The notes beneath the pieces were generated by a model. The model worked only from the letters and a program-made list of their open reading frames with translations, was not told where the DNA came from and made no database searches. Both the position numbers and the translations under genes were made by a program. From contig NZ_JAEDAE010000009.1 of the NCBI RefSeq assembly GCF_016056375.1, positions 124,001 through 188,000 of the forward strand: 64,000 nt of DNA, written 5' to 3'. This document shows positions 1 through 64,000 of the stretch, one piece after another; positions within the stretch are counted from its first letter, which is position 1, and each line of letters begins with the position of its first letter. Source of the stretch: Hymenobacter negativus. Its GTDB lineage: Bacteria; Bacteroidota; Bacteroidia; Cytophagales; Hymenobacteraceae.

Positions 1-2
1 GG

Positions 3-74
3 CGCAGTGAACGGGCCATCGCGCTGGAGCTAGGCGTGAGCAAGGGCGTGGTGGGTAAATACAAGGTGCAGTAG
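3..74 (+). CDS. C-terminal end of a helix-turn-helix protein (5' truncated by window)
   Basis: An open frame enters from the left edge and stops at the TAG at 72-74. The 23 visible residues read as a helix-turn-helix: an IALELGVSKG core is followed by VVGKYKV, as in the recognition helix of small DNA-binding proteins. Which family it belongs to cannot be told from so short a stretch. It lies on the same side of the putative attachment site as the integrase, so it may be cargo or a regulator of the same element. Confidence 0.5.
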   Translation, partial: RSERAIALELGVSKGVVGKYKVQ

Positions 75-158
75 GGGCTTTTTTCTGTCCTTCGCTTCAG
101 GCGGGCCGGAAGTGAGTTTTGGGGACTCAATCACCCCAACCACTTCAACAGCCTCGTT

Positions 159-449
159 ATGAAGCGCACGTTTTTCGCACTCGCTGCCGGTATGGCCGCT
201 CTGATGGGTGCCAACCAGCCCACTACTACCACCGCACCGGACACCGCACAGCACAAGGCCGGCGCGACCACCAGTACACCCGCTAAGCGGGTACCCCAAA
301 CGGATTCCACCCAGCCCATGGCGCAGGCCACTCAGCCCCGTACCATTCGACCGCGCCCGATGGCGCTGGGTGGTCCCGTTTATTATCCTGCCAAACCCGG
401 CCTGCGCAAGGTGAAGTATGGCAAAAGCCGCTGGATTATTTTATCCTAG
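159..449 (+). CDS. small secreted protein, unknown function
   Basis: The product is 96 residues and begins MKRTFFALAAGMAALMGA, a plausible signal peptide. It continues as a low-complexity Thr/Pro/Gln/Ala-rich stretch (about 20-70) and ends with a short basic tail (KVKYGKSRW). No domain is recognised. The gene lies about 85 bases after the truncated upstream gene and is followed by a strong hairpin terminator, which supports it being a real transcription unit. The low complexity means a chance frame cannot be excluded. Confidence 0.5.
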   Translation: MKRTFFALAAGMAALMGANQPTTTTAPDTAQHKAGATTSTPAKRVPQTDSTQPMAQATQPRTIRPRPMALGGPVYYPAKPGLRKVKYGKSRWIILS

Positions 450-502
450 TGATTTATAGCTGACTTATAATTCGCTTACAAGTCACTTACAAATGATGTC
501 AT

Positions 503-539
503 AAAAAAGCCCCGCTCCATGATTGGAGCGGGGCTTTTT
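503..539. terminator. bidirectional rho-independent terminator
   Basis: A run of A, a 10-bp GC-rich stem (gccccgctcc / ggagcggggc), a 6-base loop and a run of T. It lies between the small secreted gene ending at 449 (+) and the DUF2971 gene ending at 543 (-), so it serves both convergent genes. Confidence 0.9.
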
Positions 540-542
540 GCC

Positions 543-1361
543 TTAAATCGGCCTAATGCTTACCGCAAACTTAGCTTGGCTGGGATATGCTTTATCAAAA
601 GTCAGATGCTCAAAGCCGTTGTCAGCTGCTAAGGTCTTAATTTCTTTAATAAAGGCGTCTGACGCTTTACATCCGAACGTCACACCAACCAGAGCAGCCT
701 TTTTAAAGGAGTGTAGCCCTGCATCTTGAAATTTCATTACGCGATACTCGTTTTCGTATTCCCAGTCTTTTGATTTGGTCGTTACCATCTCCCTCACACT
801 GGCACCTTCTGGCGCTCGGATATGATTCAAACGGGGATAATTGTCTCTGTATTTCACCTTAAATGGAAAGACAAAGGCATCGGGGTCAGCCGCAACATCA
901 AATTTTAGGCAAAGGCCACGGTGAGAATCACTGTAATGCGCCCACATCAACAAACTATGATTATTAGGGCCAAAACAACAGATTCCAGTTCGCCCCAAAG
1001 ACTCACGTGCGGCTTCATTCACAACAGTCCGCAATAGAGATGGGTTGTCCATGTATTTTTCTACCATTCTACGTCCTTCGGCGCGGCTAAAGTGCGAGTT
1101 ATTACGCTTGATGAAGTGCATCAACTCAGCTTTCGTGCAGGTTGTGTCTATTGTTAGTTGGCAGTCGAATGGGTCATTGAATTGATGAGGTTTAGCAAAA
1201 TACAATTTGCTCTGCGTGAAAATCTTTTTAGTGTTTTCTCCGGTATCGCGATATTTGTATAAATGGCCCGGAATCCTTTCATGAGCAATATCCTGTAATA
1301 CCAATTCAGCTGGGGTAAACGGGGAATCAGAAGTTAGCCGGGTAATGGTAAGGGGTAGCAT
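543..1361 (-). CDS. DUF2971 domain-containing protein
   Basis: 272 residues. The N-terminal LYKYRDTGENT...LYFAKPHQFNDPFDC segment and the central LLMWAHYSDSHRGLCLKFD segment are the characteristic DUF2971 blocks, followed by a WEYENEYRV block. The biochemical role of this family is unknown; genes of this kind are often found on mobile elements and in defence-gene neighbourhoods (general knowledge, not shown here). The gene is visibly AT-richer than the chromosomal genes to its right, lies 24 bases from the integrase on the same strand, and probably belongs to the same acquired element. It ends at the shared terminator at 503-539. Confidence 0.75.
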   Translation of the reverse strand: MLPLTITRLTSDSPFTPAELVLQDIAHERIPGHLYKYRDTGENTKKIFTQSKLYFAKPHQFNDPFDCQLTIDTTCTKAELMHFIKRNNSHFSRAEGRRMVEKYMDNPSLLRTVVNEAARESLGRTGICCFGPNNHSLLMWAHYSDSHRGLCLKFDVAADPDAFVFPFKVKYRDNYPRLNHIRAPEGASVREMVTTKSKDWEYENEYRVMKFQDAGLHSFKKAALVGVTFGCKASDAFIKEIKTLAADNGFEHLTFDKAYPSQAKFAVSIRPI

Positions 1362-1385
1362 AAGAGTTAAATTTATGGGTTGTCG

Positions 1386-2627
1386 TTAATTATCTAAGGC
1401 ATCCATTCTATCAATTTCAGCCTGCTTCATGGCTTCATCGACGTGCACATACTTCATCGTGGTGCTGAGCTTGGAATGCCCCATCAATTTCTGGAGCACG
1501 GCCACGTTGCCACCGTACCGGATGAAGTTGGTGGCAAAAGTTTCGCGGCCCACGTGGTTATGCAGGTGCGTCTGGATGCCGAGCACGGCCGCCATTTCCT
1601 GCAATTGGCGGTTGGTGTACTGGTCGGAGTAATCGAAAAAGCCCTCGGTGCCGTTCTCCTGCTGCGCCTCGCGCAAGTAGCGCAGCGCCTTTCGGGTGAG
1701 GGGCAACAGCAGTTCTTTGCCGTATTGCTCCCGGCCCTTGTGCGTTTTGATGTGCAGCTGGCGGTCATTGAGCTTGGCCTGGCCGATGGCTTTCAAATCA
1801 CCGAGGCGCAGCGAGCTGGTGCAGGAAAAAAGAAACTTCTGTAGAACGCGGCGGTGGGGATGGCACGGGGCGCACAGCTTATAGTAGGCTTCGAGTTTAT
1901 CAAACTCGTCTGGCTGCAGGGCCTTCCAGCTGCTTTCGCCCTGTTTGGGCCGAAAGTGCGCATACGGGTCTTCGAACGGGATTTTGTCGCGCTTGGCGTA
2001 GGCCAAATAGGTTTTCACGTCCCTGTGCCGGCCCCAGCGGGTGTTCACGTCGCCGTGCCCATTGCGTTTGAGCCAGCCCTCAAACTCATCGGCGAAGCGG
2101 TGGGTAAGCGTGTTAAACGGGATTTTCTTCCGGAAATCGGCCAGCTTGTTGTAGGTGGAGCGGTGGTTCTTCCATGTGCTTTTATTGATTTCGCCGCGGT
2201 CGAACCGTTCGTTGATGCGGGCGCTCATAAATACCAGAAAGTCGACTTTGCTGCCGCCTGTTTTGTATTCGGTGAGGAACCGGGCTTTGTCGAGAGCGAC
2301 TTCGCCCATGCGTGCATCCCGAAAAACCTTGTTTGCCCGGCCGAGCGCCTGACCGATAATCAGGTTGTGGTCGGCGGCCTGTTTTTCCCAATCGGCACCA
2401 AATACTTTTTTGGCAGCAGCCACGGCTTCCGCATAGCTCGGGCCCTGCTGGGCCTTTGGCAGCTTTGTGAGGCAGGTGCCGGTGTCCTCATCAACGAGCA
2501 GCGCGGGCCAGGTGATGCCGAGGGCAACCGGCACCACTTCGCTATCGAGAACGACTTGCATTCGCACCTGGGTGGTGCCATCGGCGCGTGCCGGCGGGCG
2601 AACCCGAATCTTAGCTGAAGCCCCCAT
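1386..2627 (-). CDS. tyrosine recombinase / phage-type integrase
   Basis: Site-specific recombinase of an integrative element. With the ATG at 2627 it is 413 residues; an in-frame ATG at 2708 would add 27 residues that do not resemble the family, so 2627 is preferred. The first ~90 residues look like the arm-binding domain of Bacteroidota integrases (AKIRVRP..ADGTTQV), followed by a SAM-like core-binding domain (about 130-230). The catalytic domain carries the Arg of SLRLGDL (about 274), the HNHVGRETF box (H-x-x-R, Arg near 360), LMGHSK with the second His, and the nucleophile Tyr in MKYVHV (about 393). All key residues are present, so it should be active. It starts next to the tRNA-like remnant at 2731-2756. 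Confidence 0.9.
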   Translation of the reverse strand: MGASAKIRVRPPARADGTTQVRMQVVLDSEVVPVALGITWPALLVDEDTGTCLTKLPKAQQGPSYAEAVAAAKKVFGADWEKQAADHNLIIGQALGRANKVFRDARMGEVALDKARFLTEYKTGGSKVDFLVFMSARINERFDRGEINKSTWKNHRSTYNKLADFRKKIPFNTLTHRFADEFEGWLKRNGHGDVNTRWGRHRDVKTYLAYAKRDKIPFEDPYAHFRPKQGESSWKALQPDEFDKLEAYYKLCAPCHPHRRVLQKFLFSCTSSLRLGDLKAIGQAKLNDRQLHIKTHKGREQYGKELLLPLTRKALRYLREAQQENGTEGFFDYSDQYTNRQLQEMAAVLGIQTHLHNHVGRETFATNFIRYGGNVAVLQKLMGHSKLSTTMKYVHVDEAMKQAEIDRMDALDN

Positions 2628-2730
2628 TTGGGATTTGTAAGCGAGTTGTAAATTTTTGTAAGCAGAAACGCCAGAAACAAAGCCCGCATAACTGCGTTGA
2701 GGCTCCATTTCTGGCGTTTTGTGGCAAAAA

Positions 2731-2756
2731 GTACCCGGAGCCGGAGTCGAACCGGC
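2731..2756 (-). other. tRNA 3'-end-like remnant, candidate attachment site
   Basis: Read on the minus strand this is a perfect T arm (GCCGG stem, TTCGACT loop, CCGGC stem) followed by a 7-base acceptor strand TCCGGGT and discriminator A. No D arm or matching 5' acceptor strand (ACCCGGA) is found on the 5' side up to about 2880, so it is a fragment and not a whole tRNA. Integrases of this class commonly use tRNA 3' ends, and the recombinase begins just beside it. The acceptor side faces the integrase, the reverse of what a simple intact-tRNA junction here would give. Confidence 0.5.
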
Positions 2757-2762
2757 ACACCT

Positions 2763-2781
2763 TGGCTAGATAGACTAGCCA
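2763..2781. repeat. 7-bp inverted repeat with 5-base spacer beside the tRNA remnant
   Basis: TGGCTAG (2763-2769), spacer ATAGA, CTAGCCA (2775-2781). Spacing and size resemble the core site of a tyrosine recombinase (paired arms around a short crossover region). It also sits where an anticodon stem would lie relative to the T arm at 2740-2756, but the loop geometry does not suit a functional anticodon arm. Confidence 0.4.
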
Positions 2782-2881
2782 CCAGCAGCCACAATATTTT
2801 ATAAAATACTGAAAACACCACCCTTCTCCCGAAATTTGCCCTCCCTATTAAAAGTAAAGCCCATTCCCCAAAAAACTGCCA

Positions 2882-4930
2882 GTGATACACGCAACGGAAC
2901 GAGAAGAGAGAGAATACCTGGAAGAAATTAAGGAGAAGCTGACACTGGCCATCCGACGGGTGGATGGCTCCGTGAAGCAGTTTTCGGACGAGCTGCGGGA
3001 AAAAAAGCAGTACATCCACGAGCACCAGTCCGGCATGGACGATGCTGACATGGTGGCCGCCGGTCAGTCCGTCAATCGCATGGCGTTTACGGGCGAGGCG
3101 GCTGTGGTGCGGAAGCGCAAGCTCCTCAAGCTGGGCCAGTCGCCGTACTTCGGCCGCATCGATTTTGTGCCGCAGGGCAAGGCCAGCTTGCCGGTGTACA
3201 TCGGCATTTACTCCTTTATCGACGAGCAGCAGCGCCAAAGCCTGATTTATGATTGGCGGGCGCCCGTCTCTTCCATGTTCTACGATTTTGAGTTGGGCGA
3301 CGCCTCCTTTACGACCCCGGGCGGCGAGGTGAAGGGCACCATCGAGCTCAAGCGGCAGTACAAAATCCGGGATGGCCGCCTGGAGTTTATGATTGAAAAC
3401 GACGTCAACATTCACGACGACGTGCTGCAGCGCGAGCTGGCCAAGTCTTCCGACGACAAGATGAAGAACATCGTCGCGACCATTCAGCGCGACCAGAACG
3501 CGGTGATTCGCAACGAGACGGCGCAGGTGATGGTCATTCAGGGCGTGGCGGGCTCGGGCAAAACCTCCATTGCCCTGCATCGCATTGCGTTCCTGCTTTA
3601 CCGCTACCGCGAAACCATTCGGGCAAAGGACGTCCTCATCATCTCGCCCAATAAGGTCTTCGCCGACTACATCTCGAACGTGCTGCCGGAGCTGGGCGAA
3701 GAGCACATTCCCGAGCTGGGCATGGACGAGCTGGCGGCCGACCTGCTCGACCATCAGTACTCGTTCCAGACCTTTTTCGAGCAGGTATCGACGCTGCTGG
3801 AAAAGCACGACGCCGCGTTCATCGAGCGCATCCGGTTCAAGTCGTCGTTTGAATTCCTGAGCCAGCTCAACCAGTACCTCCTTCACGTTGAGAACAACTA
3901 CTTCACCGTGAAGGAGCTGCGGGTCGGCAAAACCATTGTGCCCCTGCCGTTTCTGCTGGCCAAGTTCAAAACCTTCCACCGCGTGCCGCTCCTAAAACGG
4001 TTTGCCCTAGTGGCCGAGGAAGTGCGGAACTACGTGCGCGACGCCGCCAAGCGGAAGCTCACCAACCACGAGAAATCCACGATTGGGGAGGCGATTCCGC
4101 GCATGTTCCGGTTCCACCAAGTGCTGGACCTGTACCGGGATTTTTACCGCTGGCTGGGCAAGCCCGAGCTGCTGAAGCTCGACCACAGCCTGCGCCTAGA
4201 GTACGCCGACGTTTTCCCGTTGATTTACCTGCGCCTGCGCCTGGAAGGCATCAGCACCTACGACAACGTGAAGCACCTGCTGGTGGACGAGATGCAGGAC
4301 TACACGCCCGTGCAATACGCCGTGCTGTCGCGCATGTTCCTGTGCCGCAAGACCATTCTCGGCGATGTCAGCCAGACGGTTAATCCCTACAGCTCGTCTT
4401 CGGCCGAAATGATTGAGCGTGTCTTTCCACAGGCCGAGGTGGTGAAGCTGTTCCGCAGCTACCGCTCCACGGTCGAGATTACGGCCTTCGCGCAGCGCAT
4501 CACGCCCAACCCCAATATCATTCCGCTGGAACGGCACGGGCCGGAGCCGGTGGTGGCCCGCTACGGCATCCCGGACGAGGAGATACAGGCCATCAAGCAG
4601 TTAATCAGCAGCTTTTCAAGCTCCAGCAATCATTCGCTGGGCATCATCTGCAAAACCCTTCGGCAGGCCGAGCAGGTGCATCAGGCGCTGGAAGCCCCGG
4701 GCATTTATTTGCTAACCGACGAGTCCACAACGTTCCAGGAAGGCGTCATCATCACCACGGCCCACCTGGCAAAAGGGCTGGAATTTGATGCCGTTATCGT
4801 GCCGTTTGCTTCCGCCCGCACTTACAAAACGGAGGTCGATAAAAGCATGCTTTACGTGGCGTGCACCCGGGCCATGCACCAGCTCACGCTGACGTATTCG
4901 GGTGAGATAACCCCGTTTTTGTCAGTCTGA
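2882..4930 (+). CDS. helD: HelD-like RNA polymerase-recycling helicase
   Basis: 682 residues, UvrD/Rep-like superfamily 1. The N-terminal part (about 1-65) is charged and probably coiled coil (EEREYLEEIKEKL), matching the arm by which HelD proteins reach into RNA polymerase. Walker A GVAGSGKTS is at residues 221-229, a helicase Walker-B-like DEMQD at 469-473, and a C-terminal ATPase block (HLAKGLEFDAVIVP...YVACTRAMH) closes the protein. HelD releases stalled RNA polymerase using ATP. The start is a GTG at 2882; no upstream ATG is in frame and the coiled-coil arm begins directly after it. Being chromosomal in character, it marks the point where the mobile element has ended. Confidence 0.85.
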   Translation: MIHATEREEREYLEEIKEKLTLAIRRVDGSVKQFSDELREKKQYIHEHQSGMDDADMVAAGQSVNRMAFTGEAAVVRKRKLLKLGQSPYFGRIDFVPQGKASLPVYIGIYSFIDEQQRQSLIYDWRAPVSSMFYDFELGDASFTTPGGEVKGTIELKRQYKIRDGRLEFMIENDVNIHDDVLQRELAKSSDDKMKNIVATIQRDQNAVIRNETAQVMVIQGVAGSGKTSIALHRIAFLLYRYRETIRAKDVLIISPNKVFADYISNVLPELGEEHIPELGMDELAADLLDHQYSFQTFFEQVSTLLEKHDAAFIERIRFKSSFEFLSQLNQYLLHVENNYFTVKELRVGKTIVPLPFLLAKFKTFHRVPLLKRFALVAEEVRNYVRDAAKRKLTNHEKSTIGEAIPRMFRFHQVLDLYRDFYRWLGKPELLKLDHSLRLEYADVFPLIYLRLRLEGISTYDNVKHLLVDEMQDYTPVQYAVLSRMFLCRKTILGDVSQTVNPYSSSSAEMIERVFPQAEVVKLFRSYRSTVEITAFAQRITPNPNIIPLERHGPEPVVARYGIPDEEIQAIKQLISSFSSSSNHSLGIICKTLRQAEQVHQALEAPGIYLLTDESTTFQEGVIITTAHLAKGLEFDAVIVPFASARTYKTEVDKSMLYVACTRAMHQLTLTYSGEITPFLSV

Positions 4931-4946
4931 ACAGGTTTCTCTACAC

Positions 4947-5150
4947 CTACCGCTTCTCCCAGCGCGCGGTAAACTCCTGCTTGCTGCAATACATGTACTG
5001 GCGCGAAACCGGATTGATGATGACAATCTCGGCCGGGCGCTCCTCATCGGCCGGGCTCAGGCCCAGCTCGAGCTCGTATTCCTGGCCATTGCGGAAACCG
5101 GCGTAGCCATCCATGCCGCGAAACGCATACTTCTTTTTCTGAAACTCCAT
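4947..5150 (-). CDS. small conserved hypothetical protein (67 aa)
   Basis: 67 residues from the ATG at 5150 (MEFQKKKYAFRGMDGYAGF...). A longer in-frame start at 5201 would add an Arg/Pro-rich leader that looks like read-through of GC-rich spacer, so the shorter start is chosen. The sequence has the look of a small beta-rich protein with a conserved ending (VSRQYMYCSKQEFTARWE). No known domain is recognised. It converges on helD, with only 16 bases between the two stop codons. Confidence 0.6.
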   Translation of the reverse strand: MEFQKKKYAFRGMDGYAGFRNGQEYELELGLSPADEERPAEIVIINPVSRQYMYCSKQEFTARWEKR

Positions 5151-5223
5151 GCGGCAAAGGTAACGCCCCGGCGCACGGCGCGGCCAGGGGGTGCGGACCA
5201 TTTCGGCGGCCGCCTAGGCGCGA

Positions 5224-5538
5224 TTAATTCTGCGCGTTGGGGGCGGAGACGGGCAGCGGGGCTAATTCGTTTTCGGCCGGCGTGTAGCTCATCTGGAACA
5301 GGCGGTCCTGGCAAATGTGCTGTTCGCCGGTGGGCTCCGTGATAACCCAGTCGCCCGCGAAAACGGTGAGGCGGCCCTTGCGGTTGGTGAGGTAGGCGTG
5401 CGGCGGCACGGGCAGCAGGCTTTCGGTGCCCGCAAAGCCCGGCACCTCGTCGGTCACGCCGGCCACCTGCTGGCCCGGAAACCACTGGTGGGCTTCAATC
5501 AGGTTGGTATCGGTGGGGAGGCGCGTGAAAAAAGGCAT
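5224..5538 (-). CDS. small protein with GDWVI motif, phage-protein-like
   Basis: 104 residues. The central part (YLTNRKGRLTVFAGDWVITEPTGEQHICQDRLFQMSY) resembles a small domain often seen in phage and prophage proteins, in which a GDWI motif is followed by a G-E-x-Y/H-x-C/V element and a TYE-like end. That comparison is from memory and no function is known. It is on the same strand as the 67-residue gene after it and may be cotranscribed. A short hairpin with terminal A/T runs (about 5577-5614) lies upstream. Confidence 0.6.
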   Translation of the reverse strand: MPFFTRLPTDTNLIEAHQWFPGQQVAGVTDEVPGFAGTESLLPVPPHAYLTNRKGRLTVFAGDWVITEPTGEQHICQDRLFQMSYTPAENELAPLPVSAPNAQN

Positions 5539-5813
5539 GGCGGAGCAATGGGCAACGGGCTGATGGGCAGTGGGCCAAAAAGCGGTGTTGAATACAGTGT
5601 CAATGCCGCTTTTTCTACAAGATTAAGGTGCGTCAGGTGAATGTTTTATGAGGCGCAAAAGTGGATAGCTCGAGTTTTGGCCCCGCCCATCTGCTTTTTT
5701 TTCGCCCGGCAATTCATTGCTATTTTCTGTCGGCGGGGCTCGTTTTTTTGCGACTGAACTGCCGGGCCCGGCAGCTTTTGTGCATTTTTGCATCTTCTAT
5801 TTTAACTTCTCTT

Positions 5814-7010
5814 ATGACTGGTTTTCCTGCATATCGCGGCCGCCTACGCTTGCTAAGCGGGCTGGGGCTGCTTTCCATTACGCTGCTGGCGGGCTGCGCG
5901 CGGCCGGCCGGGGGTAGCAGCACCGCCGCCAAAGACTACTGGCTGTACGTGGGCACCAATGTGGGCAACGAGCAGGATAACACCATTTTTCTTTACCGCG
6001 TGGATGCCACCACCGGCGCGTTCACCCGCGTGAGCGCCCAGCACGGCGGGGCTAGCCCTACCTACCTCACGCTCTCGGCCAACCACCATTTCCTGTATGC
6101 CGTGAGCGAAACCCAGACGTACCGGGGCGCGCCGGGCGGTGGGGTCAGCGCCTTTGCCGTGGCCCCGCGCACCGGCGATTTGAAACTGCTCAACCAGCAG
6201 CCTTCCAACGGAGCCTCGCCCTGCTACATCAGCCTCGACCACACCGGCAGAATGGCCCTGGTGGCCAACTACGTGGGCGGCAACGTGAGCGCGCTGCCCA
6301 TAGCGCCAGATGGCCAGCTGGGCGCGCCCACTACCGACCAGCACACCGGCAGCGGCCCGCACAAGAACCAGACCGCCTCGCACGCCCACTGCCTCCTCCC
6401 CGACCCGGCCAACAAGTTCGCCTTTGCCGTAAACCTGGGCACCGACCGCGTGTACGCCTATCGCCTCGACCCCGCCAAGGCCCAACTCACCCGCGAGGCC
6501 GCACCGGCCTTTGTAGCTAAGCCCGGCGCGGGCCCGCGCCACTTGGTTTTCCACCCCGATGGCAAGCACGCTTACCTCATCAACGAGCTGAATTCGACCG
6601 TGACGGCGCTGGCATATAATGCCACTGCCGGGCGTTTTCGCGAGCTTCAGACGCTGTCGGCGCTGCCGGCCGGCTACACGGGCGAGAATTCCTGCGCCGA
6701 CATTCACGTGTCGCGCAACGGGCTATTTCTCTACGCTTCCAACCGCGGCCACAACAGCATTGCGGTGTTTGCCATTGATACCAGCAACGGCACGCTGGTG
6801 CCCATTCAGGACGTTGACACGCAGGGCAAAACGCCCCGCAACTTCACCCTCGACCCCAGCGGCCGCCTGCTGCTGGTGGCCAACCAGAACTCCAACAACG
6901 TGGTGAGCTACCGCGTCGACCCGCAATCGGGCCTGCTCACGCCCACCGGCCAGAGCACGGAGGTGCCTTCGCCCATGTTTTTGCAGACGACGGAGGATTT
7001 CGGGCGGTAG
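5814..7010 (+). CDS. lactonase-family beta-propeller lipoprotein (6-phosphogluconolactonase-like)
   Basis: 398 residues from the ATG at 5814; an upstream in-frame start would precede the signal peptide and is not used. The N terminus has a basic stretch, a hydrophobic core and a lipobox LLAGC, so the mature protein should be a lipoprotein. The body has repeated propeller-blade motifs (SPTYLTLSANHHFLYAVSE, GPRHLVFHPDGKHAYLINE, TPRNFTLDPSGRLLLVANQ) typical of the lactonase/YbhE family. Family members hydrolyse 6-phosphogluconolactone or related sugar lactones, but an exported lipoprotein cannot act on cytoplasmic 6-phosphogluconolactone, so the true substrate is unknown. Confidence 0.85.
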   Translation: MTGFPAYRGRLRLLSGLGLLSITLLAGCARPAGGSSTAAKDYWLYVGTNVGNEQDNTIFLYRVDATTGAFTRVSAQHGGASPTYLTLSANHHFLYAVSETQTYRGAPGGGVSAFAVAPRTGDLKLLNQQPSNGASPCYISLDHTGRMALVANYVGGNVSALPIAPDGQLGAPTTDQHTGSGPHKNQTASHAHCLLPDPANKFAFAVNLGTDRVYAYRLDPAKAQLTREAAPAFVAKPGAGPRHLVFHPDGKHAYLINELNSTVTALAYNATAGRFRELQTLSALPAGYTGENSCADIHVSRNGLFLYASNRGHNSIAVFAIDTSNGTLVPIQDVDTQGKTPRNFTLDPSGRLLLVANQNSNNVVSYRVDPQSGLLTPTGQSTEVPSPMFLQTTEDFGR

Positions 7011-7019
7011 GCCGGCGCT

Positions 7020-7091
7020 GTCATTCCGACCGCAGGGACGAATCTGAGTAAAACCGCTGAACGGCAATGCTCCGATTCCTGCTGCGTCGGG
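7020..7091. repeat. degenerate copy of the GTCATTCCGA palindromic repeat
   Basis: The left arm GTCATTCCGACCGCAGGGA is nearly identical to that of the copy at 8386-8464. The central spacer (TGAGTAAAACCGCTGAACGGCAATGCTC) matches the spacer of that copy in reverse orientation. The right arm has decayed (gattcctgctgcgtcggga). It sits directly after the lactonase-family gene and before the AI-2E transporter. Confidence 0.8.
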
Positions 7092-7217
7092 AGGACGGCT
7101 GCTGCGCTGGCCGAGGATTCCCCGCCACTCGCCGAATCGCGGCAACGTGGCAGGAAGGGGCACGTAAGCGGGCGCACCGGACGGTATTTTGCCCCAACCG
7201 GCTCTTTCTTCCCTTTC

Positions 7218-8372
7218 ATGCCCGAACCCTACGATACCCAAACACCCCGCGAGCTGCAGTTTCCGCTCTACGTAAAAGCCCCGCTGATACTGCTGGGCCT
7301 GGCGCTGCTGGTGTTCACGCTGCACATTGCCAGCGACATCATTTTCCCGCTGTTTTTCGCGGCCATTTTTGCCATCATGTTGCACCCGGTGGAGCAGTGG
7401 CTCATTCGCAAGCGGGTGCCGCCGCTGCTGGCCATCTTGCTCACGGTGGTGCTGGGCGTGGCGGCGGTGCTGGGCGTGGTCTATTTCATTAGCATGGAAG
7501 CTGCGCAGCTCTCGGACCAGATGCCGATGTTCAAGAAGAAGTTCGCACAGACGGCGGCCCAGGTGCACGAGTGGCTGCAATCGCGCTTCGGCGTGAGCGA
7601 CCAGAAGCTGCAGGGCTGGATGAGCGAGGCCGGCACCAAGGCCCAGGGCCTGCTGGGTGGCACCCTTTCCACGGTTTCGGGCATTCTCGTATCGTTCACG
7701 CTCATACCGGTTTACATCTTCCTGCTGTTTCTATACCAGAAGCGGCTGGTCGATTTTCTGGTGCAGGCCTTTTCGGGCCACCGCCGCGACACCGGGGTGA
7801 GCGAGGTGCTGCGCGAAAGCAAAACCGCTATTCAAAGCTACATGGTAGGCCTGCTGATTGAGGGCGGCATCGTGGCCGCGCTCAACGTCACGGTGCTGTT
7901 CATCATCGGGGTGCCCTACGCCCTGCTGCTGGGCGTGATGGGCGCGCTGCTCAACTTCATCCCTTACATCGGCGGGCTTATTGCCATTGCCCTGCCCATG
8001 CTCATGGCCTTCGTGGCGCAGGACGGCTACGGCCACGCCCTGGCGGTGCTGGGGGCCTATATGCTCATTCAGTTTATTGATAACCACTACCTGATTCCGC
8101 GCATCGTGGCTTCCAAAATTCAGGTAAATGCCCTGGTGGCCATTGTGGGCGTGCTGGTGGGCAACGCCATTGGCGGTGTGGCAGGCATGTTTCTGGCCCT
8201 GCCGGTCATTGCAATTTTAAAGATTGTGTTCGACCGCATCGAGCCGCTCAAGCCCTGGGGCATGGTGCTGGGCGACGAGGAAACCCCGCGCGGCCGCAAA
8301 ATCAACCCCGCCAAAAAGGAGGTGCGGGCCGCCGAAAAAGGCGAGGCAGTACCGGAAACCGACCCGGCGTAG
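7218..8372 (+). CDS. AI-2E family transporter
   Basis: 384 residues with about eight predicted membrane segments: two hairpins at the N terminus (about 20-95), a soluble region (about 100-150), then clusters around 150-180 and 210-330 containing LLGVMGALLNFIPYIGGLIAIALPM, the family signature. Some members export the quorum signal AI-2 and others are Na+/H+ antiporters, so the substrate is not assigned. The C-terminal ~45 residues are charged and cytoplasmic. The gene is bracketed by two copies of the same palindromic repeat (7020-7091 and 8386-8464). A TATTTTG sequence at 7185-7191 is a weak -7 box candidate. Confidence 0.88.
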   Translation: MPEPYDTQTPRELQFPLYVKAPLILLGLALLVFTLHIASDIIFPLFFAAIFAIMLHPVEQWLIRKRVPPLLAILLTVVLGVAAVLGVVYFISMEAAQLSDQMPMFKKKFAQTAAQVHEWLQSRFGVSDQKLQGWMSEAGTKAQGLLGGTLSTVSGILVSFTLIPVYIFLLFLYQKRLVDFLVQAFSGHRRDTGVSEVLRESKTAIQSYMVGLLIEGGIVAALNVTVLFIIGVPYALLLGVMGALLNFIPYIGGLIAIALPMLMAFVAQDGYGHALAVLGAYMLIQFIDNHYLIPRIVASKIQVNALVAIVGVLVGNAIGGVAGMFLALPVIAILKIVFDRIEPLKPWGMVLGDEETPRGRKINPAKKEVRAAEKGEAVPETDPA

Positions 8373-8385
8373 CCAGAACAGACTT

Positions 8386-8464
8386 GTCATTCCGACCGCA
8401 GGGAGGAATCAGAGCATTGCCGTTCATCGGTTTTACTCAGATTCCTCCCTGCGGTCGGAATGAC
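8386..8464. repeat. GTCATTCCGA-type palindromic repeat (25-bp perfect arms)
   Basis: Left arm 8386-8410 and right arm 8440-8464 are perfect 25-bp reverse complements (GTCATTCCGACCGCAGGGAG...), separated by a 29-base spacer. It lies between convergent genes ending at 8372 (+) and 8473 (-), where it could also act as a transcription terminator. Same family as 7020-7091 and, in its outer bases and GAGGAATC inner motif, 51954-52074. Confidence 0.95.
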
Positions 8465-8472
8465 GGTTTTGT

Positions 8473-8904
8473 TTAGCGGCTCAGCTCGGCCCCGTACAAC
8501 CATTTTTCGGCTTCTTCCAGCGTAGAAAAGCGCCGAAAAACCAGGCCCGCCGGCGCCGCGCTCACCACCGACTGCGTGGAGAGCCGGTGCATGGGGTCGG
8601 CCCCTTCCACGATGGCGCAATACTGCGCCCGCGCCTGGTTGATGGCCCGCGGAATCCATTGGCCGGTGAGCCACGCCTGGGCCACGCCGGAAAGTGGGGC
8701 GCGCTGGCCGTGGTCAGAAAGAATTTTGCGGGTGTTGGTGCTCAGCATCAGGCTCAGCACCTGCTCATAAAAAGCCTGAATGGCATCCAGCGCCGCCCGC
8801 TCGGGCGACCACGCCAGGCGCACGAATCCTCCGGGCTGGTAAAATACCTTGCCGGCGGCATTTTGAAAGAACAGCGTTTCCTGAGCGCGAAGCGGCAATG
8901 GCAT
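8473..8904 (-). CDS. hypothetical protein, paralog of the divergent neighbour at 9104
   Basis: 143 residues, no signal peptide or membrane segment. It shares its layout with the product of 9104-9517: an N-terminal strand pair beginning FFQNAAGKVFYQPGGFVRLAW, a K-[IM]-L-[SA]-D block followed by an AP motif, a conserved W about 9-10 residues later, an Arg ahead of the next strands, and a closing helix rich in E and W (TLEEAEKWL). The size and strand/helix alternation recall STAS/SpoIIAA-like folds, which is only an inference. Transcription diverges from the paralog across a 199-base spacer. Confidence 0.65.
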   Translation of the reverse strand: MPLPLRAQETLFFQNAAGKVFYQPGGFVRLAWSPERAALDAIQAFYEQVLSLMLSTNTRKILSDHGQRAPLSGVAQAWLTGQWIPRAINQARAQYCAIVEGADPMHRLSTQSVVSAAPAGLVFRRFSTLEEAEKWLYGAELSR

Positions 8905-9103
8905 AGAATGAAGGGCAGACGAAAACTGCGGCGGTAGTGCGCGGTTTGGGAAGTAAACAAAATTACGCCCGGGCCGGCCTCCCCACGCCTCTATGCCAAC
9001 AAATTATGTAAGCTCCCGTAAGCAGACCCGGCCATTTATTATTTTAGGCTGAACATCTTATCCTGTTTCTATCTCTATCCCAACTTGTTATTTATCTAGT
9101 AGC

Positions 9104-9517
9104 ATGCGATTATATTTTGAGAACCCGGTTGGGCGCTTGCTGGAGCACCCCGACGGCTATGCCCTGGTGCAATACACCGAAGCGCCCCGCGATTTCGCTG
9201 TTTTTCAGGCTTTTCTAACCCACACCCACCACCTACTGCGCCGCCACGGCTGGCACAAGATGCTGGCCGACCAGCGCTACATGGCCCCGTTCACCGACGA
9301 GGAGCGGCAGTGGATTGGCCAGGATTGGCTGGCCCGGAGCGCCAGCGACGGATACGCCCTGTTCGGCGCCATCATCATCCCCACCGACGTGTACGCCCGC
9401 TTGGCCTTGGACCAGGTGATGAGCACCATGCTGCAGCAGTCGGCCCTCACCTACCGCCTTTTTGCCACGGAGGAGGAAGCGACGGAGTGGCTGCGCCAAC
9501 TACCCGAACCGAACTAG
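9104..9517 (+). CDS. hypothetical protein, paralog of the gene at 8473
   Basis: 137 residues beginning MRLYFENPVGRLLEHPDGYALVQY. The block KMLADQRYMAPFTDEERQWIGQDWL and the ending RLFATEEEATEWL align with the divergent neighbour, so the pair probably arose by duplication and inversion. A soluble STAS/SpoIIAA-like fold is possible but unproven. The stop codon at 9515-9517 overlaps by four bases the end of the opposing DUF6929-like gene (9514), so the two are tail to tail with no terminator between. Confidence 0.65.
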   Translation: MRLYFENPVGRLLEHPDGYALVQYTEAPRDFAVFQAFLTHTHHLLRRHGWHKMLADQRYMAPFTDEERQWIGQDWLARSASDGYALFGAIIIPTDVYARLALDQVMSTMLQQSALTYRLFATEEEATEWLRQLPEPN

Positions 9518-10413
9518 CCCAGCCGCAGGTGGGCCGTGGCGGCGGTGCTGCCGCCCGCATCGTCATCGGTCACAAGTAGCAGCTCGAACTGTCCGTCGGC
9601 CAGCTGCTGGCGCACGGCTAGCCCCTCTACTTTGCCGAAATACGGGCGGCCATCGGCCCAGGCCAGTCGCGCAAACGTAGCGGTGTGCGCCGCCACGTCT
9701 ACCACGCCCACGAATGAGCCGAGTACCGCACCATCAAGCACGGCATCGGCGGTGTTTTCTACCGAGGCCGACACGAACAGTAGCCCGTCCACGAACGTGG
9801 CCCCGGAAAAGCCTGCCGGGCAGCCCTCAATCTGCGGCAGCTCGAATACCAGTTGATGCACAGCGGGCGGGCTTGCCCCCGTTGGATTTGTTAGAAAAGC
9901 CAGCGTTTCAGCCAGCGGCAGCACAAAAAGCAGCGCCGCATCGGCCCGGCCCACGGTGCGCTGAAACAGCAGCAGCTCGGTGGCAGTAGTAGCGGCAGCT
10001 TCGAGGTTGAGGAGTACGCCGGCGGGCAAATGGGCGACGAGGGCAGCATACAGAGCCGTTAGGTCCACCGTTTCGGGCAGCTGCGGCCCTTCGGCGGGCA
10101 CAAACCAGCCGCGCGCCCGGTTGGGCCGGCTGCCCGAACCGAGCAGTAGCAGGCCGGCGCGGCCGTCGGGCCAAGCCAGGGCCACCATGCACTCCAGGTC
10201 GGGCTTTATCGGCTTGGCGATGCGGCCGGAGGCGAAATCGTCGGCCGCATCAAACAGGACGATGCGGCCCGTGGGGGCCAGCGTGGCCGCGTCGAGTTGG
10301 TAGAGATAGGGCGAATCGTCGCCGATGACATAGGCCACGGAGCCAATAATTTCGACGCCGGAGGCCGAAGGCAGGCCCGGGAGCTGGTTTTCGGAGATGA
10401 TAGTGGCCGTCAT
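9514..10413 (-). CDS. DUF6929-family-like protein, probable beta-propeller
   Basis: 299 residues without a signal peptide. It opens with SGVEIIGSVAYVIGDDSPYLYQLD and contains LLLLGSGSRPNRARGWFVP, a segment I associate with proteins labelled DUF6929. Repeated strands with G-x-x-Y/L-x-V-x-D/E character suggest a propeller of unknown ligand. The end overlaps the opposing gene at 9517. The start at 10413 leaves 126 bases to the divergently read speD, so the two probably share a regulatory spacer. Confidence 0.65.
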   Translation of the reverse strand: MTATIISENQLPGLPSASGVEIIGSVAYVIGDDSPYLYQLDAATLAPTGRIVLFDAADDFASGRIAKPIKPDLECMVALAWPDGRAGLLLLGSGSRPNRARGWFVPAEGPQLPETVDLTALYAALVAHLPAGVLLNLEAAATTATELLLFQRTVGRADAALLFVLPLAETLAFLTNPTGASPPAVHQLVFELPQIEGCPAGFSGATFVDGLLFVSASVENTADAVLDGAVLGSFVGVVDVAAHTATFARLAWADGRPYFGKVEGLAVRQQLADGQFELLLVTDDDAGGSTAATAHLRLG

Positions 10414-10539
10414 GGTCGTGGAGCGGGACGTTTTTGTAATGCGCCGGCCAGGCCGGGCGATACAGCCCGCAAGCCCAGGCCAAATATCAACCCGTTCCGC
10501 TTCCTATCTTGCCGCCGCGCTCGCCCCACGCTCCTTTCC

Positions 10540-10908
10540 ATGCCCGATTATACGCCCGGTCTGCACATCCTGGCCACTTTTGCGGCGCCGCCCGCCGCCC
10601 TGCGCGATGCCGACAGCTGTCGCGCCTTCTTCGATGCCCAGGTGCTGGCCTTCGGGCTCGAAAAAGTGGGCGAGGCCTACCACAGCTTCCCGGCCGATGA
10701 AGCCGGCCCGGGAGGATTCACCGCCGTGCTGGCCCTGACGGAATCGCACCTGAGCATCCACACCTGGCCCGAGCACGGGCTGGCCACGTTCGACGTGTTT
10801 CTTTCCAATTTCCGGCGCGACAACGCGGCCACGGTGCGCGGCATCTACGCGGCCACGCTGGCGTTTTTTGAAGGCACTGAGCTCACCAAAACCGAAGTGC
10901 GCCGATGA
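10540..10908 (+). CDS. speD: S-adenosylmethionine decarboxylase proenzyme
   Basis: 122 residues from the ATG at 10540. The pyruvoyl-generating signature ESHLSIHTWPE is present, so self-cleavage should fall between Glu68 and Ser69, giving beta and alpha chains. An upstream in-frame extension overlaps the divergent gene and is rejected. The enzyme makes decarboxylated SAM, the aminopropyl donor for polyamine synthesis. Its stop overlaps the DUF4178 start by four bases (ATGA at 10905-10908), so the two are translationally coupled at the head of the cluster that also holds a membrane spermidine-synthase-like enzyme. A TATCTTG sequence at 10505 is a possible -7 box. Confidence 0.92.
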   Translation: MPDYTPGLHILATFAAPPAALRDADSCRAFFDAQVLAFGLEKVGEAYHSFPADEAGPGGFTAVLALTESHLSIHTWPEHGLATFDVFLSNFRRDNAATVRGIYAATLAFFEGTELTKTEVRR

Positions 10909-12194
10909 GCGAAACTGCTACGCCCCAGCCCGAATCGGCCCAGCTGGACTGCCCCGAGTGCCACACCAGCATCACGTACTACGACGTGGCAGGCAGCGAA
11001 TACTACGCCTGCCCCAACTGCCACGCGTATTTTCGGTGGTCGGGGGAGGAAACGCCCGAGGTATTCGGGAATTACAAGGATGCGCCCAAAACTTCGCCGG
11101 TGCTGCCGCTGGGTACTTTGGGTATTCTGGATGGCGCGCTCTACCGCGTGGTAGGCGTAGTGAGCCGGTGCGAGGCTAACCACCGGCAATACAGTTGGCG
11201 CGAATACCAGTTATTTCAGCCCGAGACCGGCCGCTACGTGCAGTTGGCCGAATATAATGGCCACTGGACACTGATTTGGGCCGCCAGCCACCTCGACAAG
11301 AACCGTGAGGATTTCAAGCTGGCCGATTTTAAGCTGTTCAACAAATACCAGCCGCGCATAAACTGGGCGCTGGGGGAGTTTGACTGGGACATCGAGCGCG
11401 ACGATACCCTGAATGTGGCCGAACATATCAACCCTCCGCGGCTGCTGGTACAGGAGCGCCGTGGCAAGGAACAGCAGTGGTACCGGGGCCGCCACGTAGC
11501 GCCTGATGAACTGGCCTCAGCTTTTAACATCAGTCGGAGTTCGCTGCCGCACCAGGAAGGTACGGGCGCGGTGGAACCCGCGCCGGGCAGCAACAGCCAC
11601 TCGGCCCTCTGGACGCTGACAGGTATTCTTACCGCGGCATTGGTACTCATTCAACTCGTGCTGGCGGTGCGCACTACGTCCGTACTTAGCCAGACCATTC
11701 AGGTGGCTCCCGATACTACGGCCACGGCCGCGCCCGGCACCGGCCGCGTGCTGGTTTCACCCTCCTTTACCCTCGACCATCAAACGGCCCTCGATATTGA
11801 ATTGAATGCCACGCTAAGCAATCAGTGGCTGGAATTGCCCGTGAGCCTCGTGAACGAGCAAACCGGGCGCGGCTTCGAGTTCACCAAAAACATTGAATTT
11901 TATAGCGGCGTCGAAGGCGGTGAAAGCTGGAGCGAAGGCAGCCGCAGTGCCGATGCCGTGCTTTCGCGGGTGCCGGCCGGCCGCTACCACCTAAATTTCT
12001 ATCCTTTCACTGAAAAAGGTGTAACCCCCGAAATCAGGGTGAATGTATGGGCCGACCCGGCACTGCCTTCGAATTTTTTCGTGGTGCTCGGGCTAATACT
12101 TCTGGTGCCCGGGCTCCAGTTGTTGCGCCGCCACTCTCACGAGCGCAGCCGCTGGTCCAACAGCGACTACAACCCTTATGCGACCGAAGAATAA
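10905..12194 (+). CDS. zinc-ribbon and DUF4178 membrane protein
   Basis: 429 residues. A zinc ribbon with two CxxC pairs (Cys16/19 and Cys36/39) opens the protein. It is followed by a DUF4178-like region (about 60-200; GTLGILDGALYRVVGVV, YSWREYQLF, GHWTLIWAAS), a membrane segment (about 235-262), an extracytoplasmic beta-rich region (about 275-390) and a second membrane segment near 395-415 before a basic tail. Function is unknown. From general knowledge, DUF4178 and DUF350 recur beside spermidine-synthase-like genes, as they do here. The start overlaps the end of speD; the next gene starts 10 bases after the stop. Confidence 0.8.
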   Translation: MSETATPQPESAQLDCPECHTSITYYDVAGSEYYACPNCHAYFRWSGEETPEVFGNYKDAPKTSPVLPLGTLGILDGALYRVVGVVSRCEANHRQYSWREYQLFQPETGRYVQLAEYNGHWTLIWAASHLDKNREDFKLADFKLFNKYQPRINWALGEFDWDIERDDTLNVAEHINPPRLLVQERRGKEQQWYRGRHVAPDELASAFNISRSSLPHQEGTGAVEPAPGSNSHSALWTLTGILTAALVLIQLVLAVRTTSVLSQTIQVAPDTTATAAPGTGRVLVSPSFTLDHQTALDIELNATLSNQWLELPVSLVNEQTGRGFEFTKNIEFYSGVEGGESWSEGSRSADAVLSRVPAGRYHLNFYPFTEKGVTPEIRVNVWADPALPSNFFVVLGLILLVPGLQLLRRHSHERSRWSNSDYNPYATEE

Positions 12195-12204
12195 GTCAAA
12201 CGGT

Positions 12205-12405
12205 ATGCTAGAAAATCTGCTCAACTTCCTGCGCCCGGTGCGCTTCTACGCGCTGCTGTTGCTGCTGCCGCTGGCCTGGTTTGCCTGGGGCACGGCCACC
12301 GGCACCCGCCTGCTCGGCGACGACAACGAGAGCACCGAAACCCTGAACGCGCCCGGCTCCGGCGGCCACGGCCACGCCGGGCGCGGCCTGTATTTCCACA
12401 AGTAA
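12205..12405 (+). CDS. tiny single-span membrane protein with Gly/His-rich tail
   Basis: 66 residues from the ATG at 12205; an upstream ATG at 12178 would overlap the DUF4178 gene and is less likely. One membrane segment (FYALLLLLPLAWFAWGTAT, about 13-31) is followed by an acidic stretch (DDNESTE) and a Gly/His-rich end (SGGHGHAGRGLYFHK). No family is recognised. Its place between DUF4178 and DUF350, with 10- and 11-base gaps, indicates it is a structural or accessory part of the cluster. The His-rich tail could bind a metal, which is speculation. Confidence 0.7.
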   Translation: MLENLLNFLRPVRFYALLLLLPLAWFAWGTATGTRLLGDDNESTETLNAPGSGGHGHAGRGLYFHK

Positions 12406-12416
12406 CCGCCTTTCCC

Positions 12417-12632
12417 ATGGAATACCTCAACGCCAAAGCCCTCGCGGCTTCCGTCATTTATTCGCTGCTCGGCATCATCATTCTGGTGGTCAGCTTTTAT
12501 GTATTCAACAAACTGACGCCGGGCACCTTGCGCAAGGAGATTATGGAGGAGCACAACACTGCCCTGGCTATTCTCGGCGCGGCCTTTATGCTGGCCGTGG
12601 CCATTATCATCAGCGCCGCCATTCATGGCTGA
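12417..12632 (+). CDS. DUF350 membrane protein
   Basis: 71 residues with two membrane segments (about 8-30 and 47-69) joined by a polar loop (NKLTPGTLRKEIMEEHNTA). This is the DUF350 pattern, with the N-x-A-L-A-I-L-G-A start of the second helix. Proteins with DUF350 usually carry two or more copies; this is a single-copy form and would have to oligomerise. No biochemical role is established. Its last eight bases overlap the start of the membrane spermidine-synthase-like gene, indicating tight cotranslation. Confidence 0.85.
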   Translation: MEYLNAKALAASVIYSLLGIIILVVSFYVFNKLTPGTLRKEIMEEHNTALAILGAAFMLAVAIIISAAIHG

Positions 12633-14202
12633 GTTGCTGGATGCACCCGCCCCGGCGGCCCCGGTCGATGCCCGCGCCGCAGGCGGCCCCGAAGCGCGGC
12701 TGCCGGGCCTGTTGCTGGCGGCGGTGGCCGTGATTGCCACCTGCGGGCTGATTTATGAGCTGATTGCCGGCACGCTGGCCTCCTACCTGCTGGGCGACTC
12801 GGTCACGCAGTTTTCCACCATCATCGGGGCCTATCTGTTTGCGATGGGCATCGGCTCGTGGCTCTCCAGGTTTCTGGAAGGCTCGCTGCTGCGCTGGTTT
12901 ATCAGGCTCGAAATACTGGTGGGGCTGGTGGGCGGCTGCATGGCCCCGCTCCTGTTCCTGAGCTTTGAGTACGTGGCCTCGTTTCGCCTGCTGCTCTACA
13001 CGCTGGTGGGCCTCACGGGCGTGCTGGTGGGGCTCGAAATTCCGCTGCTGATGCGAATTCTAGAGCACCGCTACCCTTTTAAGGACCTAGTGGCGCGGGT
13101 GTTCACCTTCGATTACGTGGGCGCACTGCTGGCTTCGCTAATATTTCCGCTGGTGCTGGTGCCGCAACTGGGGCTGATTCGTACCTCGCTGGTTTTCGGG
13201 GCGCTGAACCTGGCCGTGGCCGCCGTGGTGCTGGCCCGCTTCCCCGAAACGCGGCCCTACCGCCGGCGCTTCGGGGTGGGCATTGCGGTGGCGCTGCTGG
13301 GGCTGGCGGTGCTGTTTGGCTTCGCCAACAAGCTGCTGGCCTACACCGAAAACCTGGCTTTTCAGGACCAGGTTATTTACTCGAAATCAACTCCCTACCA
13401 GCGCATCGTCCTCACCCGCAACCCGCGCGAGCTGCGCCTGTTCCTCAACGGCAACCTGCAGTTCAGTTCCGCCGATGAGTACCGCTACCACGAAGCTTTA
13501 GTGCATCCGCTCATGCAGGCCTTACCCCAGGCCCGCCGCGTGCTGGTGATGGGCGGCGGCGACGGCCTGGCCGTGCGCGAACTGCTGAAATACCCGCGCC
13601 TGACCAGTATCAAGCTCGTCGACCTCGACGCGGGCATGACTGAGCTATTCAAGCACAACGAGCTGCTGCTGGGCCTAAACAAAGGCTCCCTCAATAACCC
13701 CAAAGTGCAGGTCATCAACGCCGACGCCTACCAGTGGATTCGGCAGGACACCACGCGCTACGATGCCATCATCGTGGACTTTCCCGACCCCGGCAACTAC
13801 TCCATCGGCAAGCTGTATTCGGCCGCGTTCTACACGGCGCTGGCCAAGCGGCTGGCTTCAGGCGGGCGGCTGGTGGTGCAAAGCACCTCGCCGTTTCTGG
13901 CTCGGCAGTCGTTTTGGTGCGTGGCGCACACGCTGGCGGCCGTGGGCCTGCACACCATCCCCTATCACCTCTACGTGCCCTCCTTCGGCGAGTGGGGTTA
14001 CGTGCTGGCGGGCCCCGACACGCACTGGCGAGGCGATATGAGCCCGCTGCCGGCGGGGTTGCGCTACATCACCCCGGCCACCATTCACGACATGCTGCGC
14101 TTTCCGCCCGACATGAGCGAAGTGCCGACGGAGGTTAACCAGCTCAATAACCAGGTGCTGGTGCGGTATTTTGAGGAAGACTGGGGGCCGTATGTGCATT
14201 AA
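12625..14202 (+). CDS. membrane-anchored spermidine synthase-like aminopropyltransferase
   Basis: 525 residues. The N-terminal ~230 residues form about seven membrane helices. The C-terminal part is a spermidine synthase fold: YHEALVHPLM substrate gate (about 290), MGGGDGLAVRELLKY nucleotide-binding loop (about 308), acidic DLD at the end of the next strand, and VDFPDP carrying the paired Asp of the active site. The catalytic residues look intact, so it should transfer an aminopropyl group from decarboxy-SAM supplied by the cluster's speD. Soluble SpeE is about 290 residues; the membrane domain is the extra part. The acceptor could be a diamine or a membrane-associated molecule. Confidence 0.88.
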   Translation: MAELLDAPAPAAPVDARAAGGPEARLPGLLLAAVAVIATCGLIYELIAGTLASYLLGDSVTQFSTIIGAYLFAMGIGSWLSRFLEGSLLRWFIRLEILVGLVGGCMAPLLFLSFEYVASFRLLLYTLVGLTGVLVGLEIPLLMRILEHRYPFKDLVARVFTFDYVGALLASLIFPLVLVPQLGLIRTSLVFGALNLAVAAVVLARFPETRPYRRRFGVGIAVALLGLAVLFGFANKLLAYTENLAFQDQVIYSKSTPYQRIVLTRNPRELRLFLNGNLQFSSADEYRYHEALVHPLMQALPQARRVLVMGGGDGLAVRELLKYPRLTSIKLVDLDAGMTELFKHNELLLGLNKGSLNNPKVQVINADAYQWIRQDTTRYDAIIVDFPDPGNYSIGKLYSAAFYTALAKRLASGGRLVVQSTSPFLARQSFWCVAHTLAAVGLHTIPYHLYVPSFGEWGYVLAGPDTHWRGDMSPLPAGLRYITPATIHDMLRFPPDMSEVPTEVNQLNNQVLVRYFEEDWGPYVH

Positions 14203-14372
14203 CCTTACCCCCCGCCCCCTCTCCTTGGGGAGAGGGGAGCCTGACTACCGTAGCGCATGCTTTAGCTTGTGATTAAAAATAAATTATAACCCGGCACAAA
14301 CTAAAGCATGTGCCTCAAGCCGCGCTGCCTAGGCTCCCCCTCTCCCCAAGGGGAGGAGGCCGGGGGTGAGGT
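14203..14372. repeat. composite imperfect palindrome (CCTCACCCCCGGCC / TGCTTTAGCTTGTG repeat)
   Basis: The outer arms (14203-14244 and 14331-14372) are imperfect reverse complements made of the CCCCTCTCC...GGAGAGGGG module. An inner pair, GCATGCTTTAGCTTGTG (14255-14271) and CACAAACTAAAGCATG, faces an AT-rich centre. The outer module recurs inside a coding region at 61677-61716 and the inner one at 32633-32646. It separates the SpeE-like gene from the flavoprotein gene and forms a large hairpin that could attenuate transcription between them. Confidence 0.85.
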
Positions 14373-14385
14373 AAACCGCTAGATA

Positions 14386-16032
14386 ATGCCCACCCGTCGC
14401 TCCTTCCTGGCCCAAAGCGGGGCGGCCCTCACCGGGGCGCTGTTGCTGCCGGCTCTCCCCAGCTGCGCACCCACCAACCCGCTGGCCCACATCAAAGGCC
14501 AAATGCGGGGCCAGGACGCTGCCACTGGCCACCTGCTGCGCGACCCCGGCCGGATTCCAGCGCCCACCCAAACCCTTGACACCGATGTGCTCATCATCGG
14601 TGGCGGGGTGGCGGGGCTGTCGGCGCGGCGCTGGCTGCACCTGCACGGCCAAACTAACACGCTGCTGGTGGAGCTGTCTCCCGAAACCGGCGGCAACGCC
14701 AGTGCCGGCCGCAACGCCGCCTCGGCCTACCCCTGGGGTGCGCACTACCTGCCCGTGCCTGATATGCGCAATACCGAGTTGCTGGAGTTTCTGCAGGCCG
14801 CCGGCACGCTCACCGGCTACGCGCCCGACGGCCGGCCCATTTACAACGATTACCAGCTCTGCCACGACCCCGAGGAGCGGCTCAACATCGAAGGCCATTG
14901 GCAGGAGGGGCTGGTACCCGCTTTAGGGCTGAGCGCCGCCGACCAGGCCCAGGTGGCCCGGTTTTTCAAGCTGACTGAAACGCTGAAAACCACTGTGGGC
15001 CGCGATGGGCATGACATTTTCCGCATCCCGCTCGACCAATCCTCAACCGACGAAGAATACCGCCAGCTCGACAAAATTTCCTTCGCCGCCTACCTCGACC
15101 GCGAGGGCTTTACCGCGCCCGCCCTGCGCTGGTACCTCGACTACGCCTGCCGCGACGACTACGGTGCCCACGCCGCGCAGGTATCGGCCTGGGCCGGGCT
15201 GCACTACTTTGCCAGCCGCAAGGGCAGCGCCCACAATGCCACCGGCGCCGACGTGCTGACCTGGCCCGAAGGCAACCACTTCCTGACGGAAAATCTGCGC
15301 CGCCAGGCCAGCGCCCCCATCCATACCCAAACCCTGGCCTACGACCTACGCGAAACTGCCAGCGGCATCGAAGCCCTGATTTACAGCGTAGCCACGCGCC
15401 AAAGCACCCGCGTGCGCGCCCGGCAGGTGCTGCTGGCCACGCCGCAGCACATTGCCCACCACCTGCTGGCCGCCGTACCCGGCCACCAGCTGCCGCCCCC
15501 CGGCGTGCTGCACCACGCGCCCTGGCTCATTGCCAACCTCACCGTAGCGGGCCTGCCGCAAGGCCCCGGCCGCCCCCTGAGCTGGGACAACGTGCGCTAC
15601 GGCAGCGCCTCACTGGGCTACATCAACGCCACCCAACAGTCAATCAAACAGGACGATGGCAGCCCGAAAGTCATTACCCTCTACTGGCCCCTGACCGACG
15701 AAATGCCCGGCCCCGCCCGCCGCCGCGCCTACCAAACCAGCTATGCCGAGTGGCTGCCCCGCGTGGTGGCCGAGCTCGAAACTTACCACCCCGGCGTGAT
15801 GCCCTACATCCAGCAGGCCGACCTTTGGGTGTGGGGCCACGGCATGGTGGCGCCCACGCCGGGCCTGCTCTGGGGCGCGGCGCGGGCGGCGGCCAGTCAG
15901 CCGGTGCACGGCCGGGTGTTCTTTGCGCATACCGATTACAGCGGCATTTCGATTTTTGAAGAGGGATTTTATCAGGGGATTCGGGCGGCGCGGGAGATGC
16001 TGGGTACCGGTAGAAAGCCGTTGTCATCCTGA
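14386..16032 (+). CDS. Tat-exported FAD-dependent oxidoreductase (amine oxidase-like)
   Basis: 548 residues. The N terminus has a twin-arginine signal (RRSFLAQ), a hydrophobic stretch and a Cys in LPSCAP, so it is probably a folded, flavin-loaded lipoprotein exported by Tat. A dinucleotide-binding GGGVAGLSA motif lies near residue 70 and a GG-containing second FAD loop follows. The C-terminal region (GHGMVAPTPGLLWG...FAHTDYSGISIFEEGF) is the FAD-closing element of amine oxidase-like proteins. Position after the spermidine-synthase-like gene suggests it oxidises the cluster product; the substrate is not known. Its stop codon lies inside the left arm of the palindromic repeat at 16023-16122. 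Confidence 0.8.
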   Translation: MPTRRSFLAQSGAALTGALLLPALPSCAPTNPLAHIKGQMRGQDAATGHLLRDPGRIPAPTQTLDTDVLIIGGGVAGLSARRWLHLHGQTNTLLVELSPETGGNASAGRNAASAYPWGAHYLPVPDMRNTELLEFLQAAGTLTGYAPDGRPIYNDYQLCHDPEERLNIEGHWQEGLVPALGLSAADQAQVARFFKLTETLKTTVGRDGHDIFRIPLDQSSTDEEYRQLDKISFAAYLDREGFTAPALRWYLDYACRDDYGAHAAQVSAWAGLHYFASRKGSAHNATGADVLTWPEGNHFLTENLRRQASAPIHTQTLAYDLRETASGIEALIYSVATRQSTRVRARQVLLATPQHIAHHLLAAVPGHQLPPPGVLHHAPWLIANLTVAGLPQGPGRPLSWDNVRYGSASLGYINATQQSIKQDDGSPKVITLYWPLTDEMPGPARRRAYQTSYAEWLPRVVAELETYHPGVMPYIQQADLWVWGHGMVAPTPGLLWGAARAAASQPVHGRVFFAHTDYSGISIFEEGFYQGIRAAREMLGTGRKPLSS

Positions 16033-16122
16033 GCGGAGCGAAGGACCTTATCACGTTCGCACCAACTGATTTACTGCTCATAGTTCAGACATGACAAGGT
16101 CCTTCGCTCCGCTCAGGATGAC
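16023..16122. repeat. GTCATCCTGAGCGGAGCGAAGG-type palindromic repeat
   Basis: 27-bp perfect arms at 16023-16049 and 16096-16122 around a 46-base spacer. The arm shares the outline GTCATnCnGAnCGnAGnGAAGnACCTT with the copy at 50621-50705. The TGA of the flavoprotein gene (16030-16032) is within the left arm, so that gene's last codons are repeat-derived. Confidence 0.95.
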
Positions 16123-16150
16123 AAACAAATAACCTGCAACTCCTTCTTTC

Positions 16151-17185
16151 ATGCCCCAACCCTGGATTCGCTCCCCACGCTACGACGGCCTGCTCATCCT
16201 CGCGCCGCCGTTTCTGGCGCTCCTGGTGGTGCTGGGGCTGCCGGCGCCCTACCGGCACTCGGCGGCGATGCCGCTACTGGCCTGGGTGGCGCTAGTGGTG
16301 CTCATCGATGTAGCCCACGTGTACGGCACGCTGTTTCAGACCTACTTCGACCCCGTGAACAGACGGCAGCGGCGCACGCTGCTGTGGGTAGCTCCGCTGG
16401 CCTGCTACGCGGCGGGCGTGGCCCTGCACAGCCTGGGCGGACTGGTATTCTGGCGGGCGCTGGCCTACCTGGCAGTGTTCCACTTTATCCGGCAGCAGTA
16501 CGGGTTTCTGCGGATTTATAGCCGGCACGATGCGCCGGCGCCCGGCCGCTGGCTGGCCACGGCGCTGATTTATTACGCCACCATCTACCCGCTGCTCTAC
16601 TGGCATTTTTCGCCGGGGCGCAACTTCAACTGGTTTGTTGATGGGGATTTTGTGCAACTCGACTGGCCGACGGGTCGCGCCATCGCCACGGGGCTTTACG
16701 TCGGATTGATTGCCGCTTACACGACCCGCGAAAGCTGGCTTTGGTGGCGTACCCGCACCTTTAATATGCCGCGCAATCTGCTGCTGGCCGGCACGCTGGT
16801 ATCGTGGTACGTAGGCATTGTGCTCTTCAACGGCGACCTGGCCTTCACGCTGCTCAACGTGGTGTCGCACGGCATCCCCTACCTGGCGCTGGTGTGGGCC
16901 GGTGGGCCAAAATCAGCCCAGGCGCCCGCTCCCATCAGGCGCGGGGCGTGGGCCGGGCGCTACGGGCTGGCCGTTTTCATTGGGGCTGTCGTGCTGTTCG
17001 CATTCCTCGAAGAAGGCCTTTGGGACGGACTGGTGTGGCGCGAGCACGGCACGTTGTTCGGCTGGTTTCAGCACTTGCCCGCCATTGCCAGCCCCGCGCT
17101 GCTGATGTGGCTGGTGCCGCTGCTGGCGCTGCCCCAATCCACCCACTACGTGCTCGACGGGTTCATCTGGCGGCGGAAAAAATAG
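16151..17185 (+). CDS. polytopic membrane protein with conserved-looking His residues, unknown function
   Basis: 344 residues, about eight to nine predicted membrane helices. Several His lie in or next to helices: VLIDVAHVYGT, AVFHFIRQQYGFLRIYSRH, NVVSHGIPYLALVW and STHYVLDGFIWR. Such spacing is reminiscent of integral-membrane metal enzymes (desaturase/hydroxylase or Brp/Blh-like proteins), but no full family signature is seen, so function is not assigned. It follows the exported flavoprotein after a palindromic repeat and is the last gene on this strand in the block, so it may belong to the polyamine-type cluster. Confidence 0.65.
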   Translation: MPQPWIRSPRYDGLLILAPPFLALLVVLGLPAPYRHSAAMPLLAWVALVVLIDVAHVYGTLFQTYFDPVNRRQRRTLLWVAPLACYAAGVALHSLGGLVFWRALAYLAVFHFIRQQYGFLRIYSRHDAPAPGRWLATALIYYATIYPLLYWHFSPGRNFNWFVDGDFVQLDWPTGRAIATGLYVGLIAAYTTRESWLWWRTRTFNMPRNLLLAGTLVSWYVGIVLFNGDLAFTLLNVVSHGIPYLALVWAGGPKSAQAPAPIRRGAWAGRYGLAVFIGAVVLFAFLEEGLWDGLVWREHGTLFGWFQHLPAIASPALLMWLVPLLALPQSTHYVLDGFIWRRKK

Positions 17186-17214
17186 CTTGGACGCGGCGAG
17201 CCCGAGCTACTTTC

Positions 17215-19263
17215 TTACTTCACAATCACCAGTTCCACACGGCGGTTGAGGCGGCGGGTTTCTTCGCGGTCGTTGGCGTATTTAGGCTTCGAGCCGCCAA
17301 AGCCCACAGTGGTAATGCGGTTTTCGGCCACGCCGCGGCCCACAAGGTAGCGTTTCACTTCGGCCACCCGGTCTTCGGAAAGTTGCTGGTTTTTGTCGGC
17401 CGGGCCCACATTGTCGGTGTGGCCTTCGAGGCGCACTTCGGTGGCGGGGGCAGCTTGCAGCGCAATGGCGAGGCGGTTGAGCTCGGTGTAGGCCGAGCCG
17501 AGCAGCGTGGCCTTGCCCTGGGTGAAAATGATGCTGGGCAGGTCCACCTTGGCCCCCACGGCGGCGGGCAGCAGTAGAATATCGCGCCGGGGCGAGCCGG
17601 CCGCCACCAGCGTGTCGCCCATCGTGAGCAGGCCCGCGCCGTTGGCCGAGAGGTAGTAGCGGCCGGGCAGCAGCGACATCTGGTAGTTGCCCTGGTTATC
17701 GGCCGTGCTGGTGGCCAGGAATTGCGGACTGGTTTTGCTGGTGCCCAGCAGGTTGGCCTTCACCAGTGCCCCCGGCACCGGCTGCTTGGTGCGGGCATCC
17801 AGCACGCGGCCGCTCAGGAACGCGCGGCCGGAATTTTCATTGGCTTCGGCCACCACGGCCGGCTTGGGCAACGAGTCGGGCGGCACGGCGCGGCCCGTGC
17901 GCCAGATGTCTTTGGTGCCGTTAGGCGTGGCCGAGGACGAGTAATAAGCCGTTTTGCCGTCGGGCGTGAGGCTCAGGTAGGCGTTGAAGCCGGGGCCGTT
18001 CAGGGCCGGGCCGAGATTGCGGGGCTCGCTCCACTTCGTCCAGCTCTCATCGAGGCGCTGGCTCACGAACATATCGGCCGAGCCATAGCCCATGTGCCCG
18101 TAGGAGGCGAAATACAGCGTTTTGCCATCCGGTGCTAGCCAGGGTGCGAAATCGAAACCGGGCGAATTCAGCACCGGGCCCAGGGTTTTGGGCTCGGTGT
18201 AGCCGCCGCTACCGTCGGGGCGGCTTAAGTAAATATCGTTGCCGCCCTCCGAGTCGCCGCGCTCCAACGAGAGCAGCAGCGTCTGCCCATCGGCCGACAT
18301 AAAGAACCCCGTGCCCGTCACCGCCGAATAGAAGTTGGCAATGCGCAGTGCCTCAGGGCGGGTGGTTTTGGGCGTGGCCCCGGGGGCCACGGCGGCGGCC
18401 TGGGCCACGCGGCTCAGCCCCTCGTCGCGGAAGGTGCCGTCGCGCTCGTAGGTACCGCGCACCAACAGCAGCTGGCCGCCGGTGCCGGTGGTGGCTTCCA
18501 CGGCGTTGTTCTGCGGGGTGTTCAGGCCATCGAGGCGGGTGGGCGCGCCCCAGGTTTTGCCCTGGTCAGGGCTCTGGCTCAGCCAGGCGTCGCCCGAGTC
18601 GGTGTTGCCCTCTGTGTTGCCGGCAAACTTGGTGCGGGCGAAGTACAGCGTCTTGCCATCGGGGCTTAGCACGGGGTGCACTTCGTTGCCGGGCGAGTTC
18701 ACGCCGCCGGCCAGCGGCTGCGGCGGGCCGAAGGGCGAGGGACCTTCCAGCACGTTCAAGCGCAGCCGGAACAGGTGCCACTGCTGGCTGGCGCGGCCGT
18801 TGTTTTTCTGGGCCACCACGGGCGTGCCGTTGAATTTGTCTGCCGCTGCCAGCGCGGCGCAGCGGGCTTCGCTGCGGTTTTCGAGCTGAAAGCTACCCGC
18901 CGGGCCGGCCGGCACCAGCCGCCACTGCTGCTGCTCGCTGCCCTGGAAGGGACGCTGCACCAAGCCCATGTTCTCGCCGGGCTTGTCTACGGTGAGGCAC
19001 TGGCCGCTGTGGCGGGCTTCGATGCGAAAATATTCGCTGCCTTGCCGGATGGGCACCAAGCGCCACTGCTGGCTGTTGGCGTGCGTGAACTCCCACTGCA
19101 CGGCCGCCGCGCCGCTGGCCGTGCTGGCGCTGGCAATGTCGAGGCAGCGCCCGCTGCCCCGGTCAATCAGCCCGTAGTAGGCCCGCTCATCGGGCACGAA
19201 CGGCGTTTGGGCGGAGGCAAAAAGGGGCAGTAACAGCAGCAGCGACAGCAATCGAAACATCAT
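17215..19263 (-). CDS. ricin-type lectin / PD40 / OmpA-like protein
   Basis: 682 residues from the ATG at 19263, which directly precedes a signal peptide ending in FASAQ. Order of parts: a ricin-type beta-trefoil (about 20-165) with three QW motifs (SQQWRLV, QQQWRLV, SQQWHLF); PD40/WD40-like blades (about 175-470; LSPDGKTLYFA, LAPDGKTLYFAS, LTPDGKTAYYSS); a carboxypeptidase-regulatory-like beta sandwich (about 485-570; SGRVLDARTKQPVPGALV); and a C-terminal OmpA peptidoglycan-binding domain (EGHTDNVGPADKNQQLSEDR). PD40-OmpA proteins are common in Bacteroidota envelopes; a lectin domain at the front is less usual and suggests sugar binding outside the peptidoglycan. Confidence 0.85.
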   Translation of the reverse strand: MMFRLLSLLLLLPLFASAQTPFVPDERAYYGLIDRGSGRCLDIASASTASGAAAVQWEFTHANSQQWRLVPIRQGSEYFRIEARHSGQCLTVDKPGENMGLVQRPFQGSEQQQWRLVPAGPAGSFQLENRSEARCAALAAADKFNGTPVVAQKNNGRASQQWHLFRLRLNVLEGPSPFGPPQPLAGGVNSPGNEVHPVLSPDGKTLYFARTKFAGNTEGNTDSGDAWLSQSPDQGKTWGAPTRLDGLNTPQNNAVEATTGTGGQLLLVRGTYERDGTFRDEGLSRVAQAAAVAPGATPKTTRPEALRIANFYSAVTGTGFFMSADGQTLLLSLERGDSEGGNDIYLSRPDGSGGYTEPKTLGPVLNSPGFDFAPWLAPDGKTLYFASYGHMGYGSADMFVSQRLDESWTKWSEPRNLGPALNGPGFNAYLSLTPDGKTAYYSSSATPNGTKDIWRTGRAVPPDSLPKPAVVAEANENSGRAFLSGRVLDARTKQPVPGALVKANLLGTSKTSPQFLATSTADNQGNYQMSLLPGRYYLSANGAGLLTMGDTLVAAGSPRRDILLLPAAVGAKVDLPSIIFTQGKATLLGSAYTELNRLAIALQAAPATEVRLEGHTDNVGPADKNQQLSEDRVAEVKRYLVGRGVAENRITTVGFGGSKPKYANDREETRRLNRRVELVIVK

Positions 19264-19442
19264 GTGGGGCGCACCGGAAGGCAGCACGCGTGGTTGAATT
19301 ACGCAAAAGAACGGCGAAATGACGGAGCACAGCGGCCCGCGCCACCGCCCGGGCCCGACTGACAACGCGGAACCGCCGTTGGCAGTACACGTAGTTCAAC
19401 CTCCATTTATCAATGTAATTCCCACGCTTTCTTCTTGATTGT

Positions 19443-19658
19443 ATGCGCAAAGGCACCCAAGTCACCTGGAAATACGGCACGGGCACGGCCACCGGCAAGA
19501 TTGAGTCGGTGCACAAAGAACCCATCAGCCGCACCATCAAAGGCTCCGAAATCCACCGCAATGGCTCGGCCGATGACCCCGCCTTCGTCATCGTGCAGGA
19601 AAACGGCGACCGGGTGCTCAAGCTCAAGAGCGAAGTGAAAGCGGCCGCATCACGCTAA
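19443..19658 (+). CDS. DUF2945 / hypervirulence-associated TUDOR-domain protein
   Basis: 71 residues, basic and soluble. KGTQVTWKYGTGTATGKIESVHKEP followed by GSEIHRNGSADDPAFVIVQENGDRVLKLKSEV is the full DUF2945 (Tudor-like) pattern. Such small proteins occur widely as single genes; a binding role for nucleic acid or protein is suspected but not established. It stands alone, upstream of a strong bidirectional terminator. Confidence 0.85.
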   Translation: MRKGTQVTWKYGTGTATGKIESVHKEPISRTIKGSEIHRNGSADDPAFVIVQENGDRVLKLKSEVKAAASR

Positions 19659-19676
19659 GACAATGGTCCATTAACG

Positions 19677-19715
19677 AAAAGAGCCCCACCAGCAGTTGCT
19701 GGCGGGGCTCTTTTT
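19677..19715. terminator. bidirectional rho-independent terminator
   Basis: aaaagagccccaccagca / tgctggcggggctcttttt: a long GC-rich stem with one mismatch, flanked by A and T runs. It lies between convergent genes ending at 19658 (+) and 19734 (-). Confidence 0.9.
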
Positions 19716-19733
19716 GAATCTGGGCAAACCCAA

Positions 19734-21317
19734 TTAGCGGTTGTGCGGGTCGGGCTTGATGAACGCCTCTTCTTCCATCTCGGTGGGCACCACCACCACG
19801 CCCTTCTGGAGCATGGAGTTTTTCTTGCCGTAGAGGAAGTACACCACAAAACCGAGCAACATCCAACCCAAGGCCAGTTTCAAGGTGTTCGAGTCGAGGG
19901 CAAGAATCATGAGCGTGCAGATGGCCGCGCCCAGGATGGGCACCAGCGGGAAGCTGGCCGACGAGAGCGGCGAGCGGAACGGCCGGGGCTGGTCGGGGTC
20001 CGACTTGCGCATCAGCCACACGCCGATGCTCACCAGCACGAAGGCCAGCAGCGTGCCAAACGAGGTCAAGTCGCCGGCCACCGAGCCGGGCACAAACGCC
20101 GCAAACGCGCCCACAAATACCAGCAGCGCCAGGTTCGACTTGTAGGGCGTGTTGAAGCGCGGGTGCAGGTCGGAGAAGGCTTTAGGCATGAGGCCGTCCT
20201 TCGCCATCGAGAAGAACACGCGGCTCTGGCCCATGAGCATCACCAGAATTACGGAGGAGAAACCCAGCAGAATGGCCACCGTCACGGCCGTGCCGAGCCA
20301 CTCGTAGCCGGGCATGTGCGCCTTGATGGCGTAGGTCACCGAGGCCTCGCCGCCCAGGGCCGGGTCGGCAAATTCGCGCCAGTTGGCCACCCCCGTCAGC
20401 ACGTGGCCGAACAGGATATAGAGCACCGTGCACACGGCCAGCGAGCCGAGAATACCGATTGGCATGTCGCGCTTGGGGTTTTTGGCTTCCTGGGCGGCCG
20501 TGCTCACGGCATCGAACCCGATGAAGGCAAAGAACACAATGGCCGCGCCGCCGAGGACGCCGCCCCAGCCGTGCTTGTTCCAGGCTGTGTACTCGCGCAC
20601 CACCACGCCAGCGGCGTTTTTCACAGGTGCGGCATTGTCGGGAATCAGGTAGGGCGTGTGGTTGGCGGGGTTGATGAACTGCCAGCCTACGGCAATGAAC
20701 ACCAGCACTATGGCTACTTTCAGAATTACCACAATGGCGTTGAACATGGCCGATTCCTGCGTGCCTTTGATGAGGAGCAGCGACAGCGCCACGATGATGA
20801 ACAGGGCCGGCAGGTTGATGAGGCCGTGCTCCAGCGTGCCGTTCACCACGGCGCTTTCGAAGGGCGAGTGGCTGAGATTATACGGTATACTCGTCCCAAA
20901 CACCTGCAACAGCTTGTTTAGGTATTCGCTCCAGGCAATGCTGACGGTGGCCGCGCCCAGCGCGTATTCCATAATCAGCGCCCAGCCGATAACCCAGGCC
21001 ACAAACTCGCCCATGGTGGTGTAGGCGTAGGTGTAGGCCGAGCCGGCAATGGGAATCATGGCGGCGAACTCGGCGTAGCACAAGCCGGCAAACACGCAGC
21101 CGATGGCGGCCACGATGAAAGCCAGCGTCACGCCCGGGCCGGAAGCCTGAGCCGCCGCCGCGGCGGTGCGCACAAACAGGCCCGCCCCGATGATGGCGCC
21201 CACGCCCAGGGCCACGAGGTTGCCCGCGCCCAGCGTCCGCTGCAGCGTGCCGTGCCCGGTCGAGTTGGCCTCGCCCAGCAGCACAGACAGGGGTTTTTTG
21301 GCGAAAATACTTGCCAT
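19734..21317 (-). CDS. APC-family amino acid permease (cationic amino acid transporter-like)
   Basis: 527 residues with about twelve to fourteen membrane helices. GVGAIIGAGLFVRTAAAAA (first helix, substrate-binding GAIIG) and ALIMEYALGAATVSIAWSEYL are typical of the CAT branch of the APC superfamily, as are the FIGFDAVSTAAQEAKNPKRDMP and GTLLAFVLVSIGVWLMRKSDP blocks. It imports amino acids across the inner membrane using ion gradients; the precise substrate is not readable. The gene is a single unit between a bidirectional terminator and a 272-base spacer shared with the divergent LTXXQ gene. Confidence 0.92.
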   Translation of the reverse strand: MASIFAKKPLSVLLGEANSTGHGTLQRTLGAGNLVALGVGAIIGAGLFVRTAAAAAQASGPGVTLAFIVAAIGCVFAGLCYAEFAAMIPIAGSAYTYAYTTMGEFVAWVIGWALIMEYALGAATVSIAWSEYLNKLLQVFGTSIPYNLSHSPFESAVVNGTLEHGLINLPALFIIVALSLLLIKGTQESAMFNAIVVILKVAIVLVFIAVGWQFINPANHTPYLIPDNAAPVKNAAGVVVREYTAWNKHGWGGVLGGAAIVFFAFIGFDAVSTAAQEAKNPKRDMPIGILGSLAVCTVLYILFGHVLTGVANWREFADPALGGEASVTYAIKAHMPGYEWLGTAVTVAILLGFSSVILVMLMGQSRVFFSMAKDGLMPKAFSDLHPRFNTPYKSNLALLVFVGAFAAFVPGSVAGDLTSFGTLLAFVLVSIGVWLMRKSDPDQPRPFRSPLSSASFPLVPILGAAICTLMILALDSNTLKLALGWMLLGFVVYFLYGKKNSMLQKGVVVVPTEMEEEAFIKPDPHNR

Positions 21318-21589
21318 GTGTTAGGTGTAAAGAGAGAAGAGGTGTGAAATAAATGAAGGAATTAAACGCTCCCGCTAAGCCCGTTGGGCAATGAAACTGC
21401 CCCCGGGCGCTTGTGGCGGAGCCGAAATATAGGCAGCATTTTCCCACCGCCGGGGCGCTGACCCTGCGCCGGGCCGGTTATGGGGCCCGGCGCACGGTCA
21501 AAATCACGGCATTAAACCCGCTCCGGCAGTGTTCATCCAAGCGACGGCGCTACTTTCGCCTCCTTAATTTAGCAACACCTCCCCCTACC

Positions 21590-22021
21590 ATGAAAAAGCT
21601 TCTCCTTATCCTCGCGGCCAGCGCGGCCACCGCCGGCACCGCCTTCGCTCAAACGCCCGCCACCGCTCCAGCCCCGGCCCAGACCGGTACCTCGGCTCCC
21701 GACCAGCTGGCCCAGCGCCGCGCCCAATACCTAGGCAAAGAGCTTGGCCTCACCGCCGACCAGCAAACCCGCCTGGCCCCCATCCTCATGGCCCAGCGCC
21801 AGCAGCTGCAGCTCCTGCGCGAGCAGCGCACCACTGGCGGCCGCAAACAGGGCACCGCCCAGGACCTAAAAGCCAGTGAGGCCCGCGCCGATGAGCAAAT
21901 TAAAACGGTGCTCACCCCGGAGCAATTCACCAAGTTTGCGCAGATGCGCGACCAGCAGCGCGAGAAAATTCGCGAGCACCGCGCCAACAACGCCACAGCC
22001 CCAACCGGCCAACCCGAATAA
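21590..22021 (+). CDS. Spy/LTXXQ-like periplasmic protein
   Basis: 143 residues from the ATG at 21590; earlier in-frame starts lie ahead of the signal peptide. The signal peptide ends in TAFAQ. The mature part is helical with two LTxxQ-type turns: ELGLTADQQTRL and VLTPEQFTKFAQM. This is the Spy/CpxP-like arrangement, in which a small helical cradle binds unfolded protein or metal in the periplasm. The next gene (22192) encodes a paralog in the same orientation. Confidence 0.78.
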   Translation: MKKLLLILAASAATAGTAFAQTPATAPAPAQTGTSAPDQLAQRRAQYLGKELGLTADQQTRLAPILMAQRQQLQLLREQRTTGGRKQGTAQDLKASEARADEQIKTVLTPEQFTKFAQMRDQQREKIREHRANNATAPTGQPE

Positions 22022-22191
22022 GGCGGCGCTTGGTCAATGAAAAGCGGCCGTGCGTCGATGAATTGGCTTTTGGAACCGGCCGACGAAATGCTGGCATAAC
22101 GCTTGTAATTACCCTGGCAGGCAGCCAAGCCACCTTCGCAATAGCTTGGCACGCTCCCTCCTCAACCACCCCATTTTTGCTTTTCCCCGAC

Positions 22192-22650
22192 ATGAAAAAG
22201 AACCTGTTTCTGCTTGCCGCCCTCGCTTTTGCTACCGCTGGCACCAGCTTTGCCCAAACGGCCGTGAAAACCACCGGCACCGATGCCAACCAGACCGCCC
22301 GCCACTACGCCAAAGGCAAGCAGGGCCCGAAAGACCCCGCCAAGATGGCCGACCACAAAGCTGGCAAAATGGCCAAAGAGCTCGGCCTCAACGCCGACCA
22401 GGAAGCCAAAGTGGAGCAGCTGATGCTGGCCCGCCAGCAGGAAAGCGCCGCCCTCAAAGCCAAGTACGCCGCTGACAAAAACGCTGGGCGTACTGAAATG
22501 AAAGCCGCCCACGACCGCTACGAGACCCAGCTCAAAACTATCCTGACGCCGGAGCAATTCGCCAAGATGGACAAGATGAAAGCCGAGCACCACGGCGGCC
22601 ACGGCAAAGGCCACGACGGCGGCAAGATGAAAATCAAGGCCAAAGCCTAA
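22192..22650 (+). CDS. Spy/LTXXQ-like periplasmic protein, paralog with His/Lys-rich tail
   Basis: 152 residues from the ATG at 22192, signal peptide ending TSFAQ. It has the same build as the preceding gene (ELGLNADQEAKVEQLM, then a helix, then ILTPEQFAKMDKM), showing a tandem duplication. Its tail is rich in His, Gly and Lys (EHHGGHGKGHDGGK), suggesting metal binding, as in CnrX/CpxP-type sensors and chaperones (inference). It is followed by a very strong hairpin terminator. Confidence 0.78.
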   Translation: MKKNLFLLAALAFATAGTSFAQTAVKTTGTDANQTARHYAKGKQGPKDPAKMADHKAGKMAKELGLNADQEAKVEQLMLARQQESAALKAKYAADKNAGRTEMKAAHDRYETQLKTILTPEQFAKMDKMKAEHHGGHGKGHDGGKMKIKAKA

Positions 22651-22657
22651 TCCAACG

Positions 22658-22707
22658 CCATACGAAAAAGCCCCCATTCTCGTCGAATGGGGGCTTTTTC
22701 GTATGGC
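22658..22707. terminator. bidirectional terminator with 23-bp stem
   Basis: A perfect stem from gccatacgaaaaagcccccattc to its reverse complement around a short loop, including A and T tracts. It serves the LTXXQ gene ending at 22650 (+) and the T9SS cargo gene ending at 22731 (-). Confidence 0.93.
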
Positions 22708-22730
22708 GTCATTGCCAAATCACCCTACTG

Positions 22731-24050
22731 CTAAGGCCAAATGGTGATGCGCTGAGCCTTTTGACCCGCGCTTTCCACCTCCACAATGTGGTAGGTACCG
22801 GCTGGCAGACCGGCCAAATCTATTTCGGTGGCCCCGGCTTGCACGGTGAGCTGCCGCTGCACCCGGCCCATTGCATCGTACACAGCAAGCCGGCGGCTAG
22901 CGGCGGCTGCCGTCAGATACACCTTGCCGCTGCTAGGATTTGGGTACAGCGGGTTCGTTGCTTTGGCATTGGGGCTGGTTGCCAGCGCTTGCCCCTGGTA
23001 CCTAGCAAACACGTTGTTCTCCCCTGCTTCGTTTCGGCCAAGAGCCCAGACCTGCGTCGGGCCGGCTACCACGAAAGCGCGGTGGCTGAACACCGCTTCC
23101 AAGCTTTGCCAGGTCCGGCCTTCGTCGGTACTGATGGCAGAGCCGATGCCAGTGGTGTATTCCGGAAAGCTGCCGCCACCGCTCAGGTACGTGCCGGCGC
23201 TGCCGGGAACCCCGGCAATTACGCCGGTGCGGAGGGGCCCGCTAAACGAGACTGGCAGCCAGGTAAGGCCTCCGTCGGTGGTAGCCGCGAGCTGGCCGGT
23301 ATCACTCAAGGCAATTCCATTATCATGGGTACGAAAAGTAACCTGCTTCAACCCACTGCCGAAGCCTGACACGCCCGTGCCCCAGGTTTGCCCGGCATCG
23401 TCGGTAGTGAACACCCGGCCGGTTGTGGTGGTCACCCATATTTTACTGCCCAGCATGGTTACGGCACGCACGGTTTCGGCAGTGGTCAGGGCGGGGGCAG
23501 TACTGGCCGCTGCCCAGGTAGTGCCGCCATTGGTTGTTCGGTAAAAGAGCCCGCCCGCGGCTGCACTACAAACCACTAGCCCGGTATTGGCATCGATGAA
23601 ACGTACCAGCCGCGGATTGGTGGGGCCAGCCACCGGCGCCAGCCCTCCCACACCTGAAGTTGTGCGCAGCAACTGATAGGTGCCCGAGGCCTGGTTCCGG
23701 GAAACTACCCAGGCCTGCGATGCATCAAGCGCGCATAAGTCAACGTATTCGTCGCCCGAAAGCGGATAGGAATTATGCCACGCAACCGTCGGTCCGGTTT
23801 GCCAGGTAGTTCCGCCATCCAGGGAGTTGAAAACCTGTGACGTCCCATTCCCCAAGCCATAGTATTGGTCCCGCAGTGCCCATAGCGTCCCTGGCACAGG
23901 CATCTGGGCCGGGAATATGGTCTGATTGGCATTGCTGGCGAAGGCGGACGGCATGGTCAGGCTTCGCCAGGGATTTTGGCCGTGGGCCGAGGTGGCGCAG
24001 GTCAGGGAGCCGGCAAACAGGAGGCTAACGAATTGGTTTAGGTGCTTCAT
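22731..24050 (-). CDS. secreted Ycf48/BNR-like propeller with T9SS sorting domain
   Basis: 439 residues with a signal peptide (ending SAHGQ). The body has repeated BNR/Ycf48-like motifs: SLDGGTTWQ, TTNGGTTWAAA, TDDAGQTWG, TTDGGLTWLP, STDEGRTWQ. These mark a sialidase-type or photosystem-assembly-factor-like propeller. The last ~75 residues (LYPNPSSGKVYLT...YDAMGRV...LPAGTYHIVEV...RITIWP) are a type A T9SS C-terminal domain, so the protein should cross the outer membrane by type IX secretion and be anchored or released. The ligand is unknown. Confidence 0.85.
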   Translation of the reverse strand: MKHLNQFVSLLFAGSLTCATSAHGQNPWRSLTMPSAFASNANQTIFPAQMPVPGTLWALRDQYYGLGNGTSQVFNSLDGGTTWQTGPTVAWHNSYPLSGDEYVDLCALDASQAWVVSRNQASGTYQLLRTTSGVGGLAPVAGPTNPRLVRFIDANTGLVVCSAAAGGLFYRTTNGGTTWAAASTAPALTTAETVRAVTMLGSKIWVTTTTGRVFTTDDAGQTWGTGVSGFGSGLKQVTFRTHDNGIALSDTGQLAATTDGGLTWLPVSFSGPLRTGVIAGVPGSAGTYLSGGGSFPEYTTGIGSAISTDEGRTWQSLEAVFSHRAFVVAGPTQVWALGRNEAGENNVFARYQGQALATSPNAKATNPLYPNPSSGKVYLTAAAASRRLAVYDAMGRVQRQLTVQAGATEIDLAGLPAGTYHIVEVESAGQKAQRITIWP

Positions 24051-24200
24051 GAGGAAGGATATAATGTGGGAAAGCGAAGTAAAAATAGTCGTTTTAGCGC
24101 TTTCTTTTATACCGGGAATAACGGCTTTTACGGTTCAGCCCACGAGTCCTCTGGCAAAAGTCTTAACCACAAAAAGTGGCCGGCCTAGCTGCCCATGTTT

Positions 24201-24208
24201 TATATTTG
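24201..24208 (+). promoter_or_regulatory. candidate Bacteroidota -7 promoter element
   Basis: TATATTTG fits the TAnnTTTG -7 consensus of Bacteroidota housekeeping sigma. It lies 88 bases before the ATG of the persulfide dioxygenase gene in an otherwise unoccupied spacer. No clear -33 TTTG partner is seen. Confidence 0.4.
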
Positions 24209-24296
24209 AACTGTCCCTTTTATCTTGATTGCCGGCCGATGGTAGGTGGTTAACACTCACTACCAGCGCGGTACATTCGTTTTAACCACCCATCTC

Positions 24297-25676
24297 ATGC
24301 CTCCTCTTCCCAGTAGCACGGCTTCGGCCGTGCAAATCCAGCAGTTTTACGACAAGGGCCTGGCCCACGCCAGCTACGCCGTGCGCTGCGGCCGCCAGGT
24401 TGCCATCATCGACCCGGGCCGCGACCCGCAGCCCTACTACGACTTCGCCGACGAGCACGAGGCTCGCATCGTGGCCGTGATTGAGACGCACCCGCACGCC
24501 GATTTCGTGTCGTCGCACCTGGAAATTGCCGAAGAAACCGAGGCGCCCATCTATTGCAGCAGGCTGGTGGGGGCCAAATATCCGCACCAGAATTTCGATG
24601 ATGGCGACCGCATCAAGCTGGGCAGCTACGAGTTGCACGCCATCAACACCCCCGGCCACTCGCCCGACAGCATCAGCATTCTGCTCATGGACGAGCTGGC
24701 CCAGAGCCGCGCCGTGTTCACCGGCGACACGCTGTTTGTGGGCGACGTGGGCCGGCCCGACCTGCGCGAAGAAGAGGCCGTGGGCGGCCACAAGCGCGAA
24801 GAGCTGGCCGCCCAGCTCTACCGTAGCACCCGCAACAAGCTCATGACCCTGCCCGGCAGCACCAAGGTGTACCCCGCCCACGGCCCCGGCTCGCTCTGCG
24901 GCAAAACCACCAGCCCCGACCTCGACTCCACTATCGGCAAAGAGTTGAAAACCAACTACGCCCTGCAGCCCATGTCGCAGGACGAGTTCATCAAAGTCCT
25001 GCTCGAAGACCAGCCCTTTGTGCCCAAATATTTCGGCCACGACGTGGCCCTGAACAAGCAGGGCGCCCCCAGCTTCGAGGACAGCATCCGGGCGGTGCCG
25101 CACCTGAGCAGCGATGCCCCGCTGACGCCCGGCGTACTGCTCATCGACACGCGGCCGGCGGCCAAATTCCGCGCCGGCCACTTGCCGGGCGCCATCAATC
25201 TGCAGGACGGCGGCAAGTTTGAAACCTGGCTGGGCTCGGTGGTCGGCCCCAAAGAGCCGTTCTACCTGCTGGCCGATTCTAAAATTGCGCTGGACACGGT
25301 GATTCGCAAAACGGCCAAGATTGGCTACGAAGGCAACATCAAAGGCGCGCTACTGGCCCCCACCGCCCTGCCCGCCACCTCCCCTGCCGTGGAGGTAGAT
25401 GCGGTGCGCGAGCACCCCGAGGCTTTCACCATCGTAGACATCCGCAACCGGACCGAGGCCAAAACGCCGGTGTTTGACAACGCGCTGGTTATTCCGCTGC
25501 CCGAGCTGCGCGAGCGCGCCCACGAGATTCCGACCGATAAGCCCGTGCTCATTCACTGCGCGGGCGGCTACCGCTCGGCGGCTGGGGCCAGCATTGTGCA
25601 AGCCGCCCTACCCGGAGCAGAAGTGCTGGATTTGGGCGAGGCGATTACGGATTTTCAGAAGCAGGCGGCGCATTAA
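24297..25676 (+). CDS. persulfide dioxygenase-rhodanese fusion (CstB-like)
   Basis: 459 residues from the ATG at 24297. The metallo-beta-lactamase domain (about 10-250) has the metal motif THPHADFVSSH (His65, His67, Asp69) and GDTLFVGDVGRPDL, as in ETHE1-type persulfide dioxygenases. A first rhodanese domain (about 270-370) has LLADSK where the catalytic Cys loop should be and is therefore inactive. A second (about 375-458) has HCAGGYRS with Cys421 intact. This PDO-pseudorhodanese-rhodanese order is that of CstB, which turns persulfides into thiosulfate and detoxifies sulfide. No Cst-type regulator or quinone reductase is adjacent. Confidence 0.88.
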   Translation: MPPLPSSTASAVQIQQFYDKGLAHASYAVRCGRQVAIIDPGRDPQPYYDFADEHEARIVAVIETHPHADFVSSHLEIAEETEAPIYCSRLVGAKYPHQNFDDGDRIKLGSYELHAINTPGHSPDSISILLMDELAQSRAVFTGDTLFVGDVGRPDLREEEAVGGHKREELAAQLYRSTRNKLMTLPGSTKVYPAHGPGSLCGKTTSPDLDSTIGKELKTNYALQPMSQDEFIKVLLEDQPFVPKYFGHDVALNKQGAPSFEDSIRAVPHLSSDAPLTPGVLLIDTRPAAKFRAGHLPGAINLQDGGKFETWLGSVVGPKEPFYLLADSKIALDTVIRKTAKIGYEGNIKGALLAPTALPATSPAVEVDAVREHPEAFTIVDIRNRTEAKTPVFDNALVIPLPELRERAHEIPTDKPVLIHCAGGYRSAAGASIVQAALPGAEVLDLGEAITDFQKQAAH

Positions 25677-25697
25677 CCATTCCTGGCTTCGTAACTA

Positions 25698-25741
25698 AAG
25701 AACGTCCTGCTTCGTGTAATCGAAGCAGGACGTTCTTCTTT
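25698..25741. terminator. bidirectional rho-independent terminator
   Basis: aagaacgtcctgcttcg pairs with cgaagcaggacgttctt (17 bp perfect) with a following tctttt tract, between convergent genes ending at 25676 (+) and 25764 (-). Confidence 0.92.
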
Positions 25742-25763
25742 TCAAACGGTTCACCCCACGGCC

Positions 25764-26696
25764 TCAGTCAATCACCGCATCCTCCGGCACGGCTGCCACC
25801 GGCGCGGCTTTCGGCTTCTGGCTCACCAGCCACACGCCTAGGAAGATAAGCACCGCCTGCCCGGCCTTGCCCCAGGTGAGGTGGTCTTTGCCCAGGCTCA
25901 CGGCGATGAGTACGGCCAACACCGGCTGCAAATAGATATACACGCCCAGCAATGCCGGCGAGGCGTATTTCAGCGCCCAGTTATTGAGCAGATAGGCCAG
26001 GATGGTGAGGAACACCACCATGTAGCCGATTTCGAGCCAGATTTTGAGCGGGAAGCTGGCGTAGTTAGCATGTAGCGCCTCGCGCCAGCCAAAGGGCACG
26101 GCCACAACGGCCCCCACCAGAAACACCCGCGCCAGCACCGTAAATGCGTGGTACTTGCGCATGAGCGGCTGCACCAGCACCAGGTACAGGCCAAACACGG
26201 TGGCATTGGCCAGAATGAACAGGTTGCCCAGCGTGGCGTGCGGATAAATGGCCGCCTGCGCGTTGCGGCTGAGAATGAGCGAGGCCGCCCCCGCCGCCCC
26301 CACCCCAATGCCCAGCACGCGCGGCAACGTAATTTTTTCGCTCAGCAGAATGGCCGAGGCGATGACCACCACGATGGGCGCGATGGTTTGCAGCAGCGAG
26401 GCGCTGATGGGCGAAGTCAGGTTCAGCCCCGAAAAAAACAGCAACTGATTCAGTCCAATACCCAGCACGCCGCAGATGATGGACCGCCGGTTATCGGCCC
26501 AGCCGATGATTTTGTCCTGCGGGGCGATGAAGTATTTAATAAGCGCAAAGAAGCTCGACGCCCCCAGCACCCGCAGCGTTACGATGCCGAACGGGGTCAT
26601 GTAAACGGGCATCACGTCTTTCGACAGCGAATAATTGGCTGCGTAGATGACCGCGACGAAGAACAGCGCCGCGTGAACGCGAAATTGATTGGGCAT
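25764..26696 (-). CDS. EamA/DMT-family transporter
   Basis: 310 residues from the ATG at 26696 (MPNQFRVHAALFF). Ten predicted membrane helices form two EamA halves: about 8-140 (IYAANYSLSKDVMP...LLQTIAPIVVVIASAILLSEKITLPRVLGIGVGAAGA) and about 155-290 (YASPALLGVYIYLQPVLAVLIAVSLGKD). Drug/metabolite transporters of this type export metabolites or amino acids, and the substrate cannot be read from sequence. It diverges from rarA across a spacer holding a 13-bp inverted repeat. Confidence 0.88.
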   Translation of the reverse strand: MPNQFRVHAALFFVAVIYAANYSLSKDVMPVYMTPFGIVTLRVLGASSFFALIKYFIAPQDKIIGWADNRRSIICGVLGIGLNQLLFFSGLNLTSPISASLLQTIAPIVVVIASAILLSEKITLPRVLGIGVGAAGAASLILSRNAQAAIYPHATLGNLFILANATVFGLYLVLVQPLMRKYHAFTVLARVFLVGAVVAVPFGWREALHANYASFPLKIWLEIGYMVVFLTILAYLLNNWALKYASPALLGVYIYLQPVLAVLIAVSLGKDHLTWGKAGQAVLIFLGVWLVSQKPKAAPVAAVPEDAVID

Positions 26697-26712
26697 AAGT
26701 AAGGAGAGTAGC

Positions 26713-26794
26713 GCCAACTTTGTGGCTCGCGTCCGCGCGCTGTCTGAACCACGCCGAGCGAGAATCGTTCTAAAACACGAACCACAAAGTTGGC
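26713..26794. repeat. inverted repeat between divergent EamA transporter and rarA genes
   Basis: GCCAACTTTGTGG (26713-26725) and its perfect complement CCACAAAGTTGGC (26782-26794), extending to about 17 bp with one mismatch, with a 56-base centre. Each arm holds a CAACTTTG reading inward, one base off the TAnnTTTG -7 consensus. It could be another interspersed palindrome or a shared regulatory region. Confidence 0.75.
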
Positions 26795-26831
26795 TCCGCC
26801 GTCTTCGATTCGCGCTCCTTCGCTACTTCCC

Positions 26832-28160
26832 ATGTCCTCCCTCTTTCCCGACGACGAACCCGCCGCCTTCACCCCGCCGCCCGCGCCTGCCGCCGATGCC
26901 CCCCTGGCCGAGCGCCAGCGCCCCCGCCGCCTGGCCGACTACTCCGGCCAGCAGCACCTGGTGGGCGAAACCGGCGTGCTGCGCCGCTATTTGAATTCTG
27001 GCCGCCTGCCCAGCCTCATCCTCTGGGGGCCGCCCGGCGTGGGCAAAACCACCCTGGCCCACCTACTGGCTTCGGAGCTGAAACATCCTTTTTCGGCCCT
27101 GAGCGCTATCAATGCGGGCGTGAAGGACGTGCGCGACGTGATTGAAAAGGCCAAGCGGCAGCGCGGCACGGTCCTTTTCATTGATGAAATCCACCGTTTC
27201 AGCAAGGCGCAGCAAGATGCGCTGCTCGGCGCGGTGGAGCATGGCACCGTTACGCTCATTGGCGCCACCACGGAGAATCCTTCGTTTGAAGTCATTCCGG
27301 CTTTGCTCTCGCGCTGCCAGGTGTACGTGCTGGAGGCCCTGAGCGCGGAGACCCTGCGCGGACTGGTGCAAAAGGCCCTGACCGAGGACGAGGCCATGAA
27401 GCAGAAAAAAGTCAGGCTGAAGGAGGACCACGCCCTGCTGGCCCTGAGCGGCGGCGACGCCCGCAAGCTGCTCAATCTGCTCGAAATTGTGGTGCAAAGC
27501 ACGCCGCCCGACAAAAAGGGCGTTATCGAAATCACCGATGCCGTGGTGCAGCAGGTGGCTCAGCGCCCCCTGGCCCGCTACGACAAGGGCGGCGAGATGC
27601 ACTACGACGTGATTTCGGCCTTCATCAAGTCCATGCGCGGCTCCGACCCCAATGCAGCCCTCTACTACCTGGCTGTGATGCTGGAAGGCGGCGAGGACGT
27701 GAAGTTCATCGCCCGCCGCATGCTCATTCTGGCCGCCGAAGACATCGGCAACGCCAACCCCAATGCCCTGATGCTAGCCACAAGCTGCTTCCAGGCCTGC
27801 ACCGTCATCGGCCTGCCCGAGTCGGACTTGATACTTGCCCAGACGGTCATCTACCTTGCCACTTCGCCGAAAAGCAATGCCGCTTATATGGCTATTCGCG
27901 CGGCGCAGGCCGAGGTGAAGGCCCACGGCGTGTACCCCGTGCCGGTGCCCCTGCGCAACGCCCCCACCCGCCTCATGAAGCAGCTCGGCTACGGCAAGGA
28001 GTACGCCTACTCGCACAACGGCGAGGGCAATTTCGAGGAGCAGGAGTTTCTGCCCGAGGCCCTGAGCGGCACCCGCTTCTACGAGCCGGGCCTGAACGCC
28101 AGCGAGGCCAAAATCCAGGAGCGCCTGCGCGGCTGGTGGGGCAAAAAATACGGGTACTAA
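26832..28160 (+). CDS. rarA: replication-associated recombination protein A (RarA/MgsA)
   Basis: 442 residues from the ATG at 26832. AAA+ ATPase with QQHLVGETGVLRRYL sensor-like N terminus, Walker A GPPGVGKTTLA (about 66-76), Walker B LFIDEIHRF, and sensor GATTENPSFEVIPALLSRC. The C-terminal tetramerisation region includes DPNAALYYLAVMLEGGED and the family motif EDIGNANP. RarA acts at stalled replication forks together with SSB and RecA. A Pro/Ala-rich leader (about 1-35) precedes the ATPase core. Confidence 0.95.
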   Translation: MSSLFPDDEPAAFTPPPAPAADAPLAERQRPRRLADYSGQQHLVGETGVLRRYLNSGRLPSLILWGPPGVGKTTLAHLLASELKHPFSALSAINAGVKDVRDVIEKAKRQRGTVLFIDEIHRFSKAQQDALLGAVEHGTVTLIGATTENPSFEVIPALLSRCQVYVLEALSAETLRGLVQKALTEDEAMKQKKVRLKEDHALLALSGGDARKLLNLLEIVVQSTPPDKKGVIEITDAVVQQVAQRPLARYDKGGEMHYDVISAFIKSMRGSDPNAALYYLAVMLEGGEDVKFIARRMLILAAEDIGNANPNALMLATSCFQACTVIGLPESDLILAQTVIYLATSPKSNAAYMAIRAAQAEVKAHGVYPVPVPLRNAPTRLMKQLGYGKEYAYSHNGEGNFEEQEFLPEALSGTRFYEPGLNASEAKIQERLRGWWGKKYGY

Positions 28161-28234
28161 CGCCCCGGCCCGTCACATCGCGCCCCCGGGCTTTCTCACC
28201 CCGCCCAAGGGAGGGCCAAACGGCCCGCGCGGCC

Positions 28235-28242
28235 TACTTTTG
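28235..28242 (+). promoter_or_regulatory. candidate -7 promoter element of sppA
   Basis: TACTTTTG matches TAnnTTTG and lies 23 bases before the sppA ATG, giving a short leader typical of this phylum. No clear -33 element accompanies it. Confidence 0.45.
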
Positions 28243-28265
28243 CTTGTTCTCAATTTTCTGCACTC

Positions 28266-30038
28266 ATGCGCCAGTTTTTTAAATACGTCCTCGCCACCAT
28301 TGTGGGCCTTGCGGCTTTTGCCTTTCTCGGGTTTGTGCTGATGGCCATCGTCATCGGGGCCGCCGTGAGCAGCTCGCACGAGCCCAAGGAAACCGCCGCC
28401 AACTCGGTGCTGGAGCTTAAGCTCAACGAGCCGCTGAACGAGCGCGGGCGCGAAGGCCGCTTCGGCGGGTTTGGCGGGGGCGGCAGCACGGGGCTGGTGG
28501 AGCTGAAGGAAGCCATTCACCGCGCCAAAGGCGACGGCGACATCAAGGGCATTCTGCTGAACCTGGGCATTGTGCAGGGCGGCATGGCTTCGCTGGAAGA
28601 AGTGCGCAACGCCCTGCTCGACTTCAAAAAGAGCGGCAAATTTGTGGTGGCCTACCACGAAATCGCCTCCGAAAAGAGCTTCTACCTCTCTTCGATGGCC
28701 AACGAAATCTACCTCAATCCGCAGGGTACGCTCGAATTCAACGGCCTGAGTTCAGAGGTGATGTTCTACAAGCGCCTGTTCGACAAGGCCGGCATCCAGC
28801 CCTACATTTTCCGGGTGGGCTCCTTCAAAAGCGCCGTGGAGCCGTTTTTCCGCGAGAACTTCTCCGACTCAGCCCGCTACCAGACGGTGTCGTTTCTGAA
28901 CTCCATCAACGGCTACATGATTGGCGAGGTGGCCAAAACCCGGGGCATTAACCCGGCCCGCCTCAAGGTGATTTCTGACTCGATGCTGGTGCACAACGCC
29001 CCCGACGCATTGCGCCTGCACCTCGTCACCAAGCTCGGCTACTTCGATGAAGTGCAGGACTATATGCGCCGCAAGCTGGACCTGGCCAAAAACAAAAAGC
29101 CCAGCCTGGTGAGCCTGTCCGACTACACCGACCACGACAACGGCATCGACGAGCGCGAAGGTAAAACCAGCGGCCGCCGCATTGCCGTGATTTATGCCGA
29201 GGGCGACATCGTAACCGGCAAGGGTTCCGACGACAATATCGGTAGCACCAAATTTGCCGAGGCCATCCGCAAGGCCCGGCTCGACGACCGGGTGAAGGCT
29301 GTGGTGCTGCGCATCAACTCGCCGGGCGGCTCCTCGCTGGCTTCCGACATCATCTACCGCGAAGTGCTGCTGACCAAGCAAGTGAAGCCCATTATCGCCA
29401 GCATGAGCGACGTGGCGGCTTCCGGCGGCTACTACATTGCCATGGCCTGCGATACCATCGTGGCCCACCCGAACACCATTACGGGCTCCATCGGTGTGTT
29501 TGGCGTGCTGCCCAACATCCAGCCGCTGCTGGCCGACAAGCTCGGCATCACTGTGGACCGCGTGACGACGGGCAAGTTCTCAGACCTACCCACCATCACG
29601 CGCCCGCTCACGGATTTCGAAAAGCGCACGCTGCAGGAAGAGGTGAACCGTATTTACGCCGACTTCACCAGCAAGGCCGCCCGGGGCCGCCACATGCCCG
29701 TGGAGCGCCTGCGCCGCCTGGCCTCGGGCCGCGTCTGGAGCGGTATCGAAGCCAAAAACAACGGCCTCGTGGACGTGCTCGGCGACTACGATACCGCCCT
29801 CAAAATCGCCGCCGCCCGCGCCCACCTCCAGGCCGACGATTACCGCGTGCAGCGCCTGCCCCGCCAGAAATCGGCGCTGGAGGACTTTGTGTCCATGTTC
29901 GAGGACGACGATGCCGCCAAGACCCGCGCCCTCAAAACCGAGCTGGGGCCATTGTATCCCGCCTATGCTCAGTACCAGCAGCTGATGCAGATGCGCGGCG
30001 TGCAGGCCCGCCTGCCGTACACGCTGGATATCCAGTAA
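28266..30038 (+). CDS. sppA: signal peptide peptidase SppA, 67K type
   Basis: 590 residues. An N-terminal membrane anchor (about 5-35) is followed by two tandem ClpP-like folds. The general-base Lys lies in SEKSFYLSSMANEIYLNP (about residue 137) and the nucleophile Ser in VAASGGYYIAMACD (Ser386), so both halves contribute to the active site as in E. coli SppA. It degrades signal peptides and membrane-embedded fragments after secretion. It forms its own transcription unit with a -7 box upstream and a strong terminator downstream. Confidence 0.95.
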   Translation: MRQFFKYVLATIVGLAAFAFLGFVLMAIVIGAAVSSSHEPKETAANSVLELKLNEPLNERGREGRFGGFGGGGSTGLVELKEAIHRAKGDGDIKGILLNLGIVQGGMASLEEVRNALLDFKKSGKFVVAYHEIASEKSFYLSSMANEIYLNPQGTLEFNGLSSEVMFYKRLFDKAGIQPYIFRVGSFKSAVEPFFRENFSDSARYQTVSFLNSINGYMIGEVAKTRGINPARLKVISDSMLVHNAPDALRLHLVTKLGYFDEVQDYMRRKLDLAKNKKPSLVSLSDYTDHDNGIDEREGKTSGRRIAVIYAEGDIVTGKGSDDNIGSTKFAEAIRKARLDDRVKAVVLRINSPGGSSLASDIIYREVLLTKQVKPIIASMSDVAASGGYYIAMACDTIVAHPNTITGSIGVFGVLPNIQPLLADKLGITVDRVTTGKFSDLPTITRPLTDFEKRTLQEEVNRIYADFTSKAARGRHMPVERLRRLASGRVWSGIEAKNNGLVDVLGDYDTALKIAAARAHLQADDYRVQRLPRQKSALEDFVSMFEDDDAAKTRALKTELGPLYPAYAQYQQLMQMRGVQARLPYTLDIQ

Positions 30039-30053
30039 GGCTATTTGCCGCTC

Positions 30054-30107
30054 AACCATCGATAAAAAAAGCCTGTCTATTGAGACAGGCTTTTTTTATC
30101 GATGGTT
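30054..30107. terminator. terminator with 25-bp stem
   Basis: aaccatcgataaaaaaagcctgtct pairs perfectly with its complement at 30083-30107 around a 4-base loop, with A/T tracts inside the stem so that either strand can end here. It follows sppA (ends 30038). Confidence 0.9.
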
Positions 30108-30222
30108 ACGAAAACATGAGCTACGGTTCGTTGCCGTAGCCCCTTGCGTCATTTTGCCTGCGTCAGGGCAGCGCCAACAGCTTAACACTATAGTGCTTTG
30201 GAGCGCAGAATGCCTATTGCAT

Positions 30223-30924
30223 TTATTTCGAACGATAAATATCGGTGCACCGGTAGCCATAGCTAGCTCCGGCGTGCGAGGTCTGCGTGAGGACGATGGA
30301 ATCGCCCTGCGGATACATGTCTAGTATGGTATTGTCGAGCGATGAATAGATTCCCGGATTGGGGAATTTTGGCATATTGACCATATAGGAAGTATGGTTG
30401 CTATATGCAGACCGAAATGTGCCTGAATATCCGTTGATGGTCAAGGAATTGGCGGTAGTCTGAATAATATTCAAACTCATGAAGGGCAATGCTTCATAAC
30501 TCGTAGTGTATCCTATCTGACCACTAGGCGAGTACGTCATGGATACGTTGGTACGCGTGCCCTTGGCATTATACGTTTTGTTGATAGGCGCAAACGCTAC
30601 ATTGAGGCTTTGGGTCACGGAATCAACGGCTGACTCCGCGTTGTAAGCCAGCAAGGTGACGCCGTAAGTTCCGGCTCGGTAATAAGTATGACCAGGGTTA
30701 GGCGTAGCATCCGTCGTGCCATCGCCGAAGCGCCAAACGTAGCGAGTTGCGTTTTGAGAGGTGTTGGTAAAAACCACCGCGCTACCGGTCTGGCTCGCAG
30801 CCGGAAGCGTAAAGCCTGCTTTGAGAATCAGCTTCTCTGCTGCCTGAGGTGACGAGTTGTCTTTTTTACAGGCCGCTACAGTAAGTGCTGTGCAGGCTGC
30901 TATGAACAGAAAGTTTATTTTCAT
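30223..30924 (-). CDS. PKD-domain lipoprotein
   Basis: 233 residues from the ATG at 30924 (MKINFLFIAACTALTVAACKKD), a type II signal peptide with lipobox VAAC and a CKKD start as often seen in surface-exposed Bacteroidota lipoproteins. A PKD-like immunoglobulin fold follows (about 35-120) with the diagnostic YVWRFGDGTTDATPNPGHTYYRAGTYGVTLLAYN. The C-terminal ~110 residues are polar and unrecognised. The gene is AT-richer than its surroundings, as is its neighbour at 31097. Confidence 0.8.
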   Translation of the reverse strand: MKINFLFIAACTALTVAACKKDNSSPQAAEKLILKAGFTLPAASQTGSAVVFTNTSQNATRYVWRFGDGTTDATPNPGHTYYRAGTYGVTLLAYNAESAVDSVTQSLNVAFAPINKTYNAKGTRTNVSMTYSPSGQIGYTTSYEALPFMSLNIIQTTANSLTINGYSGTFRSAYSNHTSYMVNMPKFPNPGIYSSLDNTILDMYPQGDSIVLTQTSHAGASYGYRCTDIYRSK

Positions 30925-31096
30925 GTGGAAAGGAATTGAGGTAGTGAAAAGCCGCTGCAATTTACTCTTTCTTGAGCAGTATTAAAGGTCGAAACCAAGC
31001 CCCCGATTCATGGCTGGTTAAAACATACTTAAGCCCGATGCGCTATTTCGAAAAAAGCTGTTTTAGCTATTTCAGGCTGCCTGGGTGCCTGCTGTG

Positions 31097-31552
31097 CTAG
31101 GGGCGGCGTTTGCCCCGGCCTACCTGCTCATTCGACTGATTGGAACCTCTGGTGTATAGCCTGATGAAGATGCTGTCCCCCTGGGTGAATCCCACATGGT
31201 TGTCTTTATCAAGCGCTCCATTGTTGAGCGTGAATGCAAAAGGGTAATAAAAGTGCGGGTTAAGGCCTTGATTCGCGGTATTATAGGTCAACGTAGGAGC
31301 CCAGCCAGTTGCTCCGAAAGTTGCGATTATCTGGTTTTGTCCATTTTTGCTAATTGTAACGGCTTCTTGTCTGGTAGTAGTGGACCCAGCGCCGGGAAGG
31401 AAGACTTGTGAAGTGGAAACAATTTGACAATCGTAGGTTCCTTCGATGGGCGTGGTGGAGGGCACCGCGAAAGGCACCTCGGGCGGAGCTGTCTCTTGCG
31501 AGCAAGCACCAATTCCGAGTGCCAGTAAGACGAAGTAGCGCTTAAACTTCAT
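31097..31552 (-). CDS. small lipoprotein, unknown function
   Basis: 151 residues from the ATG at 31552 (MKFKRYFVLLALGIGACSQE); longer in-frame starts precede the signal peptide and are rejected. The lipobox GIGAC predicts a lipidated Cys. The mature part (IEGTYDCQIVSTSQVFLPG..., then IFIRLYTRGSNQ) has the strand pattern of a small beta-barrel or lipocalin-like protein, without a firm match. It lies downstream of nothing on its strand and 172 bases upstream of the PKD lipoprotein. Confidence 0.7.
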   Translation of the reverse strand: MKFKRYFVLLALGIGACSQETAPPEVPFAVPSTTPIEGTYDCQIVSTSQVFLPGAGSTTTRQEAVTISKNGQNQIIATFGATGWAPTLTYNTANQGLNPHFYYPFAFTLNNGALDKDNHVGFTQGDSIFIRLYTRGSNQSNEQVGRGKRRP

Positions 31553-31803
31553 AACAAGGCCAGGAAAGGAAAATGAGAGAAGTTTCAGCAGCGGTGCATT
31601 GGCAAAATTCTGTCTGGAGGGTATTGCCAATGGCAAAAAATGTTTTTCGGCTGGGAAAGAGAACGTTGAAAGATGCGTTCTGCAAGGTAGCAGTACCTGC
31701 ACTAATTTCAAGGCCGAAAGCACAAAAGCGACAAGTCTGCCAGCTGGTTGGTATTGATTCGTAATCATACCGTTACAAACAGGCTGCTTTTTCCATTTTT
31801 TAG

Positions 31804-32628
31804 ATGCACATGCAACACCTCCGCGAAGCCGCTGCCTACATCCAGGCCAACTCCCAGGCCTTTCAGCCCGAAACGGGCATCATCCTCGGCACCGGGCTGG
31901 GCGCGCTGGCCAACGAGGTCGACGTGGAACACGAAATCAGCTACGCCGACATTCCGCACTTCCCGGTGAGCACCGTGGAAAGCCACGCCGGCCGGCTGCT
32001 GCTGGGCCGCATGGCCGGCAAGAAGGTGGCGGTGCTACAGGGTCGCTTTCATTACTACGAGGGCTACACCATGCAGCAGGTGGCCATGCCCGTGCGCGTG
32101 CTCAAGCTGCTGGGCATTGCCCGTCTGCTGGTGAGCAACGCCGCCGGCGGCCTGAACCCCGATTTCAACCTCGCAGATTTGATGCTGATTGACGACCACA
32201 TCAACCTGCAACCCACCAACCCGCTCATCGGGGCCAATCTGGATGAAATGGGCCCGCGCTTCCCCGACATGTTCGCGCCCTACGACGCCGACCTGCTGCG
32301 CCGGGCCGAAGCTGCGGCCCAGGCGCTGGGCCAGGCCGGCACCACCCGGCGCGGAGTGTACGCCAGCGTGCCCGGTCCCATGCTCGAAACCCCGGCCGAA
32401 TACCGCTACCTACGCACCATCGGGGCCGATGCCGTGGGCATGAGTACGGTGCCTGAAGTCATTGCGGCCCGCCACCTCAATCTGCCCGTGCTGGCCGTAT
32501 CAGTCATCACCGATTTATGCGCGCCCGGTCATCTCAAGCCCGTGGTGCTGGCCGATATTTTCGCCGCCGCCGGCGCGGCCGAGCCCCGCCTCACGGCGTT
32601 GATAAAAGCGGTGGTGGCGGGGCTGTAG
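31804..32628 (+). CDS. purine nucleoside phosphorylase
   Basis: 274 residues, the size of the trimeric PNP class. GIILGTGLGALA (phosphate loop), VESHAGRLLLGRMAGKKVAVLQGRFHYYEGY, VSNAAGGLNPDF and the MSTVPEVIAARHL block are all in place, including the Glu of the GVYASVPGPMLETPAEYR substrate loop. The enzyme cleaves purine nucleosides with phosphate in the salvage pathway. ATG codons at 31804 and 31810 are close alternatives. It is a single gene ended by a strong hairpin. Confidence 0.95.
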   Translation: MHMQHLREAAAYIQANSQAFQPETGIILGTGLGALANEVDVEHEISYADIPHFPVSTVESHAGRLLLGRMAGKKVAVLQGRFHYYEGYTMQQVAMPVRVLKLLGIARLLVSNAAGGLNPDFNLADLMLIDDHINLQPTNPLIGANLDEMGPRFPDMFAPYDADLLRRAEAAAQALGQAGTTRRGVYASVPGPMLETPAEYRYLRTIGADAVGMSTVPEVIAARHLNLPVLAVSVITDLCAPGHLKPVVLADIFAAAGAAEPRLTALIKAVVAGL

Positions 32629-32632
32629 TGCC

Positions 32633-32646
32633 TGCTTTAGCTTGTG
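32633..32646 (+). repeat. TGCTTTAGCTTGTG repeat fragment
   Basis: This 14-base sequence is identical to part of the composite palindrome at 14258-14271 and nearly the complement of 14297-14311. It lies five bases after the stop of the purine nucleoside phosphorylase gene. Confidence 0.6.
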
Positions 32647-32660
32647 CAGAGCCCGGCTAG

Positions 32661-32700
32661 AAGCAACCAGGCCCGGACAATGTCCGGGCCTGGTTGCTTA
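32661..32700. terminator. bidirectional rho-independent terminator
   Basis: aagcaaccaggcccggaca / tgtccgggcctggttgctt, 19-bp perfect stem with a one-base loop, between convergent genes ending at 32628 (+) and 32722 (-). The T tract is short, but the stem is very stable. Confidence 0.8.
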
Positions 32701-32721
32701 TTATCAATGCCCTACCTCCGC

Positions 32722-33153
32722 TTATGGCTGGGCCGAGAATGTGCGCTCTTCAACCGCACCGGTCTTGTTTGTGAACGTGTAGCGCAGCTCGGTGGCCGTG
32801 AGGGCGGCCACGGCGTAGTCGTTGCTGGTGCCTTTGTTGTCGAGGAGGTGAAGCACCGTGTTGTTGCTCATCAGCATCCAGGTGCCGGGGTAGGTGGTGC
32901 CGTCGGCTAATAGCTTCTGGGTGTAGGTGCCGTCGGTGCGGAAGGTGAGCGAATACTGGTCCTTGATGCTCGAGCCGGTGCCGGTGACCTGACCTCCTTG
33001 TTTGATTTGGTCGAGGCGCCAGCTGCCAGTGGTCAGCTGCTGGGTGGAAGAGGTGGCGGTGGGCTGCGGCGTGGCGGCCGAGTCTTTTTTGCAGCTGCCG
33101 AGGCTCAGGGTAAGCAGGGACAGGGCGAGAACGGGGTAACGGAGCTTGTGCAT
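32722..33153 (-). CDS. lipocalin-like small lipoprotein
   Basis: 143 residues with lipobox LGSCKKD, so probably a surface or outer-membrane lipoprotein. TTGSWRLDQIKQGGQVTG...LTFRTDGTYTQKLLADGTTYPGTWMLMSNNTVLHLL is the strand pattern of Bacteroidota lipocalin-like/DUF domains of this size. The ligand is unknown. It is on the same strand as, and 91 bases after, the DUF4249 gene, and may be the last gene of the TonB-receptor transcription unit. Confidence 0.75.
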   Translation of the reverse strand: MHKLRYPVLALSLLTLSLGSCKKDSAATPQPTATSSTQQLTTGSWRLDQIKQGGQVTGTGSSIKDQYSLTFRTDGTYTQKLLADGTTYPGTWMLMSNNTVLHLLDNKGTSNDYAVAALTATELRYTFTNKTGAVEERTFSAQP

Positions 33154-33243
33154 GGGAAGAAAGGAAATGGGGTTGGGAATGCACAGTAGATGCCGCCCCG
33201 GCCTGAATGGTTGCTTAGGTGCTGCCTAGTTTTTTCTGGCTGC

Positions 33244-34098
33244 TTACTTCGCCAGAATCTTTTGGGCCGTGGTGCCGCTCAGCACGCCGAAGATGCCAAT
33301 GCCACCCTGCACGTTGCCGTAGATGGCGGAGGGCTGGGCAAAGGGGTTACCGTTGGCCTGGCGCGCGTCGCGCACCGATTGTCGAAAGCGGAACATTGCC
33401 CGCTCGGTGTGGTAGAGCGTGGCCGTTACGGTATCGCCGGGATAAAAACGGTAGCTGGTGCCCAGCACGAATTCCTGCCCGTTGAGCAGCCGGTCTTCTA
33501 CCGACATATCCACTTCCGGGCTTTTGAGTAGTGCGCCCCTGGCCGGGTTGCCCTTGTGCAGCTGCAGGCGGTAGCAGTCGTCGAGCGGGGCCGGGTCGCG
33601 GAAGCTGGTGAGAAAGATGGCCTTGCGCTCGGAGCCGGTTTTGTCGTTGAACTGGTAGCTCACCGAATCGATGGGTACGGGGGCCAACATGGTGGTGGTG
33701 GCCGTGGCGTGGCGGCCCTTGGTGTCCACCACATCAAGCTTGAACACGTCGCCAGCCTTGGCCACCAGCGGGTCGCGGCCAATGTGGGAGTGAAATTTCA
33801 CGCCCGCGGTGGTGTCAATCAGTGCCCGGTAGTTGGGGTTGAAAGGCAGCGGCACCAGCGTGCCGTTGGGCATGGTGAGCGTGACGGTGACATCGGTGGG
33901 CACCTGCGGCAGCACCGAGCTGATGTAGGGCACCGACGTGGTGACGGCCAGCTCCGGCACCTTGCCCGGCTGCAGGTAGCATTCCACCACCAAATCGGAG
34001 GAATAGGCCGGCAGCGGCACGTTGATGTCGTTTTGCAGCTTGCCGCAACCGGCCAGCGCCACACAACTAATCACCAGCCAATTCATCTTCCTTTTCAT
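33244..34098 (-). CDS. DUF4249 lipoprotein, TonB-receptor partner
   Basis: 284 residues from the ATG at 34098 (MKRKMNWLVISCVALAGCGK), lipobox LAGC. The DUF4249 pattern is clear: INVPLPAYSSDLVVECYLQPGKVPELAVTTSVPY, then LTMPNG, then VFKLDVVDTKGRHATATTTMLAPVPIDSVSY. DUF4249 proteins are nearly always encoded next to TonB-dependent receptors in this phylum and are thought to sit on them as surface lipoproteins. Here the receptor gene ends 79 bases upstream on the same strand. The substrate of the pair is unknown. Confidence 0.85.
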   Translation of the reverse strand: MKRKMNWLVISCVALAGCGKLQNDINVPLPAYSSDLVVECYLQPGKVPELAVTTSVPYISSVLPQVPTDVTVTLTMPNGTLVPLPFNPNYRALIDTTAGVKFHSHIGRDPLVAKAGDVFKLDVVDTKGRHATATTTMLAPVPIDSVSYQFNDKTGSERKAIFLTSFRDPAPLDDCYRLQLHKGNPARGALLKSPEVDMSVEDRLLNGQEFVLGTSYRFYPGDTVTATLYHTERAMFRFRQSVRDARQANGNPFAQPSAIYGNVQGGIGIFGVLSGTTAQKILAK

Positions 34099-34176
34099 AA
34101 CCAATTCGAATAAAAACACCTGTAATCAACGCCCCCAAAATCCGTGAAATCGGCCCTAATCCGAGCCAATCCGTGG

Positions 34177-36537
34177 TCAGAAACGGAAATTGTAGGTCAG
34201 CGAAGGGATGACCGGGAACAGCGACACCTGCTTGGCCTGGAAGCCGGTGGTGCGGCCGCTGGCCTTGTCCTTCACCGTGTCGAAAAACACGAAGTAGGCG
34301 TTGCGGCGGTTGTAAGCGTTATAAATGCTCAGGGTGAGGTCCTGGTCGCGCCGGGCCCCGATTTTGTACACCACGCCGAGGTCGAGGCGGTGGTACGGGA
34401 TGAGGCGGTAGGAATTGCGGTCGGGGTACACGGGCACCGGGCGCGGGTCGATGCCCACGCTGGAGCCCGGAATGTCCTGCACCCCAAAGCGGCCCAGCGG
34501 CAGCGTGGTCAGGTTGCCCGAGGTGTAGATAAAGCTGGCCGTGAGGTTGATGCGCGGGTTTAGTTGATGTAGCACCACCACGGTCAGGTTGTGGCGCCGG
34601 TCGTAGTTGGGGTGGAAATCGCGGCCGCCGTTCACGCCGTTGGTGCCGTTCTGGGGCTGGAAATTGCGCCAGCTCCAGGCCAGCGTGTAGCCAATCCAGC
34701 CGGTGGTTTTGCCGGTTTTCTTCTCTAAATAAAGCTCGTTGCCGTAGGCCCAGCTCTTGCCGAAAATGAATTCCTGGTCCAAATCAGGGTTCACAAACAG
34801 CTGCGCACCATCGCGGAAATCGACTTGGTTGCGCCCCCATTTGTAGTACAGCTCGTTGGTGAGCAAATACTTGCCGCCGCCCAGCAGGAAGCTGGCCCCG
34901 CCGCTCACCTGCTGCGACTGCTGCGGCTTCACCGACAGCCGCGAGGGGTACCAGATATCCGTGGGCAACGACGCGCCCGAGTTCGTGACCAAGTGCACGT
35001 ACTGGTACATCATGGCGTAGTTGAGCTTGAACGAAGTCTTGTCGTTCAGGGCGTAGCGGGCGGCGGCGCGGGGCTCGAGGCCGCCGTACTGGTCGGTGCC
35101 GCTGCGGAAACCGGTGAGGCGCAGGCCGCCTTCGAGCTGGAGCTTGTCGGTGGCCTTGTAGTTGTCGGAGGCGTACACCCCGCCGTCGAGGCCGAAGTAG
35201 TGCACGTCGGAGCCGATGCCGAGGCGGCCGTCGCCGGTGCTGGCGCTGAGGCGGCCCACCCCGAACCGGTGCTGCGTGAGCACGGCCCCGAACTTGATTT
35301 GGTGCCGGTCGTTGGGCGCGTACTCGAAGTCGGTGCGCCCGGTGTAGTCCGTGATTTGCGAGCCCAGGTTGAAGTTGAACACGTTGGCCAGCTGGTTGGT
35401 CAGCGTGTACTTGTAGTCCGACACCGACGCGGTGGTATTCACGAACAGCTTGGGCGAAAACGTGTGGTTCCAGCGCAGCGAGCCAATGGTATTGCCCCAC
35501 TGGAAGCTGAACTTGAAGCCGTTGGGGCTGCTAAAACCGAAGATATCGCGGCCCAGGTAGCCGGTCAGGAACACCTGGTCCTTTTCACTGAGCGTGTAGT
35601 TGGCCTTGGCGTTGAAATCGTAGAAATAGTAGTCGGGAATGGGGCTGTAGTCCTCCTTGCCCTCGTTGGCCTTGTTGAGGGCCCGCGTGAAAATGTCGAA
35701 ATACGTGCGCCGGCCGCTCACAATGAACGAGCCTTTGCCCTTATTGATTGGCCCTTCGTAGGTGAGGCGCGACGAAATTAGGCCTACGCCGCCGGTGGCC
35801 ACGAAGTGCTGGCGGTCGCCCTCGCGCAGCTTCACATCGACCACCGACGACAGCCGCCCGCCAAACTGCGCCGGAAAGCCCGACTTGTACAGGTCCACAC
35901 TCTGCACAGCATCAGAATTGAACACCGAAAACAACCCAAACAAATGGTTGGGGTTGTACACCACCGTGTTATCGAGCAGCACTAGGTTCTGGTCGGCCGA
36001 GCCGCCGCGCACAAACAGGCCGCTGGTGCCCTCGCCCCCGCTCTGCACGCCGGGCTTCAGCTGCAGGGTTTTCAGAATATCGACTTCGCCAAACAGCGCC
36101 GGCAGCAGCTTGGCCTCCTTGATGCTGAGGTGCTCGACGCCCATTTGCGTGGTTTTGAGCTTCTGCTCCAGCGTCGCGGCGCCTTCCACCACCACTTCGC
36201 CCAGCTCGTTGCCGCTTTCTTCGAGATTAAAGCTGAGGCGCTCGTTTTTTTTCAGGTTCACCTCGCGGGTGATTTGCTGATAGCTGATGAAGGCGATGAC
36301 GAGCTGGTGATGCCCGGCGGGCAGGCTCAGCGAGTAGTGGCCGAGGGAATCGGCGGCGGTGCCGGTGTTGAGGGCGGGCACGGCCACGCTGGCGCCGGGC
36401 AGGGTTTCGCCGCGCCCGCCCCGCACCGTGCCGCTGATGGTGAACCGAACCGCCGTCTGGGCCCAGCCGGAGCGCGGCCATGCCATCCCCAATACAAACA
36501 ATAACAAGTAGTAACGCCGGGCAGAGCTAAAAATCAT
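34177..36537 (-). CDS. TonB-dependent outer membrane receptor
   Basis: 786 residues from the ATG at 36537 (MIFSSARRYYLLLF), signal peptide ending SGWAQ. Order: carboxypeptidase-regulatory-like N-terminal domain (about 25-105; ISGTVRGGRGETLPGASVAVP), plug (about 115-225; LKPGVQSGGEGTSGLFVRGGSADQNLVLLDNTVVYNPNHLFG), then the beta barrel to the terminal aromatic-ended strand (LTYNFRF). No long hinge or SusD partner is present; the partner is the DUF4249 lipoprotein. It imports an unknown nutrient, using TonB energy, across the outer membrane. Confidence 0.92.
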   Translation of the reverse strand: MIFSSARRYYLLLFVLGMAWPRSGWAQTAVRFTISGTVRGGRGETLPGASVAVPALNTGTAADSLGHYSLSLPAGHHQLVIAFISYQQITREVNLKKNERLSFNLEESGNELGEVVVEGAATLEQKLKTTQMGVEHLSIKEAKLLPALFGEVDILKTLQLKPGVQSGGEGTSGLFVRGGSADQNLVLLDNTVVYNPNHLFGLFSVFNSDAVQSVDLYKSGFPAQFGGRLSSVVDVKLREGDRQHFVATGGVGLISSRLTYEGPINKGKGSFIVSGRRTYFDIFTRALNKANEGKEDYSPIPDYYFYDFNAKANYTLSEKDQVFLTGYLGRDIFGFSSPNGFKFSFQWGNTIGSLRWNHTFSPKLFVNTTASVSDYKYTLTNQLANVFNFNLGSQITDYTGRTDFEYAPNDRHQIKFGAVLTQHRFGVGRLSASTGDGRLGIGSDVHYFGLDGGVYASDNYKATDKLQLEGGLRLTGFRSGTDQYGGLEPRAAARYALNDKTSFKLNYAMMYQYVHLVTNSGASLPTDIWYPSRLSVKPQQSQQVSGGASFLLGGGKYLLTNELYYKWGRNQVDFRDGAQLFVNPDLDQEFIFGKSWAYGNELYLEKKTGKTTGWIGYTLAWSWRNFQPQNGTNGVNGGRDFHPNYDRRHNLTVVVLHQLNPRINLTASFIYTSGNLTTLPLGRFGVQDIPGSSVGIDPRPVPVYPDRNSYRLIPYHRLDLGVVYKIGARRDQDLTLSIYNAYNRRNAYFVFFDTVKDKASGRTTGFQAKQVSLFPVIPSLTYNFRF

Positions 36538-36623
36538 ACGGTAGCAATCGGGGAACGCGCAAAGGTAGCGACCTCCCCAACGCCGGTAACCGGCGGATAG
36601 TTTATCGCCCGCGCCCCGGCGGG

Positions 36624-36935
36624 CTACTTGCCCACGTAAGGCTGCAACACCTGGGCGATTTGGGCGGCCGGCACTACGCCCGCCTGCCGCCATACCGGCT
36701 GCCCCTGGTGGAACAGAATCAGCGTGGGAATGCTCTGCACGCGGTATTGCTGGGCCACGGCCTGGTTCTTGTCCACGTCGATTTTAATAACGCGCAGCTT
36801 GCCGCCGTGCTGGGCAGCCACCTGCTCCAGAATGGGAGCCATGGTTTTGCAGGGACCGCACCAGGTGGCGTAAAAATCGACCAGAACCGGCATGCCGGGG
36901 CTATTGATGAGTTCGGGAAAAGACTTGCGAGGCAT
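36624..36935 (-). CDS. trxA: thioredoxin
   Basis: 103 residues, full thioredoxin fold. The active site ATWCGPC is at residues 23-29 (Cys26 and Cys29), with the cis-Pro loop SIPTLILFHQG near 70. No signal peptide, so cytoplasmic. It reduces protein disulfides. It lies 86 bases upstream of the TonB receptor gene on the same strand, but there is no functional reason to link them. Confidence 0.95.
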   Translation of the reverse strand: MPRKSFPELINSPGMPVLVDFYATWCGPCKTMAPILEQVAAQHGGKLRVIKIDVDKNQAVAQQYRVQSIPTLILFHQGQPVWRQAGVVPAAQIAQVLQPYVGK

Positions 36936-36987
36936 GACGATGGATAATTAAGGCGAGAGGCCGAGGGGATTGAACCGGTTATAACGC

Positions 36988-37015
36988 AAAAAGCCCGGCA
37001 CGTGGCCAGGCTTTT
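36988..37015 (-). terminator. probable terminator downstream of the 37043 gene
   Basis: On the minus strand aaaagcctggc / gccgggctttt forms an 11-bp stem with one mismatch and a CG-rich loop, ended by a T run. It lies just after the stop at 37043 and before the thioredoxin start. Confidence 0.6.
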
Positions 37016-37042
37016 GGTTTTTTGCGGCCGGAATTGGCTTAG

Positions 37043-37495
37043 CTACTTGTTGATAACCGTTATGTCGTTGGCTACTTCGGGCAGCGTGAAGCGGCCGCCC
37101 ACGGCTTTCACGCCCTTCACGCGGCACTCCCAGGTATAGCGGCCGGGGATGGCGGTGGCCGCCTCGCCGGTTTCGGCCTTGAAGTACTGGGGGTCGGAGG
37201 GGTCGGTGGGAAACAATACGTCTACGCCGGTCTGGCCTTTTTCAAGTTCTTTCACCAACAGATAATCCTTGCCGGTTTTTTCGCTGTGCACGATGAAAGT
37301 AGCCGTGTATGGGCCGAGTTGGCCGTATTTATCCAAAATACCCAGCTTGATTTGGGCGGTGGTGCTCACCATCCAGGTTTGCGCGCGGGCTTCGGGGGCT
37401 GAGCCCAGTAGCAATATCATCATCAGGGCCCCGGTCAGCCAGCCGGCCAGTGGCCACTGTTTGGGAATTAAGAAGGAAGGTACAGGTATCATCAC
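37043..37495 (-). CDS. secreted hypothetical protein with beta-sandwich character
   Basis: 150 residues. A long N terminus leads to a hydrophobic core and a cleavage site near EARAQ. The mature ~110 residues (TTAQIKLGILDKYGQLGPYTATFIVHSEKTGKDYLLVKELEKGQ...GRYTWECRVKGVKAVGGRFTLPE) alternate strands in a way that suggests an Ig-like or lipocalin-type beta fold. No family is recognised. It is a monocistronic unit followed by a terminator. Confidence 0.65.
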   Translation of the reverse strand: MMIPVPSFLIPKQWPLAGWLTGALMMILLLGSAPEARAQTWMVSTTAQIKLGILDKYGQLGPYTATFIVHSEKTGKDYLLVKELEKGQTGVDVLFPTDPSDPQYFKAETGEAATAIPGRYTWECRVKGVKAVGGRFTLPEVANDITVINK

Positions 37496-37670
37496 GGTTA
37501 AAATAAGGAGAAAAAGGGTGAAATGCAGTGCAAAAGAACGGGTGGTAATATGCGCAGTCAGCGCACATTACCCGCCAAGATAGTGTGTTGATAACAAATC
37601 CGCAACTTGCAGCGAGCGCAGCCTGTTAAGGTTTCAGTCAAATTGTTCATGCCCGACTACTATTTGCGGT

Positions 37671-38000
37671 ATGCCCAGGCAACGCCCAAGGTCCAATCAA
37701 TGGCCGCCCAGTCCGGCACCCGCCGCTGCTGCTATACGCTGTGGCCTTTGCGAGCGGGAGGTGCAGGCCACTTCCCGCCACCACCTCGTGCCCCGCGAAG
37801 AGGGCGGCAAGCACGGCCCCACCGTCGACTTGTGCCAGCCCTGCCACAGCAGTGTGCACCGCTTCCTGAGCAACCGCGCCCTGGCCAGGCAATACGCTTC
37901 CGTGGAAGCCCTGAGGGAGGCCGAGGAGCTGCAAACCTACCTGCACTGGATTCGGAAGCAACGCGTGGAGCGCATCAGCAACCGGCGCGGGCGGCGGTAG
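37671..38000 (+). CDS. small HNH-type nuclease-domain protein
   Basis: 109 residues. After a Pro/Arg-rich leader, CGLCEREVQATSRHHLVPREEGGKHGPTVDLCQPCHSSVHRFLS carries the two CxxC zinc ligands, the paired His of the HNH core and a final H. The C-terminal ~45 residues are helical and basic. Small stand-alone HNH proteins of this kind have undefined DNA targets; it may be a housekeeping nuclease or a mobile-element remnant. It is followed 43 bases later by the DUF6687-like gene on the same strand. Confidence 0.75.
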   Translation: MPRQRPRSNQWPPSPAPAAAAIRCGLCEREVQATSRHHLVPREEGGKHGPTVDLCQPCHSSVHRFLSNRALARQYASVEALREAEELQTYLHWIRKQRVERISNRRGRR

Positions 38001-38043
38001 CTGCAGTTGCGCGGATAAGGCATTTTTGACGGAGCTTTGCCGG

Positions 38044-39102
38044 ATGAACCGCTATTTCGTGCCTTTCGCGCAGCTTCGGCAGCAGCCTAGTATTGTGGTG
38101 GATAGCGTGGGCCTGGGGGCCGTGCTCACGCTGGCGCACTGGCGCGGGGCGGCCACGCCCGCAGCCCTGCGCGACGATACCAGCGCTGGCTCGGCGTTGC
38201 GGGCCCTGCACCAGCCCGCCACGCCGGGTCTGGAGGCGGCAGCCGTGACAGCCAATCATTTTGATATCGACGGCTTTATCGGCGTGTGGAGCCTGCTGAA
38301 TCCCGGGTTGGCCTTGGCACAAGAAGAACTGCTGCGCATGGTGGCCGTGCTGGGCGACTTCCGGGAAATCGACTTTGCCCACCCGCTGGCCGATGACGCG
38401 CTGAAACTGGTGTGCTGGCTGAATGCTGAGGAAAAAGCCCGGTTCTATGAGCCCTTCGGCGCGCCCATTCGGCGGCGGCGCGAAGACGAAGCTTCAGCGG
38501 AGAAGTTCGATTGGTTCTTGCCGCGCTTCGCTGAAGTGCTGCAAAACCCGGAAGCCGGCCGCGCCGCCTGGCAGCCCGAATACGACCGGGTGCAACAGGC
38601 GGCAGCCATCATCCAAAGCCCTGCAACCACGCAGCAGCACTACCCGGAAATTGGGCTGGTGGTGGTGAATACGCCCGCGCCAGTGCCGTACTACGCCCTC
38701 TTCGGCCCAACGGCGGGCTACGACATTGTGCTGAGCCAGTACGACGGCAACCGCTACGAACTGGAATACAAGTACACCACTTGGATTGACCTGGCCAGCC
38801 GCCCTACCCTGCCGCGGCTGCCGCTGGCCCCGCTCGTAGCCCGCCTGAACGCGCTGGAAACCAGCGGCCGCGCCTGGGCCGCCGATGGCATCACCGACAC
38901 CGGCCCGCTGCTGCGCCTGACCGGCAAAAAGCTCAGCAAAGCTGAGCGCTACGCTGCCCCCGATGGCCGGCCGATTTACGCATCGTCCATCGCGCCGGAG
39001 GTACTGGAACGGGAAGTAGTGGCGTTTTTTCGGGCTGGCTACGAAGGGATTGAGCCGAAGAAATACTGGACCTGGCCGGAAGTGAAGGCGGCCGGAATGT
39101 AG
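38044..39102 (+). CDS. DUF6687-family-like protein
   Basis: 352 residues from the ATG at 38044 (MNRYFVPFAQLRQQPSIVVDS); an in-frame start 18 bases earlier is possible. The blocks VVDSVGLGAVLTLAHWRG and AAVTANHFDIDGFIGVWSLLNP are those I associate with proteins labelled DUF6687; the NHFDIDG sequence looks like a metal- or phosphate-binding loop, but no activity is known. It is soluble and has no signal peptide. Its TAG stop lies in the left arm of the palindromic repeat at 39098-39184. Confidence 0.65.
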   Translation: MNRYFVPFAQLRQQPSIVVDSVGLGAVLTLAHWRGAATPAALRDDTSAGSALRALHQPATPGLEAAAVTANHFDIDGFIGVWSLLNPGLALAQEELLRMVAVLGDFREIDFAHPLADDALKLVCWLNAEEKARFYEPFGAPIRRRREDEASAEKFDWFLPRFAEVLQNPEAGRAAWQPEYDRVQQAAAIIQSPATTQQHYPEIGLVVVNTPAPVPYYALFGPTAGYDIVLSQYDGNRYELEYKYTTWIDLASRPTLPRLPLAPLVARLNALETSGRAWAADGITDTGPLLRLTGKKLSKAERYAAPDGRPIYASSIAPEVLEREVVAFFRAGYEGIEPKKYWTWPEVKAAGM

Positions 39103-39184
39103 AGACGCGACACTTCGTGTCTCGGCGTTCGCGCCATTTAAGCGTCTCATTCAACGGGAAGACGCGAAGTGTCGCGTCTCTACA
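39098..39184. repeat. TGTAGAGACG-type palindromic repeat holding both flanking stop codons
   Basis: Arms at about 39098-39123 and 39160-39184 (TGTAGAGACGCGACACTTCGTGTC and near-complement). The TAG in TGTAGAGACG serves as stop for the DUF6687-like gene on the plus strand (39100-39102) and, by symmetry, for sbcC on the minus strand (39182-39180). A shorter relative sits at 58535-58574. Confidence 0.9.
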
Positions 39185-42100
39185 CCGCGCAGTCGGTTTC
39201 TTCGCCGCGCACGTCTACCAGGTGCACCGAGCTGTTGCCGCCCGCGCCGGGCCGCACCCGAATCTGAGTACCGATGCGGTCCTTCAGGTCGGAAACGTGG
39301 GAAATGATGCCAATCATTTTGCCCGAGTGTTGCAGGCGCTCCAGCGCATCAAGGGCCGTATTCAGCGCCTCGGGGTCGAGGGTACCGAAGCCTTCGTCGA
39401 TAAACAATGACTCAATACGGGCCTTATGGCCGGCCAGCTCGCTCAGGCCCAAGGCCAATGCCAGGCTCACCAGAAAGCTCTCGCCGCCCGAGAGCGACGC
39501 CATGGGGCGCACCGTGTCGGCCTGGTCATGGTCGATGATTTGCAGCTCCAGGTTGCGATTGGGCGTTTTGAAAATGGTGTAGCGGCCGGTGAGCTGGCGC
39601 AAGCGCAGGTTTGCCAGCCGGGCCAGGTGCGAGAGCGTGAGGCCCTGGGCAAACTGGCTGAACTTGTCGCCCCGCGCCGAGCCGATTTGCTCGCTGAGGT
39701 CCTGCCAGCGCTGTTCTTCCTGCTGGCGCAAGAGCAACTCCTGCAAGCCGGCCGCCTGCTGAACCCGGGCGTCGTCGTCCAGCTTCAACTGGTTGCCCAC
39801 GGCTCCCAGCTTCTGCTGCAGGATGTCGTCAGCAGCCGAAAGGGTGTTGAGCTGGGCCGTGAGCTCGGGGGCGGAGTGCGGCGTGAGGCCTGCTTCGGCG
39901 TGGTGGCTGAGCTCGGCGGTGAGGTCGGTGAGGCGGCGGGCAGCGGCAGCCTGGTTGGTCAGGTGCTCCTGCCGAAGCTGCTGGAGGCGCTGGGCTTCGG
40001 CGGCAGGCAGCAACAAGGCGCGCGCTTCGGCGGCGCTGGCGAGGCCGGCAGCGGCCAGGGCCGCGGCGAGCTCGGCCTGGCGCTGGGCAAAGGCGGCGCG
40101 GTGCGTCACCAACTGCGTTTGCAGGCTGTCGCGGCGGTTTTGTTGGATTTCGAGAGCCTTCTGTTGTTCAGCCAGCTGATTTTGACTGATTTGCTGAGCG
40201 TTGGCTAGCCGCAGGGTGGCCTGACGCAGCAACTCCGCTTCGGCGGCGGGGTCAGGCCCGGTGTAAGAGGCTTGCCGCGCCTGCTGCTGCTGCTCAAGCG
40301 CCTCCTGGTCGGCCGCAAGGACAGCGGCGGCAGCGGCAAGCTGTGCTTCCTGCTGCTGCAGCGCCTGCAGATGGGCATTGCGCTGGCTGTTTTTTTCCAG
40401 CAGCTGCTTCCCCAGTTCGCTGAGCGTGGCCACCTGGGCTTCGTAGTGGTCGGCCCGCTCCCGCAGCGTGGCCAGCAGGCCGTCGTAAGGCGGCTGGGCG
40501 GGCAGCTGCAACTTGTGTGGCTGGAGGAAATCCCGAATCGAGCTTTGGAAAATTTCAGCCTGTTCCTGCCAATGCACCAACTCATCAGCCAACTTGGCCA
40601 AGTCGGTTTCGATGGCCGCCAGCCGGTCCAGCAGGCGCGGAATCTCGCGCTGCGCAGCGGTAATAGCCTCGCCGGCCTGCAGGTATTTTTCGCGCAGCTC
40701 GGCCAGCTTTTCATCCAGCACAGCCAGCCGGCGGCGGGCGGCTACCGCAGTTTTCTGCTCTTCGTCAGCGGCTTCTAGCAGCGCACGCACGGCGGCGGGG
40801 TCAGCCGGCTGGGCAGGCACGGGCACCAGCGCTGCGGCCATTCCAGCCGCTTGCTGACGGGCAGTTTCGGCAGCAGCAGCGGCATTTTCCCGAAGCTGGT
40901 GCCGCTGGCGTTGCTCGGTTTGGTGGCGGGTGAGGGCTGTGGTGGCCTGGCGCAATTCCTCGTCGAGCGCGGCCAGGGCCTGCGCCTGCTGGGCCACGCG
41001 CAGCTCCTGCGCATCGGCTTCGGCCGTAAAATCGGGGGTGAAAGCATGCTCCAATGCCCCGCACAACGGGCAGGGCTGACCAGCTTCCAGGTGCTGGCGG
41101 TGGGCGTTGAGGTCGGCCAGGGCCTGCTGCGCCCGAAGCTCGCGGCGGTAGCTGTCGAGGAGCTTCTGACCATCGGCCCGACGCGTCTCGAGGTGGGCAG
41201 CGGCGGTTTCGGCGGCGGTCAGGGCCGGGGCTTGCTGGTCAATTTCAGCGGCCAGGGCATCGGCACGGGTCTGGTGTTCGTGGGCGGCCTCGGCTTTAGG
41301 CAGCAGTTGTTGCAGGGCTTGCCGGTGGGCAGTGAGGTCGTCGGCTCGCTGAACGAGGGCGGCGGCCGTCGTGCCGACTAGCAGGGCGTCGCGCTCGGTG
41401 CGGCAAGGCTGGCCTTCGTCTTTAATGGCCTGCTGGCGGGCCTGAGCCTCGGTTTCGAGGGCCCGCTGGCGGCGCAGGTCGGTGGTGGTTTGGTCTTGAG
41501 CTTTGCGCAGTTCAGTGCGGCTGGCTTCGCGGGTGGCTATCTCCTTCTGCGCATTTTGCAGGTCAATGATTTCGCGGTCCAGCGCCAGCACCTGGTTTTT
41601 CAGGTCGATTTCGGCACTGTGCTCGATGAGCCAACGGTCCAAGGCTGCGTTGCGGGTTTGCAGAGTTTCAATGGCCAGCGTCTCGCGGCGCAGGTCGGCT
41701 TCGGCCTGGTCGTAGGCTTTCCGGTTTACATCGTGGGCTTCGCGCTTTAAGTTGAGCTGATGCAAGGCCGCGGCAATTTCGGCGTCCTGCTGCTGTGCTT
41801 TGCTGAGCAGCGGGCGCAGGCGGTTTTCGTCGGCCAGCGCGGTGGCGTGGGCGGCAGCAGCAATGGTGTGGGCAGTGGCGGCAGCATCAGCGGCCAAGCG
41901 CAGGCGGGGTAAAGATTCGGCCAGCTCCCGCAGTTGCGCTTCGTCGCTGGTCACTTCCTTTTCGGCGGCTAGTGCCAGCTCCAGCGGCGTATCCACGGCG
42001 GCGGCGCGGGCGTGGCCGTCCAGCCGGGCAAACTCGGGTTGCAGGGTTGCGCCGTCGCGACGCAGGCGCTCCGTTTCGCGGGCTGTGTCGCTTAGCTGGC

Positions 42101-42893
42101 GGTCGAGTTGGTCGAGAATGGTGCGCCAGGTCAGGCACACAGTCAGTTCCTGCTGCTCCAGGTGGTGCCATTCGGCCTGCTGGTGCAGCACATCAAGCTG
42201 GGCTTCCAACTCAGCCCGCTCCTCTTCGGTCAGCAGCCGGGTAGCGTCGAGCTTGGCGCGCAGCAGCTTGGTTTTCAACTCTTCTTCCTTGGCCTTCTCA
42301 AATGCCGCCACGCTCAGCCGCGAGTAGATGCCCACATTGGTCATCTTTTCCAGCAATGCGCTCCGCTCCTTTTCGGGCGCGTGCAGGAAGCGCGCAAATT
42401 TGCCCTGGCTCAGCAGCACCGATTGCTCAAACTGCCCAAAATCCAGCCCCGACAGCTCCCCCACCCGCTTCGGCACCGCCTCCTTGCCGCTGATGACGGC
42501 TACATTGGAGGGGCTCATTACCAGCGTCATGGCATCGGCATTTAGCGCACCTTTGTCTTCGCCGCGCACCTTGCGCTTCACTTCCCAGCGCGAGCGGTAG
42601 CGTACGCGGTCCACCACGCCGGTGTCGGGGTTGGTTTCGTGCACTTCAAATTCTACCTCCGAAAAAGCGTCTTTGGCGTGGCGGCTCACCATCTCGCCCA
42701 CCTGACGGTCGTGGCGCGGCACGCGGCCGTAGAGGCCCACGGCAATGGCGTCGAGCAGCGTGCTTTTGCCCGCGCCGGTGGGGCCGGTGATGGCGAAAAG
42801 CCCCGTGTCCGCCAAGGGCGTTTCATCAAAGCGAATCAGGAACGGTCCGGGCAGCGAGTTTAGGTTAGCAAAGCGGACGCTGATAATTTTCAT
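39180..42893 (-). CDS. sbcC: SbcC, ATPase subunit of the SbcCD nuclease
   Basis: 1237 residues, Rad50/SMC type. Walker A GPTGAGKSTLLDAI near residue 40; two very long Ala/Gln/Glu-rich coiled coils; the zinc hook CPLCG at about residue 606 between them; then the C-terminal signature LSGGESFLVSLALALGLSEL and Walker B LFIDEGFGTLDPEALN. With SbcD it cuts hairpins and cruciforms and processes double-strand breaks. It is larger than E. coli SbcC (about 1050 residues), mainly in the coiled coils. sbcD is upstream on the same strand, separated by a small secreted-protein gene. The stop codon lies in the repeat at 39098-39184. Confidence 0.95.
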   Translation of the reverse strand: MKIISVRFANLNSLPGPFLIRFDETPLADTGLFAITGPTGAGKSTLLDAIAVGLYGRVPRHDRQVGEMVSRHAKDAFSEVEFEVHETNPDTGVVDRVRYRSRWEVKRKVRGEDKGALNADAMTLVMSPSNVAVISGKEAVPKRVGELSGLDFGQFEQSVLLSQGKFARFLHAPEKERSALLEKMTNVGIYSRLSVAAFEKAKEEELKTKLLRAKLDATRLLTEEERAELEAQLDVLHQQAEWHHLEQQELTVCLTWRTILDQLDRQLSDTARETERLRRDGATLQPEFARLDGHARAAAVDTPLELALAAEKEVTSDEAQLRELAESLPRLRLAADAAATAHTIAAAAHATALADENRLRPLLSKAQQQDAEIAAALHQLNLKREAHDVNRKAYDQAEADLRRETLAIETLQTRNAALDRWLIEHSAEIDLKNQVLALDREIIDLQNAQKEIATREASRTELRKAQDQTTTDLRRQRALETEAQARQQAIKDEGQPCRTERDALLVGTTAAALVQRADDLTAHRQALQQLLPKAEAAHEHQTRADALAAEIDQQAPALTAAETAAAHLETRRADGQKLLDSYRRELRAQQALADLNAHRQHLEAGQPCPLCGALEHAFTPDFTAEADAQELRVAQQAQALAALDEELRQATTALTRHQTEQRQRHQLRENAAAAAETARQQAAGMAAALVPVPAQPADPAAVRALLEAADEEQKTAVAARRRLAVLDEKLAELREKYLQAGEAITAAQREIPRLLDRLAAIETDLAKLADELVHWQEQAEIFQSSIRDFLQPHKLQLPAQPPYDGLLATLRERADHYEAQVATLSELGKQLLEKNSQRNAHLQALQQQEAQLAAAAAVLAADQEALEQQQQARQASYTGPDPAAEAELLRQATLRLANAQQISQNQLAEQQKALEIQQNRRDSLQTQLVTHRAAFAQRQAELAAALAAAGLASAAEARALLLPAAEAQRLQQLRQEHLTNQAAAARRLTDLTAELSHHAEAGLTPHSAPELTAQLNTLSAADDILQQKLGAVGNQLKLDDDARVQQAAGLQELLLRQQEEQRWQDLSEQIGSARGDKFSQFAQGLTLSHLARLANLRLRQLTGRYTIFKTPNRNLELQIIDHDQADTVRPMASLSGGESFLVSLALALGLSELAGHKARIESLFIDEGFGTLDPEALNTALDALERLQHSGKMIGIISHVSDLKDRIGTQIRVRPGAGGNSSVHLVDVRGEETDCAV

Positions 42894-42971
42894 AGCATAA
42901 AATTAAGCCCGCAGCTACCAGCAGTGGGCTGGCGACTGCGGGCAAAAAACCGGCCCAGGCCGACCGCCGGG

Positions 42972-43424
42972 TTATTTGGTGGTCGCTTTTTTGCGGCGGG
43001 CATCTTCCGCCAGGTAGAACGTGGCTTCCTTCTGATAGGCCTGCAGGTCCCAACTCGATTGGGCCCGGGCCAAGTTCACCATCGCCGACTGAATGGCGGT
43101 ACGTTGCTCGGGAGTGCACAGCTCACTGGTCGAATCGGCTAGCAGCGCGGTGTGGAAGCGGTCGAGCTGCGTTTCTATAGCGGTTACCTGCTCGGCTCCT
43201 TTTTTGGGCAGCATTGCGGCCGGGGTGCGCTGCATCGGAAAGGTTTGGCCCCGATAGGTTGCCGTGGTGGTATTGGTGGCGATAGGTTCTCCTTTTTTGC
43301 CGGCCCGACTAGCCAGCCTGATGCCGGATATAATTCCGTTGGCGAGGGCCACCTGGGCGTAGGCTTCGGTTGCCGTGCTCAGGATGAAAGTGAGAGCAGC
43401 AATGGTCAGTACTATTTTTTTCAT
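42972..43424 (-). CDS. small secreted hypothetical protein between sbcD and sbcC
   Basis: 150 residues from the ATG at 43424 (MKKIVLTIAALTFILSTATEAYAQ), a standard signal peptide. The mature part is helical (EQVTAIETQLDRFHTALLADSTSELCTPEQRTAIQSAMVNLARAQ) with a basic end. No domain is recognised. It is unexpected between the two subunits of a cytoplasmic nuclease, where the genes are normally adjacent. It is 55 bases after sbcD and 78 before sbcC, so it may be cotranscribed. Confidence 0.7.
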   Translation of the reverse strand: MKKIVLTIAALTFILSTATEAYAQVALANGIISGIRLASRAGKKGEPIATNTTTATYRGQTFPMQRTPAAMLPKKGAEQVTAIETQLDRFHTALLADSTSELCTPEQRTAIQSAMVNLARAQSSWDLQAYQKEATFYLAEDARRKKATTK

Positions 43425-43479
43425 GAGTAGAACGAATACGAAAGTCAAAAGTACCGCCTAAAATTCACTATGGATAGGG

Positions 43480-44739
43480 CTACGCATCCGTTCCGCCCCA
43501 GGCCAGCGGGTCAGCTTCGGCCAGCAACTGGCGCAGCTCGCCGAAGGTGGCGGCGAGGGCGGCAGCCCGCTCGGGCGGCAGGCTGGCTACGCGGCGGCTA
43601 AACACTTCGTCCACGGTTAATTCATGCAGCAAGGCCAGCGGTATCGTGCTTTCGGCCAGGTCGGCAGCTTCGGTGGCGCGCTGGTGGCGCACGCCGCGCG
43701 GGGCCAGCACCTGGGCTTTCTGCAGCTGCAATACGGCCTGCACGCGGCGCTGCACTTCGGCGGGCGTTTCGTCGGAGCGCACCAGCACATCGGCCCAGGC
43801 CACCAGCGGGAAAGCCGAATTATCAAAAGCCAGAATGTCGGCCTCCACCTCTTCCAGCGTGCCGTGGAAGCGCTGCAAGCGCCGCGTGACGGGCACGGGC
43901 AGGCTGGTGATGGCAGGCGCGCCGGCCCCGCTAAACTCCAGCAGCAGCACCTGCTGTTTGTCGTCGGCTTCAGTAAAGGACAGCGGCACCGGCGAGCCCG
44001 AGTAGCGGATGTGCGCCCGCCCGCCCACCACCTGCGGGCGGTGCAGGTGGCCCAGCGCCACGTAGTCGAACGTGGCCGGGAAATGCTCGGCCCCAATCAA
44101 ACCCAGCCCGCCGATGTGCACATCGCGCTCGGCTCCTTCGCGGGCCTCACCGCCGGCCGCGTAGAGGTGGCCGGTGGCCAGCACGGGCACGTCGTGCTCA
44201 CGCTGACGCACTACTGACTCGTGGTCGGCCAGGGCAGCGTAGTGGCCGGCAATGCTCTGACGGATACGGAGCTGGCGGTCGTCGGAGGTTTCGCCGGCCA
44301 CGGCCAGGCGGATGTCGCGGTCGCGCAGGAAGGGCACGGCGCACACCACCAGCCCCGGCCGGCCATTGGCCGCGCTCAGGTGCAGGATTTGCTCGGCCGC
44401 GTCGGTGGGCACGCCGCCCACTACGTGGATGCGCAGCTGCCGCAGCAGCCGCCGCGAGGCGTTGAGCATGGTGGGCGAATCGTGGTTGCCGCCCACCACC
44501 ACAATATCGCGGCAGCCGGTGGCCTGCATCTTCACCAGGAAGGTGTAATACAGCTCCTGCGCGGTGTAGGACGGCGTTTGGGTATCGAAAATATCGCCGG
44601 CTATTACCAGCACCTCAATGGCCTGGGCCTGCACCGTCAGCAGCAGCCAGTCGAGAAAAGCTTGTTGCTCGGTGGTGCGCTCCTGGCCGGTGAGGAAGTG
44701 CTGGCCGAGGTGCCAGTCGGCGGTGTGAAGGACGCGCAT
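43480..44739 (-). CDS. sbcD: SbcD, nuclease subunit of SbcCD
   Basis: 419 residues from the ATG at 44739 (MRVLHTADWHLGQHF), which starts exactly at the first metal motif as usual; an earlier frame extension is rejected. Mre11-type phosphoesterase motifs: DWHLG, AGDIFDTQTPS, GGNHDSP, LATGHLYA (His) and ALGHLHRPQ. The C-terminal capping region follows from about residue 280. It supplies the Mn-dependent nuclease of the complex with SbcC. Confidence 0.94.
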   Translation of the reverse strand: MRVLHTADWHLGQHFLTGQERTTEQQAFLDWLLLTVQAQAIEVLVIAGDIFDTQTPSYTAQELYYTFLVKMQATGCRDIVVVGGNHDSPTMLNASRRLLRQLRIHVVGGVPTDAAEQILHLSAANGRPGLVVCAVPFLRDRDIRLAVAGETSDDRQLRIRQSIAGHYAALADHESVVRQREHDVPVLATGHLYAAGGEAREGAERDVHIGGLGLIGAEHFPATFDYVALGHLHRPQVVGGRAHIRYSGSPVPLSFTEADDKQQVLLLEFSGAGAPAITSLPVPVTRRLQRFHGTLEEVEADILAFDNSAFPLVAWADVLVRSDETPAEVQRRVQAVLQLQKAQVLAPRGVRHQRATEAADLAESTIPLALLHELTVDEVFSRRVASLPPERAAALAATFGELRQLLAEADPLAWGGTDA

Positions 44740-45030
44740 TTGAAAAAGTAGCGGTAGTTGAGAAAGGCGAAGCACTGCTGCAACGAAAACCGAAGCAGAA
44801 AATTCACCCACAAAGTTCGGCCAAAGTCCACAGACGGATTTGGCTTTCTGGCTGGCCTGTTCAATAAAACCAGCCAAAGGCATGACGCCCTGGTTTTACA
44901 ACTGCCCTAAGGAGCACCCCGTTATTCTGACGAATATCCGGGTGGCGGGGCACTCATCCCGCTTTCATCAAGTTGGTATTAACATGCACCGCCAATTCGT
45001 TGGTCTGCGCTTCACCCTATTCCATTCTCT

Positions 45031-46917
45031 ATGAAACATTCGCCGCTGGCCCTGGCCGGTATTCCCATTGCCCCCTCCCTCGACTCTACCTTGGCCGACG
45101 ACGGCGTGCGCCCCCGCCTGGCGCCCGACAAGCAGCGCCTGGTGCGCATTTCGGCCCTGGCCGTGCTGGTGGCCGTAGTCATCAGCTTTGTGGCCCGCCT
45201 GCTGGTGTACCTTATCAACCTGGTTACCAATCTGGTTTTCTATGACACGGCCTCGGTAGAATACCATAGCCCGGCTGATAACCACCTCGGCCTCTGGGTT
45301 GTCCTCATGCCCGCGCTGGGCGGCCTGCTGGTCAGCCTGATGGCCATTTATGGTTCAAAGGCCATTCGCGGCCACGGCATTCCCGAGGCCATGGAGCAGA
45401 TTCTGACCAACCAGAGCCGCATCAAGCCCTCCATTATGTACCTGAAGCCGTTGTCGGCGGCCATTTCCATTGGCACGGGCGGGCCGTTTGGGGCCGAGGG
45501 GCCGATTATTGCCACGGGCGGGGCGCTGGGCTCCACGCTGGGCCAGCTCATCAAAATCACGCACCACGAGCGCAAGGTGCTGCTGGCGGCAGGCGCAACG
45601 GCGGGGATGTCGGCTATTTTCGGTACGCCCATCGCGGCGGTTTTTCTGGCCATCGAGCTGCTGCTGTTTGAGTTTTCGCCGCGCTCGCTGCTGCCGGTGG
45701 CGCTGGCCTGCATCACGGGGGCGGCAGGGCACCACTTGCTGTTTGAGCAAGGCCCGACGTTTCCCATGCCCGCGCTGCTGGCCCCCAGCAATGGCGCGCT
45801 GGCGACCTACAGCGCCATTGGCCTGCTGATTGGGCTGGCCTCGGTGGGCATCACCAAAATCGTGTATTTCATTGAGGACCTGTTCGAAGAGCTGCCCATT
45901 CACTGGGCGTGGTGGCCGGCGCTGGGCGGACTGGCCGTGGGCGGCATCGGCTACTTTGCGCCGCGCACCATGGGCGTGGGCTACGAGAATATCACCGCCG
46001 TATTATCCGGCAATGCTCCCCTGAGCTTGCTGCTGACCCTGTGTTTGTTGAAGTTTGCCTCGTGGGCCATTTCGCTGGGCAGCGGCACGTCGGGCGGCAC
46101 GCTGGCGCCGCTGCTCACCATTGGCGGGGCCACGGGTGCGTTGCTGGGTGTGGCCACCCGGCACTTCTTTCCGGCCTCGGATATCGTCATTCCGCTGGCG
46201 GCGCTGGTGGGCATGGCCGCCATGTTTGCGGGCGCGTCGCGGGCACTGCTCACGTCCATCGTGTTTGCGGTGGAGGGCACGGGCCAGGCGCAGGCCTTGC
46301 TGCCGTTGCTGGGTGCCTGCACGGGCGCTTATCTGGTGTCGTTTCTGCTGATGGGCAATACCATCATGACCGAAAAAATAGCCCGGCGCGGCGTGAAAAC
46401 GCCCGTCGACTACGAACCCGACCTGCTCGACAAAGTAAATGTGGGCCGCGTGCTGCAAAACGGCATGCTGGCCATCAGCACCGACAATACCATTGCCGAA
46501 GTGCGCACCTGGACCGAGCGCGAGGCCGAACACACCGGTCCGCACTTGGTGGTGGTGAACCCCGACGGCGCTTTCGCCGGCATTGTGAGCACGGTAGCCC
46601 TGGCCGGCTGGCACGCCGACGAGAACGCACCCATCAGCGCCCTGCTCCAGCCCCGCTCCTCCACCCTGCTGGCCACCGATACCCTACGCACCGCCGTGGA
46701 GCGCATGGCCCGCGAAAACGTGGACGTACTGCCCGTACTCGGCAGCAAGGCGCAAGTGAACGGCGTGATTTCTTACCGCGACATCCTGACGGCCTACAAA
46801 AACCGCCTCGACGATGATGGCAATATGGTTCCCAACATTTCGCTCAAACGCAAGAGCCTACGCGTGTTGCTGCGCGGCCAAGCCATGTTTCAGAAGCAGA
46901 AATCGGAGATTGAGTAA
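45031..46917 (+). CDS. ClC-family chloride channel/antiporter with CBS domains
   Basis: 628 residues. A membrane domain of about ten to twelve helices holds the ClC selectivity-filter motifs: GTGGPFGAEGP (with the gating Glu of GxEGP), AIELLLFEF (position of the internal proton Glu) and GSGTSGG. Two CBS domains follow (about 480-600; VVVNPDGAFAGIVS and LPVLGSKAQVNGVISYRDIL), which in relatives bind nucleotides and gate the pore. It carries chloride or fluoride-like anions, probably in exchange for protons. Monocistronic, with a clear terminator after it. Confidence 0.92.
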   Translation: MKHSPLALAGIPIAPSLDSTLADDGVRPRLAPDKQRLVRISALAVLVAVVISFVARLLVYLINLVTNLVFYDTASVEYHSPADNHLGLWVVLMPALGGLLVSLMAIYGSKAIRGHGIPEAMEQILTNQSRIKPSIMYLKPLSAAISIGTGGPFGAEGPIIATGGALGSTLGQLIKITHHERKVLLAAGATAGMSAIFGTPIAAVFLAIELLLFEFSPRSLLPVALACITGAAGHHLLFEQGPTFPMPALLAPSNGALATYSAIGLLIGLASVGITKIVYFIEDLFEELPIHWAWWPALGGLAVGGIGYFAPRTMGVGYENITAVLSGNAPLSLLLTLCLLKFASWAISLGSGTSGGTLAPLLTIGGATGALLGVATRHFFPASDIVIPLAALVGMAAMFAGASRALLTSIVFAVEGTGQAQALLPLLGACTGAYLVSFLLMGNTIMTEKIARRGVKTPVDYEPDLLDKVNVGRVLQNGMLAISTDNTIAEVRTWTEREAEHTGPHLVVVNPDGAFAGIVSTVALAGWHADENAPISALLQPRSSTLLATDTLRTAVERMARENVDVLPVLGSKAQVNGVISYRDILTAYKNRLDDDGNMVPNISLKRKSLRVLLRGQAMFQKQKSEIE

Positions 46918-46942
46918 GCCGCTCGAAATTGGCTAATTCATC

Positions 46943-46976
46943 AAAAAGCCTCCCGCATGGTGCGGGAGGCTTTTTA
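46943..46976. terminator. bidirectional rho-independent terminator
   Basis: aaaaagcctcccgca / tgcgggaggcttttt around a short loop. It ends the ClC gene (46917, +) and the RhuM-Fic gene (46974, -), whose stop codon lies in its right-hand tract. Confidence 0.92.
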
Positions 46977-47960
46977 ATTGTCCTGGTTAATCAGGTTCAC
47001 CACCAACGTTACCATTGTGGCTTTGTCCTCCGGCTTGCTCTCAGCAATAAGCAGCGTGAGGGCCACCAGCGCATTGTCGGCCAGCCGGCGCGAGCCGTCA
47101 GGATGATACAGGCAATTGTTGCGGTCCAGAAACCAGACGAATAAGAAGGCTGCGATGCGCTTGTTGCCGTCCGAAAACGAGTGGTTTTTCACCACGAAAT
47201 ACAGCAGGTTAGCGGCCTTCTCTTCCACACTTGGGTACAAATCCTCACCGCCGAAACTCTGGTAAATCGAGCGTACAGAGCTTTGAAATGAGGCATCCTT
47301 TTCCCGCCCAAACAGAGTGCTGCCGCCGAACTGCGTGCGCAGGCTGTCCACTGCTTCCAGCCCAGCTTCATACGTCAGCTCGAAGGGCTCTTCAGTAGCT
47401 GTGCCGCGCACCCGCAGGCGTTGATGGTCGTATTGGTCGAGCACGTCGAGGGCCCGGGCGTAGTCGCCCAGCACCCGCAGCAGGGCATCCGACTGGTCCG
47501 AAGTCAACTCCTGATTCGCGGCTACTTCGCCTTGCAGCTGCACCAGCCGCTTGAGGTCGGCCAGCTGGCGGGCGCTTTCGCGCAAACGCTTCTCGTTTAG
47601 CGCGTAGCCTTGCACCAAGTATTGGCGCAGGATATTGGTGGCCCATTGGCGGAAGTGCGTGCCACGCAACGATTTCACGCGGTAACCGACAGAAATAATG
47701 ACATCCAGATTATAATACTTTACCGAGTATTTCCTGTCTTTTGAGACAAGTGTCAAGGAATCCTTGACACTTGTCTCATCGCTCAATTCCCCCTCACGAA
47801 AAATATTTCTAATGTGCAGGCTCACGTTCTGCTTCGTAGTATCAAACAACTCAACCATCTGGGCTTGCGACAGCCAAACAGTCTCGTGGTCCAACTGCAC
47901 TTCCAATTTAGTTTGCCCATCAGGCGCTTGATAGAGGAGAATGTTATCGGTATAATTCAT
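46974..47960 (-). CDS. RhuM-family protein with C-terminal Fic/Doc domain
   Basis: 328 residues from the ATG at 47960 (MNYTDNILLY). The N-terminal ~190 residues are the RhuM (virulence-associated) region: VWLSQAQMVELFDTTKQNVSLHIRNIF, a winged-helix-like DNA-binding block, and YNLDVIISVGYRVKSLRGTHFRQWA. The C-terminal domain has the Fic/Doc signature HSFSDGNKRIAAF (His near 258), so it could AMPylate or phosphorylate a target. No Phd-like antitoxin gene is adjacent; control could come from the DNA-binding part itself. The gene's lower GC than its neighbours points to horizontal acquisition. Confidence 0.88.
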   Translation of the reverse strand: MNYTDNILLYQAPDGQTKLEVQLDHETVWLSQAQMVELFDTTKQNVSLHIRNIFREGELSDETSVKDSLTLVSKDRKYSVKYYNLDVIISVGYRVKSLRGTHFRQWATNILRQYLVQGYALNEKRLRESARQLADLKRLVQLQGEVAANQELTSDQSDALLRVLGDYARALDVLDQYDHQRLRVRGTATEEPFELTYEAGLEAVDSLRTQFGGSTLFGREKDASFQSSVRSIYQSFGGEDLYPSVEEKAANLLYFVVKNHSFSDGNKRIAAFLFVWFLDRNNCLYHPDGSRRLADNALVALTLLIAESKPEDKATMVTLVVNLINQDN

Positions 47961-48006
47961 AGGAGTCAGCATTACTAAAGCAAGGTAATGGATTAAAATT
48001 ATGCCT

Positions 48007-48051
48007 AAACGCAAAGAGGCCCGACTGAATCAGCCGGACCTCTTTGCGTTT
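48007..48051 (-). terminator. terminator of lpdA
   Basis: aaacgcaaagagg pairs with cctctttgcgttt, extended inward by a CCGaCTGA/TCAGcCGG stem with two mismatches, giving roughly 22 bp. It lies 15 bases after the lpdA stop and 47 bases before the RhuM-Fic start, so it insulates that gene. Confidence 0.85.
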
Positions 48052-48065
48052 TAAGAAACTCGTTT

Positions 48066-49460
48066 CTACAAATGAATCACCTCGCCATACGCCGCCGCGG
48101 CGGCTTCCATAATGGCTTCCGACATGGTGGGGTGCGGGTGCACGGCCTTGATGATTTCCATGCCCGTGGTTTCCAGCTTGCGGGCCACCACTACTTCGGC
48201 AATCATCTCGGTCACGTTCATACCAATCATGTGGGCGCCGAGCCACTCGCCGTATTTCTTGTCGAAGATGACTTTCACAAAGCCGTCTTTGGCACCGGCG
48301 GCACTGGCCTTGCCCGAGGCCGAGAAGGGGAATTTGCCCACCAGCACGTCGTAGCCTTTGGCCTTGGCTTCGGCTTCGGTGTAGCCTACGCTGGCGATTT
48401 CGGGCGAGGCGTAGGTGCAGCCGGGAATGTTCTGGTAGTTGAGGGGCTCGGGGTGGTGGCCGGCGATTTTCTCAACGCAGATAATGCCTTCGGCCGAGGC
48501 CACGTGGGCCAGCGCGGGGCCGGGTACGATGTCGCCGATGGCATAGATGCCGGGCACGTTGGTCTGGTAGAAGTCGTCCACAATCACGCGTCCGCGCTCT
48601 ACTTTGATGCCCAGCTCTTCCATGCCGATGTTTTCGAGGTTGGTAGTCACGCCCACGGCGCTCAGCACCACGTCGCAGTCAATCTGCTGCTCGCCTTTGG
48701 CGGTTTTGATGGTCACTTTGCAGCCTTCGCCGCTGGTGTCCACTTTGGTTACTTCGGCGCTGGTGAGCACGTTCACGCCAATTTTGCGGAACGACTTCTC
48801 CATCTGGCGCGACACTTCCTCGTCCTCCACGGGCACGATGCGGGGCAGATACTCCACCACCGTCACTTCCGAGCCCATGGTGCGGTAGAAGTAGGCAAAT
48901 TCAACGCCGATGGCGCCGGAACCTACTACCACCAAGCGCTTGGGCAGCTGCTCCATGCTCATGGCCTTGCGGTAGCCGATGATTTTCTTGTTGTCGACGG
49001 GCATGGTGGGCAGCTCGCGCGAGCGGGCGCCGGTGGCCAGAATGATGGATTTGGCCTCCACCGTTTCCTTGCTGCCGTCGGCCTTGGTTACTTCTACTTT
49101 GCCGGGGGCCAGCACTTTGCCGGTGCCCATCACGGTTTCGATTTTATTTTTTTTGAACAGGAAGTTTATGCCCTTGCTCATGCCGTCGGCCACGCCACGG
49201 CTGCGGCCGATGACGGCGCCAAAGTCGTAGCCGATGCCTTCGGCTTTCAGGCCGTAGTCGGCGGCGTGGTTGAGGTACTCAAACACCTGCGCCGATTTGA
49301 GCAGGGCTTTGGTGGGGATGCAGCCCCAGTTGAGGCAAATGCCACCCAGCGACTCGCGCTCGATAACGCCCACTTTCAAACCCAGTTGCGACGCCCGAAT
49401 GGCGGCTACGTACCCGCCGGGGCCGCTGCCGACCACGACCAAATCAAATTGCAATGCCAT
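48066..49460 (-). CDS. lpdA: dihydrolipoyl dehydrogenase
   Basis: 464 residues. FAD-binding GSGPGGYVAA at residues 11-20, redox-active disulfide GGICLNWGCIPTK with Cys42 and Cys47, NAD-binding VVGSGAIGVEFAYFY near 180, and the C-terminal dimer/active-site block HPHPTMSEA with its His and Glu. It regenerates lipoamide in pyruvate, 2-oxoglutarate or branched-chain dehydrogenase complexes; no E1/E2 genes are beside it. Confidence 0.96.
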   Translation of the reverse strand: MALQFDLVVVGSGPGGYVAAIRASQLGLKVGVIERESLGGICLNWGCIPTKALLKSAQVFEYLNHAADYGLKAEGIGYDFGAVIGRSRGVADGMSKGINFLFKKNKIETVMGTGKVLAPGKVEVTKADGSKETVEAKSIILATGARSRELPTMPVDNKKIIGYRKAMSMEQLPKRLVVVGSGAIGVEFAYFYRTMGSEVTVVEYLPRIVPVEDEEVSRQMEKSFRKIGVNVLTSAEVTKVDTSGEGCKVTIKTAKGEQQIDCDVVLSAVGVTTNLENIGMEELGIKVERGRVIVDDFYQTNVPGIYAIGDIVPGPALAHVASAEGIICVEKIAGHHPEPLNYQNIPGCTYASPEIASVGYTEAEAKAKGYDVLVGKFPFSASGKASAAGAKDGFVKVIFDKKYGEWLGAHMIGMNVTEMIAEVVVARKLETTGMEIIKAVHPHPTMSEAIMEAAAAAYGEVIHL

Positions 49461-49679
49461 AGAATACTGCGAAAGAAAAAAGAAAACCGGGCCCGGCTGG
49501 GGGGCCCACCCATTTCGAGCCGTAAAGATAGCCGCCGCGCCGCGTCGGGATTGTAGTCGCCGCCGGGTTATCTTGCCAACAAGATTTTGGCGCGCTTTTG
49601 GCCGGCAGCCAATTTTCTGATTTTCCCGTATAAGGCCCGGCTACGGCACAGCTTGCCGGCGCTCCTCACTCTGCATTCC

Positions 49680-50603
49680 ATGAAATTACATTTTCGCGCT
49701 CCTGTGGCGGCCCTCGGGCTGCTGGCTTTCCTCACCAACTGCGCCACCACCGTCACCGAAAAGGAGAAACCGACCAACACCAGCCAGCTCATGACCATGC
49801 CGCCCGTGTCGGACGCCCGCCGGCCCGATTCGACCGGAGCAGCCACTTCGGCCACCGACGCCCGCACCACTGGCGCTGACAACGGCATTGCCGCCACACC
49901 TGCCACCGCCGTGGCTTCGGATGCGGCCTCGGCCGCCGCGCTGGCCGCCGACCGGCCCGACCCGAACGCGCTGTCGGCCTCGGCCGCCTCGGCCGAGCGG
50001 GAGAAGGAGAAGAAAATGACGGCCCTAGACTACCGCAACATGCTGGCCAATGCCGACGCCATCATTAAGGTTGAGCCCAAAAGCTCGGCCGCTTACCTGC
50101 AGCGGGCCAAGGCAAAAAGCTACCTCAAGAACTACGCGGAGGCCCTGCCCGACTATGCCACGGCCATTAAGCTCCAACGCAACAACCCCGACGCGTACTA
50201 CAACCGCGGCGTGAACCGCCTGATGATGAAGCAGTACAAAGCCGCTTCAACCGACTTCTCGGGCGCTATCAAGTACCGGCCCGATGACAAAGAGTCGTAC
50301 TTCGGCCGGGGCGTGGCCAAGATGCAGATGTACCAGTACAAGCCCGCCGTGGCCGATTTCACCAAAGCCATCCAGCTCGATTCGACCTACGCCGACGCCT
50401 GGGAGTACCGCGGCATCAGCTATTCATCGTTCGATAAGCTTTCCGAAGCCCGCCGCGACCTGGAGCGCGCCACCAAGCTGAACCCCGAAGCCGCCAAGAG
50501 CCTGCGCCGCTACGTGGGCAACGACGAGGGTCACGCGCCCATCAAGCCCGCCCCGGTGGCCAAGCCCGGTACCGGCTACCACCCCCGGCCCGGCGCGCAC
50601 TAA
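49680..50603 (+). CDS. TPR-repeat lipoprotein
   Basis: 307 residues from the ATG at 49680 (MKLHFRAPVAALGLLAFLTNCATTV), lipobox LTNC. After a Thr/Ala/Asp-rich linker (about 30-110) come four to five tetratricopeptide repeats (about 120-275; AAYLQRAKAKSYLKNYAEALPDYATAIKL, DAYYNRGVNRLMMKQYKAASTDF, ESYFGRGVAKMQMYQYKPAVADF). The end is Pro-rich. It is likely a scaffold in the periplasm or outer membrane with an unknown partner. A long palindromic repeat follows the stop. Confidence 0.85.
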   Translation: MKLHFRAPVAALGLLAFLTNCATTVTEKEKPTNTSQLMTMPPVSDARRPDSTGAATSATDARTTGADNGIAATPATAVASDAASAAALAADRPDPNALSASAASAEREKEKKMTALDYRNMLANADAIIKVEPKSSAAYLQRAKAKSYLKNYAEALPDYATAIKLQRNNPDAYYNRGVNRLMMKQYKAASTDFSGAIKYRPDDKESYFGRGVAKMQMYQYKPAVADFTKAIQLDSTYADAWEYRGISYSSFDKLSEARRDLERATKLNPEAAKSLRRYVGNDEGHAPIKPAPVAKPGTGYHPRPGAH

Positions 50604-50620
50604 AACGGCGCTCACCGTCT

Positions 50621-50705
50621 GCCATGCCGAACGCAGTGAAGCACCTTAGCACGCTCGAACGACTTGTTCGGACGTGATAAGGTGCTTCGCTGCGTTCGGC
50701 ATGAC
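50621..50705. repeat. GTCATGCCGAACGCAGCGAAGC-type palindromic repeat
   Basis: 33-bp arms at 50621-50653 and 50673-50705 differ at three positions; the centre is 19 bases. Arm outline GTCATGCCGAACGCAGnGAAGCACCTT resembles the copy at 16023-16122. It lies between convergent genes ending at 50603 (+) and 50717 (-). Confidence 0.95.
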
Positions 50706-50716
50706 ACTTCCCCGTG

Positions 50717-51958
50717 CTACTTCCCCCCGAAAAACAACTTGAAGTAAAAGCTGGGCTGGCGCAGCCGCTCGCGCAGGTCCAAATCCATGAACATCATGGA
50801 CAGGGTTTCGGCCAGCGTGGGATTGTTCACGGCGCGGTTGGCCACGATATTGAACAGGCTGGGAAAGTTGAGCAGGCGCTGCATCACGCGGCTCAGGCGC
50901 AGTTCCTGGCCGAGGCGGTTGTAGACGGCCTTATCGTAATTTTTCAGGAACTCGGGGCTGAAATCGGCTTTTTTCACGGCTTCTGCGGCCCAGATGGCGG
51001 CGTGGCGGCCGCTCACCATGGCGTGCGAAATGCCCTCGCCCGAAAACGGGTCGATAAGCGAACCGGCATCGCCGAGCAGGAAATAGCCCGCACCGGATAG
51101 CGCCCGCCGCTTCGAGCCCAACGGCAGCCCGAAACCTTTGACCGAACCCAGCCGCGTGGCACCGGCGAAGCGCGGGGCCAGCGTGGGGTGCGTGGCCAGA
51201 ATCTCGTCGAGGCGCTGGCGCAGGTTGATTTTCTTGGCGGCCACGGTTTTGGAGAGCATCCCCACACCCACGTTGGCCTGGCCGTTGGGCAGCGGAAACA
51301 CCCAGAGGTAGCCGGGCAGGAAGTCTTTGATGAAGTGCAGCTCAATGAAGTTATCGGGGCTCATTCCCGCCACGCCATTGTAGTAAGTGCGCAGGCCGGC
51401 GCAATAGTGGTCGGGCTCGAGGGCGTGGCCGGCTACTTTGCGGGCAAATTCGGACTGGGCACCGTTGGCCACGAGGAGCAGGCGGCAGGTGGCGATTTCC
51501 TGGCCGGCTTTGTCAAGGAGCTGCCAGCCGGCGGGGGTGCGCTCGGTGCGGGCCACGTCCACGTTTTCGCGGAAGTCAATTTCGGGGCGCTGCCGCACTT
51601 CCTCGACCAGGAAATTATCGAAGTCGATGCGCTTGGCGACGTGGCCGGCGGTGTGGTCGGTGGCTTTGTCGAACCGGGGCTTGAAGGGTATGCCGAGCTT
51701 GCGGCCGTTGGGCGCGATGAAGTCGATGCCCCAGCTCGGAATCTGGATGGGCGAGGCAGCCAGCTTGGCGTGGAGGCCGGGCGCAATGCGCTTCAACTCG
51801 TTGATGACCTTGCCACTGAGGGCGTCGCCGCAGGTTTTGTCGCGCGGGAAAGCGGCGCGGTCCAGTAGCAGGCAGGGCTGGCCGGCGTTGGCGAGGTGCA
51901 GGGCCGCGGCGGCCCCGCCGGGGCCCGCGCCCAGAATGCAGATGTCGTAAGTTGTCAT
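50717..51958 (-). CDS. geranylgeranyl reductase-family FAD oxidoreductase
   Basis: 413 residues from the ATG at 51958 (MTTYDICILGAGPGGAAAALHLA). FAD-binding GAGPGGAAA at the start, CGDALSGKV and the GDAGSLIDPFSGEGISHAMVSGR FAD-closing motif are those of the geranylgeranyl reductase/FixC-like family, which reduces isoprenoid or lipid double bonds. The start codon lies inside the left arm of the 121-bp palindrome at 51954-52074; longer in-frame starts read through the repeat and are rejected, though an ATG at 51967 is possible. Substrate not known. Confidence 0.85.
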   Translation of the reverse strand: MTTYDICILGAGPGGAAAALHLANAGQPCLLLDRAAFPRDKTCGDALSGKVINELKRIAPGLHAKLAASPIQIPSWGIDFIAPNGRKLGIPFKPRFDKATDHTAGHVAKRIDFDNFLVEEVRQRPEIDFRENVDVARTERTPAGWQLLDKAGQEIATCRLLLVANGAQSEFARKVAGHALEPDHYCAGLRTYYNGVAGMSPDNFIELHFIKDFLPGYLWVFPLPNGQANVGVGMLSKTVAAKKINLRQRLDEILATHPTLAPRFAGATRLGSVKGFGLPLGSKRRALSGAGYFLLGDAGSLIDPFSGEGISHAMVSGRHAAIWAAEAVKKADFSPEFLKNYDKAVYNRLGQELRLSRVMQRLLNFPSLFNIVANRAVNNPTLAETLSMMFMDLDLRERLRQPSFYFKLFFGGK

Positions 51959-52074
51959 TCCGAACATATTGCGCCTCAAGCAATGTCGAGGAATCTGAGT
52001 AAAGTGGAATACAAAGGACGCTACACAATTCAGATTCCTCGACATTGCTTGAGGCGCAATATGTTCGGAATGAC
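51954..52074. repeat. 121-bp palindromic repeat with 45-bp perfect arms
   Basis: Left arm 51954-51998 and right arm 52030-52074 are perfect reverse complements; the spacer is 31 bases. Outer GTCATTCCGA and inner GAGGAATCTGA motifs tie it to the copies at 7020 and 8386, while the middle of the arm is unrelated. It fills nearly the whole gap between two divergent genes and contains the start codon of one. Confidence 0.97.
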
Positions 52075-52083
52075 AGGCGGCCT

Positions 52084-52091
52084 TACCTTCG
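52084..52091 (+). promoter_or_regulatory. candidate -7 element of fabG
   Basis: TACCTTCG is one base from TAnnTTTG and lies in the only 21 bases between the palindrome and the fabG ATG (52096). If used, the transcript would be nearly leaderless. Confidence 0.3.
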
Positions 52092-52095
52092 CCCC

Positions 52096-52845
52096 ATGAC
52101 CAACACACTCACCGGAAAAGTGGCCCTCGTGACGGGCGCTTCCAAAGGAATTGGCCGCGCCATCGCGGCGCATTTTGCCCAGCTCGGCGCCGATGTCGCC
52201 TTCACGTATTTATCCTCGGTGGAGAAGGGCCAAGCCCTCGAAACCGAGCTATCGGCCACCGGCACCAAGGTGAAAGGCTACCGCTCCGACGCGTCCGAGT
52301 ACGCCCAGGCCGAGCAATTAATTGACGCCGTGGTGGCCGATTTCGGTAAGCTCGACATCCTCGTCAACAACGCCGGCATTACGCAGGACGGGCTGCTGAT
52401 GCGCATGTCTGAGCAGCAGTGGGACCAGGTGCTCACCGTCAACCTCAAGTCGGTGTTCAATCTCACCAAGGCCGCCACCAAGCCCATGATGCGCGCCAAA
52501 AGCGGCTCCATCATCAACATGACCAGCGTGGTGGGCCTCAAGGGCAACGCTGGGCAGGCCAACTACGCCGCCAGCAAGGCCGGCATCATCGGCTTCACCA
52601 AATCGGTGGCGCTGGAGCTGGGCTCGCGCAACATCCGCTGCAATGCCATTGCGCCGGGCTTCATCGAAACCGAAATGACCGACGCCCTCGACCCCAAGCA
52701 GGTAGATGAGTGGCGCAAGGCCATTCCGCTCAAGCGCGGCGGCCGGCCCGAGGACGTGGCCAAAGCCACGGCGTTTCTGGCTTCGGATGACTCGGCCTAC
52801 ATCACCGGCCAGGTGCTGCAGGTGGACGGCGGCATGCTGACGTAA
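52096..52845 (+). CDS. fabG: 3-oxoacyl-ACP reductase FabG
   Basis: 249 residues, classical SDR. TGASKGIG cofactor loop at 13-20, NNAG motif near 88-91, catalytic Ser-Tyr-Lys as TSVVGLKGNAGQANYAASK, and the terminal YITGQVLQVDGGM of FabG proteins. It reduces 3-oxoacyl-ACP with NADPH in fatty acid elongation. Upstream it has only 21 bases before the 121-bp palindrome; a strong terminator follows. Confidence 0.93.
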   Translation: MTNTLTGKVALVTGASKGIGRAIAAHFAQLGADVAFTYLSSVEKGQALETELSATGTKVKGYRSDASEYAQAEQLIDAVVADFGKLDILVNNAGITQDGLLMRMSEQQWDQVLTVNLKSVFNLTKAATKPMMRAKSGSIINMTSVVGLKGNAGQANYAASKAGIIGFTKSVALELGSRNIRCNAIAPGFIETEMTDALDPKQVDEWRKAIPLKRGGRPEDVAKATAFLASDDSAYITGQVLQVDGGMLT

Positions 52846-52869
52846 GAATTTCAGCTTATCGGACTCAAC

Positions 52870-52912
52870 AGCAAAGGGACACCGCACCAAAGTTGTGCGG
52901 TGTCCCTTTGCT
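52870..52912. terminator. bidirectional hairpin terminator
   Basis: agcaaagggacaccgcac / gtgcggtgtccctttgct, 18-bp perfect stem with a 7-base loop, between fabG (ends 52845, +) and the large T9SS gene (ends 52947, -). The following T tract is weak. Confidence 0.8.
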
Positions 52913-52946
52913 CTAAGGCCTCTTTGCGCTGCTCCAAACAACAGCC

Positions 52947-55754
52947 TCACGGCCTTATCAGCTTGATTTGAGCGCGCTGCTTCCGGCCTTCCAGCAGCAG
53001 ATAGTACAGGCCGGAAGTGATTAATTCGCGGGAGAAATTGAGCGGCTGGGTGGCCTCGGTCAACTGGCCGCTCGCCAGCTTGGCTCCCAGTACCGACACC
53101 AGCGAGTAGGCCACTGGCCCCTCAAAATCACTGGGCAGCAGCACCCACAGCCGGCCGTCGCCGGTTGGGTTGGGGTATGCTAGAGGGATGGCGCTGCTGG
53201 TAGGGCCGGTTGCTCTCACCTCATCCGGGCGGCTGCTAAGACCGGCTGACGGGGCCGGCTGTGTGGAGCTGTTAAAATCTGAGTTAAGGATAGTTCGGGC
53301 CGCGTCGGCATTCTGGCGCCATACTTCTACCCCCGACAGGTTGGCGTAGCCGCCACTGGTGCTGAGCACTAGGTTCCCGTTGTCAGTGACGGTGGCGGGG
53401 TACGGTCCCAGCCGGCTCCAGTGGCCGGCCGTGCCACTGTTGTAGCTGGCCAGCACTACCTGGCCCTGCACGCGCACATCGAAGGTTTCCGGGCTGTTGT
53501 CCTCCCACACGTAGGCGTACACGGCGTAAGTGCCCGCCGGCACGTTGCGCAGAGTAGCGTCAATGCTGGGACCGTACACCGACGAGCGAATCATGCCGGC
53601 GCGCAGGGCGTCGGTGGCGGGGTTCAGGCTTACATTCTGATTCGTAAATTCAGTACCCGTGACGGTGAAGTTGGCCGCGCCCGTAGCGGCTTCCCAGTTT
53701 TGGCCGTCCAGCACCAGCGCGTTGCCATTGATATTCAGGGCGCGGTAAAAAGTTAAGTCAGTGCCGCTGGTGGTTGTAGCCGTAAAGGTGGCCGTGATGG
53801 CCTTGTTGGCCGTCATCGTGACGGTGAGCGGGTTGGTGCTGCCCGTGGTGTCGCCGCTCCAGCCGCTGAACTGGTAGCCCGCTGCCGGTGTCGCCGTCAG
53901 GCTTACGCTCGCGCCGCTGGCATACGTGGCCTGGTCCGGATTTTTGGTCACCGTGCCGCTGCCAGCTGTACTAACAGTGAGCGAATAGTTGGCCGGAGCG
54001 GCCTGGTTCGATACGCTAAAGCTAATGCTGAGCGGCGTGCCGGCCGTGCCACTGCCACTACCCGCCGTGTAAGGAGTAGCCGTGAGCGTATAGTTGCCCA
54101 CTGCCGGCGTCCAGGAATTGAATTTGCCCGCGCCATCGTCTCCAAACAGCGCATACGGGGCCACTGATTCGGTCTGGCTCCGGGTTTGCGTTCCGCTCAG
54201 GGCAAAGACAACACTGCCTACCGTGGCCGGATTGGTTGTGGCCCGAATGTTCAGGTTGCGGGTGGACAAGGCGGCCAGGTTGAGCGTCGCGCCTGCCAAA
54301 ATCACTTGAATATCCGTGTCAGTATCGGCATCTACCAGAACATAGCTCACCACACTTTGGCCGGCAGCCGTGAAAGTAGCGGTGACAGTCTTGTTGGCCG
54401 TCATCGTGACGGTGAGCGGGTTGGTACTGCCCGTGGCGTCGCCACTCCAGCCCGTGAAGGTGTAACCGGTGGCCGCCGCCGCTGTGAGCATGATGCTGCT
54501 GCCGCTGGCGTAGCTGGCTTGGTTAGGGGTCTTCGTTACCGTGCCGCCGCCAGTGGTGGCAGCGGTCAGCGTGTAAGTCGTTGGGGCCACGGCCGTGAAG
54601 GTGGCCGTGATGGATTTGTTGGCCGTCATGGCCACCGTGAGCGGGTTGGTACTGCCCGTGGCATCGCCACTCCAGCCCGTAAAGGTGAAGCCCGCTGCTG
54701 GGGTTGCCGTCAGGGTCACATTGCTGCCGATGGCATACGTGGCCTGGTCCGGATTTTTGGTCACCGTGCCGCTGCCGGTGGTCGCTACCGACAGGGAATA
54801 CGTGGAGGGACTGGTCATAGCACTTAGCTGGTTGTAAGCTACTTGCTGCAATGCCACGGCATCGGCCGGCGCAATGCCCAGGTCGGCAGCGGCAGTTTCA
54901 CCGCTCCCCAGGCTACGCGGGTCCGCCCCCGTGATTTGACCAAACAACACACAGGCGCTCAGGTACGAGCCCCATTTGCTGGCGTGGAAATAACTGGTCC
55001 ACAGGTCGAGCTGGCCGGCTGTGGGATTATAAGGGTTGGGCATGGCCACCCCCGTTTGCATGGCCAGCTGCCAGGCATCGCCCACCGGCGCCACTGCTTC
55101 AAAATGCCCGTTCTGTGCAAATAGCTGGTTATAGGCGTTGTGCAGGTCCGTGCCCATAGCGCTAATGGGCTGCCCCGAATATGGCTGGCCGGCCGGGTAA
55201 GTGAGGTCTGCGCGCGCCCAGGTTTCGTATAGGTACACCTTGGCCGCCGCGTTTGCCGAATGAACCGCCTGCTCCAGCTGCGTAGCATAGGTAAAAAAGT
55301 CGGTCGGGTTGCCGCCCTTATTTGTCGGCAACGGGCCGGTGCTTAGCTCCTGCAGCACCACTTTATCCCAACCGGCTGCACGCCCGATAACCGAGAGGGC
55401 GTTGGTATAATGATAGGAAAGGCCCACGCCATTGATGGCTTCGATGTGCACTTCATAGGCCAGGCCCGCTTCGTCGGTGAACCGCTTGAAAATGCCCGGT
55501 ACGCCACCCCACGGCCCCGTGTCGTCGCTTTCGTGCCGCGGGGAGTTTGCGGGCACCCCGTAGTTCTCGTCGAAAATAGCCGCGGCGTTGTAGTTGAGCA
55601 CGGGTGCGACGTAGCCGTGGGTGAAGCTGTTGCCCACAAATAGAATGCGGGTTTGGGCCAGCGCCGTGCCGGAACCGGCCAGCATGGCCAAGCCTGTGCA
55701 TAAGGCGGCAATCAGTAATTTCAAATCACGGCAGGAAGCGTACGGAATGTGCAT
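52947..55754 (-). CDS. large T9SS-secreted SGNH-hydrolase-like protein with bacterial repeats
   Basis: 935 residues, signal peptide ending TALAQ. The first domain (about 35-300) begins RILFVGNSFTHGYVAP, the SGNH/DUF4886 nucleophile block. Three InlB-B-like repeats of about 70 residues follow (two around 315-460, one around 590-660), each with GTVTKNPDQATYAxG and GWSGDATGSTNPLTVTMTANK. A carbohydrate-binding-like domain (about 670-810) and a T9SS C-terminal domain (last ~75 residues, AYPNPTGDGRLWV...LYYLLLEGRKQRAQIKLI) close it. It probably deacylates an extracellular polysaccharide or glycan; this is inference. Confidence 0.85.
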   Translation of the reverse strand: MHIPYASCRDLKLLIAALCTGLAMLAGSGTALAQTRILFVGNSFTHGYVAPVLNYNAAAIFDENYGVPANSPRHESDDTGPWGGVPGIFKRFTDEAGLAYEVHIEAINGVGLSYHYTNALSVIGRAAGWDKVVLQELSTGPLPTNKGGNPTDFFTYATQLEQAVHSANAAAKVYLYETWARADLTYPAGQPYSGQPISAMGTDLHNAYNQLFAQNGHFEAVAPVGDAWQLAMQTGVAMPNPYNPTAGQLDLWTSYFHASKWGSYLSACVLFGQITGADPRSLGSGETAAADLGIAPADAVALQQVAYNQLSAMTSPSTYSLSVATTGSGTVTKNPDQATYAIGSNVTLTATPAAGFTFTGWSGDATGSTNPLTVAMTANKSITATFTAVAPTTYTLTAATTGGGTVTKTPNQASYASGSSIMLTAAAATGYTFTGWSGDATGSTNPLTVTMTANKTVTATFTAAGQSVVSYVLVDADTDTDIQVILAGATLNLAALSTRNLNIRATTNPATVGSVVFALSGTQTRSQTESVAPYALFGDDGAGKFNSWTPAVGNYTLTATPYTAGSGSGTAGTPLSISFSVSNQAAPANYSLTVSTAGSGTVTKNPDQATYASGASVSLTATPAAGYQFSGWSGDTTGSTNPLTVTMTANKAITATFTATTTSGTDLTFYRALNINGNALVLDGQNWEAATGAANFTVTGTEFTNQNVSLNPATDALRAGMIRSSVYGPSIDATLRNVPAGTYAVYAYVWEDNSPETFDVRVQGQVVLASYNSGTAGHWSRLGPYPATVTDNGNLVLSTSGGYANLSGVEVWRQNADAARTILNSDFNSSTQPAPSAGLSSRPDEVRATGPTSSAIPLAYPNPTGDGRLWVLLPSDFEGPVAYSLVSVLGAKLASGQLTEATQPLNFSRELITSGLYYLLLEGRKQRAQIKLIRP

Positions 55755-56442
55755 GGCGCATCGATTAATCAGAGTTAGAAATTATATGTTACTATGTTTT
55801 TGGACATGGGCATACGCTGCCAGACCTTGAGGCATGGTTTAGCAACGGGCTGTTAGTAGAAAGTAGAAGAGGCAACGTGGGCCGTTCAGCCGCACCTGCC
55901 CGCAAGCAGCGCCTAGCTTTGGCGATGCGCGGGTCGCACTCCCTCCATTTTCATGGGCTTATACGACCTTATCCGCCACGAAGTCGACGATTTGTCATGC
56001 CGGAGCTTTGGCGCCAGTCGAATAGCAGCAACCTTGGCCCGCCAGGCAGACGCGCCTTTCCATGATAAATATTATTGTTTTTCAATTATTTGCATTAGTA
56101 AAATGTCCACCTTTTCAAGCACAAGCGCGCTTTAATATCATCGATGAAATATTTAATTATTATTATTAATTATCTATACTCTCAATTCAGGTATGCTTCG
56201 GCGGCCCGCTGGTGCTAGGTTGGTGCTGCTTTATTCCGAAAAGGGATTTTCAAGCGGCTTCACAGTCCCGCTCCTGTCCCCGGCTTTGGCCACAGCCAGT
56301 AAGTTCGCGGGGCGTATAATTTTGTTGGCAAACCGTGCGCCCGGCACCAAACAGCCAGCCACGCCCAGCCGTTGAAGCAGCGGCCGGCTGCAACTTTAGC
56401 GGCGCGGGCCGACCTTTAACGCTGATTCAATCCGATTTTCGT
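55755..56442. other. 688-base intergenic region, AT-rich in its second half
   Basis: No convincing gene. Short frames (for example 55877-56065) are Arg/Pro-rich and lack signal or domain. About 56085-56190 is strikingly AT-rich for this genome (runs of TTAATTATTATTATTAATT), which would suit a promoter or a protein-binding region. The divergent flanking genes probably take their promoters from here. A -7-like box lies at 56317-56324. Confidence 0.6.
56317..56324 (+). promoter_or_regulatory. candidate -7 promoter element of the VWA-like gene
   Basis: TAATTTTG fits TAnnTTTG. A transcript starting about 5-10 bases downstream could not easily use the GTG at 56335, supporting a later start at 56443. 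Confidence 0.4.
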
Positions 56443-58524
56443 TTGCTGACCACTCAATATTCCTCCTGGTTTATCCTGCTCTGCCTGGCCGTGGGCGCGG
56501 GCTACGCGGCCCTGCAATACTCAGCCAACGCGCCCTGGAGCAAGCAGCGCAACTACGCGCTGGCGGCCCTGCGCTTTGCGGTGGTGAGCTTTTTGTGCTA
56601 CCTGCTACTGGCCCCGGTCATCCGCACCACCACTACGCACACCGAAGCGCCCGCGCTGGTGCTGGCCGTCGACAACTCACAGTCGGTCGAATTATTCACG
56701 CCCAAAAACGTGCTCAGCCAGGCCACCACCGGCCTCGCCCGCCTTGCCGAAACGCTGCGCAGCAAGGGCTTCACGGTCGAAACCCGTACGCTTACCTCCA
56801 CCCCCGCCCGCCCGGCCCGGCTCGATTCGCTGCGCTTTTCCGCGGCCACTTCTGACCTCGACCAGCTCCTTAGCGGCACCCGCGATGCCTACGAGGACCG
56901 CAACCTGGCCGGCGTGGTGCTCCTGAGCGACGGCCTCGTGAACCGGGGCCGCAGCCCCGCCTACTCCGATTTCAACTTCCCGATTTACAGCGTGGCCGTA
57001 GGCGACACCATCCCCAAGCGCGACTTGCGCCTGACTGGCCTCACCTATAACCGCGTGGCCTTCAGCGGCAATAAATTCCCCATCGAGGCCGAGCTGGGCT
57101 TTGAAGGCTACGCGGGCGGGGCAGCTACGGTGGAATTGCGCGAAGGCAATAAGGTGCTCGACAGCCGCCGCGTGGGACTGCCGGCCGGCCGCCGCCGCGT
57201 GCGGACCACTTTCCAGCTCACGGCGCCCGCGCCCGGCAAGCGCCGCTACGAGGTACACATCGTGCCCCAGGCCGGCGAGTTTACCGAGTTGAACAACGCC
57301 CGCACGGCCTTCATCGAAATTGTGAAGGGCAAGCTGCGCGTGCTGCTGGCCGGCGCGGCCCCCCACCCAGACCTGAAGGCCCTGCGCGCCGCCATCCTGG
57401 CCAACGACAACTTCGACCTCACCCTGGCTCTGCCCGGCGTGGCCCCGCTGAAGGACGGAGCCGACTTCGACGTGGCCATTTTGCACCAGCTGCCGGCCCA
57501 GGGCGGGCTCGGCAATGAAATTCTGGCCCAGGTGAAGGCCCGCAAAACGCCGGCGCTCTACATCATCGGGGCGCAGTCTGATTTGGGCGCTTATAATCAG
57601 CTCGGGGCGGGCCTCACCGTGCAGCCGCGCGGGGCGCAGACCGATGAGGTGACGCCGCTGCCCAACCCCGGCTTCGCCCGGTTTGCGACGGACGAGGAAT
57701 CGGCCCGCCGCTTTGCGCAGTACCCGCCTGCGCCGGTGCCGTTTGGCGACTTGCGGCTGGGCACGGGGGCCGAGGCGGCGCTCTGGCAGCGGGTGGGCCG
57801 CGTGCCCACCCAGAAGCCACTGCTGGTTTTTGGCGGCTCTACGGACCACCGCCAGGCCACGCTGCTCACCGATGGCAGCTGGCAGTGGCGCCTGAGCGAG
57901 GCCGTGGCCCACGACGACAAGCCCGAAGCTTACGACCGCCTCATCATCCGCACGCTCCAGCTCCTCACCCAAAACGCCAACAAGAAGCGCCTCGACGTGT
58001 ACCCCACGCAGGACGTTTTCGGCACCCAGGACGACGTGACCCTCGGAGCCGAAACCTACAACGCCGTATTCGAGCGCCTCTACAACCAGCAAATTGACCT
58101 GACGCTAACCGACGAGAAAAAGCAGGCCCGCCGCTTTTCCTTCGCCAACCCCGAGGACGGCTCGCCCCTGCACCTGGGGCCGCTGCCGGCTGGTCTTTAC
58201 CGCATTCAGGCCCGCGCCACGCTGGGCGGCCAACCCCAGCAGGATGTGGGCGAACTGCTGGTGCAATCGCAGCCGCTCGAAGCCCTGGAATCGAAGGCTG
58301 ACCACAACCTGCTGGCGCAGCTTTCGCGCCGCAGCGGCGCGCGACTGTATTACCCGGCGCAACTAGATAAGCTGGCGCAGGACATCATCAAGGCCAACTA
58401 CAAGCCGGTGATTACGGCCGAGGAAGACCTGAAGGACCTGATAAACCTGAAGTGGCTGTTCTTCGTGATTATGGCTTTCCTGACGGTGGAATGGGCCGTG
58501 CGGAAGTATTCGGGCAGCGTATAG
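56443..58524 (+). CDS. membrane protein with VWA-like domain
   Basis: 693 residues if it starts at the TTG at 56443. The frame opens with a GTG at 56335, but no ATG occurs anywhere before the first membrane helix. TTG is preferred because it directly precedes helix 1 (SSWFILLCLAVGAGYAAL) and lies downstream of the -7 box. Two helices (about 9-27 and 38-58) lead to a VWA-like region (about 72-210; ALVLAVDNSQSVELF with an incomplete DxSxS motif, then VVLLSDGLVNRG), Ig-like parts (about 215-300), a glutamine-amidotransferase-like region, and a final helix (LFFVIMAFLTVEWAV). Function unknown. Confidence 0.75.
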   Translation: MLTTQYSSWFILLCLAVGAGYAALQYSANAPWSKQRNYALAALRFAVVSFLCYLLLAPVIRTTTTHTEAPALVLAVDNSQSVELFTPKNVLSQATTGLARLAETLRSKGFTVETRTLTSTPARPARLDSLRFSAATSDLDQLLSGTRDAYEDRNLAGVVLLSDGLVNRGRSPAYSDFNFPIYSVAVGDTIPKRDLRLTGLTYNRVAFSGNKFPIEAELGFEGYAGGAATVELREGNKVLDSRRVGLPAGRRRVRTTFQLTAPAPGKRRYEVHIVPQAGEFTELNNARTAFIEIVKGKLRVLLAGAAPHPDLKALRAAILANDNFDLTLALPGVAPLKDGADFDVAILHQLPAQGGLGNEILAQVKARKTPALYIIGAQSDLGAYNQLGAGLTVQPRGAQTDEVTPLPNPGFARFATDEESARRFAQYPPAPVPFGDLRLGTGAEAALWQRVGRVPTQKPLLVFGGSTDHRQATLLTDGSWQWRLSEAVAHDDKPEAYDRLIIRTLQLLTQNANKKRLDVYPTQDVFGTQDDVTLGAETYNAVFERLYNQQIDLTLTDEKKQARRFSFANPEDGSPLHLGPLPAGLYRIQARATLGGQPQQDVGELLVQSQPLEALESKADHNLLAQLSRRSGARLYYPAQLDKLAQDIIKANYKPVITAEEDLKDLINLKWLFFVIMAFLTVEWAVRKYSGSV

Positions 58525-58534
58525 GCGGAACGTC

Positions 58535-58574
58535 GAACGGTGTAGAGACGCAAGTATGCGTCTCTACACCGTTC
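58535..58574. repeat. TGTAGAGACG-type hairpin
   Basis: gaacggtgtagagacgca pairs perfectly with tgcgtctctacaccgttc around a 4-base loop; a short T run follows. It shares TGTAGAGACGC with the repeat at 39098-39184. Ten bases after the VWA-like gene, it probably doubles as that gene's terminator. Confidence 0.88.
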
Positions 58575-58639
58575 TTTTGGCATCTGCGTAAAGTAGAAAC
58601 GCCCTCACTGCGTCCTCTCTCCTACTTTACCGAACCGAT

Positions 58640-59314
58640 ATGAAACTACGAGTCATCCTGACCGGGGCCACCGGCATGGTGGGCGAGGGCGTTCTGCTCG
58701 AATGCCTGGCCAACCCCATCGTGGAGCACGTGTTGGTGCTCACGCGCAAGCCCACCGGCCGCACCCACGCCAAAATGCGCGAATTGCTGGTGCCCGACCT
58801 TGCCAACCTAAGCGACGTGGAAAGCCAGCTCACGGGCTACAACGCCTGCTTTTTCTGCGCGGGTGTGTCGTCGCTAGGCATTTCGAAGGAAGAATACGAA
58901 CGCATCACCCACGATATGACAGTGGCCGTGGCTGAGACGCTCGCGCGGCTAAATTCGGATATGACTTTCATCTACGTATCCGGCGGCGGCACCGACAGCA
59001 ACAGCCGTCAGCACTGGGCCCGCGTGAAGGGTCGCACCGAAAACGAGCTGCTGACGCTGCCCTTCTATGCGGCTTATATGTTCCGGCCGGGCTTTATGAA
59101 GGCCACGCCCGGCCAGCGCAATATTCTGAAGTATTACGGGGCCATTGCCTGGCTTTACCCGCTGGCCCGCAAGCTGACCCCGCAGTTTGTGAGCACCATG
59201 CAGGAAGTGGGCCAGGCCATGATTAACGCGGCCGATTTCGGCTACACCAAACCCGTGCTCGAAGTTCGCGACATCGTGGCCCTGGCCCACAGCACTGCCG
59301 CACCGCGCGACTAA
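58640..59314 (+). CDS. NAD(P)-binding SDR-type epimerase-like protein
   Basis: 224 residues, atypical SDR. The cofactor loop TGATGMVGEGVL is at residues 8-19; FFCAGVSSLG replaces the usual NNAG region; YVSGGGTDSNSRQHWARVKGRTEN carries the likely Ser and Lys of the active site, with His-Trp where Tyr is normal. Similar proteins are annotated only as nucleoside-diphosphate-sugar epimerase-like. The stop is four bases before the start of the next gene, so the two are probably cotranscribed. Confidence 0.82.
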   Translation: MKLRVILTGATGMVGEGVLLECLANPIVEHVLVLTRKPTGRTHAKMRELLVPDLANLSDVESQLTGYNACFFCAGVSSLGISKEEYERITHDMTVAVAETLARLNSDMTFIYVSGGGTDSNSRQHWARVKGRTENELLTLPFYAAYMFRPGFMKATPGQRNILKYYGAIAWLYPLARKLTPQFVSTMQEVGQAMINAADFGYTKPVLEVRDIVALAHSTAAPRD

Positions 59315-59318
59315 GTAC

Positions 59319-60443
59319 ATGCGCAACTTCTTAAAGAAACTCCTGATGGCAACCGGCGGCATCCTCGGCACCTTACTAATTGCGGTGGTGGCCTTCACCA
59401 GCCTCAGCCCGCAGCTGGGGGGCACGCCCACCAAGGCCGACAAAGCAGCCTACCTCAAATCGGGTCATTACGATGCGCAGGAGGACAAATTCGTCAACCT
59501 GATTCCGACGCGGGAAATGACCGGCGGCAGCATGCCCTCAGTGATGTGGAAATTCCTGTTTCACAAATCGCCGCAGGCCGCCCCGCCCGCTCCCCTGCCC
59601 CAGCAGCCGCTCGATTCGCTGGCCATCACCCGGAAGACGCCCGAAATGGTGCGTGTGACGTGGTTCGGCCACTCGGCCAGCCTGATCGAAATAGCGGGCC
59701 AGAACATCCTGCTCGACCCCATGCTCAGCGTGAAAATGGGCCCCGTGAGCTGGGCCACGCCCAAGCGCTACAACCCCAGCTTGGCCATCCGGCCCGAGCA
59801 GCTGCCGCCCATCGCCGCCGTGCTCATCTCGCACGACCATTACGACCACCTCGACTACGCCACCATTCGCAAAATCAAGGACAAGGTGGGGCATTTTTAC
59901 GTGCCGCTCGGCATTGGCCCGCACCTGCTGGCGTGGGGCGTGCCGGCTGCGCGCATCACCGAAATGAACTGGGGCGACAGCGCCACCATCCCCGGCCTCG
60001 TGCTGCGCTGCACGCCCAGCCGGCATTTTTCAGGGCGCGGCCTCACCAACCGCAACTCCACGCTGTGGTGCTCCTGGGTGATGCAGGCTCCGGCCAAACG
60101 GGTTTTTTACACCGGCGACGGCGGCTACGGGCCGCATTTCGCCGCCATTGGCCGGCAGTACGGCCCGTTCGATTTGGCGTTGGTGGAATGCGGGCAGTAC
60201 AACGAGAGCTGGGCTGAAATCCACATGAAGCCCGAGCAGAGCGTACAGGCCGCCCGCGACGTGCGCGCTGCTGTGATGCTGCCCGTGCACTGGGGGGCCT
60301 TCACCGAGAGCCTCCACGCCTGGAACGAGCCCGTGACCCGCGCCACCGCCGAGGCCGCCCGCCTGGGCCAGCCCATCACCACGCCCCACTTGGGCGAGCC
60401 CGTAACTTTGGGCACCGAGCTGCCGCAGCAACGCTGGTGGTAG
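59319..60443 (+). CDS. MBL-fold hydrolase, NAPE-PLD/UlaG-like, membrane-anchored
   Basis: 374 residues. A membrane anchor (about 12-34) precedes the metallo-beta-lactamase domain. WFGHSASLIEIAGQNILLDPMLS, metal motif SHDHYDHLD, GDGGYGPHFAAIG and the late VHWGAF His are those of the NAPE-hydrolysing phospholipase D branch, which cleaves N-acyl phosphatidylethanolamines. Because it is anchored it probably acts on lipids, but this is inference. Cotranscribed with the SDR gene upstream. Confidence 0.85.
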   Translation: MRNFLKKLLMATGGILGTLLIAVVAFTSLSPQLGGTPTKADKAAYLKSGHYDAQEDKFVNLIPTREMTGGSMPSVMWKFLFHKSPQAAPPAPLPQQPLDSLAITRKTPEMVRVTWFGHSASLIEIAGQNILLDPMLSVKMGPVSWATPKRYNPSLAIRPEQLPPIAAVLISHDHYDHLDYATIRKIKDKVGHFYVPLGIGPHLLAWGVPAARITEMNWGDSATIPGLVLRCTPSRHFSGRGLTNRNSTLWCSWVMQAPAKRVFYTGDGGYGPHFAAIGRQYGPFDLALVECGQYNESWAEIHMKPEQSVQAARDVRAAVMLPVHWGAFTESLHAWNEPVTRATAEAARLGQPITTPHLGEPVTLGTELPQQRWW

Positions 60444-60547
60444 GAACGCGCCACGGCATGTTCAATCGTCGGCAGCGCATAATCTTTCCTTGCCGCCAAA
60501 CGCTTCCTTACGTGCCCTGCCGCCGAACGCGCCATGGCGCGTTCCCA
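60443..60547. repeat. GGAACGCGCC palindrome pair
   Basis: Two copies of a 20-base palindrome: GAACGCGCCACGGCATGTTC (60444-60463, imperfect) and GAACGCGCCATGGCGCGTTC (60525-60544, perfect, no loop). They bracket a 61-base spacer and fill the gap before the pseudouridine synthase gene, suggesting another interspersed repeat family. Confidence 0.8.
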
Positions 60548-60568
60548 CACCTGTGCATTACTTGAAGC

Positions 60569-61156
60569 ATGCGCTACATTCTGCTCAATAAGCCCTACGA
60601 AGTCCTCACCCAGTTCACCGACGAGCACGGCCGCGCCACGCTCAAGGATTTCGTGCCCGTGCCTAACGTGTACCCCGTCGGCCGCTTGGATTTCGACAGC
60701 GAGGGCCTGCTCCTGCTCACCGACGACAAGCAGCTCCAGCACCGCCTCAGCGACCCCAAATTCAAAGTCCCGAAAACCTACTGGGCGCAGGTCGAAGGCA
60801 CCGTTTCGGCCGAAGCCTTGCAGCAGCTACGGCGCGGCGTGCAGATAAAGGAAGGCCTCACTGCCCCCGGCGAGGCCACCGAGCTGCCCGAGCCGGCCCA
60901 CCTCTGGGCGCGCAACCCACCCATTCGCTACCGGGCCAGCATTCCCACCAGTTGGCTGGAAATCCAGATTTCGCAGGGCATGAACCGCCAAGTGCGTAAG
61001 ATGTGCGCCGCCGTGGGCCTGCCGTGTCTGCGGCTGGTGCGGGCGGCCATTGGCCCGTTGGGGCTGGGCAAGTTGCAGCCCGGCGAGTGGCGCGATTTGA
61101 CGGCAGCGGAGGTGGATTCGCTGCGCAAAATATCCGGGGTAGGCCGGCGTTTCTGA
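60569..61156 (+). CDS. rluE: 23S rRNA pseudouridine synthase, RluE type
   Basis: 195 residues, RsuA/RluE subfamily. LLNKPYEVLTQF, catalytic GRLDFDSEGLLLLTDD with the active Asp, and ISQGMNRQVRKMCAAVGLPCLRLVRAAIGPL are all present. There is no N-terminal S4 domain, as in RluE/RluF-sized single-domain members. It modifies one uridine of 23S rRNA. The stop is eight bases before the start of the alpha/beta hydrolase gene. Confidence 0.92.
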   Translation: MRYILLNKPYEVLTQFTDEHGRATLKDFVPVPNVYPVGRLDFDSEGLLLLTDDKQLQHRLSDPKFKVPKTYWAQVEGTVSAEALQQLRRGVQIKEGLTAPGEATELPEPAHLWARNPPIRYRASIPTSWLEIQISQGMNRQVRKMCAAVGLPCLRLVRAAIGPLGLGKLQPGEWRDLTAAEVDSLRKISGVGRRF

Positions 61157-61164
61157 GCCCAACT

Positions 61165-62178
61165 ATGCTCAAACCCTCCCGCCGCTGGCTCCTGTTGTTG
61201 CTCCTCACCGGCTTCACCGCCATGAACGCCGTGGCCTTCTTCCACGCCTGGCGCTTCACACATTTCTCCAACGAGCCCGGCCTGCACTCGCCTAATCCCG
61301 AGCAACTCAGCCCCGGCCAAAAGCTCTGGCTGCTGCTCACCGGCATCCGCAACCCCAAGCCCCACAACGGCCCCCGGCCCGGCTTCCCGGTCGAAACCGT
61401 GCGCATCGCCAGCCCCAACGGCCCGCTCGAAGCCTGGTATGCCCGGCCCGACAGCGGCCGGGCGCGCGGCACCGTGGCCCTGTTTCACGGCTACACCAGC
61501 AGCAAGTCGCACCTCACCCACGAGGCCGGCTACTTCCGCCGCCTGGGCTATAACGTGCTGCTCGTAGACCAGACCGGCAACGGCAACTCGGCCGGATTCC
61601 GCACCACCGTGGGCTACCGCGAGGCCGACGACGTAGCGGCAGTATATCACTGGCTAAAAGATTCCACAAAGTCGTCAGGCTCCCCTCTCCATCGGAGAGG
61701 GGCCGGGGGTGAGGTTCCGGCGTCAGGCGAGCTAATTCTCTACGGCGTGAGCATGGGCGCCGTAGCCATTCTCCGCGCCGAGGCCGAGCTAGGCATCCAC
61801 CCCACTGCCAACATCCTCGAATGCCCCTACGGCAACATGCGCCAGACGGCCTACAACCGCTTCGCCTCCATGCACGTGCCCGGCTTCCCGATGGCCGATT
61901 TGCTGGTGTTCTGGGGCGGCGTGCAAAACGGCTTCTGGGCTTTCGGCCTCAACGCCGAGCATTACGCCAGCCAAATCCACACGCCCACCCTTCTGCTCTG
62001 GGGCACCGCCGACCCGCGCGTCACCCGCGCCGAAACCGATGCCATCTTCGCCCACCTCGCCGGCTCTAAAGTGCGCCACGATTTCGAGGGCATTGGCCAC
62101 GAACCTTATTGGAAACGTTATGGGGCGGAATGGGAGCGGCAGGTGTGGGTGTTTCTGAGTTCAGCACATCTAGAATAG
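61165..62178 (+). CDS. alpha/beta hydrolase with an in-frame repeat insertion
   Basis: 337 residues from the ATG at 61165 (MLKPSRRWLLLLLLTGF). An N-terminal membrane anchor (about 8-27) is followed by the hydrolase core: HGYTSSKS oxyanion loop, nucleophile YGVSMGA, acid TADPRV, and His in GIGHEP. A block of 16 residues (SGSPLHRRGAGGEVPA, about 171-186) has no counterpart in the fold. It is encoded by the repeat at 61677-61716, flanked by CGTCAGGC at 61673 and 61721. The frame is kept and the active-site residues are intact. Confidence 0.85.
   Translation: MLKPSRRWLLLLLLTGFTAMNAVAFFHAWRFTHFSNEPGLHSPNPEQLSPGQKLWLLLTGIRNPKPHNGPRPGFPVETVRIASPNGPLEAWYARPDSGRARGTVALFHGYTSSKSHLTHEAGYFRRLGYNVLLVDQTGNGNSAGFRTTVGYREADDVAAVYHWLKDSTKSSGSPLHRRGAGGEVPASGELILYGVSMGAVAILRAEAELGIHPTANILECPYGNMRQTAYNRFASMHVPGFPMADLLVFWGGVQNGFWAFGLNAEHYASQIHTPTLLLWGTADPRVTRAETDAIFAHLAGSKVRHDFEGIGHEPYWKRYGAEWERQVWVFLSSAHLE
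61677..61716. repeat. CCCCTCTCC...GGGGTGAGGT repeat inside a coding region
   Basis: About 40 bases nearly identical to the outer arm of the composite palindrome at 14331-14372 (CAGGCTCCCCTCTCC, then GGAGAGGGGCCGGGGGTGAGGT). CGTCAGGC occurs at 61673-61680 and again at 61721-61728, exactly 48 bases apart, so the insertion is a multiple of three. Confidence 0.88.
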
Positions 62179-62210
62179 CGGTTCAATCAATTTTCTTCCG
62201 GCTGCTCAAT

Positions 62211-62801
62211 TCAGGTCTCGTAGCTTGAAAGAAACTTCCGTTGCCAATGCCTCTTTTCGATGCTCCTGATATTCTCAGCTGTTTTTAGTGAATCCAGAAA
62301 ATGGCTTAAAATCTTCAATTCATTATCGTCGGGGTTACCCAAAAACGGCGTGGGATAAATCGCATTTCCGTAGCAGTTACGCACTTTTTCCGGAGTGTCG
62401 TCCACTATTAAAATTCTGTTTATATCAAACCCGAGCCGCCGCACTTTTTTCAGCAGCTTGGCATACTCGTAGTGGCTGGCTCCGTCCAGATTATAGTAGC
62501 CATATTCATCAATTTGGGGCACAACCAGTGGTGTGCAGCGCGAGCGACCCCACACGAATACCAGCTTTATTTCAACCGGAAATATTTGCTCAACCACCTG
62601 CTTCACGTAATCGTCGCTAGCCGATGACCAAACGGCTATATCAAATATCTCCGCGCAAGAAGCCAGAAAGGCATCCAATCCCGGCCTTCTGTACACGTAA
62701 TAATGGTAGAGCTGAAACGCGTAATCGTCGCCCAGCTTGGTAGCAGTTGCGTGGATGAGTGTTTCGTCAAGGTCCAGAATCAATAGAATTTTACTTTCCA
62801 T
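62211..62801 (-). CDS. FCP1/NIF-type HAD phosphatase
   Basis: 196 residues from the ATG at 62801 (MESKILLILDLDETLIHAT). HAD motif I DLDET, then AVWSSASDDY (motif II region), and ILIVDDTPEKV with the late Asp pair are those of the NLI-interacting-factor/FCP1-like phosphatase family, better known from eukaryotes but present in many bacteria. The bacterial substrate is unknown. It stands alone, convergent with the hydrolase gene, and diverges from dnaK over 233 bases. Confidence 0.88.
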   Translation of the reverse strand: MESKILLILDLDETLIHATATKLGDDYAFQLYHYYVYRRPGLDAFLASCAEIFDIAVWSSASDDYVKQVVEQIFPVEIKLVFVWGRSRCTPLVVPQIDEYGYYNLDGASHYEYAKLLKKVRRLGFDINRILIVDDTPEKVRNCYGNAIYPTPFLGNPDDNELKILSHFLDSLKTAENIRSIEKRHWQRKFLSSYET

Positions 62802-62915
62802 AGCTAGTAGCAAGGTAATCCAGACTTCACTTCCGCCCCCTTGTCAGGAAAATTTTGGCTGTTTGCAACAAATCCCGCCACCGCGTCGGATAACCTCCAC
62901 CTTACCCGCCGAAGC

Positions 62916-62932
62916 GGTGACAATCTGTCACC
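62916..62932. promoter_or_regulatory. perfect palindrome upstream of dnaK, operator candidate
   Basis: GGTGACA ATC TGTCACC: a 7-bp inverted repeat with a 3-base spacer, 102 bases ahead of the dnaK ATG. A TACGTTGC box at 62946-62953, one to two bases from TAnnTTTG, lies just downstream. It does not resemble the CIRCE/HrcA operator. It could bind a dimeric heat-shock regulator. Confidence 0.45.
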
Positions 62933-63034
62933 AAAACGACGCTGGTACGTTGCTTGTAATCCCCCGGTAGCGGCGGCAACGCGGCACTCCAACCTGACAA
63001 ATTCCACTCTTCTTAACCCAACACACCCCCTATC

Positions 63035-64000
63035 ATGGGCAAAATAATCGGCATTGACCTCGGCACCACCAACTCGTGCGTAGCCGTAATGGAAGGCAAC
63101 GAACCCGTTGTAATTCCCAACAGCGAAGGCCGCCGCACCACCCCCAGCATCGTCGCTTTCCTCGACGGGGGCAAGGGCGAGCGCAAAGTGGGCGACCCGG
63201 CCAAGCGCCAGGCCGTGACCAACCCCAAGAATACGATTTCCAGCATCAAGCGCTTCATGGGCCGCCACTTCAACGAGGTGACTGCTGAGCAGAAGCACGT
63301 TTCCTACGAAGTAGTGGCCGGTGCCAACAACACCGTAGCCGTGAAAATCGGCGACCGCAACTATACGCCGCAGGAAATCTCGGCCATGGTGCTCCAGAAA
63401 ATGAAGCAAACCGCTGAGGACTACCTCGGCCAGCCCGTAACCGAAGCCGTTATCACGGTACCCGCTTACTTCAACGACGCCCAGCGCCAGGCCACCAAAG
63501 AAGCTGGTGCCATCGCCGGCCTCGACGTGAAGCGCATCATCAACGAGCCCACGGCCGCTGCTTTGGCCTACGGCTTGGATAAGAAGCACAAAGACCAGAA
63601 AATTGCCGTGTACGACCTCGGCGGTGGCACGTTCGACATCTCCATCCTGGAACTCGGCGATGGCGTGTTTGAAGTGCTGAGCACCAACGGCGACACCCAC
63701 CTCGGCGGTGACGACTTCGACCAGGTTATCATCAATTTCCTGGCTGACCAGTTCAGCAGCGAAAACGAAGGCCTCGACCTGCGCAAAGACCCCATGGCCC
63801 TCCAGCGCCTGAAAGAAGCCGCTGAGAAAGCCAAAGTGGAGCTTTCGAGCTCGACCGAAACCGAAATCAACCTGCCTTACATCACCGCCACGGCCTCGGG
63901 CCCCAAGCACCTGGTGGTGAAACTGAGCCGCGCCAAATTTGAGCAGCTCGCCGATGACCTCGTGCGCCGCTCGATGGAGCCCGTGAAAAAGGCCCTGCAA
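63035..64000 (+). CDS. dnaK: chaperone DnaK (3' end outside the window)
   Basis: The first 322 codons are present, with no stop before the window edge. [16 protein letters not shown] (phosphate 1), [32 protein letters not shown] and [15 protein letters not shown] (phosphate 2) form the complete N-terminal ATPase domain up to the subdomain IIB helices. DnaK folds and protects proteins together with DnaJ and GrpE. The ATG at 63035 is the only start compatible with [10 protein letters not shown]. The missing part should be the substrate-binding domain. Confidence 0.98.

Follow-up and report, generated by a model that had tools for sequence, protein, structure and literature searches.

The new point of this analysis is the terminal lysine of a small membrane protein encoded beside a membrane-anchored, spermidine-synthase-like enzyme in Hymenobacter negativus. 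We propose, with a probability of about 55%, that the cluster containing both genes makes a protein-bound polyamine: the enzyme would aminopropylate the C-terminal lysine of a carrier protein, yielding a polyamine-like cationic tail. The initial annotation of this DNA had left the acceptor open and had listed the 66-residue protein without interpreting it; the sequence data point to its C-terminal lysine. A terminal lysine on a small membrane protein next to such an enzyme suggests that a polyamine is built on the tail rather than made as free spermidine.

The seven genes form one run on the forward strand of the window (the whole 64,000-nucleotide stretch analyzed here), and all seven reading frames lie where the initial annotation had placed them. 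The run opens with speD (10540..10908), an AdoMet decarboxylase of the class 1b type (AdoMet_dc over the Pfam cut-off), which overlaps by 4 bases the gene for a zinc-ribbon and DUF4178 membrane protein (10905..12194; DUF4178 over the Pfam cut-off, with PF13785 matching once in the whole genome). After a 10-base gap follows the candidate acceptor, a 66-aa protein with one transmembrane (TM) segment (12205..12405) that matched no family model and ends in ...GRGLYFHK; the codon of its C-terminal lysine (12400..12402) stands immediately 5' of the stop codon. We refer to proteins or extensions with this ending as K-tails. An 11-base gap separates it from a short-form DUF350 membrane protein (71 aa, 12417..12632; DUF350 over the Pfam cut-off), which overlaps by 8 bases a fusion of a 7TM domain with a spermidine-synthase-like aminopropyltransferase (SpdSyn, 12625..14202; Spermine_synth over the Pfam cut-off). 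A flavin amine oxidase family protein (14386..16032; Amino_oxidase over the Pfam cut-off) with a Tat-type signal (TRRSFL) and a Cys in a lipobox-like position (LPSC) begins 183 bases downstream, and a polytopic membrane protein assignable to no known family (16151..17185) follows after a further 118 bases.

The linkage of the seven genes is more than chance, and the cluster is widespread in bacteria. Gene order was kept in 7/7 genomes of the order set with a close SpdSyn, three of which (L047, L049, and L050) carry one extra gene between speD and DUF4178. All seven parts were present in 35 of 87 SpdSyn loci (86 distinct, L048 and L112 being the same contig), with DUF4178 in position in 73 and DUF350 in 69. 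The neighborhood that the initial annotation had proposed to check is thus conserved beyond this genome, and the exported flavoenzyme that it had included belongs to the system: a match was found in 75/87 loci, or 73 by a strict position count that leaves out P0006 matches in overlong frames at L138 and L145. Each of the 12 loci without a match has >600 bases of downstream sequence. We labeled SpdSyn proteins as type I-a, I-b, or II by sequence identity; these names are coined here and are not published ones. Among type II genomes, 4/5 flavoenzyme relatives were located away from SpdSyn.

Wherever SpdSyn has DUF4178 ≤4 kb upstream, the small protein or fused tail ends in lysine (73/73 loci, 72 of them distinct), a count made up of 65 loci found by script, four by hand (L082, L091, L103, and L131), and four in which the K-tail is an extension fused to DUF4178. 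Chitinophaga eiseniae DSM 22224 is among the carriers of the cluster, and Variovorax boronicumulans has the fused form. At L091 and L103 DUF4178 itself ends in lysine, yet a separate small protein is present and was counted as such; at L093, L145, L185, and L190 the small-protein frames extend upstream, and only the ending was counted. The penultimate residue in the 65 scripted loci was His (51) or Gly (14), giving ...HK or ...GK ends, while columns further from the C-terminus vary and the sequence drifts. For comparison, lysine is the last residue of 88 of the 986 gene calls in these loci, and HK or GK the ending of 11 of the 986. All 14 genomes without a near DUF4178 have one farther away, with a K-tail just downstream in 11/11 readable cases and three more cut by contig ends. 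K-tails were also present at L093, L117, and L131, which have no adjacent flavoenzyme, so the lysine follows SpdSyn. DUF4178 paralogues of ~310–340 aa (L236–L240) are without a K-tail and were omitted from the carrier count. No K-tail was found nearby in 5/11 type I-b loci; in one of these, G003, SpdSyn is intact and the lipoprotein described below ends in Arg. Charge bias gives moderate indications of small-protein topology (N-in 37, equal 9, against 16).

A second carrier, dissimilar to the small protein, is a lipoprotein of mostly 250–340 aa. It ends in lysine in 16/16 genomes with a type II SpdSyn, and in 5/5 genomes without this enzyme the lysine is absent and the protein ends in runs of Arg. 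The genomes with Arg tails all fall in the same clade (FastTree support 0.91), so the Lys/Arg contrast may reflect a single event. The L230 genome is no exception, since its lipoprotein sits elsewhere (L274); at L241 no carrier of the lipoprotein type was found, and in G033 (84% complete) DUF4178 was present and neither SpdSyn nor the lipoprotein was matched. The L077 K-tail lipoprotein had no relative at E 1e-6 in the genome that holds the window. Our guess is that lipoproteins of the L077 type correspond to the Ctha_1186 family. An Arg run on the carrier where the matching enzyme is missing suggests that the job of the product is to provide a cationic envelope tail.

The SpdSyn fusion scores above the cut-offs of its family models (NCBIfam polyamine aminopropyltransferase NF002956, 666.7 bits vs a cut-off of 472; Pfam Spermine_synth, 114.2 vs 22.9). 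DExxYHE, GxGDG, and DxPDP are the donor-site and catalytic motifs of such enzymes; they were invariant in 19/19 SpdSyn proteins and align with solved enzymes. Loops 2, 4, and 6 exceed loops 1, 3, and 5 in Lys/Arg in 86/86 and 19/19 proteins (overlapping sets), and the stretch past TM7 is net negative, a topology drawn from hydropathy and charge counts with seven segments divided by eye, the second of them weak. From these charge patterns we infer that the SpdSyn domain probably lies outside the cytoplasm, in which case the 7TM part would hand decarboxy-SAM to its own enzyme domain. We know of no precedent for decarboxy-SAM export. The earlier suggestion that decarboxy-SAM is used at the membrane is reasonable.

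The flavoprotein scored 26.4 bits against Pfam Amino_oxidase (cut-off 19.8), which matched 37/40 members of its family. Its fold is that of monoamine and putrescine oxidases (matches to 8p84, E 3.3e-23, 2yg7, and 7d9j). A Tat-type signal was present in 33 of the 40 flavoenzymes whose N-termini could be parsed, out of 75; the others were off the FAD-site motif or fragments. The last protein had been described as His-rich and polytopic: it is polytopic, but its His content (10/344) is not unusual, although several His are among its invariant His/Asp/Glu/Arg/Gln residues. Its structure model had a pLDDT of 90.1; the best PDB match in a fold search had E 0.37, its sequence had no PDB match at E 1, and Pfam gave stray matches in single members only.

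In the mechanism we propose, SpeD would supply decarboxy-SAM, from which 7TM-SpdSyn would move one or more aminopropyl groups onto the amine in the side chain of the carrier's C-terminal lysine. The carrier would be the 66-residue protein here and a lipoprotein or DUF4178-fused tail in relatives. Since the aminobutyl arm of lysine is chemically like putrescine, the flexible tail would then end in a residue resembling spermidine. By charge pattern, the tail and the Tat-exported flavoenzyme would be outside the cytoplasm together with the SpdSyn domain; where present, the flavoenzyme may oxidize the tail once it is modified, or trim it, and the polytopic protein is its putative partner. The modified tail could serve as a regulated positive charge at the membrane and be linked to envelope maintenance of the PspA type. 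A broader claim, to which we give somewhat less than even odds, is that these proteins are an envelope protein aminopropyltransferase family. In such transporter–enzyme fusions, decarboxy-SAM would be consumed outside the cytoplasm and a polyamine assembled on the last lysine of carriers that are held in the membrane or anchored by lipid; the envelope would gain a cationic tail open to editing by an exported amine oxidase.

Putrescine could instead be converted by the cluster to ordinary spermidine or some other free polyamine, with the anchor only placing the enzyme and the K-tail protein serving as a structural or regulatory subunit. The equivalog assignment and the intact catalytic residues agree with this. 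SpdSyn and SpeD are also the genome's only Spermine_synth and AdoMet_dc matches, and one family model found no nspC match in the genome, so ordinary spermidine synthesis via the cluster is possible; by the same nspC result we rejected the carboxyspermidine route as another spermidine source. SpeD itself is unusual, in a way that counts against the mechanism proposed above. It retains the pyruvoyl Ser63 and catalytic His68 (ESHLSIHTW) and has Ser at the position of catalytic Cys83 (DVFLSN), with residue roles taken from the accessible text of PMC10407285. At this position 48 cluster SpeDs, those parsed out of 62, had Ser (32) or Cys (16), and most printed stretches of the other 14 show ...FCC there. 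NCBIfam TIGR03330 scored 57.8, below its cut-off of 75.65, while the Pfam cut-off was reached. We considered and dropped a neofunctionalized ornithine or arginine decarboxylase, the diagnostic residues of which appear only as a figure in the accessible part of PMC10407285; the Cys83-to-Ser change stands as an anomaly. Free spermidine leaves unexplained why two dissimilar carriers both end exactly in lysine and why Arg takes its place when a type II SpdSyn is missing. Li and co-workers (2019) reportedly found no spermidine in species of this kind and no complementation of an Escherichia coli speE mutant. We regard this explanation as improbable.

SpdSyn might also aminopropylate a lipid or other small envelope molecule, the second option of the initial annotation, with the K-tail positioning the enzyme or binding the product by its basic end. 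The membrane setting and the links of polyamines with PspA in the accessible text of Ravi 2024 (PMC11237479) fit this idea, yet a tail that only binds would need no lysine at the exact last position, as found in 73/73 loci, and Pfam identified no lipid-modifying gene among the seven; we consider it unlikely. That the flavin amine oxidase alone acts on the C-terminal lysine, converting it to an aldehyde while SpdSyn acts elsewhere, would suit the oxidase's fold and its Tat-type signal. Against this, K-tail and SpdSyn occur without an adjacent flavoenzyme at L051 and L054 as well as at L093, L117, and L131, where absence refers to adjacency only (G040 and the second locus of G055 belong to the flavoenzyme-relative set), and we give this account very little credence.

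With a C-terminal lysine as the candidate, the acceptor of membrane-fused spermidine synthases can be tested by one mass, as aminopropylation makes a short peptide from the C-terminus 57.06 Da heavier. The proposed modification, if true, would give a function to a widely distributed set of DUF350, DUF4178, and a tiny family-less protein, and would represent a new kind of protein modification with decarboxy-SAM outside the cytoplasm.

The initial annotation had called the pathway undescribed. An AdoMetDC linked to an MFS–SpdSyn fusion, the same gene pair as in the window, was reportedly described by Li and co-workers (2019, Biochem J), with a substrate said to be something other than putrescine and an acceptor reportedly left unnamed. 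The core of the cluster is in fact already published: the accessible text of Ravi 2024 (PMC11237479) describes an operon that combines 7TM-SpdSyn with DUF350, DUF4178, a lipoprotein, and CesT/Tir-PspA, as well as another group with an AdoMet decarboxylase and a polyamine oxidase. It proposes that what these systems monitor is either polyamines or the aminopropylation of other substrates. The window shares the 7TM-SpdSyn fusion, DUF350, and DUF4178 with that operon, but has the one-TM lysine-tail protein in place of the lipoprotein (Ctha_1186 domain), adds speD and an exported amine oxidase, and contains neither PspA nor a CesT/Tir-PspA pair among the seven genes. That text mentions no terminal lysine, and a literature search for a C-terminal lysine acceptor returned nothing else relevant. 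The flavoenzyme resembles monoamine oxidase, putrescine oxidase, and spermidine dehydrogenase SpdH in fold and Amino_oxidase family, but differs from known flavin amine oxidases in its low identity (13–18% among the 50 structure matches listed) and in invariant residues of its own. A sister system adds to the case for a protein-bound polyamine: in E. coli, YjfC and YgiC (peptide-spermidine ligases in RefSeq) adjoin YjfM and YgiB, both ending in Gly-Gly. The YjfIJKLMC and YgiBC systems, for which Pederick and co-workers (2023, Biochemistry) are cited, resemble the window in DUF350 (with PspA, in the yjf operon), in an enzyme joining polyamine to peptide, and in a DUF1190 protein whose C-terminal tail is flexible and rich in Gly/Ser. 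They differ in that an ATP-grasp ligase (class per the accessible text of Ravi 2024, PMC11237479) uses ready-made spermidine and the adjacent proteins end in Gly-Gly, whereas the small protein of the window ends in HK and none of its seven cluster proteins has an ATP-grasp domain by Pfam. The proposed reading, if true, would unite SpdSyn systems and the E. coli ligases as makers of polyamine tails on envelope proteins.

All seven frames lie on the plus strand of the window: speD (10540–10908), a DUF4178 gene (10905–12194), a gene for a 66-residue protein with one transmembrane (TM) segment (12205–12405), DUF350 (12417–12632), SpdSyn, a 7TM domain fused to a spermidine-synthase-like aminopropyltransferase (12625–14202), a flavoprotein gene (14386–16032) and a gene for a polytopic protein (16151–17185). 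These frames were confirmed as first annotated, as was the tight packing of the first five genes, whose neighbors overlap or lie 10–11 bases apart; gaps of 183 and 118 bases precede the flavoprotein and polytopic protein genes, respectively. Inverted repeats occur in both gaps flanking the flavoprotein gene (14213–14361 and 16028–16117), each pair being found nowhere else in the window with up to four mismatches allowed. Pfam and NCBIfam identified AdoMet_dc, DUF4178, DUF350, Spermine_synth and an amine-oxidase-type flavoprotein, with the SpdSyn fusion matching polyamine aminopropyltransferase NF002956 (2e-200), and gave no family above cut-off for the small and polytopic proteins. Across the genome (5.1 Mb, 19 contigs), DUF4178, Spermine_synth and AdoMet_dc each had one match, all inside the cluster, and nspC had none.

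The co-occurrence and conserved neighborhood expected from the initial annotation extend beyond this genome. Among 79 genomes of the same order (the order set), 27 encoded 7TM-SpdSyn (34 copies, E ≤ 1e-40), and seven of these, from four families and including the window genome, carried a close copy (≥55% identity). Gene order from speD to the polytopic protein was the same in 7/7 close-copy genomes, with one extra gene after speD in three. This extra gene, between speD and DUF4178 (loci L047, L049 and L050), encodes 194–214 residues with a zinc-ribbon-like start; it gave a weak second DUF4178 match in L047 and no Pfam match in L049. DUF4178 occurred in 32/79 genomes (31 above the family cut-off), including all 27 with SpdSyn (Fisher p 2e-16). 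Relatives of the flavoenzyme (12 genomes, E 1e-20) and of the polytopic protein (15 genomes, E 1e-8) were all found among these 27 (hypergeometric p 3.4e-7 and 3.2e-9 over 79 genomes, kinship uncorrected). Beyond the close-copy genomes, one of five weaker flavoenzyme relatives adjoins SpdSyn (L065), and four do not (L248–L251). Within the window's own genus the cluster is patchy (3/6 genomes of the order set). A scan of named genomes added the best 80 of 584 loci, whose record titles span Bacteroidetes, Acidobacteria, Gemmatimonadetes, Verrucomicrobia, several proteobacterial classes, Leptospiraceae and Nitrospinota, labels to be read with care because many are metagenome bins. In the resulting 87 loci (the window, six from the order set and these best 80 of 584; two of the loci are one and the same contig), iterated profile searches detected speD in 62, DUF4178 in 74, DUF350 in 72, the flavoenzyme in 75 and the polytopic protein in 42 (61, 73, 69, 73 and 42 in strict position). 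All seven parts were present in 35 of the 87, and the flavoenzyme had no match in 12 where sequence covers its place.

The short one-TM protein between DUF4178 and DUF350 ends in His-Lys in 7/7 close-copy genomes. Across the 87 loci (including the best 80 of 584), a C-terminal lysine was found in 73/73 with DUF4178 ≤4 kb upstream of SpdSyn: 65 by script, four by hand (L082, L091, L103 and L131) and four fused to DUF4178. In these fused Burkholderiales loci (L133, L136, L146 and L147), it is DUF4178 that ends in the tail (...SGGSHK or ...SGGGHK). The residue before the lysine was His in 51 and Gly in 14 of the script-found loci, with positions further in mixed. Among TM-bearing frames of the same interval, in loci not filed as fused, each non-lysine ending occurred at ≤4 loci; the background in the same loci (including the best 80 of 584) was 88/986 gene calls ending in K and 11/986 in HK or GK. 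Fresh ground came from 14 genomes in which the 4 kb upstream of SpdSyn contain no DUF4178 gene; all 14 encode it further off (same contig in L129, L138, L139, L142 and L144, another contig in the rest). The tail was present in 11/11 whose end downstream of DUF4178 was readable (on a small one-TM protein in nine, as a fused tail in one and on a lipoprotein-type protein ending GGK in one); contig ends cut the region in the other three.

Two further SpdSyn kinds, here termed type I-b and type II, occurred in the order set. Type I-b (42–47% identity, 11 loci) was accompanied by a small TM protein ending YGK or GGK in six loci (L051, L052, L054, L055, L058 and L061), and no small TM protein with a lysine tail was found in five (L053, L056, L057, L059 and L060). 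Type II (35–39% identity, 16 genomes) is often separate from DUF4178. A shorter DUF4178 copy in 15 genomes has a lipoprotein directly downstream or fused in 13; lysine is the last residue in 12 of these, whereas the L232 lipoprotein ends RRRR. None was found near this copy in L230 and L241. A single-query search recovered relatives of one such lipoprotein in 21 genomes, ending in K in 16/16 with type II SpdSyn and in RRRR or RKRR in 5/5 without it (G003, G018, G023, G039 and G054; Fisher p 4.9e-5). Of these five, G003 had type I-b only; in a profile search, G039 had no 7TM-SpdSyn, and G018 and G054 had only weak matches (~140 enzyme-domain positions, frames ~230 residues). The sole match in G023 is a 224-residue frame that matches both protein ends and lacks most of the enzyme domain (G023:C3:194449-195108; L284, L289); G003, of the same genus, has an intact copy. 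Because arginines replace lysine where the enzyme is missing, the contrast suggests that the cationic tail is what counts, although it may reflect a single event, since all five arginine-tailed proteins fall into a single clade (support 0.91). In L222 (by Pfam) and L223 (by look-alike sequence), the lysine-tail lipoprotein gene is followed immediately by tatC.

The hydropathy profile of the fusion is consistent with seven segments, as also stated in Ravi et al. 2024 (PMC11237479); segments were split by eye because two pairs merge in the profile and segment 2 is weak. Lys/Arg content was higher in loops 2, 4 and 6 than in loops 1, 3 and 5 in 86/86 sequences and in 19/19 of an overlapping broader set; mean net charge after TM7 was −1.09, with loop 5 an exception (+1.24). 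By the positive-inside rule, these charges agree with an enzyme domain predicted to lie outside. So do the lipoprotein-like N-termini of type II carriers, the Tat-type motif of the flavoenzyme (33/40 parsed cases) and the charge of the small protein (N-in 37/62, equal 9, opposite 16). SpdSyn donor and catalytic motifs were invariant (19/19). The window SpeD (10540–10908), a putative AdoMet decarboxylase, has Ser where Cys83 is expected, as do 32/48 parsed cluster SpeDs, mostly from Bacteroidota; Flavobacterium and other cluster SpeDs keep Cys. In L110 (a Nitrospinota contig), a 462-residue frame 1588–2976 downstream of the SpdSyn start matches both flavoenzyme and SpeD profiles, possibly as a fusion or a frame artefact.

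The flavoenzyme model (pLDDT 91.8) matched the folds of monoamine oxidase, putrescine oxidase, spermidine dehydrogenase and protoporphyrinogen oxidase. The polytopic protein family (window 16151–17185; L242–L247) had no match among Pfam families, PDB sequences or PDB folds (model pLDDT 90.1; best fold match no lower than E 0.37). Its invariant residues in 33 sequences are D53, H56, H111, R114, Q115, Q116, H240, E287, E288, H332 and D336, and in the order set it is restricted to genomes with 7TM-SpdSyn (15/15). Two type II genomes (L246 and L247) encode a polytopic protein, Tat-type flavoenzyme and DUF350-type protein consecutively, the latter two confirmed by Pfam in L246. Near system genes, Pfam identified PspA and CesT (L234), Band-7 (L117) and a TrkA-type ion channel (L242); a PspA-like protein was recognized by sequence in L138.

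The simplest reading is that SpdSyn would aminopropylate the amine of the last lysine, with decarboxy-SAM as donor. The lysine side chain resembles putrescine, and a polyamine would be built on the carrier's terminal lysine. We know of no precedent for decarboxy-SAM outside the cytoplasm. Ordinary spermidine synthesis by the cluster is a possible alternative, since the window genome has a single SpdSyn and a single SpeD. Li et al. 2019 reportedly found that the fusion cannot stand in for E. coli spermidine synthase and that its acceptor may be a different one. Operons combining 7TM-SpdSyn, DUF350, DUF4178, a lipoprotein and a CesT/Tir–PspA pair, and a second group combining DUF350 with an ATP-grasp enzyme (in variants with AdoMet decarboxylase and polyamine oxidase), are described in Ravi et al. 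2024 (PMC11237479), which proposes a tie between polyamines, or aminopropylation of other substrates, and PspA-type membrane dynamics. Given these operons and that proposal, together with the reported replacement result, neither the cluster core nor the idea of membrane-associated decarboxy-SAM chemistry is new, contrary to the initial annotation's "undescribed" pathway. The lysine acceptor was not found in the open-licence literature searched.

The concept of polyamine tails on envelope proteins is supported by a sister operon of E. coli, in which YjfL is a DUF350 protein and YjfJ a PspA protein. YjfC and YgiC carry the annotation peptide-spermidine ligase (primary paper: Pederick 2023). The adjoining YjfM and YgiB end in Gly-Gly, and we infer that they are the ligases' substrates. 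Ready-made spermidine would join a terminal carboxylate in E. coli, whereas in the SpdSyn cluster the polyamine would grow on the terminal lysine.
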